The notes under the pieces were generated by a model, which was given only the letters and a program-made list of their open reading frames with translations, ran no database searches and was not told the DNA's origin. Shown one piece after another: positions 1-27,402 of a stretch of 27,402 bases of DNA. Made by a program: the position numbers and the translations under genes. The stretch comes from a virus. Where the stretch lies: IMG/VR virus record IMGVR_UViG_3300027736_000207, positions 1 to 27,402 of that record; one strand, given 5' to 3'. Positions within the stretch are counted from its first letter, which is position 1. The number at the start of each line of letters is the position of its first letter.

Positions 1-136
1 CAATCAGCTCGTTACCAGAACTCTTGAGTAGCTTGATGTGCTCATTGGCCGCGTTGAGTTCGCGTTCGATGTTCTCAGCTACTATTTGTAGATCGTAAAT
101 GTTACACGCCGCATCCGTCCTCGGTGTATCGCTCAC
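1..136 (-). CDS. Small phage protein, MSDTPRTDA family, partial (runs off left edge)
   Basis: Reading from a GTG start at 136, the first 45 codons are open and leave the window at base 1, so the C-terminus is missing. The product begins MSDTPRTDA and continues with a helical stretch containing ERELNAANEHIKLLKSSG. Both segments match the gene just upstream (133-360), so the two are tandem paralogues. The GTG overlaps the TGA stop of that gene as GTGA, which suggests coupled translation. MSDTPRTDA openings recur in small phage proteins of unknown function, so I assign none. The start is well supported by the paralogue match; length and function are unknown. Confidence 0.7.
   Translation of the reverse strand, partial: MSDTPRTDAACNIYDLQIVAENIERELNAANEHIKLLKSSGNELI
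51..67. repeat. 17-bp direct repeat, copy 1
   Basis: The sequence gcgttgagttcgcgttc occurs here and again at 254-270. On the - strand it encodes the shared ERELNA part of the two MSDTPRTDA paralogues. Exact DNA identity here, against divergence in the middle of the genes, suggests a fairly recent duplication or local conversion. Confidence 0.8.
111..136. repeat. 26-bp imperfect direct repeat over the gene starts (second copy 335-360)
   Basis: Bases 111-136 and 335-360 differ at only three of 26 positions. They cover the start codon and the MSDTPRTDA codons of the two paralogues, and one of the differences changes the start from ATG to GTG. The conserved block is coding, so protein-level selection alone could explain it. 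Confidence 0.75.
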
Positions 137-360
137 GGCTTGGCCTCCTTGGCTTTGCGCCACTTCTCAATCTCCATGTGCCACCCCATAAAGGCGGCAG
201 CAGCGCATAGCGCATCACCCGCCTCCTCCAACCGCTTGATGCGGTCGTTTGCTGCGTTGAGTTCGCGTTCAAGTTGCCGAGCAAAATCGGCATCGCAAAC
301 CCGATACTTAGAATCATGCGGAAGGAATGCTTCGGCATCCGTCCTCGGGGTGTCGCTCAT
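133..360 (-). CDS. Small phage protein, MSDTPRTDA family (complete paralogue)
   Basis: This 75-residue protein starts MSDTPRTDA, has a predicted helix with QLERELNAANDRIKRLEEAG at about residues 29-48, and ends in a basic KWRKAKEAKP tail. The ATG overlaps the TGA of the upstream gene (ATGA, 357-360), and its own TGA overlaps the GTG of the next paralogue. The helical part has a coiled-coil-like spacing of L and I. Nothing indicates an enzyme. It lies in a run of small genes downstream of the recombination pair, a usual place for accessory early proteins. It is probably real because of the tight junctions and the paralogue; function is unknown. Confidence 0.75.
   Translation of the reverse strand: MSDTPRTDAEAFLPHDSKYRVCDADFARQLERELNAANDRIKRLEEAGDALCAAAAFMGWHMEIEKWRKAKEAKP
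254..270. repeat. 17-bp direct repeat, copy 2
   Basis: Exact second copy of the 17-mer at 51-67, lying at the same place in the complete paralogue. Confidence 0.8.
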
Positions 361-584
361 TTCACCTCCTTCGCTTTCGATTTCCCCTCTTCAATAATTG
401 CCATCACGCACCGCTTCTTTACGCCGATAGCCTTCGCCACGTATTCCAAGCTCTGGCCTTCGTTCCATAATTTCCAGGCGCGTTGGGCATTGTATGCCGA
501 CGAGTTCATCCGGGATGTCACCGCAGCCGGATGAGGGAAGCTGATCCAGCCACGGGCCACTGCGTTTTGGATGAGTGAGTTCAT
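357..584 (-). CDS. Small helix-turn-helix-like protein
   Basis: A 75-residue protein. Residues about 43-68 (EGQSLEYVAKAIGVKKRCVMAI) fit a helix-turn-helix: a helix, a short turn around IGV, then a recognition-like helix rich in K and R. The N-terminal half has no recognisable motif. Start and stop overlap the flanking genes by 4 bases (ATGA at 581-584 and 357-360), so it is translationally coupled to both. A DNA-binding role, perhaps in early gene control, is inferred from the motif only. There is no operator evidence. Confidence 0.65.
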   Translation of the reverse strand: MNSLIQNAVARGWISFPHPAAVTSRMNSSAYNAQRAWKLWNEGQSLEYVAKAIGVKKRCVMAIIEEGKSKAKEVK

Positions 585-835
585 GGGCGTTTCTTTTGAA
601 TCTTCAATCCAGCTTTTTTACACAGACCACAGATCACGCTCGGAGCGCGGCCGAACTTCTTGGACAGTTCTTTGTAGGAAAATGTTGGGTTGTCTTTCAC
701 GAACCGCTCGATGGCTGCCTTCTCTTTCTCGGTCATCGGGCTCCAACCTTCTTTAGGTTTCTCGACTACAACGGTTTTCGTGATCGTGGGCTGTGGGCCC
801 ATCAGGCGTTCAATAGCTTCACGCGACAGGTTCAT
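581..835 (-). CDS. Small DNA-binding-like protein (HTH type)
   Basis: From the ATG at 835 the product is 84 residues beginning MNLSREAIERL. The C-terminal half contains EKEKAAIERFVKDNPTFSYK followed by ELSKKFGRAPSVICGLCKKA, a helix, turn, helix pattern like Myb or homeodomain-type HTHs that sense gene order as 'wait for partner, then bind'; such small proteins are frequent in phage early regions. The frame stays open to an ATG at 883, giving 100 residues. I prefer 835 because it overlaps the exonuclease gene by only 17 bases rather than 65, and the extra N-terminus looks like read-through. Neither start has a clear Shine-Dalgarno sequence. Function beyond likely nucleic-acid binding is unknown. 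Confidence 0.65.
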   Translation of the reverse strand: MNLSREAIERLMGPQPTITKTVVVEKPKEGWSPMTEKEKAAIERFVKDNPTFSYKELSKKFGRAPSVICGLCKKAGLKIQKKRP

Positions 836-1613
836 CTTTGAGAATCCAGGTGGGTGATTGAATGATTTGAATGGAATCCCCATTGTAGCCGGGCCATGAA
901 TCCGTGTCCTCGCAGACCATCCACTGGCGAATCCACGACTGCCATGTGGTCGATCCTTTGTCTAGCGAATCGGTGTCCAGCTGGTAAACGGCGACCGCGT
1001 AGGGCGCCTGGTCTTCGACGCAGACCCACTGCCATGCGCGGGTCTCGCCAGTGATATCCCGGAAAAGGTCCCGGTAGTACGCCGCCTGCACGTCGTAGCG
1101 CAGCTGACCGATCTGCCGGCGGAACCCGGCCTTGCTAGCATCCCTCGTTTTCTTGAGATCGACGATTACCGGCGTCGCATCTGGAAGCCAGTCGATCAGG
1201 CCCTTGCGGTCGCAGCCCTCGAACTCGCCAAACATCCCGACCTGGGCCTTACCCGGCTCGGCCAGTAGGCGGCCGGCGACCGGGTGTTCACGGACGGACT
1301 TAACCATGCGCTCGACAGTCTCGATCGCGTCCTGCTTAAACACGGTGACCCGGCGGTACTCCTGGTCCTCTCGCCAGGCGCGTGCTTCCTTGGTTCTGAA
1401 GTCGTCGTAAGGAGATGTGGTCCAAAGGTACGGCGTCCCGAGGACCTTGTGATCCAGCAGGGAGCCGATCGCCATGGCCTCGGACGGCTCGCGTTCTTCC
1501 TCGAAGCCAATCATAGCGTGCGCTGGCGACCGACTGAACGCCTTGAGGCTTGAGATGTTGATCGCCGGGTGACTGCGGTAGGTGTTTACGTCGATGGGGT
1601 GGACTAACTTCAC
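819..1613 (-). CDS. RecE-like PDDEXK exonuclease
   Basis: This 264-residue protein resembles the exonuclease VIII/PDDEXK family of phage nucleases, which resect double-stranded DNA 5' to 3' and leave a 3' strand for an annealing protein. Visible signatures: SSLKAFSRSP near residues 21-30; a GSLLDH motif at 50-55; then GLIDWLPDATPVIVDLKKTR, where D141 and D152-L-K154 fit the metal-binding D and D-x-K residues; and the helix QLRYDVQAAYYRDLF (170-184) with Q176 and Y180 fitting the QxxxY motif. It is coupled by an ATGA overlap (1610-1613) to the upstream recT, the usual partner of such nucleases. The family call is strong; polarity and substrate are inferred from relatives. Confidence 0.88.
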   Translation of the reverse strand: MKLVHPIDVNTYRSHPAINISSLKAFSRSPAHAMIGFEEEREPSEAMAIGSLLDHKVLGTPYLWTTSPYDDFRTKEARAWREDQEYRRVTVFKQDAIETVERMVKSVREHPVAGRLLAEPGKAQVGMFGEFEGCDRKGLIDWLPDATPVIVDLKKTRDASKAGFRRQIGQLRYDVQAAYYRDLFRDITGETRAWQWVCVEDQAPYAVAVYQLDTDSLDKGSTTWQSWIRQWMVCEDTDSWPGYNGDSIQIIQSPTWILKDEPVA

Positions 1614-2596
1614 AGCGCACCTCCCGCCTTCACCACTGCACGGCCGATACCGCGCTTATTCCGGATGATCCACTGCTTAATCTCGGGCGGCAGGTCCACG
1701 GCCATCGGGAAGGTATCAGCCTCGGGCCACCAGTTCAGTTCACAAGCAAGCTTCGCCAGCTGCGGATAGGTGATACCGATCGCGGTTAAGGTTGACTCGA
1801 CTGTTTCCAATTCAGGCTCCGGTGTGGGAACGGGAGCGAGCGGGGCGGGTGCGGTCTCAACGATCTCCGGTGCGGGTTCAGGAGCGGCGGGAGCGGGCGG
1901 CTCCACGATGGCAATAGCCTCGGCTTCCTTCTTCTTGCGCGGCTTGGGCTCAACAGGCACAGGAGGCGTGGGTGTAACGTCCATGATGGATGAACTCACG
2001 GTGACCGACTGGACCACTTGCTGGGCCGCAGGGGTGTCCTGGACCTCTTCCGAGGTGTGCATACCGAGTGCGATCTCGGGCGCGTAGGTGCGGCACCAGA
2101 AAGCGCCAGCCCGGTACTGGAGCATCTGCTCCGGCATGGTCTTCCACTTGGAGCCAGACTTGCCGTACCAACCCTCGACCTTGGCCATGTTGATGTTCAC
2201 GAGGGCGCCAACGAGTTCCAGGTTGGAGTCGCGCTCGACTGCGAAGGCGCGGCAGCCCCACTCATCTGTCCCCTCTTTTCCAACCCAGCGGAAACGCATC
2301 GGACTGAACCGACCGCAGCTGTTGACGGTGGCGATCAAGAACGAGGCAGACCACGTTGGCTTGCCGTGGATAGGAACCATGGATTGCATGACAGCCATGA
2401 CCGAGGCGCCAATGCGCTGACTGAGTTCCAGCGCGATGATGCAGTTGCCCAAGTTGGCCTCGCCCCGGTAGGCGTCGGGAACAAGGGTGCTGGACGCAAG
2501 GGCCTTGGCCATGCGTTGGACTGAGACGAACGCGTTCTCCGAAGAGAAGGCGCTGAGAGGTTGTGCTTGCTGCGTTGCGACTGTTAGGTTGCTCAT
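1610..2596 (-). CDS. recT: RecT-family single-strand annealing protein
   Basis: A 328-residue protein. Residues about 20-185 carry the RecT-like core: AFVSVQRMAKALASSTLVP, NCIIALELSQRIGASVMAVMQ, IHGKPTWSASFLIATVNSCG, GTDEWGCRAFAVER, KWKTMPEQMLQYRAGAFWCR and a closing SEEVQD. Proteins of this family coat single-stranded DNA and pair complementary strands during phage recombination. After residue 200 comes a Pro/Ala/Glu-rich linker with a basic PKPRKKKEAE patch (about 207-265), then about 65 residues forming a separate C-terminal segment with CELNWWPEADTFP, which is not part of the core. It is the first gene of the small-gene block, overlaps the exonuclease by 4 bases, and has no visible Shine-Dalgarno sequence. 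Confidence 0.9.
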   Translation of the reverse strand: MSNLTVATQQAQPLSAFSSENAFVSVQRMAKALASSTLVPDAYRGEANLGNCIIALELSQRIGASVMAVMQSMVPIHGKPTWSASFLIATVNSCGRFSPMRFRWVGKEGTDEWGCRAFAVERDSNLELVGALVNINMAKVEGWYGKSGSKWKTMPEQMLQYRAGAFWCRTYAPEIALGMHTSEEVQDTPAAQQVVQSVTVSSSIMDVTPTPPVPVEPKPRKKKEAEAIAIVEPPAPAAPEPAPEIVETAPAPLAPVPTPEPELETVESTLTAIGITYPQLAKLACELNWWPEADTFPMAVDLPPEIKQWIIRNKRGIGRAVVKAGGAL

Positions 2597-2605
2597 ACGT
2601 CAGTC

Positions 2606-2634
2606 AACGTATGGCAAGTGCCACGCAACGTCAA
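2606..2634 (-). promoter_or_regulatory. Candidate promoter with palindrome upstream of recT
   Basis: The 45-base gap before recT holds, on the - strand, TTGACG (2629-2634) as a fair -35 element and, 17 bases on, TACGTT (2606-2611) as a poor -10 element. Between them is a perfect palindrome TGGCAAGTGCCA (2612-2623), placed where a repressor would block RNA polymerase. If the -10 is right, transcription would begin within a few bases of the ATG at 2596, giving a leaderless mRNA; this fits the absence of a ribosome-binding site. The weak -10 keeps this tentative. Confidence 0.3.
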
Positions 2635-2641
2635 TACAGGA

Positions 2642-5600
2642 TTATCGGATTCCCACTGATTTTTTCGATTTTGCGTTCGCGATATCCTCGATGCGGTTCA
2701 GCTGTCGCTTGGTCGCTGTCGCTGGGTCCAGCTGAGAGATACGAGTCTTAAGCTCGACCGCTCGCACCTCCTGCATCCTGGTCAACTCCTCTGGTGTAGC
2801 CTGCCGTTCCACGCGTCCAAACTGATGGAACCGATTGTTCTGTTGTGTCGCTGGAGTCCATCCGGTTTTAGCCAGCACCTGGTAAGCGCGGTCAGTTTCA
2901 TTGCCGCCCACGATTGCGCTGCCACCCGTCAGGATTGACATAATACGTTCCGTGGCGCGCGGTGTACCCACTGGGTCTCCGAGGAAGTTACGGTCAACCT
3001 TTCCGCTCCACGGTGTTGGCGCCAGGAGGTTTATGAACGTCTGGTCCTTCGGGTTGAACTGCGCGCCGGACATAGCGGTGAGTTCACGCACCAGGGGTCC
3101 AAACGGAATCAACGGGCTCACGGCGCCGGCCACGATCTTGCCTAGATCAGGGGCTTGCCGGTAGGTTCCTGACCCGATTAGTCCAGATGCGGTGCGGCCT
3201 TGCGCTACTGCGGAGTAGGCTCCGTAAGCTAACGCTCCAGCCATGTCTTTGGCGGTAAGCTCTCGGGGCTCAAACTTCAGGCCCTTCTTTTTAGCAGCGG
3301 CCTCAGCCTTCTGATTCAACCGATTACGTCGCGCCACCTGGTACTGAAGTTCTCCAACCCCGGCGAGCGCCGGCCGTGCAATCTGGATTGGCCCCGTGTT
3401 GAGCGACACGCGCAGTATCTTTCCGCCTGGAAGGTCAAGTTCCATGGTGTTCGGCTTGTGGCCATCACGTTCCCATAGGTCAGCTTCCTCTTTGTCGTCT
3501 GGCCATTTAGTGAACACTCGCAGGGCGCCAGAGAGAACCAAGGCAGCCAAAGCGCCGGAAAGCCCGAGTCCAGTCGCGGCCTCAATCTTACGCTGAGTCC
3601 GATCTTCAGGGGTTTTATACCAAGCGGAACCCTCAAACGAACTCGGGACGAACCCCCCGCCAGCGAATGTCAGGGCGCGATTGATGCCGATCGCGATCGC
3701 GTTAGAGAACCGCCCGACAGGGTTTGGAATACCAGCTTTTGCTAGCCAGTCATTTGCACCCTTCATTCCTTTTCCAATCTGCCCTCCAAGGCCCCCAGTC
3801 TCTTCAACGTTCCATCCGATTGTGGATCGAAGATCCTGGGTAACCTGCTTCAGGTTATCGACGTCGAGTCCAGCAGCTTTAATCCGCTGGTACTGCCTGG
3901 CGCGTACGACATTCCATGCAGCAGCACGACGCTCTTTCGGAGTGATGTTGGGATCGTCTCCGACAAGAGCTTGCGCCATCGCATACTCAGCGGTCGCATC
4001 TCCAAGTGCAGCACGGGCAGCTTTGCGTGCCTGCTTCGGGTCCATTCCTTGCAGTCGGAACTGAGACTCCGCCCATGCCCCAATCTCTTGCTGCTCAGCA
4101 AGCGTGCCCTGGAGCGCGTCCAGCGCAGAGGCGTACCGATACGACAGCTGCACGATCCCAACCATCCGAAGCATGGTTGCACGAGCGTAGTCGCCGCTCT
4201 TTGCGTACTCGGTCGCCTTGGCGTTAATTCGATCGAGAGCCCTGATTCCACTCTGGATACCCATGATGGTATCGCGTTCGGCGCGTCCTTTGGCAGCTTC
4301 CAGCGCAGAGGTGAGCGCCATATTTAACGACTGGAACCGGGCCTTATAGGAATCCTCCAGGGCGGTCCCAACGTCTTTCCACAGACGCGTCTGTCGATTT
4401 GCAGACTTGTCAGCATTGTACCTTCCGACCGCCGCTGAGACGGCGCGCGTCGGAGTGTAGTAGAACATCTGCGTGAACGTATCTATCAGCTGCTTTGTGG
4501 CGAAGCTGGGCTTGAACAGCAGCTCAGCGGAAACAACCTCGTTGATCGCCCTGGCTCGGTTCTCTTTGTTTCCACGGATCGGAATAGTCATCGACGCCCA
4601 ACGCCTCTGGATCTCACGCATGATGTCAGCGCGTTTCCCGAGGTTCATTGCGGCCTTGATATCGTCGGTTAATCCTTTCTTCTTTTCCTCCTCGTTGGCT
4701 GTGCTGAGTTCCTGCTCCAGGCGCGCTAGGTCTCGAAGACGGCTAACCTCGGCGTCAGTTGGGATTTTCCATCCAGCCTTCTTAGCAATGCTTTGAAGGA
4801 GCGCCGCCGAGTCCATGCCACCGGCATTCACGAATTGCTCGATTTTCTTCCAAAGCGGAGTGCCCGGACCAAAATCTCGAATTTCGTTCGGGGTCAGCTT
4901 CTCAACCGCCTGGCTTAGCGCGGTGATTCGCGCTCGCTCAAACTTCACCTGGAACGCTTTGGCCAGCGCAATTCCAGTCTTGTCAGCTAACGCTTGGTCG
5001 ATCGCGAGTTCACTCAACAGAGCCTGCGAGAACGCCTTAGCGAGTTGTGCTTGTGTGCCTTGCGGAGTCTCCAGCACGCGCTTCACGAGGTCGCTCATCT
5101 TAGGAACCAGCCGTTGCAACGCGGGATTCTTAGCCACACTCTCGGCGATGCGCTGGTCCAGTAGTCCGGCACGGATACCACCGGCCAGTCGATTGACAGC
5201 CTTGGCGCGATCCGCAGCGACTTGAGCGTCGGTCTTCGGCTGAGCTAGATCGAACTTCACGTCGTTGGCGCCTACAATCTGGCTCACGACCGAGTTCTCG
5301 GATTCCATCATCCGCTCGGTGAGGTGAGTCCACACAGCACCCTGCATCCATTCGTCGGTCAGCTTCTCGGCCGCCGTGATCTGATTCAGCTTGCCGGTCA
5401 GGAACGCGAGCTTCTCGGCTCGGGTCTGAGTTGCCATCTTGAGAAACTCATCACCATTCAAGTAGGTCTTAGCGACCCGCTTTAATAGATCACGAGTCGC
5501 TTGTGAGCGGTAACGCGGATCCTCGGTGATGCCGGCGTTGATTAGCCTCTGGAGACGATCACTGGCCGTGGTGGGTCCAGACTTAGTCTTCACGTCCAAG

Positions 5601-8600
5601 AAACTGTTCAGCACTCGCTGACGTGCCAGTTGGACCTGAGAACCCACGTTCGCAGTAACCATCTGCATCACGCGAGCCTTGGCCTCAGGGGACGCTCCGG
5701 CGAGGTCCATGATCTGAGCCACTGCATTCAGCTGCTCTCCGATCACGCGACTCATTTCAGCGTTCGGCCGCTGAACCAAACGATTGAGGTCGATCTTCGG
5801 TGGCGCGGGAGGTGCGACTTTTTTCTCGCCAAACTGGACTCCTTTAAAGCGTCCACGGATTACATCCTGGGCGAGCTTCAGGGTGGTCGGCGAGTAGTTG
5901 AGGAACCCATCTCGAATCGTGCGCCAGTGAGCGTACTCGGGAAGGTTTAATCCATCCTCGATCGACTGTGGGGTCGGCTCATCACCGGCCGCTTTAGCTT
6001 CTCGATACTGCTGCATGAGAGCCATATCGCCAGTCGCTTCAGCCATCATGGCCGCCCATCCAGCGTTGAACTCAGCATCCTTAACTGCGTCCTCGGTGGC
6101 TTTCTGAACCTTCGCCTGTGTTGCGGGAGTGGTCATTAGTGCGAGGCGAGCATCAGGCGTGAGCTTCTGTGAAGGAACCTTCGGGGCTTCTGTTACGCCT
6201 AAAGCCAGCGCGTTCTCAATGATCTGCGCGATGGCTTCATCTTCCAGGGCCTGCCGCTTGGCCGCCTTGTTATTCTTCGCAGCTGGCGGTTTCACCTTGA
6301 GGCGTCCTTGGACAGCGCGGTAAACCCGACCTCCGGTGTCGGCTAGAGCCATGACTCCAAGCTGCTCAACTACCGGCTGTAGCTGAGGGTTCTCACCGAC
6401 GATTTTATCGATCTCAGTTTGTGTGAACTGGCCGCGATAGGCTGACAGAATCCTGTCTAGGATTTTCGCAACTTCCCTACCATTAAAGGTATCGGAATAG
6501 ACTGACGTAAGGTAGCCTGTAACGTTTCTCGCAAACGCCACGAAGTCTTTCACTGAAGCGTTCAGGCTTGCCAGCTGGCGACCTGCCTCGGAAGCCTCAG
6601 ACTGACCAATACGGTAAAGCTCATCTCGTGTTTCCTGGCTAAATCCATCGGCGACTGAAAACTGGTTTCGCAGTGAATTGATCAGCGCGAACATCGTGTC
6701 ACCGCGACCGTCCGCCTTGGCTTTGATGAACTTCTCCTTGGCGATTTTGATAAGCCTTCGGCCGGCGTCTTCTTGATCCAACCCTTCGACTGGAGCAAAC
6801 AGGTTTTCAGTGATGGGGCGGAACTTAACCCCAGCTTCGTTGAAAGCATCAGTTGCCAACTGAACACCAGCGTCGAGAACTTCAGGAGTAAGCGCCCGGC
6901 GACCAGCCACTGTGTCCTCAAACCCTCCGCGCTTCGTAGTAACCGGCTCCTCTGCTGTGCTGTAAATCATGCCGAAGTCGCTGCTCGGAGCTTCCTTCGC
7001 TATATTTTCCACATCCGCCAGGATCTCAGCGGTCGGTTCTACGGCAGATCCTTGAGCTTGATCCCACGCGTGTTGTAGCGCCGGACTCAGCTTAAGATTT
7101 ATGCTCGCGGCCCATTCTGATGCGGTCTGGATACCCTTACGGATCGCGACAGCAGCAAGGTCTGCAAATGCCTTGAGAACCCGGCGAGCGGATTCCTCAG
7201 GCGTCGGGCCTTCAGTGATGCCTGCCTTAGGGGTGATAGACTCGACGAACTGAGCGACCGCGTCCGATGCTTCGGCGACGGCGTCGCCTAGATCTATCTG
7301 CGTCTGCGCCTTCTCCTGGGCAGCCTTTGCTTCGGCAGCAGCACGAGCGGCAGCTTGGGCCTTTTGCTTACGAGCTTCGAGGTCTACGCCTTTTTCTCCA
7401 ACCAGGGCGAAGTCTTCGACCTGTGTACTGGAGATTAGGTCTCCCTGGTTCTGTCCAGCTGCGAGACGTGGCTTACGTTCGGTAGGAGCCGGACTTTCGG
7501 TAGGAAATTCAAACGCATCTCCTGGTCCACGATCAGGAAGTTCATCCACGAAGATCGTGTCGTTCTCAGTTAGTTGCTGAACTCCGAATTTATCCCCATC
7601 ACGAATCGTGTAGTCTCCATCTGGAGTGACAGCTGTAACCTCGAATTGTTCACCTTGAATCTTGAACTTGTCTCCAATCGCAAGGCTTCCGACAGACACT
7701 TCGACCGGGCCGTTAGGCTCGCCAGCATTTTGCATCCCCTCGGTTTGAGAATCTACGAAGGCTTCATCCTGCGCCTGCAAGAACGCGTCGAGGCCCATCG
7801 CCTCTTCGGCGCCGGCAGCGGCGGCCTTAGCCTCTTGCTTCATTGCGACCACGTCCCCCTTGCGGCCCCGTGCAGCCTTGTCAACTTCAGCCCAGAACTC
7901 GGACACACTCATGTCTCCGTACTTGCCGGGGTTTTCTGTGGCAAGCTCTGCGAGCAACTGGTCTGGCTGATTTCGGCTCGCTGTACCGCGTGACCTTCCT
8001 CCAAAGATTTTATTGAAGTACGGATCGAGCCTTGGGGCATCGTCGTAGAGGTCCTTGATTTTCTCTAGGCGCTTTTCCTTCTTGGCCTGAGACTTAGACA
8101 TGACGCCACCGAGGCTGATGATGTCATCTAGGATGTCTCCTTTGGACGCCCACTCACGGGCTTTCTTAGATTTAGGAGCCTTAGCAGCGGCAGGCTTAAC
8201 CGGAGTCTGAGTTACCGTAACCGCACCTGGGGTTAGTACGACGGTGCGTGTTGGAGAGGTGGGTGCAGCGACGGGAGGGGTGGGCGCCGGCGTCACCGGC
8301 CCTGGCTTATTGAAATCCAGCGTCACACCCTTACCAGCGTTCCGGAACACGCGAACTGGAGCGCCGCTGGAAATCTTCCGAAGAGCATTGTTGAGTGACT
8401 TTTCGGACTGCGCTTCAATCGTGACGTCCTCATCAACCTTGATGGTGTACTTCGGTTGGCTTCCACGTTCTTCAGGTGTACCAACGATCGACTTAGCGAA
8501 GGCAACGATTTCGCCAGTGTCACGATCAATCATCCCATCCACGGTGCGGTTCTGGAACGGGAACGTGCGTGAGGTGGTGGGAGTGACAGGAGTAGGCGTG

Positions 8601-10396
8601 ACGACAGCAGGGATGGTCGGAGTTTCTGATGGGGTAACCGGAACCTCGGCCGGCGCCGCAGGCGCCACACCAGTCGCAATTTTGGTTCGATATAATGTTA
8701 GCGCTTGTTTCTCTCCAAACCCAAACTCGGCGGAATTATCCCCGGCTTCTGCCTCCGCTTCTCTTCTTAAAAGATTAACGTAATCTGAGTATTCGTCGGG
8801 GTTGAGAGCCGGTTCTTTTGAGAACGGCACAGCCTCTTGCGTCACAACCCCAGGCTTAGTCCACCCCGTGGTCTCATCAAACTCAAAGCCCGCCTGCTCC
8901 AGCTGGCCAACACGGCCGGCGAGTTCCTCGAAGCGGTCCAGTTGCTCCTCCTCAAGCATATCGGACGCAGACGCTCCATCAAGGAAGTCAACGATCCCGT
9001 TATACTCGTTGGTCTCCTCGATCGTCAGCGGCTGGACTTCCGTTTGGATTTCGGCCCCTGCTCCTTCGGCAGGCCGCCCTCCTTGATCCACTTCTGACAG
9101 TCCCACTTGGACTTCGGGTTGCGGTTTTTCTGCGCGAAGCAGGCTTTCACCTGCGCCTTGTTCTTGAACGGCATTTTCGGTGGTGGTTGGGGTTTCTGTG
9201 ATCGGAATGACGGGCGCCACTTCTTCTCCAGCAGCTTCCATCTCCAGCTGCATTTCCGGAATAGTAAAGCCTTCCTCTGGTGGTGTAATGCGGATTGGCC
9301 CAGAAGGCGCGCCGCCGGAGTTGATGCCAGCAAGGGTGGCGGTGGCGTTGGGTAGTGGGTTTGATGGATCTCCGCCAATCGCAGCGCGTCCAGCGGCTTG
9401 ACGATTGATAATTTCTTGGATTTGAGCCCCTGAAAGCGGCGCATTAAGTTCCTGTGCGAGACGTTGGTTTGCAGCGACGCGCCCAGCTTTGCCTCCCACC
9501 AATCCCATTAAACCGCCAACCCCAAAACCAGCTGCCCCAGACTCGAACACTCCCTCGGTGAGCTTCTGGTCAGGGTTGTAGGTCTTTTTGGCGACCGCAT
9601 TTCCAAGCCAATTTTCTGTGATCTCCTGAGTACCTTCTTCAACAGCCGTGCGCGCGGCTTCCTTGAAGATGCTTTTATTAACCTGCCCAGCAACAGCGCG
9701 TCCAAATGCTGGCACTGCTCCAATACCAAACTCGGTGAGCGCCCCTATCGGTGCCGTGTACAGCGCCGATTGGTATTGCTTAACTGGTTTTTCAGCTTGG
9801 AGTCGATTTACCTCCGCTGCGTCCCCTTCGGCTAAAGCTTGAGCGATTCTGGCATCGTAAACCTTGCCTGTCTTTTGCGCTGCATCTTCACCTGCGCTGA
9901 ATCCGTAGGCCAACTGACCAACACCTGGAACCACTGAAACCGGAAGCGATCCAATCCCGCTTGCTATCTGAGTCAGGTAATCGTCCTGGCGCAACGGGTT
10001 AACCGGAAACGCTTCTTCAGCTCCTTCTTGAAGCGCCTTGCCCATCTGGAATGTCGGGCTAGCCTCAAGCTCCGCCGCACGCGCTTGGTAAACCTCCGGC
10101 GGTACTTCTTTGACACGTTTCTCCCAGGCTGCCCGCCTACGTTCGTAAGCCGCCATTCCAGCGGGACTCTCAACCTGTGCCGCTGACATTATCGGAGGCG
10201 GCTCTTCAAGGCCTACGCGAGTTAGGCCCATCATACCCCCACCGATCATGCGGCCACCTTGCTGCATGAGGGCGTTGCCGGCGGCTGGAAGCGCACCTTG
10301 TCGAAGTGTCTGCGAGAACTCCAGCAGTTGGTTTTCTCCGATCCGGTCATCAACTTCAACCAGACCAACTCCTTCGATATCAACGATGCGTGGCAT
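2642..10396 (-). CDS. Giant multi-domain phage protein (2,584 aa), probable ejected internal virion protein
   Basis: It fills 28% of the window, and AAGGT seven bases before the ATG gives one of the few good ribosome-binding sites here. N-terminus: short beta-like start, then Gly-rich hydrophobic segments at about 143-165, 211-235 and 286-304, around an EEGTQEITENWLG helix. Middle: Pro/Thr-rich linkers (about 585-632 and 690-742); a domain with DILDDIISLGG and YDDAPRLDPYF (about 755-855); an SH3-like strand set with GDKFKIQGEQFEV (about 893-943); and an Ala/Lys/Gln coil (about 1005-1035). Long helical stretches follow. C-terminus: a hydrophobic helix near 2270-2297 and ILRVSLNTGPIQI, resembling by eye the LPD38-type domain of phage polyvalent proteins. 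Position after two internal-virion-type genes suggests ejection with the DNA. No transglycosylase or polymerase motif was seen. Role is inferred. Confidence 0.8.
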   Translation of the reverse strand: MPRIVDIEGVGLVEVDDRIGENQLLEFSQTLRQGALPAAGNALMQQGGRMIGGGMMGLTRVGLEEPPPIMSAAQVESPAGMAAYERRRAAWEKRVKEVPPEVYQARAAELEASPTFQMGKALQEGAEEAFPVNPLRQDDYLTQIASGIGSLPVSVVPGVGQLAYGFSAGEDAAQKTGKVYDARIAQALAEGDAAEVNRLQAEKPVKQYQSALYTAPIGALTEFGIGAVPAFGRAVAGQVNKSIFKEAARTAVEEGTQEITENWLGNAVAKKTYNPDQKLTEGVFESGAAGFGVGGLMGLVGGKAGRVAANQRLAQELNAPLSGAQIQEIINRQAAGRAAIGGDPSNPLPNATATLAGINSGGAPSGPIRITPPEEGFTIPEMQLEMEAAGEEVAPVIPITETPTTTENAVQEQGAGESLLRAEKPQPEVQVGLSEVDQGGRPAEGAGAEIQTEVQPLTIEETNEYNGIVDFLDGASASDMLEEEQLDRFEELAGRVGQLEQAGFEFDETTGWTKPGVVTQEAVPFSKEPALNPDEYSDYVNLLRREAEAEAGDNSAEFGFGEKQALTLYRTKIATGVAPAAPAEVPVTPSETPTIPAVVTPTPVTPTTSRTFPFQNRTVDGMIDRDTGEIVAFAKSIVGTPEERGSQPKYTIKVDEDVTIEAQSEKSLNNALRKISSGAPVRVFRNAGKGVTLDFNKPGPVTPAPTPPVAAPTSPTRTVVLTPGAVTVTQTPVKPAAAKAPKSKKAREWASKGDILDDIISLGGVMSKSQAKKEKRLEKIKDLYDDAPRLDPYFNKIFGGRSRGTASRNQPDQLLAELATENPGKYGDMSVSEFWAEVDKAARGRKGDVVAMKQEAKAAAAGAEEAMGLDAFLQAQDEAFVDSQTEGMQNAGEPNGPVEVSVGSLAIGDKFKIQGEQFEVTAVTPDGDYTIRDGDKFGVQQLTENDTIFVDELPDRGPGDAFEFPTESPAPTERKPRLAAGQNQGDLISSTQVEDFALVGEKGVDLEARKQKAQAAARAAAEAKAAQEKAQTQIDLGDAVAEASDAVAQFVESITPKAGITEGPTPEESARRVLKAFADLAAVAIRKGIQTASEWAASINLKLSPALQHAWDQAQGSAVEPTAEILADVENIAKEAPSSDFGMIYSTAEEPVTTKRGGFEDTVAGRRALTPEVLDAGVQLATDAFNEAGVKFRPITENLFAPVEGLDQEDAGRRLIKIAKEKFIKAKADGRGDTMFALINSLRNQFSVADGFSQETRDELYRIGQSEASEAGRQLASLNASVKDFVAFARNVTGYLTSVYSDTFNGREVAKILDRILSAYRGQFTQTEIDKIVGENPQLQPVVEQLGVMALADTGGRVYRAVQGRLKVKPPAAKNNKAAKRQALEDEAIAQIIENALALGVTEAPKVPSQKLTPDARLALMTTPATQAKVQKATEDAVKDAEFNAGWAAMMAEATGDMALMQQYREAKAAGDEPTPQSIEDGLNLPEYAHWRTIRDGFLNYSPTTLKLAQDVIRGRFKGVQFGEKKVAPPAPPKIDLNRLVQRPNAEMSRVIGEQLNAVAQIMDLAGASPEAKARVMQMVTANVGSQVQLARQRVLNSFLDVKTKSGPTTASDRLQRLINAGITEDPRYRSQATRDLLKRVAKTYLNGDEFLKMATQTRAEKLAFLTGKLNQITAAEKLTDEWMQGAVWTHLTERMMESENSVVSQIVGANDVKFDLAQPKTDAQVAADRAKAVNRLAGGIRAGLLDQRIAESVAKNPALQRLVPKMSDLVKRVLETPQGTQAQLAKAFSQALLSELAIDQALADKTGIALAKAFQVKFERARITALSQAVEKLTPNEIRDFGPGTPLWKKIEQFVNAGGMDSAALLQSIAKKAGWKIPTDAEVSRLRDLARLEQELSTANEEEKKKGLTDDIKAAMNLGKRADIMREIQRRWASMTIPIRGNKENRARAINEVVSAELLFKPSFATKQLIDTFTQMFYYTPTRAVSAAVGRYNADKSANRQTRLWKDVGTALEDSYKARFQSLNMALTSALEAAKGRAERDTIMGIQSGIRALDRINAKATEYAKSGDYARATMLRMVGIVQLSYRYASALDALQGTLAEQQEIGAWAESQFRLQGMDPKQARKAARAALGDATAEYAMAQALVGDDPNITPKERRAAAWNVVRARQYQRIKAAGLDVDNLKQVTQDLRSTIGWNVEETGGLGGQIGKGMKGANDWLAKAGIPNPVGRFSNAIAIGINRALTFAGGGFVPSSFEGSAWYKTPEDRTQRKIEAATGLGLSGALAALVLSGALRVFTKWPDDKEEADLWERDGHKPNTMELDLPGGKILRVSLNTGPIQIARPALAGVGELQYQVARRNRLNQKAEAAAKKKGLKFEPRELTAKDMAGALAYGAYSAVAQGRTASGLIGSGTYRQAPDLGKIVAGAVSPLIPFGPLVRELTAMSGAQFNPKDQTFINLLAPTPWSGKVDRNFLGDPVGTPRATERIMSILTGGSAIVGGNETDRAYQVLAKTGWTPATQQNNRFHQFGRVERQATPEELTRMQEVRAVELKTRISQLDPATATKRQLNRIEDIANAKSKKSVGIR

Positions 10397-10404
10397 GGGT
10401 TACC

Positions 10405-11322
10405 TTAGTACTTTAACGGCGTGTAGACTGCACCAAACGGTGCATTTTGGTCATAAGAAAGTCGCCCTACCGGAGCCGCATTCGTGGAGGCAGGTGCATC
10501 CGATGGCTTCGACAGCTGCTTAGCCCTGTAGGCATCCCGCTCTTCGGCGCTCATTTTGATCGTTTCGACGATTTTTCCTGCATCGTCCAGAATGTTTACT
10601 GTGTAAGGACGATCAACGTTTACCTTTTCAACCTTAGGCGTCTTCATTAGGACTGTTCTGCCTCCTCCAATGTCCACATATTGATATCCCTTTGCAGGTT
10701 TTTCAGGAGCAGTCATTGCAGGCGGTTGAACTAGCGTTTCAGGAATGCCTTGTGTTTGCCTAATCTCATTCAACACATTGAGTTCAGTGTCTTGAGAAGG
10801 CCCGCTGATTGCTGATTCAACTCCTGCCGGTAACGCTTTCGGCTTCATCGCAATCATTCCTTGCGATGCCAAGATGCGGTTATACGCGGTTTCGTTCTCC
10901 ATTTTTTTCACTATCCCGAGCGCCAACCCCTTCTGAAACGCTTTGGTGCCTCGGATTTTTTTGTCAACATCACCTATTGGTGCGCCAAGGGATTCGGCTA
11001 ATCCAGCGGTCTCGTTAAACGCATCTTGCCCCTCCGCTTCCTTGAGTTTTCTTGAGGATTCAACCAAGTTCACTGAACCGTCCGGGTTCAGTGTTAGGTG
11101 CTCAGCAAACTTCGACCCAAGCACATCGGCCCGATTTTGTGCCGCCAACGTCGCCGCCTCCCGCCGCTGGTCAACGAGGTCCTGGTAATACTGCCCTCGC
11201 ACCCGCGTATCTTCAGCACGCTGCGCTGCTGCTTCCTCCCTATACTGCCGCTGATTCGCCAGCTGCACGCCTTGGAGGTACGATTGCCCGATGTTTTCGA
11301 GTCCTGAGAAGGGGTTTGCCAT
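10405..11322 (-). CDS. Putative internal virion protein (305 aa)
   Basis: A mostly helical, charged protein. Residues about 20-75 are rich in Q, R, E and A with coiled-coil character (REEAAAQRAEDTRVRGQYYQ), followed by mixed helical segments. A Pro/Lys-rich stretch follows around 180-235, and a short C-terminal part ends FGAVYTPLKY. No enzyme motif is visible. It lies 8 bases from the giant gene and 6 bases after the 252-residue gene, in the order short membrane-type, coiled-coil, giant. That order parallels the gp14-gp15-gp16 ejection proteins of T7-like phages, although I see no sequence similarity to them. The gene is well supported; the role rests on position and composition. Confidence 0.65.
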   Translation of the reverse strand: MANPFSGLENIGQSYLQGVQLANQRQYREEAAAQRAEDTRVRGQYYQDLVDQRREAATLAAQNRADVLGSKFAEHLTLNPDGSVNLVESSRKLKEAEGQDAFNETAGLAESLGAPIGDVDKKIRGTKAFQKGLALGIVKKMENETAYNRILASQGMIAMKPKALPAGVESAISGPSQDTELNVLNEIRQTQGIPETLVQPPAMTAPEKPAKGYQYVDIGGGRTVLMKTPKVEKVNVDRPYTVNILDDAGKIVETIKMSAEERDAYRAKQLSKPSDAPASTNAAPVGRLSYDQNAPFGAVYTPLKY

Positions 11323-11328
11323 AAAATT

Positions 11329-12087
11329 TTAGCTTAGTCCTTGGCGACCGTAACCTGTCGGCATTCCGGTTGAATAATTCCAATCACCACCTACGCCAGC
11401 ATTAGCGCGAGTTTGCGCCCCCAGCTGCGCGAATCCAAGGTTGGTCAATCCTGATCCAAGCGATCCGAATGCCTGGCCAGCAACTCCAGTTGCGCTCGGC
11501 ATACCAGCAACTCCAAGGAGAGCCTGCTGCTGGGCGCCGCGTTCACCTCCGCGAAGTGAAGCGATCTGTTGCGGGGTAAACTCGTAGTTTGCTAGCGGTG
11601 CCATTGGTGTGGTTCCGATGATGTTGGCAAACTGTTGAGCACCAAGGTTTGTCATATCCAGGCTGGTCCTGCCAATGTCTCGCGCCACGAGATTTCTTCC
11701 AGCTGCGCTTCCCGCGTAACCACCTTTTACAGCCTGACCGGCGGCTTTGCGCTGGACCTGAGCTAGCACGTCAGGTGGCAGCTCGCCTTGCAGCAATGCC
11801 ATTGCGTTCTGGGTGCGCTGAGCTTGGCCTTCCTGATAACCAGGAATCTGAATACCGAGCGACTCCAGCAGTTGGGCGCGACTAACCGCATTTCGCTCAG
11901 CCTCCATTTCACGAGCACGCGGCGCGTTCAGGGAGGATTCTCCCATCACTTGGCCAATGTCGATTCCTGGAAGGTTAGCGGCGTCACGGGCCTGCCGGCG
12001 TGCGGCGCTAGCAGACGATGCTGACATGGCACCTCCGGCCAATGAGCCGATGGCTCCAACTCCTATTGCTGTTCCTACCCAAGACAT
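11329..12087 (-). CDS. Putative internal virion / DNA-ejection protein with N-terminal hydrophobic helix
   Basis: A 252-residue protein. Residues about 5-26 (GTAIGVGAIGSLAGGAMSAS) form a Gly/Ala-rich hydrophobic helix that could insert in a membrane. It is followed by helical, Gln/Ala/Arg-rich sequence and a Gly-rich C-terminus (GVAGQAFGSLGSGLTNLG). Small Gly-rich proteins of this design sit next to the tail genes of podoviruses and act as ejected channel proteins, as gp14 does in T7. No sequence motif proves it. Its ATG overlaps the end of the cupin-like gene by 13 bases. Function is inferred from composition and position. Confidence 0.65.
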   Translation of the reverse strand: MSWVGTAIGVGAIGSLAGGAMSASSASAARRQARDAANLPGIDIGQVMGESSLNAPRAREMEAERNAVSRAQLLESLGIQIPGYQEGQAQRTQNAMALLQGELPPDVLAQVQRKAAGQAVKGGYAGSAAGRNLVARDIGRTSLDMTNLGAQQFANIIGTTPMAPLANYEFTPQQIASLRGGERGAQQQALLGVAGMPSATGVAGQAFGSLGSGLTNLGFAQLGAQTRANAGVGGDWNYSTGMPTGYGRQGLS

Positions 12088-12539
12088 AATAAGTATTTGT
12101 TAGACCTCACGTAAGTAAGGTCGTTGCGTATCTCTTCGTGATTTTTCTTGTTCAGAGGATTAGGATGGACAGTTACCCAAACCGTATCCTCTTGGATCAA
12201 AATTGCCCTTCGTGTCTGCGGTAGGGTAATTCCGTACATCGGTGCCGTGTAGGTCACCACACCCTCGGTTTCACTGATCACCGTCAGCTTTCCTCGAAGC
12301 AAGAAAAACGGGTGATCGAACTTGTGAATCAGGCTGGTAATAATCGACCCGGCTGGAGCGAAAATTTCCCGCACGTACAACCCTTCTGGGTAAGTATGCG
12401 TCAGCGGGCATTCGATCTGTGGCTTGTCGGATACAAACGCCTCCCAGCGATCCAGACGATCGTCGAGCAGAACACCGTCGTCGGTTAGAAAATCCAACCA
12501 CGTAATAGGCTGCACGGCTACTGGAAGCTCTTCGGTCAT
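12075..12539 (-). CDS. Cupin-like phage protein
   Basis: A 154-residue protein. Residues about 53-127 match a cupin-like beta-barrel seen in many phage proteins: GLYVREIFAPAGSIITSLIH, then KFDHPFFLLRGKLTVISETE, then PQTRRAILIQEDTVWVTVHP. H92 and H96 fall roughly where cupin motif 1 places metal ligands, and the VHPN near 127 resembles motif 2. Phage relatives are of unknown function; binding of a small ligand or a structural role are both possible. It lies between the adaptor and the internal-virion-type genes, so it may be a virion component. Its ATG overlaps the adaptor stop by one base (TGATG). Confidence 0.7.
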   Translation of the reverse strand: MTEELPVAVQPITWLDFLTDDGVLLDDRLDRWEAFVSDKPQIECPLTHTYPEGLYVREIFAPAGSIITSLIHKFDHPFFLLRGKLTVISETEGVVTYTAPMYGITLPQTRRAILIQEDTVWVTVHPNPLNKKNHEEIRNDLTYVRSNKYLLCLG

Positions 12540-13627
12540 CAGATGAATCCACCAAACCTATATTGAATCTTAGCAGACCCGAAAGGCTGCACGTTGATTA
12601 CGCTGCGCTCGTTGGGGCTGTACGCCTCAAGCTCATTCCGAAGCGACCGAAGTGCTAGCTGGATCTCGCGCTCAGCCTCGGTGTACTGATTCCGGTCTTC
12701 CTTTTGGATCGCCTTCATCATGTGCTTGATCGCCTGGAGGTTCCCGATAAACAGCCAGTCTGAATCAACGATCGCCGGTATGAAGTCCAGGCGAACGATC
12801 GCTTCCACGACCGTGTTGGTGCAAGTCTCGTCTGCTGGCACGCAGCCGTCTCCGTTGTCGATACAGCAATTGTCCTGGGTGGTGCTGCACGAATTAGCCC
12901 CACCGCAGACCTCGGGCATCCCGACAAGGTAGGTGCGTCGGTACTCGGGGTTCTGCTCGCTTGGGCCCCAGACTGCGACCTGGGTTAATAGACCAGTTGT
13001 GTCGTTTTCCGCAATAATCGTCAGGCTTCCTTGAGTCAGCGGCTTCTGGGCGCCAGTCAGACCCGGTTGCTTGAACCGATTACTTGTCCGGACGTAGGCC
13101 GTGATAGAGGGGTTTGGAAGAGTAACGTACTCACCCCAGACGTATTCTCCGGTGACCGAGTCCAACGTACGGATTGGGATCCCATTGGGATCAAGCCCCT
13201 GGAGAAGCACGCGTTTACCGGCATCAGCTGAGAGCTGCGGCGTCACCCTGATGTAGCAGTTGCCAACCGAGTCCCGAAATTGCGTCACCATGCCGCGATC
13301 CAGCAACTGGTCTTGCTCGCATCCTTCACGGCCGCATCCGGTGCGCGGTGCGCGGGTGTCCGTCTGGAACTCGTACCACTGATTCTGGATGGGGATGTTG
13401 TAGCCGCAGAGGTTCATCGCCTCGATCGTCTTGACCTCACGGGGCCAGGTGATGCAGCCGGCGGTCACGCAGACGCGCAGCTTCTTGTACGTGCCCCACC
13501 ACTTGCCCATGTCTGCCAAGCGAGCCTGAGCCTCGTTGAGCAGCTGGACGAAACGCTCGTCGCAGGTGGCCAGACCGACTGCCTGCGGGATCGTGGAGTT
13601 CTTGGCTTGGGCGAGGGTTTTTCTCAT
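12539..13627 (-). CDS. Putative head-tail adaptor (gp11-like) with cysteine-rich insert
   Basis: A 362-residue protein. The N-terminal helix ERFVQLLNEAQARLADMGKW, followed by a strand ending AGCITWPREV (58-65), resembles the start of gp11-type adaptors. The C-terminal helices WLFIGNLQAIKHMMKAIQ and TEAEREIQLALRSLRNELEA (291-335) fit the second half of that fold. Between them lies a long beta-rich insertion. Residues 241-269 hold six cysteines (241, 247, 254, 255, 262, 269) in Asn/Gly/Thr-rich sequence, and C98 and C103 lie earlier; these could bind metal or form disulfides. It lies among the other neck and tail genes. The adaptor call rests on fold pattern and context, not on a clear family match. 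The start overlaps the fibre stop by 4 bases. Confidence 0.6.
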   Translation of the reverse strand: MRKTLAQAKNSTIPQAVGLATCDERFVQLLNEAQARLADMGKWWGTYKKLRVCVTAGCITWPREVKTIEAMNLCGYNIPIQNQWYEFQTDTRAPRTGCGREGCEQDQLLDRGMVTQFRDSVGNCYIRVTPQLSADAGKRVLLQGLDPNGIPIRTLDSVTGEYVWGEYVTLPNPSITAYVRTSNRFKQPGLTGAQKPLTQGSLTIIAENDTTGLLTQVAVWGPSEQNPEYRRTYLVGMPEVCGGANSCSTTQDNCCIDNGDGCVPADETCTNTVVEAIVRLDFIPAIVDSDWLFIGNLQAIKHMMKAIQKEDRNQYTEAEREIQLALRSLRNELEAYSPNERSVINVQPFGSAKIQYRFGGFI

Positions 13628-14607
13628 GGGACGTAAGCCGGGTTTAGGGCCGTGGCGTAGACTTTGATTCGGTAATTAGTTGCGTTGCTGGCCGCTAGAA
13701 GTGGAGGAATCATGTACGAAAAAATGAGACCACCAATTCCTGCGTTAAACGCAGTTGCCTGCACATTGATTTGAGATGGATCGCACAGATATCTAAATGC
13801 TGGGAGATCCGTTGTTCTATCGCAAAGAAAATGAAGACAATCTACTTCTTGACCTTCATACCAAGTAAATACCGTGTTCGGGGCAGTAGCGGCATCTGTG
13901 TATGTATCGAATGTTCCTGGCAATCCAGTTGCGCGAATTAAAACCGCTCTAACCATAAACGGCATCACACCGAAACCATGATTGAACGGCATAAAAGTGC
14001 CGTCCTGAACGATTGGTATTGGTGCCGACGCATACGTCAAAAACTGCTTCAAACTCAGCCGCGTAAAATCCCGTTTCTGCGTTAGCAGCTGGAAATTTAC
14101 GCCATCGTAGAGCACTGAAACCACCTGCCCAGCCAGGATGTCGTTTGCCGCTAACGCCACCGTGCCGTCCTTCGTGATCGTCTTGGCGCCCTTGGCATCG
14201 ACATTTAACGTACAGCCAGCAGCGTTGGTGTGGTTCGCAATGAAAGTGTAAATCTGGCCGGTGCGGTAAGCTGACGCCGCGCTTGGGTAAGGTGGCGAGT
14301 TTATGACCGAGTAAGCTCCAGCAGCGCCGGTAGAGGTGCCAGCAAACACCACTTCACTGGACAGTCGAACAAATGCAGAATCTCCGGCAGCAGCCGAAAA
14401 CTTCAACACCTCAACTGGGCGATTGCTGATGTCGGTGCGAAGCCAGTAGAGCCCAGTGTTGCCTGGCACAACCTGAGATGTGGACCACTCCGCCCCGGTG
14501 TTGATGTTGGCAATCAACGCGGCGGCGTAAGCGTCAAGGCGATCCTGTTCAGAGGCGTAGCAGGTCGGTGGCGGCAGTGTGCCGGCTGAAATATCAACGG
14601 TTGGCAT
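13624..14607 (-). CDS. Tail fibre / receptor-binding protein
   Basis: A 327-residue protein. Residues about 111-176 hold a small beta domain common in phage tail fibres: YTFIANHTNAAGCTLNVDAK, then TKDGTVALAANDILAGQVVS, then YDGVNFQLL. The N-terminal 110 residues probably attach it to the tail. The C-terminal 150 residues are aromatic and beta-rich, with HGFGVMPFMVRAVL near 210, and may be the receptor-binding tip; I do not recognise that part. It lies two bases after the tailspike and overlaps the adaptor by ATGA. Its cell-surface target is unknown. Confidence 0.75.
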   Translation of the reverse strand: MPTVDISAGTLPPPTCYASEQDRLDAYAAALIANINTGAEWSTSQVVPGNTGLYWLRTDISNRPVEVLKFSAAAGDSAFVRLSSEVVFAGTSTGAAGAYSVINSPPYPSAASAYRTGQIYTFIANHTNAAGCTLNVDAKGAKTITKDGTVALAANDILAGQVVSVLYDGVNFQLLTQKRDFTRLSLKQFLTYASAPIPIVQDGTFMPFNHGFGVMPFMVRAVLIRATGLPGTFDTYTDAATAPNTVFTWYEGQEVDCLHFLCDRTTDLPAFRYLCDPSQINVQATAFNAGIGGLIFSYMIPPLLAASNATNYRIKVYATALNPAYVP

Positions 14608-14609
14608 GG

Positions 14610-17600
14610 CTAGATGCGGTAAATGTAGTCGTTTGGCTTACACGGGCCTGGGTCGCATTCAAGCGCCAAACAAGCCTCCGGACAATCGAAATAGAAGAAT
14701 TGGTTCAGCGGCGCAACGCATCCCCTTGATCTTCCGCTGATGAAAAAGGTCCCGAACCTACCGCCGTTGTTGATCGCCAGCGGCTCTCCACTCAAGCGAC
14801 GTACGGTGTTACATCCAATCTGGATATTATCGACGTACCTCAGGAAGTTGCCGGTTGATGATGTAAACGCGACGTTGGGACCAGGGCTCGCGCAGGTGAA
14901 TGTCGTCAGCGTAGGAACTCCGGTCACAATTACCTCGTCGTTGAACGAAACATTGCTGAGCCCCTCAACGGTTGCGTGGTATCCAGCAATCAGCTGATGC
15001 GCCTTGTTCGTCGTGTACGTGGCCACCCCTCCGGTGCGCTGGAATCCAATGGGTTGGATTTCCCAAGGAAAGTCTATAGGACTATCGATTCCCAGAAGCC
15101 CCCCCGTGGTGCTTTCGTTTACGCCTGGGTTTAAGACAGTGAAAGTCGTGGTAGTCGGAGTGGCTATAACCGTGAATTTTCCAATGAAACTTCCGATGAC
15201 AGTTTTTAGAACCGTCACCTTAAAACCGGGTTGAAGTTCGTGCGCTGAAGCTGTTGTGAAAGTCGCTACCCCGGCAAGGCGCGTCGCTGTCGTAATCGGA
15301 ATCTGATAATCCGTTGGATAGTACCACTTAGATTTATCTACATCGTGATTGTTAATTAGGAATACAGCATTGATCGGAGGATAGGCTGGCTGGTAATACC
15401 ATGAATCAGGACCAGACAGCAGAACATCGTTGTTTTCAATAACCATGTTCTTATGCACCGCAGTAAATGTAGAATACAAATCTGGGTTAGCATATCCCAA
15501 AGGCAAATAAGTTGCGTAGTAATCGTTGGTTTGCAGTGCAATAAACGCCCCAACATTCAACGCTTCATTATGATGCAGGTGAGTACCTTTATGAAAAAAA
15601 GAATCAACGTAGAAACAGGTTCCAATGTAACCGTTGAAATTGTTGTACCTGACTTCCGCGTCAACCGTTTCCCTTACCGTCACTGCGTGTAATGGGCTTT
15701 GAGCATCCGGTCTATTCGGTCCAGATATAAATTGGTTTTCTTCTACGACACAATCCGATGCAAAAATGCGTCGGCTGCGAAGCATCATCACGTAGCCGTC
15801 GAGGTAGAGGCCGGGGAGTTCGTTTGGTCCAGCGGATGCGGCTGTAAATCGGTATGAATCAGGGAGGGTGAGAACGGTGCGTGATCCGTTGAACGTCGCG
15901 TCTGAAAAACCGCTTACCACTACCACATCGCCCACCCTCAACGTATGCTTCATCACACAGGTGTAGGTCGCCACTCCAGCTGACCTAGACACCACATTGA
16001 TCGGATTCAGCAGCGATGAAAACCCTCCAATCACAACCTCCGTAACAGCCTCTGCGCTTCCAGGGTAAAGTGTCCCTTGAATCGAGTTGCTTCCTTCGTA
16101 GCCAAACTTATTCCTAAGGACTTTCGCTCCTGGGGTTCCATCATCTACCGTCATTGGTAGGAATGTTTTGAGCACAAACGATTCGGCGTTTAGCGTACCA
16201 TCACCGAAATCGTAGAACTCGCAATCTTGAATCAGCGCGTTCTCTCCGGTGTGGTTAATGCCAGCAATGGTGTAGACCGAGTTTACCCCAGCGTTGACTT
16301 GCGGCGTAAGAGCGACATCTGGAGCAGACCATGCGCGGCCGTTTTGGAGCAGGTCAACGGTGCCTACGTCTGGAATTGGTCCAATATTTGTTCCAGGGTT
16401 AGCGCAGGTAAACTGAATTGGGCTTGGGTATCCATTGACCACAAACGTTCCGTTAAACGATGCGTCGGAAAGACCTTGAATCAGGACGTTTTCACCGCCC
16501 ACGAAACCGTGCGGAGTTCCGGTATCGTAAATTGCATTTCCAGCTAACCTTTCAAATCCGTTGATTTGTACAGTCGTTGTAGGTCCAACATTAACGCACA
16601 GCACCTCGGTAATTGATGGAAACGATACAACTACAAATGTTCCATTCAGCGTAGCGTTTGAAAATCCTGTGACAGTAAATGAATTTCCAATAGTGAAAGG
16701 AAAATACCAATTAGGATGGCGAGTGTAAATAGCTTGATTAACCGCGTTTCGTTTTGCTTGAATTAATACAACGCCAACGTCTCGTTGAAACGAAAATTGA
16801 GTGATATTCTGAACCTGCCCGTAACCTACAAATGTAGCGTCTGAACTTGGGCCAGTGGTTACAACATTACTAATGTATTGTTGATATATTCCTACATTTG
16901 CATATAACGGAGGAATTGGAGGAACGTATACAGGAGGAGCTTGTGATGATAATTGAGTTGTTATGCCGTAAGGACTATAAAACGTAATAGGAATTGTAGA
17001 ATTGTAAGTATTTATTCCATTAGTTCTCTGAACCGATGATATTTTAATATCAGCAACTGAGTTATTTCTATAATTTCCATCAAAAGTAATACCTTGTATT
17101 AGTGTGTTTTTGCAATTAGTTGCATCTACCGGGTTTCCAATTATGCTTCCAGAAGCGCCTACAACTCCAGATCCGGTAACTGTTCCAATAGTCTTAATCA
17201 TCTGGGCGTTAAACCCATATAAATCGAATACTTTTGTCGATGTATGGTCAGCAAACTTAAGGATTGTTTTACCCGCGCCCTGACCCGTGATCTCCATGTT
17301 GTTGATCGCGGCCCCGTATCCAAGCAGAATTGAAGATGTAAATCCTCCACCGATCAGGTTTATCCATCCATCTTCGGTGACCAATCCGGAGTTTGGCCCG
17401 GGAACCGTTGCAGTAAACGTAGTCGAGTTTGGTGTTGAATCGACACGGAATCCGTAATAGGTGGAACCCACTCCGTTGAACGTAGGGTCCGTAAAACCGT
17501 ACAGGGTGATCTTTTCTCCAACAACCAGTCCGTGCGGTGTTGCTGTTGTAAATGTAGCTACGTTAAAAAATCGAAAACGACTTGTAATCTTCACCCCCGG

Positions 17601-17735
17601 GCTCGATCCAATCAAAAACGTTCCAACCGGAAAATGGCACTTGCCAGTGAGATTCAAGCATTCGCTGATCGCCCACGCGCTGTTTCTCAGTCCGCAAGGA
17701 TCGGCGCCGTAATCGACTGGATTGTATGATGGCAT
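14610..17735 (-). CDS. Tailspike with pectate-lyase-type beta-helix and repeated beta modules
   Basis: A 1,041-residue protein from the ATG at 17735; a TTG at 17762 would add nine residues but overlaps the nozzle gene. The N-terminus PSYNPVDYGADPCGLRNSAW, followed by HFPVGTFLIG, is the usual opening of pectate-lyase-like tailspikes ('DYGA-x-GD', then 'FPAGTY'). Such spikes bind and often cut host surface polysaccharide. Single-line beta-helix turns such as GENALIQDCEFYDFG and RIFASDCVVEENQFISG follow. Six copies of a module of about 70 residues interrupt the helix. The C-terminus has five cysteines in 27 residues (14640-14720). Bases 16681-17100 are much more AT-rich than the rest. I cannot identify catalytic residues, so enzyme activity is open. 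Confidence 0.8.
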   Translation of the reverse strand: MPSYNPVDYGADPCGLRNSAWAISECLNLTGKCHFPVGTFLIGSSPGVKITSRFRFFNVATFTTATPHGLVVGEKITLYGFTDPTFNGVGSTYYGFRVDSTPNSTTFTATVPGPNSGLVTEDGWINLIGGGFTSSILLGYGAAINNMEITGQGAGKTILKFADHTSTKVFDLYGFNAQMIKTIGTVTGSGVVGASGSIIGNPVDATNCKNTLIQGITFDGNYRNNSVADIKISSVQRTNGINTYNSTIPITFYSPYGITTQLSSQAPPVYVPPIPPLYANVGIYQQYISNVVTTGPSSDATFVGYGQVQNITQFSFQRDVGVVLIQAKRNAVNQAIYTRHPNWYFPFTIGNSFTVTGFSNATLNGTFVVVSFPSITEVLCVNVGPTTTVQINGFERLAGNAIYDTGTPHGFVGGENVLIQGLSDASFNGTFVVNGYPSPIQFTCANPGTNIGPIPDVGTVDLLQNGRAWSAPDVALTPQVNAGVNSVYTIAGINHTGENALIQDCEFYDFGDGTLNAESFVLKTFLPMTVDDGTPGAKVLRNKFGYEGSNSIQGTLYPGSAEAVTEVVIGGFSSLLNPINVVSRSAGVATYTCVMKHTLRVGDVVVVSGFSDATFNGSRTVLTLPDSYRFTAASAGPNELPGLYLDGYVMMLRSRRIFASDCVVEENQFISGPNRPDAQSPLHAVTVRETVDAEVRYNNFNGYIGTCFYVDSFFHKGTHLHHNEALNVGAFIALQTNDYYATYLPLGYANPDLYSTFTAVHKNMVIENNDVLLSGPDSWYYQPAYPPINAVFLINNHDVDKSKWYYPTDYQIPITTATRLAGVATFTTASAHELQPGFKVTVLKTVIGSFIGKFTVIATPTTTTFTVLNPGVNESTTGGLLGIDSPIDFPWEIQPIGFQRTGGVATYTTNKAHQLIAGYHATVEGLSNVSFNDEVIVTGVPTLTTFTCASPGPNVAFTSSTGNFLRYVDNIQIGCNTVRRLSGEPLAINNGGRFGTFFISGRSRGCVAPLNQFFYFDCPEACLALECDPGPCKPNDYIYRI
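14832..15047 (-). repeat. Tailspike beta module, copy 6
   Basis: Residues about 897-968. Key parts are GGVATYTTNKAHQLIAGYHA, GLSNVSFNDEVIVTG and TTFTCASPGPN. Confidence 0.72.
15087..15287 (-). repeat. Tailspike beta module, copy 5
   Basis: Residues about 817-883. Key parts are AGVATFTTASAHELQPGFKV, IGKFTVIATP and TTFTVLNPGVN. Confidence 0.7.
15789..15995 (-). repeat. Tailspike beta module, copy 4
   Basis: Residues about 581-649. Key parts are AGVATYTCVMKHTLRVGDVV, SGFSDATFNGSRTV and FTAASAGPN. Confidence 0.72.
16347..16556 (-). repeat. Tailspike beta module, copy 3
   Basis: Residues about 394-463, directly after copy 2. Key parts are TPHGFVGGENVLIQGLSDAS, F-N-G-T-F-V-V and QFTCANPGTN. Confidence 0.7.
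16557..16793 (-). repeat. Tailspike beta module, copy 2 (degenerate)
   Basis: Residues about 315-393. The opening GVATYTT and the His are poorly conserved, but the second half GNSFTVTGFSNATLNGTFVV is clearly the module. Its first half lies in the AT-rich island. Confidence 0.55.
16681..17100. other. AT-rich island inside the tailspike gene
   Basis: By hand count 147 of 420 bases are G or C (35%), and 16861-17100 falls to 31%. A sample line in the terminase gene is 57%. The frame stays open and the product is low-complexity, Thr/Ser/Asn/Pro-rich (SSQAPPVYVPPIPPLYANV). This looks like a separately acquired spike segment. Confidence 0.8.
17355..17573 (-). repeat. Tailspike beta module, copy 1
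   Basis: Residues about 55-127 of the spike. It has the pattern shared by all copies: VATFTTATPHGLVVGE, a hydrophobic strand, then G-F-T-D-P-T-F-N-G, and TTFTATVPGPN at the end. By eye it resembles modules that databases label E1-FCCH-like in phage nozzle and spike proteins. Confidence 0.7.
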
Positions 17736-17736
17736 A

Positions 17737-19776
17737 CTATTCGGAGAGAAGGGGGCACGCAACGCGGCTGAGATCGCCGTAAATATCCTCTTGAAGGCGT
17801 TGAGCGACCATAGCCACCCGCTTGAGTCGGAATCGGCCGGTGTTCACGTACCTCAGCTGGAACTCGTATCCATCGCGGGTAAATCCCCCGGTCTGCACGT
17901 CGCACTTGTCCGGAGGCTGTGGTAGGGCAATGCGCGATCTTGCAGGCGGCTGGTAGTATTTGACCTCCTGGCAGTTGATCACCGCAGGAGGGCAGGAAAT
18001 CTCGCCTGGTTCGCAGTTGCGGTATTTCGCGCAGTCCTTGATCTCGGCCCATGGATGCCAGCACTCACCCTCGTTGGCCTTGAAGTAGACCTTAGATTCG
18101 ATGTTACCCATCACCTGGTCATACCATTGCTCGGCGCTGACAAGGCGTTTCTTGTTAGATGGTTCAGCGAACGTGATCGACCGAGTCTCAATGGTCCAAT
18201 CGATCGGAACATCATCGTATCCATCGAAGTCAAACTGACCGTTCTTTGTGACCTCAAAGAGTCCGATGTCCCCTTGATTTAACCCAAACATGAAACAGCG
18301 ATCCTGTTTTTGAATTCGGATGGTAAGCATCTGGAGTACATCCACTCCGGTCCATACACCCTCCCATGCCGGCGGAAGTTTCCGACCCATTCCAGAGACA
18401 AGATCGAAGTCCAGCACTACGACTCCTCGGTGAATGGTTCCCCTTCCGTTGACTTTCTGAGGCTGAATTGTCATCAGCATCCGATTGTCGAAGTTTACAG
18501 AGCTAGCAGCTTGGAGATAAAACTCCGTGTCGTAAGCTATTGCACGAGTAACCTGCCGGCTGATCGGTGTGTTTCCAAACTCAGTAAAGTCGCGTCTGGC
18601 GTAGATCAATGAGCGAATGCCGTCCTGAGCGCGGAAAAAGAGATCGCCGTTCACTGGCACGATGGATTCGTGGTTAAACGATCCGAAGTTCAGGAGCGCG
18701 AATCGCTGGATTGGATAACTGAGATCCTTCCAAACATCCCGGTCCACAGGCGCGTTAAACGCGTAAGTGGCGGTCGGGGTAAACACCAGCAGGTCGCCGT
18801 CACCAAGGGACGTGTCCAGGTTGGCCGCGAAAGCCAACCCTGTGATCGGGCCGTTTGAGACCGCAAAGGCGCCTCCTTCATTGAGGAATGTATTTTCTGT
18901 GAACCGAATTACACTGTCTCGGCCGTAAGCCGGATCGCCGTAGACCAAGTCTCCACCGTAGTATTCCGATCCATTTGCAACCCAGAGGCGTCCTTTTCCG
19001 TAAGCCATCGGACCGCCAACCGGAACCTCATCGCTTAATGCTCGGCGCAAAGAAGTTCCGTCGTAGAGATACGGAGCATTCTGCTGATCTTGAATAATCA
19101 GCCAGTTTTCCGCCTGCTGAAAGTAAACGTGAGGTGTGCTAGGGTTATTGGTTGAAAGCAGGTATCCAAAAAAGGCTGGCCCTAAAAATGGTCCAGCATC
19201 AGTTCCTGGTGAGTATGTGGTGAAGCTGTCAAAAGTCGGGATGTTTTGGACAATGAAGTCTCCAAAGAATCCAGCTGGCGACGTGGCTCCAGGCACCTCC
19301 GGCAATCTTACAACCATGCCAGGAAAAAGCCCATGGGCTCCGCCGGTCATGTAAGTTGCAACGTTTGCAACGCGACCACGGGTAAAGACCACAAACTGCG
19401 AAGCGATCGCAGAGAGGTCGGTGACCTTGAATTGGTTGTTAATGTCGATCTTGAAAACCTTGCCGCTAATCGACGCAAAAATGTAAGGGTCTCCGTTATC
19501 GGAAATGTATGTTCCGCATCCTTGAAACTGGCCTTCCTTAAAGGCCGATTGCACAGCAGCGTTGTAGTAACCCCCGTTGTAGAGAACGGTTGGATCGTCA
19601 AACGTCAGCAGTTTGGTCCAAATCCCAGGCCGCGCTTTCGGAAATCCTCCGCGCACCGTCGTGTTCACCGCCCATGCTAGCTGGTTCGGTTGAATGAGTG
19701 AGGGCGAAAAACCGCTGTCCACCCCACCTTCAGCGGTGAGGAGGCCGTCTACTATGCGATTTTTTTCTGCGACCAT
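17737..19776 (-). CDS. Tail nozzle protein (gp12 / tail tubular protein B-like)
   Basis: A 679-residue protein from the ATG at 19776; a TTG at 19818 is possible but would add 14 Cys/Ser-rich residues. The opening GLLTAEGGVDSGFSPSLIQP, followed by NTTVRGGFPKARPG, is typical of podovirus nozzle proteins, which close the short tail below the adaptor. The middle has beta-propeller-like blades such as LLVFTPTATYAFNAPVDRD and GDLFFRAQDGIRSL. Residues about 133-199 are an inserted beta module like those in the neighbouring spike. A segment coded by 17901-18063 has six cysteines in about 55 residues. It is the first gene of the virion operon, divergent from the terminase. Confidence 0.78.
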   Translation of the reverse strand: MVAEKNRIVDGLLTAEGGVDSGFSPSLIQPNQLAWAVNTTVRGGFPKARPGIWTKLLTFDDPTVLYNGGYYNAAVQSAFKEGQFQGCGTYISDNGDPYIFASISGKVFKIDINNQFKVTDLSAIASQFVVFTRGRVANVATYMTGGAHGLFPGMVVRLPEVPGATSPAGFFGDFIVQNIPTFDSFTTYSPGTDAGPFLGPAFFGYLLSTNNPSTPHVYFQQAENWLIIQDQQNAPYLYDGTSLRRALSDEVPVGGPMAYGKGRLWVANGSEYYGGDLVYGDPAYGRDSVIRFTENTFLNEGGAFAVSNGPITGLAFAANLDTSLGDGDLLVFTPTATYAFNAPVDRDVWKDLSYPIQRFALLNFGSFNHESIVPVNGDLFFRAQDGIRSLIYARRDFTEFGNTPISRQVTRAIAYDTEFYLQAASSVNFDNRMLMTIQPQKVNGRGTIHRGVVVLDFDLVSGMGRKLPPAWEGVWTGVDVLQMLTIRIQKQDRCFMFGLNQGDIGLFEVTKNGQFDFDGYDDVPIDWTIETRSITFAEPSNKKRLVSAEQWYDQVMGNIESKVYFKANEGECWHPWAEIKDCAKYRNCEPGEISCPPAVINCQEVKYYQPPARSRIALPQPPDKCDVQTGGFTRDGYEFQLRYVNTGRFRLKRVAMVAQRLQEDIYGDLSRVACPLLSE
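19180..19380 (-). repeat. Beta module in the nozzle (seventh copy in the window)
   Basis: The segment VANVATYMTGGAHGLFPGMV, followed by GFFGDFIVQNIPTFDSFTTY and SPGTDAG, follows the same pattern as the tailspike modules: ATYxT, H-G-L, G-x-V, then FxTYSPG at the end. It interrupts the nozzle fold after its first blade. Confidence 0.65.
19707..19737 (-). terminator. Terminator-like hairpin in the 5' part of the nozzle gene
   Basis: On the - strand, ACCGCTG and CAGCGGT form a perfect 7-bp stem with a 13-base loop, followed by a run of five T, the first of them in the stem. It lies about 40 bases into the coding sequence. It could attenuate the virion operon, or be a coincidence of coding sequence. 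Confidence 0.3.
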
Positions 19777-19819
19777 GACGCTTGAACCGATTGAAGGGCC
19801 ACAGCAGGATTCCCGCAAG
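19777..19819. other. Divergent intergenic region between nozzle and terminase
   Basis: These 43 bases separate the two divergent operons. On the - strand, TTGCGG and TTCAAT are 17 bases apart, a weak sigma70-like match. I see no convincing + strand promoter here, so the one for the terminase may lie inside the nozzle 5' coding region. The terminase ribosome-binding site (AGGA, 19806-19809) is in this gap. Confidence 0.5.
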
Positions 19820-21592
19820 ATGAATGAGAGCGCAGATTACCTGTCTATACCGTGGCGTACTAAAGACCGCTTTCTCATCGAGGCTGAAATGGTTCGTCGT
19901 GGCGGTTACATAATGTCCGGCGGCGTCAAGTACGGATGCGGGAAATATCATCACTTCAAAGCAGCCATGACGGCGCTCTGGCCTCACTTTGATTGGCACA
20001 TCTGGTCTGACCTGCTGATCAAGACTTTCGCGGAAAATCAAGAGGTTGGAATCATGGGCCCAGGATCATCTGGCAAGACCTACACCTCCGCAGCTTTCGG
20101 GCTCTGCACGTTTTACATCTACCCAACTGGCACCTCGATCATCATGTCGTCAACGACGCGTGAGGGTCTTCAGCTGCGAATCTGGGGCTCGATCAAGGAG
20201 TTGCACAACAAGGCCAAGGCTCGCCGGGAATGGCTGCCCGGGCGCGTTATCGAGAGCCGGTTCATCCTGACCAGTTCTGACCAAGAAGCTGAAGCGCAGG
20301 ACTTCCGCGATGGAATCATCGGTGTAGCGTGCAAGGTCGGCGGTACGTTCGTTGGTCTCTCAAACTACGTCGGGCTCAAGAACGACCGAGTGATGTTGAT
20401 CGCAGATGAGGCGTCTCTGATGAGCCGGGGATTCCTCGATTCAGTCGCCAACCTTCGTAAGAATCCTGAGTTCAAGCTGATCGCGATGGGGAATCCCAAG
20501 GATCGCAACGACGCGCTTGGGGTTGTCTGTGAGCCGCATTCCACGATGGGCGGATGGGAAGGCATTGAGTATCTGGAGCAAACACGCACCTGGAGAACGC
20601 GGGCTCCAGGAGGGGTTGCTGTTCAGCTGTGCGGGTACGACACGCCGAACGCGAAGTTCCCAAAAGGCACCAATCCGTACCGAGGCATCATCACTCCGGA
20701 GCAGATTCAGGCGGACTTGGATTATTACGGTCGAGACTCGTTGCAGTTCTCGATGATGAACCTCGGGCTGCTGCCCCGAGACGGCGGTACACGGCGCGTG
20801 GTGACCATGTCGTTGTGCGAGCAGAACCAGGCGTTCGATGAAATTGTTTGGCAGGGCGCCGACAAGATCACGCGAATCATCGGGATCGACGCAGCGTACT
20901 CAGGCATCGGTGGTGACCGATGCGTTATGACCGACCTTCAGTACGGTCCAGACGCTACTGGACGCATCGTGCTAGCATTCGCTGAAGCTCCGATCGTAAT
21001 CCCCGTGACGGCCGTCAAAGCCCAACAGGCCGAGGAGCAGATCGCTGAGTACGTGCTGCTGTACTGCAAGCAACGGAATATCCCGCCTGATCAAGTGGGA
21101 TTCGATTCTACCGGACGCGGCACGCTGATGTCTGCGTTTGCCCGCCTGTGGTCGCCCGAGGTGGTGCCGATTGAGTTTGGTGGCCGGCCGACGGATCGCC
21201 CTGTTCGGAAAGGTGATCCAAAGACTGAGCGTGAAGCCTACGGCAAGATGGTCACAGCCCTCTGGTATTCGTCGCGCCTGCTGATCGAATCCAAGCAGCT
21301 GAGGAAACTTCCTCGTGAGGTCGCCGAAGAGGGATCGATGCGCGAATGGGGAATCTCCCGCACTGGTTTGATTGACGTGGAGCCTAAGCACAAAACCAAG
21401 GAACGCATGGGCCGATCCCCTGATTTATGGGATTCTTTCGTGGTCGCGCTCGAAATGGCTCGCAGAACGGGATTTGAGATTGCAGGCGGGCAGGGGGTTG
21501 GTATTGTCAAGCGACAGACACCAAAGTGGCTGACACGTCTGTCAGATAAGCGTCGCACAATGGATACTGAGCATTCGCTAACCTATTCCTAA
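19820..21592 (+). CDS. terL: Terminase large subunit
   Basis: A 590-residue DNA-packaging motor. ATPase domain: Walker A GPGSSGKT at 80-87, Walker B VMLIADEAS at 191-199 with D196 and E197, and coupling motif MGNP at 223-226. RNase H-like nuclease domain: D357 in IIGIDAAYSG, D429 in VGFDSTGRG, and D535 or D538 in SPDLWDSF, the three acidic metal ligands. The enzyme docks on the portal, pumps DNA using ATP and cuts the concatemer. The frame is open to an ATG at 19694, but that start lies inside the nozzle gene and adds 42 unlikely residues. The ATG at 19820 has AGGA ten bases upstream. No small terminase subunit is recognised in the window. Confidence 0.95.
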   Translation: MNESADYLSIPWRTKDRFLIEAEMVRRGGYIMSGGVKYGCGKYHHFKAAMTALWPHFDWHIWSDLLIKTFAENQEVGIMGPGSSGKTYTSAAFGLCTFYIYPTGTSIIMSSTTREGLQLRIWGSIKELHNKAKARREWLPGRVIESRFILTSSDQEAEAQDFRDGIIGVACKVGGTFVGLSNYVGLKNDRVMLIADEASLMSRGFLDSVANLRKNPEFKLIAMGNPKDRNDALGVVCEPHSTMGGWEGIEYLEQTRTWRTRAPGGVAVQLCGYDTPNAKFPKGTNPYRGIITPEQIQADLDYYGRDSLQFSMMNLGLLPRDGGTRRVVTMSLCEQNQAFDEIVWQGADKITRIIGIDAAYSGIGGDRCVMTDLQYGPDATGRIVLAFAEAPIVIPVTAVKAQQAEEQIAEYVLLYCKQRNIPPDQVGFDSTGRGTLMSAFARLWSPEVVPIEFGGRPTDRPVRKGDPKTEREAYGKMVTALWYSSRLLIESKQLRKLPREVAEEGSMREWGISRTGLIDVEPKHKTKERMGRSPDLWDSFVVALEMARRTGFEIAGGQGVGIVKRQTPKWLTRLSDKRRTMDTEHSLTYS

Positions 21593-21596
21593 CCTT

Positions 21597-22013
21597 ATGG
21601 CATCATTCAACAAAGTCATCCTGATCGGCAACCTCACCCGAGACGTAGAACTCAAACACCTTCCGAAAGGGACTGCTGTTTGCAACCTGAGCTTGGCCGT
21701 CAATCGCCGCTGGAAGAACGAGGCCGGTGAGGAAAAGGAAGATGTGTACTTTGCTGAGTGTAAGGCGTTCGGGAAGCAGGCCGAGACGATCGCTCAATAC
21801 GTCAAGAAGGGTCACCCGCTGATGGTTGAGGGACGCCTGACCCGGGAAGAGTGGGACGACAAGAAGACCGGCGACAAGCGGTCTACTACGCGGATTATGA
21901 TCGAAACCTTCCAGTTCCTTAAGGGACGTGATGAAGGTGACGCGCCGGCTCCGAGGGCTCAGGCCCCGGCCGCTCCGAAGCCTGATCTCGACGCCGATGA
22001 TCTGCCGTTTTAA
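21597..22013 (+). CDS. ssb: Single-stranded DNA-binding protein
   Basis: A 138-residue bacterial-type SSB. The OB-fold spans about 1-108, with NKVILIGNLTRDVELKHLPK, NLSLAVNRRWK, VYFAECKAFGKQAETIAQYV and MVEGRLTREEW all in the usual order. A short Pro/Ala linker leads to the acidic tip DLDADDLPF, which matches the partner-binding tail of bacterial SSBs, so the phage protein could recruit host repair and replication enzymes. It lies 4 bases after the terminase and ahead of the portal, an unusual place for a replication gene. It may also assist the RecT/exonuclease pair at the left end. No Shine-Dalgarno sequence is visible. Confidence 0.95.
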   Translation: MASFNKVILIGNLTRDVELKHLPKGTAVCNLSLAVNRRWKNEAGEEKEDVYFAECKAFGKQAETIAQYVKKGHPLMVEGRLTREEWDDKKTGDKRSTTRIMIETFQFLKGRDEGDAPAPRAQAPAAPKPDLDADDLPF

Positions 22014-22025
22014 AAATCAGGCAGC

Positions 22026-22304
22026 ATGAATTACAACACGTTTCCAAACGGTGGATGGCAGTTCTACGAACCCGCAACCAAGTGGACCGCGCCAAACCCG
22101 ATGAATTACGATTTTCATTCGATGGCGCGATTGATCCAGCAGCACAGGATTGCCAACCACCTTCCATCGTCATTTGAACAAGCGGTGAGTGATCTGGAAG
22201 CCTACACAAAAGCTCGTTTTCCCCAGCAAACAACAACTCAATCCACTCAAACCAATGCTCAACCAAGGGTATCAGGCTGTCGCTCGTGCGGTGGAAAGGG
22301 TTAA
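22026..22304 (+). CDS. Small phage protein with C-terminal CxxC motif
   Basis: A 92-residue protein. The N-terminus is aromatic (NGGWQFYEPATKWTAPNP). The middle, DFHSMARLIQQHRIANHLPS, followed by FEQAVSDLEAYTKARFP, matches a pattern I know from small phage proteins with 'L-x-x-x-V-x-x-H-R-x-x-N-x-L-P' and then a conserved helix. It ends in a Gln/Thr linker and CRSCGGKG, which may be half of a metal site. It overlaps the next gene, which also has Cys pairs, by 50 bases, so the two may act together. Function is unknown. Confidence 0.7.
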   Translation: MNYNTFPNGGWQFYEPATKWTAPNPMNYDFHSMARLIQQHRIANHLPSSFEQAVSDLEAYTKARFPQQTTTQSTQTNAQPRVSGCRSCGGKG

Positions 22305-22647
22305 AAATACGGCGCAAGGGGTAAGGATTCTTGCGGAATGGCTGGGCGATGGCGGTATTCCCGTTGATCGCTCAGTAGCGCAGCATCGTCTTGATACGTG
22401 TCTGCACTGCCTTCACAACAAACCCACCAAGCCAGATGCGATCGAGAAGACGGTCGGCGAGGTTATCATTGAGCAGGAGCAGCTGCGCCACGACATGGCT
22501 ATGATCCTTCAAGGTGAGTCTAATGCTGGCACCTGCGAAGTCTGCGGCTGCTACCTGAAGCTCAAGGTCTGGGTGCCATTGAGTTACCTAGGCGATCGTG
22601 AAATGCCTGATAAATGCTGGATTTCGCAGGAACGAAAAGCAATCTGA
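22255..22647 (+). CDS. Zinc-ribbon-like phage protein
   Basis: From the ATG at 22255 the product is 130 residues beginning MLNQGYQAVARAVERV. The cysteines follow a phage zinc-ribbon pattern: RLDTCLHCLHN, then TCEVCGCYLKLKVWVP, then PDKCW. This gives C-x2-C, C-x2-C-x-C and a final CW. An insert with VGEVIIEQEQLRHDMAMILQ separates the first pair from the rest. The frame is open to an ATG at 22189, but that lies deep inside the previous gene. Zinc binding is inferred from the Cys spacing; the role is unknown. It lies 7 bases before the portal. Confidence 0.7.
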   Translation: MLNQGYQAVARAVERVKNTAQGVRILAEWLGDGGIPVDRSVAQHRLDTCLHCLHNKPTKPDAIEKTVGEVIIEQEQLRHDMAMILQGESNAGTCEVCGCYLKLKVWVPLSYLGDREMPDKCWISQERKAI

Positions 22648-22654
22648 GATCAAT

Positions 22655-24928
22655 ATGAGTTTCAAAGAACCAAGTAGAGTCTGGAATGTTGTTAGTGCGA
22701 TGCTAGAGGCTGAACAGCCTCGTTCTCGCAATCGCGCTCGCATTAACGCTACCTTTAACGGTAATCCTCCATACAGCGAAGAGGAGGCTCGCGACAACAA
22801 GATCCAGACAAACGTCAACTTTCTGGAAGGTACGCGCATCATTCATGCGGCACGCCAGCAGTTTACGAACGCGTTCCTGAAGCCTCAGAATTACTTTTCT
22901 GTGGGCCTCGATACCGGCCCTCGGGATAAGCGCACTGAGTGGGGCAACATCATCACGAAGCAGTTGAACCGCGTGATGAAGCGGTCTCCGAAGTATTCCA
23001 CGGTCCTGGAATCTCAGTTTGCTGCGACGGTTCTTCACGGTATCGGTCCGGTGACCTGGCTGCGTGATCGTGAATGGTGCCCGTCGGCTCGTGGAACCGA
23101 AGACATTTTGGTTCCTACGAACACGCTGACCACGATGGAGAATATGTCGCACTTCGCGATCTACACCTCCTTCACAGCTGCGGACCTAATCCGCATGACT
23201 CGCGGTGAGAACGTCGATCCCGGTTGGAACCTGAAGCTGGTGAACGAACTGCTGGCTGCGATGATTCAGCGCGAGGCTACGAGTCTCCAGGTGAACGACT
23301 GGTCCGGCCAATACTTCCCTGAAAAGATTGAGGAAGACTTCAAGGAGAACTCTGGTTACTGGGGCTCCGATGCGACTCCAGTGCTGCGGTGCTACGATTT
23401 CTACTTCCTAGACACGACCAGCGACGATCCTTCCTGGCGCCGCCGCATCATCGTTGACCAGTACAACAGCGGGATCGGTAATATGCAGACCGCTGGCCAA
23501 TGGCTCTTCGATGCCGGCGACCGCTGTTACGGCCGGGATATCTTCGAGCTGATGCACATCCAGTTCGCTGACGGCGCTGTGGTTCCCCCGTTCCGATGGC
23601 ACTCAGTGCGTTCCCTTGGCTACCTGCTTTATGCGGTGTGCCACCTCCAGAATCGCCTCCGCTGTAAGTTCACAGACTCCGTTTTCGAGCAGATGCTTTG
23701 GCTCTTCCGCAATGTCGCTGATGGTGACATGGAACGGATGGAGAAGATCGACCTGGTGAACATGGGCGTGATTCCCGAGGGCCTCTCCTGGGTTCCGCAG
23801 TCTGAGCGTCACGTTGTCGATTACCCGATGCTCTCAGGAGCCATGGCTATGCACCGCCAGATCATGTCTGAGTCAAGTGCTGCCTACACGCAGGACGTGA
23901 ACGACGGATCATCGAAGGAGCTGACCGCTACCGAGGTTATGGCTCGCGTGAACAACGCCAACGCGCTGATGGGCTCAATGCTTACACGCGCCTACACGCA
24001 GCAGAATTTCCAGTACCGCGAGATAGCTCGCCGGTTCTGCACGATCGACCATCCCGACTGCAAACAATTCCGCCGCAAGTGCGAGGCTGAAGGTGTCGAT
24101 CCCTCCGTCTGGAATAACCTCGACGCATGGGACATCATGCCCGAGCGCGTCATGGGTTCCGGCAACAAGATGCTGGAGATCGCTCAGGCTGACCGCCTAA
24201 TGGCTATCCGGCCGCTGCTAGCTCCGGATTCTCAGGCCGAGGTTGTACACATGTACGTCGAAGCCAACACCGATGATCCCCTCCTGGCGAACCGCTTGGC
24301 TCCGATCGACAACAAGCCGGTCTCCCCGGCTGTCGAACGCGCTACCATGGCGTGGGGCACGCTTATCGACGGTCAGCCTGTCGTTATCGCAAGCGCACTC
24401 AATCGCCCTGAGTACATCCAGACGCTGCTTCAGATGCTTGGTGGCGCCATTGGCCGTATCGAAAAGGAAGGTGGCGGTATGACCACGATGGACCGCGTGC
24501 TGGGATTGGCTAACGTGATCCAGCATATCCAGGAGCAGATGCAGTTGATCTCTCAGGACCCCGGCCAGGAGCAGAACATCAAGATTTACAACGACGGCAT
24601 CAGCCAGGCTTCAAACTACATCAAGGGCTACGTGCAGCGCCTCCAAGAGCAGGCTCAAGCTCAGGCCGAAGCCGGCGCAGCTGGCAACGGAATGGACCCC
24701 GAGACCGCTGCGAAGATCCAGGCGATGCTCATCACCGCGCAGTCCAAGTCGCAGATTGCTGCCGCCAACTCCGAACAGAAGCGGACTCAGAAGCAGGTCG
24801 CGTTCGATCAAGATCAGCAGCGCAAGAATGCTAGCACGATCGCTGAGGCTCAGCGTAAAGGCGCTCTGACTCGCGCAGACATTGCTGCCATGGATCTCAA
24901 GACTCAGGCCAATATTCTCAACCAATGA
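22655..24928 (+). CDS. Portal protein
   Basis: A 757-residue protein from the ATG at 22655; an ATG at 22598 would overlap the previous gene. The portal forms the dodecameric ring through which terminase pumps DNA and onto which the adaptor docks. Evidence is position after terminase, size typical of podovirus portals, and segments such as NKIQTNVNFLEGTRIIHAAR, ESQFAATVLHGIGPVTWLRD, and SKELTATEVMARVNNANALM, the last typical of the portal stem and crown region. The last 130 residues are Gln/Ala-rich coiled coil (QEQAQAQAEAGAAGNG), suggesting a long barrel. It overlaps the next gene by ATGA. The family call is good; there is no single diagnostic motif. Confidence 0.85.
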   Translation: MSFKEPSRVWNVVSAMLEAEQPRSRNRARINATFNGNPPYSEEEARDNKIQTNVNFLEGTRIIHAARQQFTNAFLKPQNYFSVGLDTGPRDKRTEWGNIITKQLNRVMKRSPKYSTVLESQFAATVLHGIGPVTWLRDREWCPSARGTEDILVPTNTLTTMENMSHFAIYTSFTAADLIRMTRGENVDPGWNLKLVNELLAAMIQREATSLQVNDWSGQYFPEKIEEDFKENSGYWGSDATPVLRCYDFYFLDTTSDDPSWRRRIIVDQYNSGIGNMQTAGQWLFDAGDRCYGRDIFELMHIQFADGAVVPPFRWHSVRSLGYLLYAVCHLQNRLRCKFTDSVFEQMLWLFRNVADGDMERMEKIDLVNMGVIPEGLSWVPQSERHVVDYPMLSGAMAMHRQIMSESSAAYTQDVNDGSSKELTATEVMARVNNANALMGSMLTRAYTQQNFQYREIARRFCTIDHPDCKQFRRKCEAEGVDPSVWNNLDAWDIMPERVMGSGNKMLEIAQADRLMAIRPLLAPDSQAEVVHMYVEANTDDPLLANRLAPIDNKPVSPAVERATMAWGTLIDGQPVVIASALNRPEYIQTLLQMLGGAIGRIEKEGGGMTTMDRVLGLANVIQHIQEQMQLISQDPGQEQNIKIYNDGISQASNYIKGYVQRLQEQAQAQAEAGAAGNGMDPETAAKIQAMLITAQSKSQIAAANSEQKRTQKQVAFDQDQQRKNASTIAEAQRKGALTRADIAAMDLKTQANILNQ

Positions 24929-25182
24929 CCCCAAAACAAGAGTTTCAAAAAAACCAACAGCGCCTCAACGAGCTTAAGCGCCTCCTGGATAATCAGGACT
25001 TACAGGCTGCCCTACTCGTTGCGTTCAATAATTTCTGCTGGAACCTGCCAGCCTCAGAGAATCCTCAACACGGATGGAATGCAAACTGTCGCAGACAGGG
25101 CGCAAAGGCGTTGATTGATGAACTCAACGGGCTTGCAGAGATGCGGAAAGATAAACCGACCACCACTCAAAACCTCGAATGA
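24925..25182 (+). CDS. Small helical protein between portal and scaffold
   Basis: An 85-residue protein, coupled to both neighbours by ATGA overlaps. It opens with a charged helix (EFQKNQQRLNELKRLLDNQD), then AFNNFCWNLPASENPQHGWN and another helix with GAKALIDELNGLAEM. No known family. Small helical proteins in this place are common in podovirus head operons; a head-assembly role is inferred from context only. Confidence 0.7.
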   Translation: MTPKQEFQKNQQRLNELKRLLDNQDLQAALLVAFNNFCWNLPASENPQHGWNANCRRQGAKALIDELNGLAEMRKDKPTTTQNLE

Positions 25183-26426
25183 GAATCCTATTATCACCTG
25201 ATGCCCCAACTGATCGCGGGGCGGATTACGCTGACGCATTTGCGGGCATCGACGCCATTGAAGGCAGCGGTCTGGACAACCCAATGGGATCACAGTCCCA
25301 GCAGACTCCTCAAGAGGTAGCTCCTGCGCCTGCGGTATCCGCTCCAGAGGTTCAGGCGTCTGCCCCCGCTGACCTTGCTAAGCCCAAGAACGAGGATTTC
25401 TTTAACCTCGATAAGTTCACCCCCAAGAAGGATGAACCGGCACCGACCACTAAAGCTGAGCCCACCAAGCCTGAGCCCACCTCTATCAAGCAGTTCCGTG
25501 AGCAGTACGACTTGACTAAGAAGGAGCGCGATGATTTCGCGGCCAAAGTCTCTGAGCTTGAGCGTGCTAGGTCCGAAGGCACTCGGAAGGAAGTCGAAGA
25601 GGCTACTAAGTCGCTGAAGGCCGAGATGGATTCCATCCGGAAGAACGCCGAGGAGCTGGACACCGAGGTGCGGTATCTGAACTACACGCGTTCCGGTGAG
25701 TACAAGCAGAAGTACGAGACCCCTCTGCGCGAAGCCTGGCAGACCGCCCTAGGCGATATTGACGGAATCCGCGTCACTGATGCCGATGGCACTGAGCGCG
25801 ACGCCAGTCACCATGATATCATGGCGATTTTGAACGTGCCGGTCGCCAAGGCCGCGATCATCGCTCAGGAGACGTTTGGGCCAGCTGCGCCCGAGATCAT
25901 GGCCCACCGCCGTCGGTTACTCGAACTTACTCAGTCTCGCGATAAGTCCATCGCTGAATGGAAGGAAAAGGGAGCGCAGCGTGAGGTTGAGCGATCGAAG
26001 CAGGTAGAGGGGCGTCAGTCTCGTTCGCGTGAGCTGTTTGAATCGCAGTTCTCGGATTACGAAAAGAGTCACCCGCAGCTGTTCGGCAGGGAAGAGGGAG
26101 ATGATGATGGCAACAAGCTCCTGGACGAAAGCGATCGGCTGATCCGAATCGCGCTGAAAGGCGAAGGCGTAGACGCTGACATGGGCTACGAGGACAAGGT
26201 TGACCTCATTACGAAGGCTCAGGCACAGGTTGCCCTACGTGCTCGGGCCTACGGCCGTGAGCGCCTGCGAGTGATCCGTCTCCAGCAAAAGGTGACGGAG
26301 CTGGAGAAGAAAGTTGGAAAGGTCCGATCCTCTGAACCCGGTCAGGGTGAGGGAACCTCGACTGCGACGCGCATCGCTCCTAAGAGCGCCGAAGACGCGA
26401 TCGACGAGTTGCCGTCGGCGTACTAA
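25179..26426 (+). CDS. Putative scaffolding protein
   Basis: A 415-residue acidic, highly charged protein. Residues about 45-105 are Pro/Ala/Lys-rich and probably disordered. Residues about 105-165 form a coiled coil (KKERDDFAAKVSELERARSE, KSLKAEMDSIRKNAEELDTE). The C-terminal part has helices and a short coil (LRVIRLQQKVTELEKKVGKV), then a disordered tail ending AIDELPSAY. Scaffolds of podoviruses usually follow the portal and have this build; they guide capsid assembly and then leave. The usual next gene, the major capsid protein, is absent. The call rests on position and composition. Its stop codon overlaps the stop of the convergent gene, and a strong terminator follows 28 bases later. 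Confidence 0.7.
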   Translation: MRILLSPDAPTDRGADYADAFAGIDAIEGSGLDNPMGSQSQQTPQEVAPAPAVSAPEVQASAPADLAKPKNEDFFNLDKFTPKKDEPAPTTKAEPTKPEPTSIKQFREQYDLTKKERDDFAAKVSELERARSEGTRKEVEEATKSLKAEMDSIRKNAEELDTEVRYLNYTRSGEYKQKYETPLREAWQTALGDIDGIRVTDADGTERDASHHDIMAILNVPVAKAAIIAQETFGPAAPEIMAHRRRLLELTQSRDKSIAEWKEKGAQREVERSKQVEGRQSRSRELFESQFSDYEKSHPQLFGREEGDDDGNKLLDESDRLIRIALKGEGVDADMGYEDKVDLITKAQAQVALRARAYGRERLRVIRLQQKVTELEKKVGKVRSSEPGQGEGTSTATRIAPKSAEDAIDELPSAY

Positions 26427-26575
26427 CGGGCGGCTTTACGCCTACCAGCAGCAGCTCGGCGTTGGAACTCTTCCGCGCCGAGTTTTTTTCTGCCGATTGA
26501 GGCCGCGAGAGCCCGAGGATCATCGGCGCCTTGATTCTTCAGTTTTGTTACCAGCTTTGCGTACTTTGTTTTCAT
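26423..26575 (-). CDS. Small basic phage protein
   Basis: A 50-residue protein from the ATG at 26575, with GGA nine bases upstream. It is very basic, and GADDPRALAASIGRKKLGAE, followed by FQRRAAAGRR, matches a small conserved phage family with 'DPxALAAxIGRKKxG' and 'AAAGRR'. Function is unknown; the charge suggests nucleic-acid contact. The frame is open further up to 26653, but that would overlap the previous gene. Its C-terminal codons contain the terminator of the opposing operon. Confidence 0.7.
   Translation of the reverse strand: MKTKYAKLVTKLKNQGADDPRALAASIGRKKLGAEEFQRRAAAGRRKAAR
26455..26489 (+). terminator. Intrinsic terminator of the packaging operon, inside the opposing gene
   Basis: CTCGGCG (26455-26461) pairs perfectly with CGCCGAG (26476-26482). 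Inside the loop GGAA pairs with TTCC (26464-26467 and 26471-26474) around a three-base loop. Seven T follow directly (26483-26489). It starts 28 bases after the scaffold stop. It works in the + direction only, since the - strand has no T run after the stem. Confidence 0.88.
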
Positions 26576-26579
26576 AGAG

Positions 26580-26828
26580 TTAATTCCAGGCGCGGCAGCT
26601 CCAAAACTTCGCAGATAACTTCGTGCCTGGTGTGTCACAACCATGCCGGGCACGAAAACTTTTACGGTTCTTCGGGATGTGCTTCTTGATGCTCATGTTC
26701 GGATCACCGAAACGCACGAGCTTCACCTGCCCACCCTCCTTAGCCAAGACAGCAGACTTCTTCGAGGCGCCCGGGGTTGACTTCGGCTTGTTGTACCCGG
26801 CAAATTTCTGGCCTCGGTAGGTGATCAT
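26580..26828 (-). CDS. Conserved small basic phage protein (SFRARHxCDxPG type)
   Basis: An 82-residue protein beginning MITYRGQKFAGYNKPKSTPG and containing KLVRFGDPNMSIKKHIPK and SFRARHGCDTPGTKLSAKFW, ending SCRAWN. This matches from memory a conserved family of tailed-phage proteins of unknown function; the two Cys and His could bind metal. The ATG overlaps the previous stop (ATGA, 26825-26828). An upstream ATG at 26852 is less likely because the 26828 start coincides with the family's usual beginning. Confidence 0.8.
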   Translation of the reverse strand: MITYRGQKFAGYNKPKSTPGASKKSAVLAKEGGQVKLVRFGDPNMSIKKHIPKNRKSFRARHGCDTPGTKLSAKFWSCRAWN

Positions 26829-27043
26829 TTGGCTTTCGGAAGTACGTACCACCCAGCTGGAAGGGTAACCCGACTGGGCCCAGAGAGCTTTCCGTCCTTA
26901 TCGAACGCGTAGACACGAGCGCGGACGGGCTCTGCTAGCATCACGGGATCACCGTTAGGAACGAGGATCACTTTTGTCTGCTGGCAACCCAGGCAGATTG
27001 GCAACACGAGCAGCCAAATCAGATTTGAGAGGCTTTGGCGCAT
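26825..27043 (-). CDS. Small putative lipoprotein of the lysis region
   Basis: A 72-residue protein from the ATG at 27043; an in-frame ATG at 27049 is six bases upstream. I prefer 27043 because GGAAG lies six bases before it. The N-terminus is a short signal-like segment (LIWLLVLPICLGCQQ) with a Cys at about residue 20, an imperfect lipobox since Cys rather than Leu is at -3. The rest, VILVPNGDPVMLAEPVRARV and LPAGWYVLP, fits small phage lipoproteins found beside holin genes. Its start lies inside the upstream gene in another frame, as with Rz1-type outer-membrane spanins, but it lacks their Pro-rich body. A lysis role is inferred. Confidence 0.65.
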   Translation of the reverse strand: MRQSLSNLIWLLVLPICLGCQQTKVILVPNGDPVMLAEPVRARVYAFDKDGKLSGPSRVTLPAGWYVLPKAK

Positions 27044-27122
27044 TTCCATCTTCCACTTTTGGTGCAGGCGTCTCTCGGAGGAAATCCAAGAGAGCCTTCA
27101 CAAGTTGATAGATCCAGTTCAA
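26955..27122 (-). CDS. Small 55-residue protein with TTG start
   Basis: From a TTG at 27122 the product reads MNWIYQLVKALLDFLRE, an amphipathic or membrane-associating helix, followed by a charged Pro/Lys/Asp-rich tail ending ADKSDPRS. TTG overlaps the TGA of the holin-like gene as TTGA, the same 4-base junction used elsewhere here. Small phage proteins opening 'MNWI-x-x-L-x-K-A-L' are common in this place. No ribosome-binding site is seen. The last 89 coding bases overlap the lipoprotein gene. An ATG start further upstream would run through the holin-like gene and is rejected. Function is unknown. Confidence 0.55.
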   Translation of the reverse strand: MNWIYQLVKALLDFLRETPAPKVEDGNAPKPLKSDLAARVANLPGLPADKSDPRS

Positions 27123-27313
27123 ACCGGAGGAACGATAGGAGTCTTCTCGGCATCCTTGGCCATTATAAGACCAATGCCGGCAGTCACCGCTGCGATGGTC
27201 GAGGCGATGTCGATGTTGGTGCTGGGATCGGCATCGAAGGCGGCCCGAAGGGCGCCGCCAACAGCGATAAGGATTGCACCGATACCGGCGAGAGTTGTTT
27301 TCGTGTTTTTCAT
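27119..27313 (-). CDS. Holin-like small membrane protein
   Basis: A 64-residue protein with two predicted membrane helices, about 7-26 (TLAGIGAILIAVGGALRAAF) and 36-52 (IASTIAAVTAGIGLIMA), joined by an acidic turn (DADPST), and with a short polar C-terminus. This size and topology suit a class II-type holin, which makes holes in the inner membrane at lysis. Neighbours of lysis type agree. No endolysin is in the window to confirm it, and short two-helix phage membrane proteins can have other roles. It starts in an ATGA overlap with the 29-residue gene. Confidence 0.6.
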   Translation of the reverse strand: MKNTKTTLAGIGAILIAVGGALRAAFDADPSTNIDIASTIAAVTAGIGLIMAKDAEKTPIVPPV

Positions 27314-27399
27314 TTGGATTTAAATAATCGATATGCGGCGTAGCAGGCACAAACTAAGCCAACCACTGCGGTTATAAGTCTAACCCAGTCGGTGAGCAT
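27310..27399 (-). CDS. Tiny single-pass membrane protein (29 aa, possibly partial)
   Basis: From the ATG at 27399: MLTDWVRLITAVVGLVCACY, then AAYRLFKSK and TGA. It has one membrane helix (about 8-22) and a basic C-terminus. The stop overlaps the next ATG (ATGA), like most junctions here. The frame is still open at the window edge, so the true start may lie outside. A holin or antiholin-type role is possible from position only. Confidence 0.5.
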   Translation of the reverse strand: MLTDWVRLITAVVGLVCACYAAYRLFKSK

Positions 27400-27402
27400 C
27401 GG

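Follow-up and report, generated by a model that had tools for sequence, protein, structure and literature searches.

A probably inherited AT-rich tract in a predicted beta-helix tailspike of a phage group that trades whole spikes and barrel modules

Introduction

The beta-helix tailspikes of phages such as HK620, LKA1 (gp49), Dettilon and CBA120 (TSP2) are encoded among tail-like genes and recognise polysaccharides of the host. It is well known that tail spikes belong to the most mosaic phage proteins, as stated in PMC10684548 (2023), and that beta-helices can carry barrel domains: PMC7939477 describes a GH110 beta-helix with two small beta-barrel domains around the helix. The barrel of the K1F endosialidase is described as binding sialic acid and influencing how hosts are told apart (PMC12632334), and non-random GC3 patterns along phage genomes are reported to be common (PMC2266997).

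In this study we analyse a spike gene in a stretch of 27,402 nt, IMG/VR record IMGVR_UViG_3300027736_000207, called the window here; all positions refer to it and residue numbers (aa) refer to its spike. The gene lies among tail-like genes, as do those of the tailspikes above, and by analogy with them a role in host polysaccharide recognition is expected. In contrast to these tailspikes, the window's spike has no credible sequence match to a solved structure, its core is predicted to be broken by at least six barrel modules, and its sequence starts almost directly at the helix. It has more barrels than the GH110 enzymes, and unlike the endosialidase barrel its barrels would sit on a beta-helix and in many copies. 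The words ‘nested’ and ‘GC content’ are absent from the main text of PMC10684548, whereas here we find a module nested in a copy of itself. The initial annotation of the window had read an AT-rich island in the spike gene (16681-17100) as a segment acquired from another source; taken as a whole, that interpretation is partly supported.

Materials and methods

Ninety-six loci were collected (one of the lists of relatives being the best 80 of 96 candidates), five of them without a spike: three end too soon and two hold partial upstream genes. From the remaining 91 spike ORFs two cut ones were removed and identical proteins, often from one contig fetched twice, were collapsed, which left 56 spikes and that of the window, 57 distinct spikes altogether. 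Loci from the search for a donor are outside these counts. Structure alignments covered 43 of the 57 spikes, and gene identities to the window were computed for 35 chosen loci. ‘Window-type’ denotes eight distinct spikes, that of the window and those of seven relatives.

Results

The spike gene (14610-17735, minus strand) encodes 1041 residues, with its start most likely at the ATG at 17735 and its stop at 14610 (coding 14613-17735, 1041 codons). Both the N-terminus (MPSYNPVDYGADPCG) and the C-terminus (GPCKPNDYIYRI) are nearly constant across relatives, and the 57 distinct spikes range from 963 to 1220 residues. Only one uncut spike ORF among the loci collected, that of locus L075 (9286-12174), does not end in YRI; it ends in GPCKPDDYRRPH, possibly through a frameshift or an assembly error.

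A structure model derived from 43 spikes (mean pLDDT 64.7, moderate confidence) matched right-handed beta-helices in VIA-align comparisons, namely PfbA (Z 26.3) and the HK620 tailspike (Z 23.9, rmsd 3.0 over 287 residues), with which the predicted model shares the core fold. The top Foldseek matches were the GH110 alpha-1,3-galactosidases PdGH110B and AgaBb (E about 1e-8). Whole-model Foldseek TM-scores were low, 0.10-0.19 on the query for these enzymes, with which the fold was compared. The window also holds terminase, RecT and exonuclease families, and the spike stands beside variable tail-like genes; its direct neighbours have no family match themselves. The fold match of the predicted model and this place among tail-like genes bear out the annotation as a tailspike. 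The model describes a right-handed parallel beta-helix core interrupted by six beta-barrel modules of ~60 residues. By analogy, the helix would bind or cut a host surface polysaccharide, and the barrels might be accessory sugar-binding or spacing elements that add contacts or reach. Pfam and NCBIfam contain no family for the window's spike, and tblastn of the whole spike and of one other gene against named phages gave no match. A sequence-profile search of the PDB returned one match (E 0.65) that we judged not credible.

Several genes of the window vary strongly among phages with near-identical terminase (13624-14607, 12075-12539, 11329-12087, 10405-11322 and the gene of 2584 aa at 2642-10396); the gene at 12539-13627, between variable genes, is 83-100% identical in 35 loci. 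At 819-2596 an exonuclease VIII-like (DUF3799) gene adjoins a RecT-like gene. When genome contigs were searched with the spike alignment, none of the 21 candidate stretches was confirmed. A search of genome contigs with the terminase gave one, a 7.2-kb contig (L174) from the MAG Candidatus Aquidulcis frankliniae (Chloroflexota), whose terminase is 82% identical over 297 residues; it either hints weakly at the host or reflects an error of binning, and is too weak to name a host.

Six repeats of ~60 residues each, recognised by a module profile, interrupt the spike helix, all encoded on the minus strand: M1 (aa 54-115, 17391-17576), M2 (aa 327-387, 16575-16757; 62 bits, with agreement of the local model and a structure match), M3 (aa 394-450, 16386-16556), M4 (aa 582-638, 15822-15992; simple, i.e. 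un-nested, in the window), M5 (aa 818-873, 15117-15284) and M6 (aa 898-955, 14871-15044). The gene upstream of the spike (17737-19818) holds a further copy (19198-19374, minus strand; 30 bits), which is found in relatives too. Copy number in the spike varies: the M2-M3 array has one full module in 21, two in 27 and three in nine of the 57 spikes, and in 25 of the 57 a whole module is nested inside M4. In pairs of loci such as L037/L038, L025/L022, L026/L028 and L061/L063 the nested module is present in one member and absent from the other; the same pairs are near-identical over most of the stretch adjoining the M4 site, and in L037/L038 and L025/L022 M4 is the main point of difference. The difference within each pair is either a gain or a loss. 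A tblastn search with one module (M6 of L068) against named phages, at E up to 1, gave no match.

In the models the modules are small beta-barrels that resemble the endosialidase barrel and the E1 FCCH domain, below the cut-offs of both families. The phage endosialidase beta-barrel family (PF12195; K1F, phi92) matches 8 of 43 spikes weakly (best 1.3e-4), and the best of eight rescanned relatives scores 20.3 bits against a cut-off of 35. E1_FCCH (PF16190) matches 7 of 43 members (best 2.9e-4); two of eight rescanned members matched, with 10.8 and 12.3 bits against a cut-off of 29.5. Neither family has a hit in the window's spike. The first six Foldseek matches of the local model are endosialidases (E 0.05-0.19), and residues 257-331 of phi92 align with M2 at Z 6.6, no better than the barrels of F1-ATPase or UBA6.

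Window-wide G+C is 0.549 (54.9%). The values of 35% and 31% noted by hand for the island agree with those measured, 0.350 in 16681-17100 and 0.308 in 16861-17100, and a single minus-strand ORF is open across it, as had been claimed. If its amino acids were encoded with the codon usage of 14 further genes of the window, 16681-17100 would be expected to have a G+C of 0.503 (observed 0.350, z -11.3) and a GC3 of 0.626 (observed 0.194, z -10.7); in none of 5000 simulations did G+C fall as low as observed. The lowest 80-codon GC3 in the spike is 0.125 and the minimum of 1000 synonymous shuffles is 0.338. Simulations and shuffles thus place the AT-richness far beyond chance. Since 50.3% G+C is expected from amino acids and codon usage, roughly one quarter of the shortfall (~4.6 of 20 points) is due to the residues, and an account by amino acids alone, which the initial annotation had named as something that would refute it, fails. 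The trough is wider than first stated: it spans aa 171-455 (16371-17225, minus strand), encloses 16681-17100, has a GC of 0.394 and a GC3 of 0.27, and is lowest at aa 211-290. A second, milder dip lies in the spike at 15300-15700 (40.9% G+C against 49.4% expected).

One conceivable cause would be a hidden element in the tract, either an internal promoter or an overlapping gene. Two promoter-like sites do lie on the coding strand, but shuffled sequences contain 2.5 +/- 1.2, and none of the eight spikes has a second frame that stays open through the tract; the longest such frame, of 105 codons, occurs only in L005 and L006. We rejected both forms of this explanation on the shuffle counts and closed frames, and consider it extremely improbable.

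The segment 16681-17100 encodes one turn of the helix, a degenerate seventh module (M1.5) that a Pro-rich insert divides in two, and the first part of M2. M1.5 corresponds to aa 235-316 (16788-17033, minus strand) and the insert to aa ~254-286 (16878-16976, minus strand), the length of the latter being variable among relatives. The two halves of M1.5 align in order with the module profile (hhalign P 2e-5 and 2e-3), against P 0.025-0.25 for four non-module control blocks. In 33 of the 57 spikes, the window's not among them, the module profile recognises part of M1.5. A local model of low to moderate confidence (mean pLDDT 63.2) predicts the strand order E-E-insert-E-short helix-E-E, as in M2. 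The segment had been described as of low complexity, which holds for ~35 Pro-rich residues (aa ~254-286), the remainder being ordinary beta-strand sequence. Thr, Ser, Asn and Pro are indeed enriched (together 34.5%, against 22.6% in 15 genes), but so are Ile, Gln and Tyr.

If 16681-17100 had recently been exchanged for foreign sequence in the course of a host-range switch, as its GC3 far below expectation and the exchange to which the spike is subject might suggest, its history should differ from that of its flanks. No such difference was seen. GC3 is low in all eight window-type spikes, about 0.1-0.4 across aa 211-326, and a homologous, colinear tract is present in all 57 distinct spikes, the alignment being unbroken. 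At aa 211-290, dS is 0.53-0.70 in six of seven comparisons and 1.03 for L007, comparable with the remainder of the spike or a little higher. In each of the five trees of core segments, that of aa 171-326 among them, the window-type spikes group as a single clade, although the tree program warned of odd base composition for the tract, aa 644-813 and upstream-gene trees and of long branches meeting for that of aa 456-578. From the shared low GC3, the unbroken homology, the agreeing trees and the ordinary dS we see no sign that the tract arrived separately since these spikes diverged, and a recent swap is therefore very unlikely. The comparison with relatives had been proposed in advance as a test: all window-type spikes carry the same segment with the same composition, which, within this type, is the outcome named beforehand as refuting an acquired segment. 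Several other types have GC-rich counterparts. In these, GC3 at aa 211-250 is 0.7-0.95, and that of the tract in L010-L017 is mostly 0.65-0.85; identity at aa 211-250 between the window type and spikes outside it is 60-80%, similar to or above that of most of the flanking helix core.

On this evidence we rejected the reading that only this segment is replaced in relatives. The visible breakpoints lie elsewhere: where the spike begins, close to codon 800, and at the modules M1, M2-M3 and M5-M6. Terminases are 97-100% identical to that of the window in 14 loci and 89-92% in 21. In 7 of the 14 loci of the window's terminase group the terminase is 99-100% identical and the spike only 52-67%. Conversely, L005 and L006, of the second terminase group, carry window-type spikes (86% identical). 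In the tree of the upstream gene, which includes 52 of the 57 rows (five were not picked up by length), they fall outside the window-type clade and group with the second lineage, and a tree constrained to unite them with the window-type spikes is worse by 93 log units (AU p 0.026). The similarity of L005 switches at the spike start, and its window-type similarity ends near codon 800. Single modules differ as well: L004 and L007 have another M1 allele (AU p 0.040) and L007 another M3 (AU p 0.054), all three AU values being near 0.05. For M5 and M6, a single clade was not rejected by the tests; lower sequence identity suggests that both may have been swapped in L005. The annotation's view of a gene shaped by exchange is thus confirmed, as whole spikes and single modules differ between relatives, and the units traded in this phage group are the whole spike and the small barrel modules set into it.

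When the 57 spikes were grouped at 80% identity into 15 types and one representative of each was tested, each of the five types that belong to the window's terminase lineage (the L024 type being assigned to it through its members L026 and L028) had a significant GC3 minimum with its centre inside aa 171-455, as did one of ten others. The troughs in all five types indicate that the AT-rich composition is old. Some of the change seems recent, since the nearest relatives are less AT-rich in the tract than the window: of the third-position differences from L004 in the tract, 27 make the window the more AT-rich and 12 the reverse.

Discussion

How the tract became AT-rich can be explained in two ways. 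It might be possible, with a chance slightly short of even, that the tract or the central spike entered an ancestor of the lineage from an AT-richer phage and kept its composition. The troughs at the same position in five of five types of the terminase lineage and one of ten others would fit such an import, as would the fact that L005 and L006 retain the AT-rich tract in a locus of 57% G+C. However, an AT-rich donor was looked for and none was found, the edges of the tract change gradually in G+C, and the 60-80% identity of aa 211-250 to GC-richer spikes means that an imported donor would be a homologue. A less probable explanation needs no import: AT-ending codons could be locally favoured or tolerated, for example for slow translation at the folding boundary of helix and module array. 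This would agree with low G+C at the same position in types whose proteins have very different sequences there, and with the window seeming more AT-rich than its nearest relatives; against it stand GC-rich versions in at least 8 of 15 types.

We consider it quite probable that the tract was inherited and not recently swapped, and that exchange acts on the whole spike and on modules. The claim that the segment came from another source is not upheld, as it is common to all eight window-type spikes and homologous in all 57, and its tree agrees with those of its flanks on the window type. Most likely the low GC goes back to the ancestors of the spikes in this lineage and not to a recent segment swap. 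On this view a low-GC stretch has been passed down within a modular tailspike that would bind a receptor, and codes there for one turn of the beta-helix together with the first part of a tandem barrel array (M1.5, M2, M3). Homologous recombination would be anchored in the ends of the gene, which hardly vary, and in the conserved helix that separates the modules. RecT-like annealases probably promote exchange between diverged phages, and the phage's own RecT-like annealase and exonuclease (819-2596) may perhaps drive recombination of the spike.

As a tentative and rather doubtful hypothesis, this spike family could be a platform for a mobile, self-nesting barrel module, gained and lost at fixed loops, one of which lies in another copy of the module; the AT-rich tract might then hold an old copy, opened in a similar way by the Pro-rich insert and now fixed. 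We found no account of such nested modules in the open-licence literature, searched by title for tailspike recombination or GC, nested or inserted domains and FCCH. As far as searched, the novelty lies in the self-nested modules of a spike family that neither Pfam nor NCBIfam names.

In conclusion, the AT-rich island itself is unremarkable once it is placed in the setting of a modular spike. An odd base composition within a spike need not mark a swapped piece, as the breakpoints of exchange seen here fall in other places. Pairs of closely similar phages, of which one has the nested module and the other lacks it, form a natural set for studying what a single barrel contributes to host binding.
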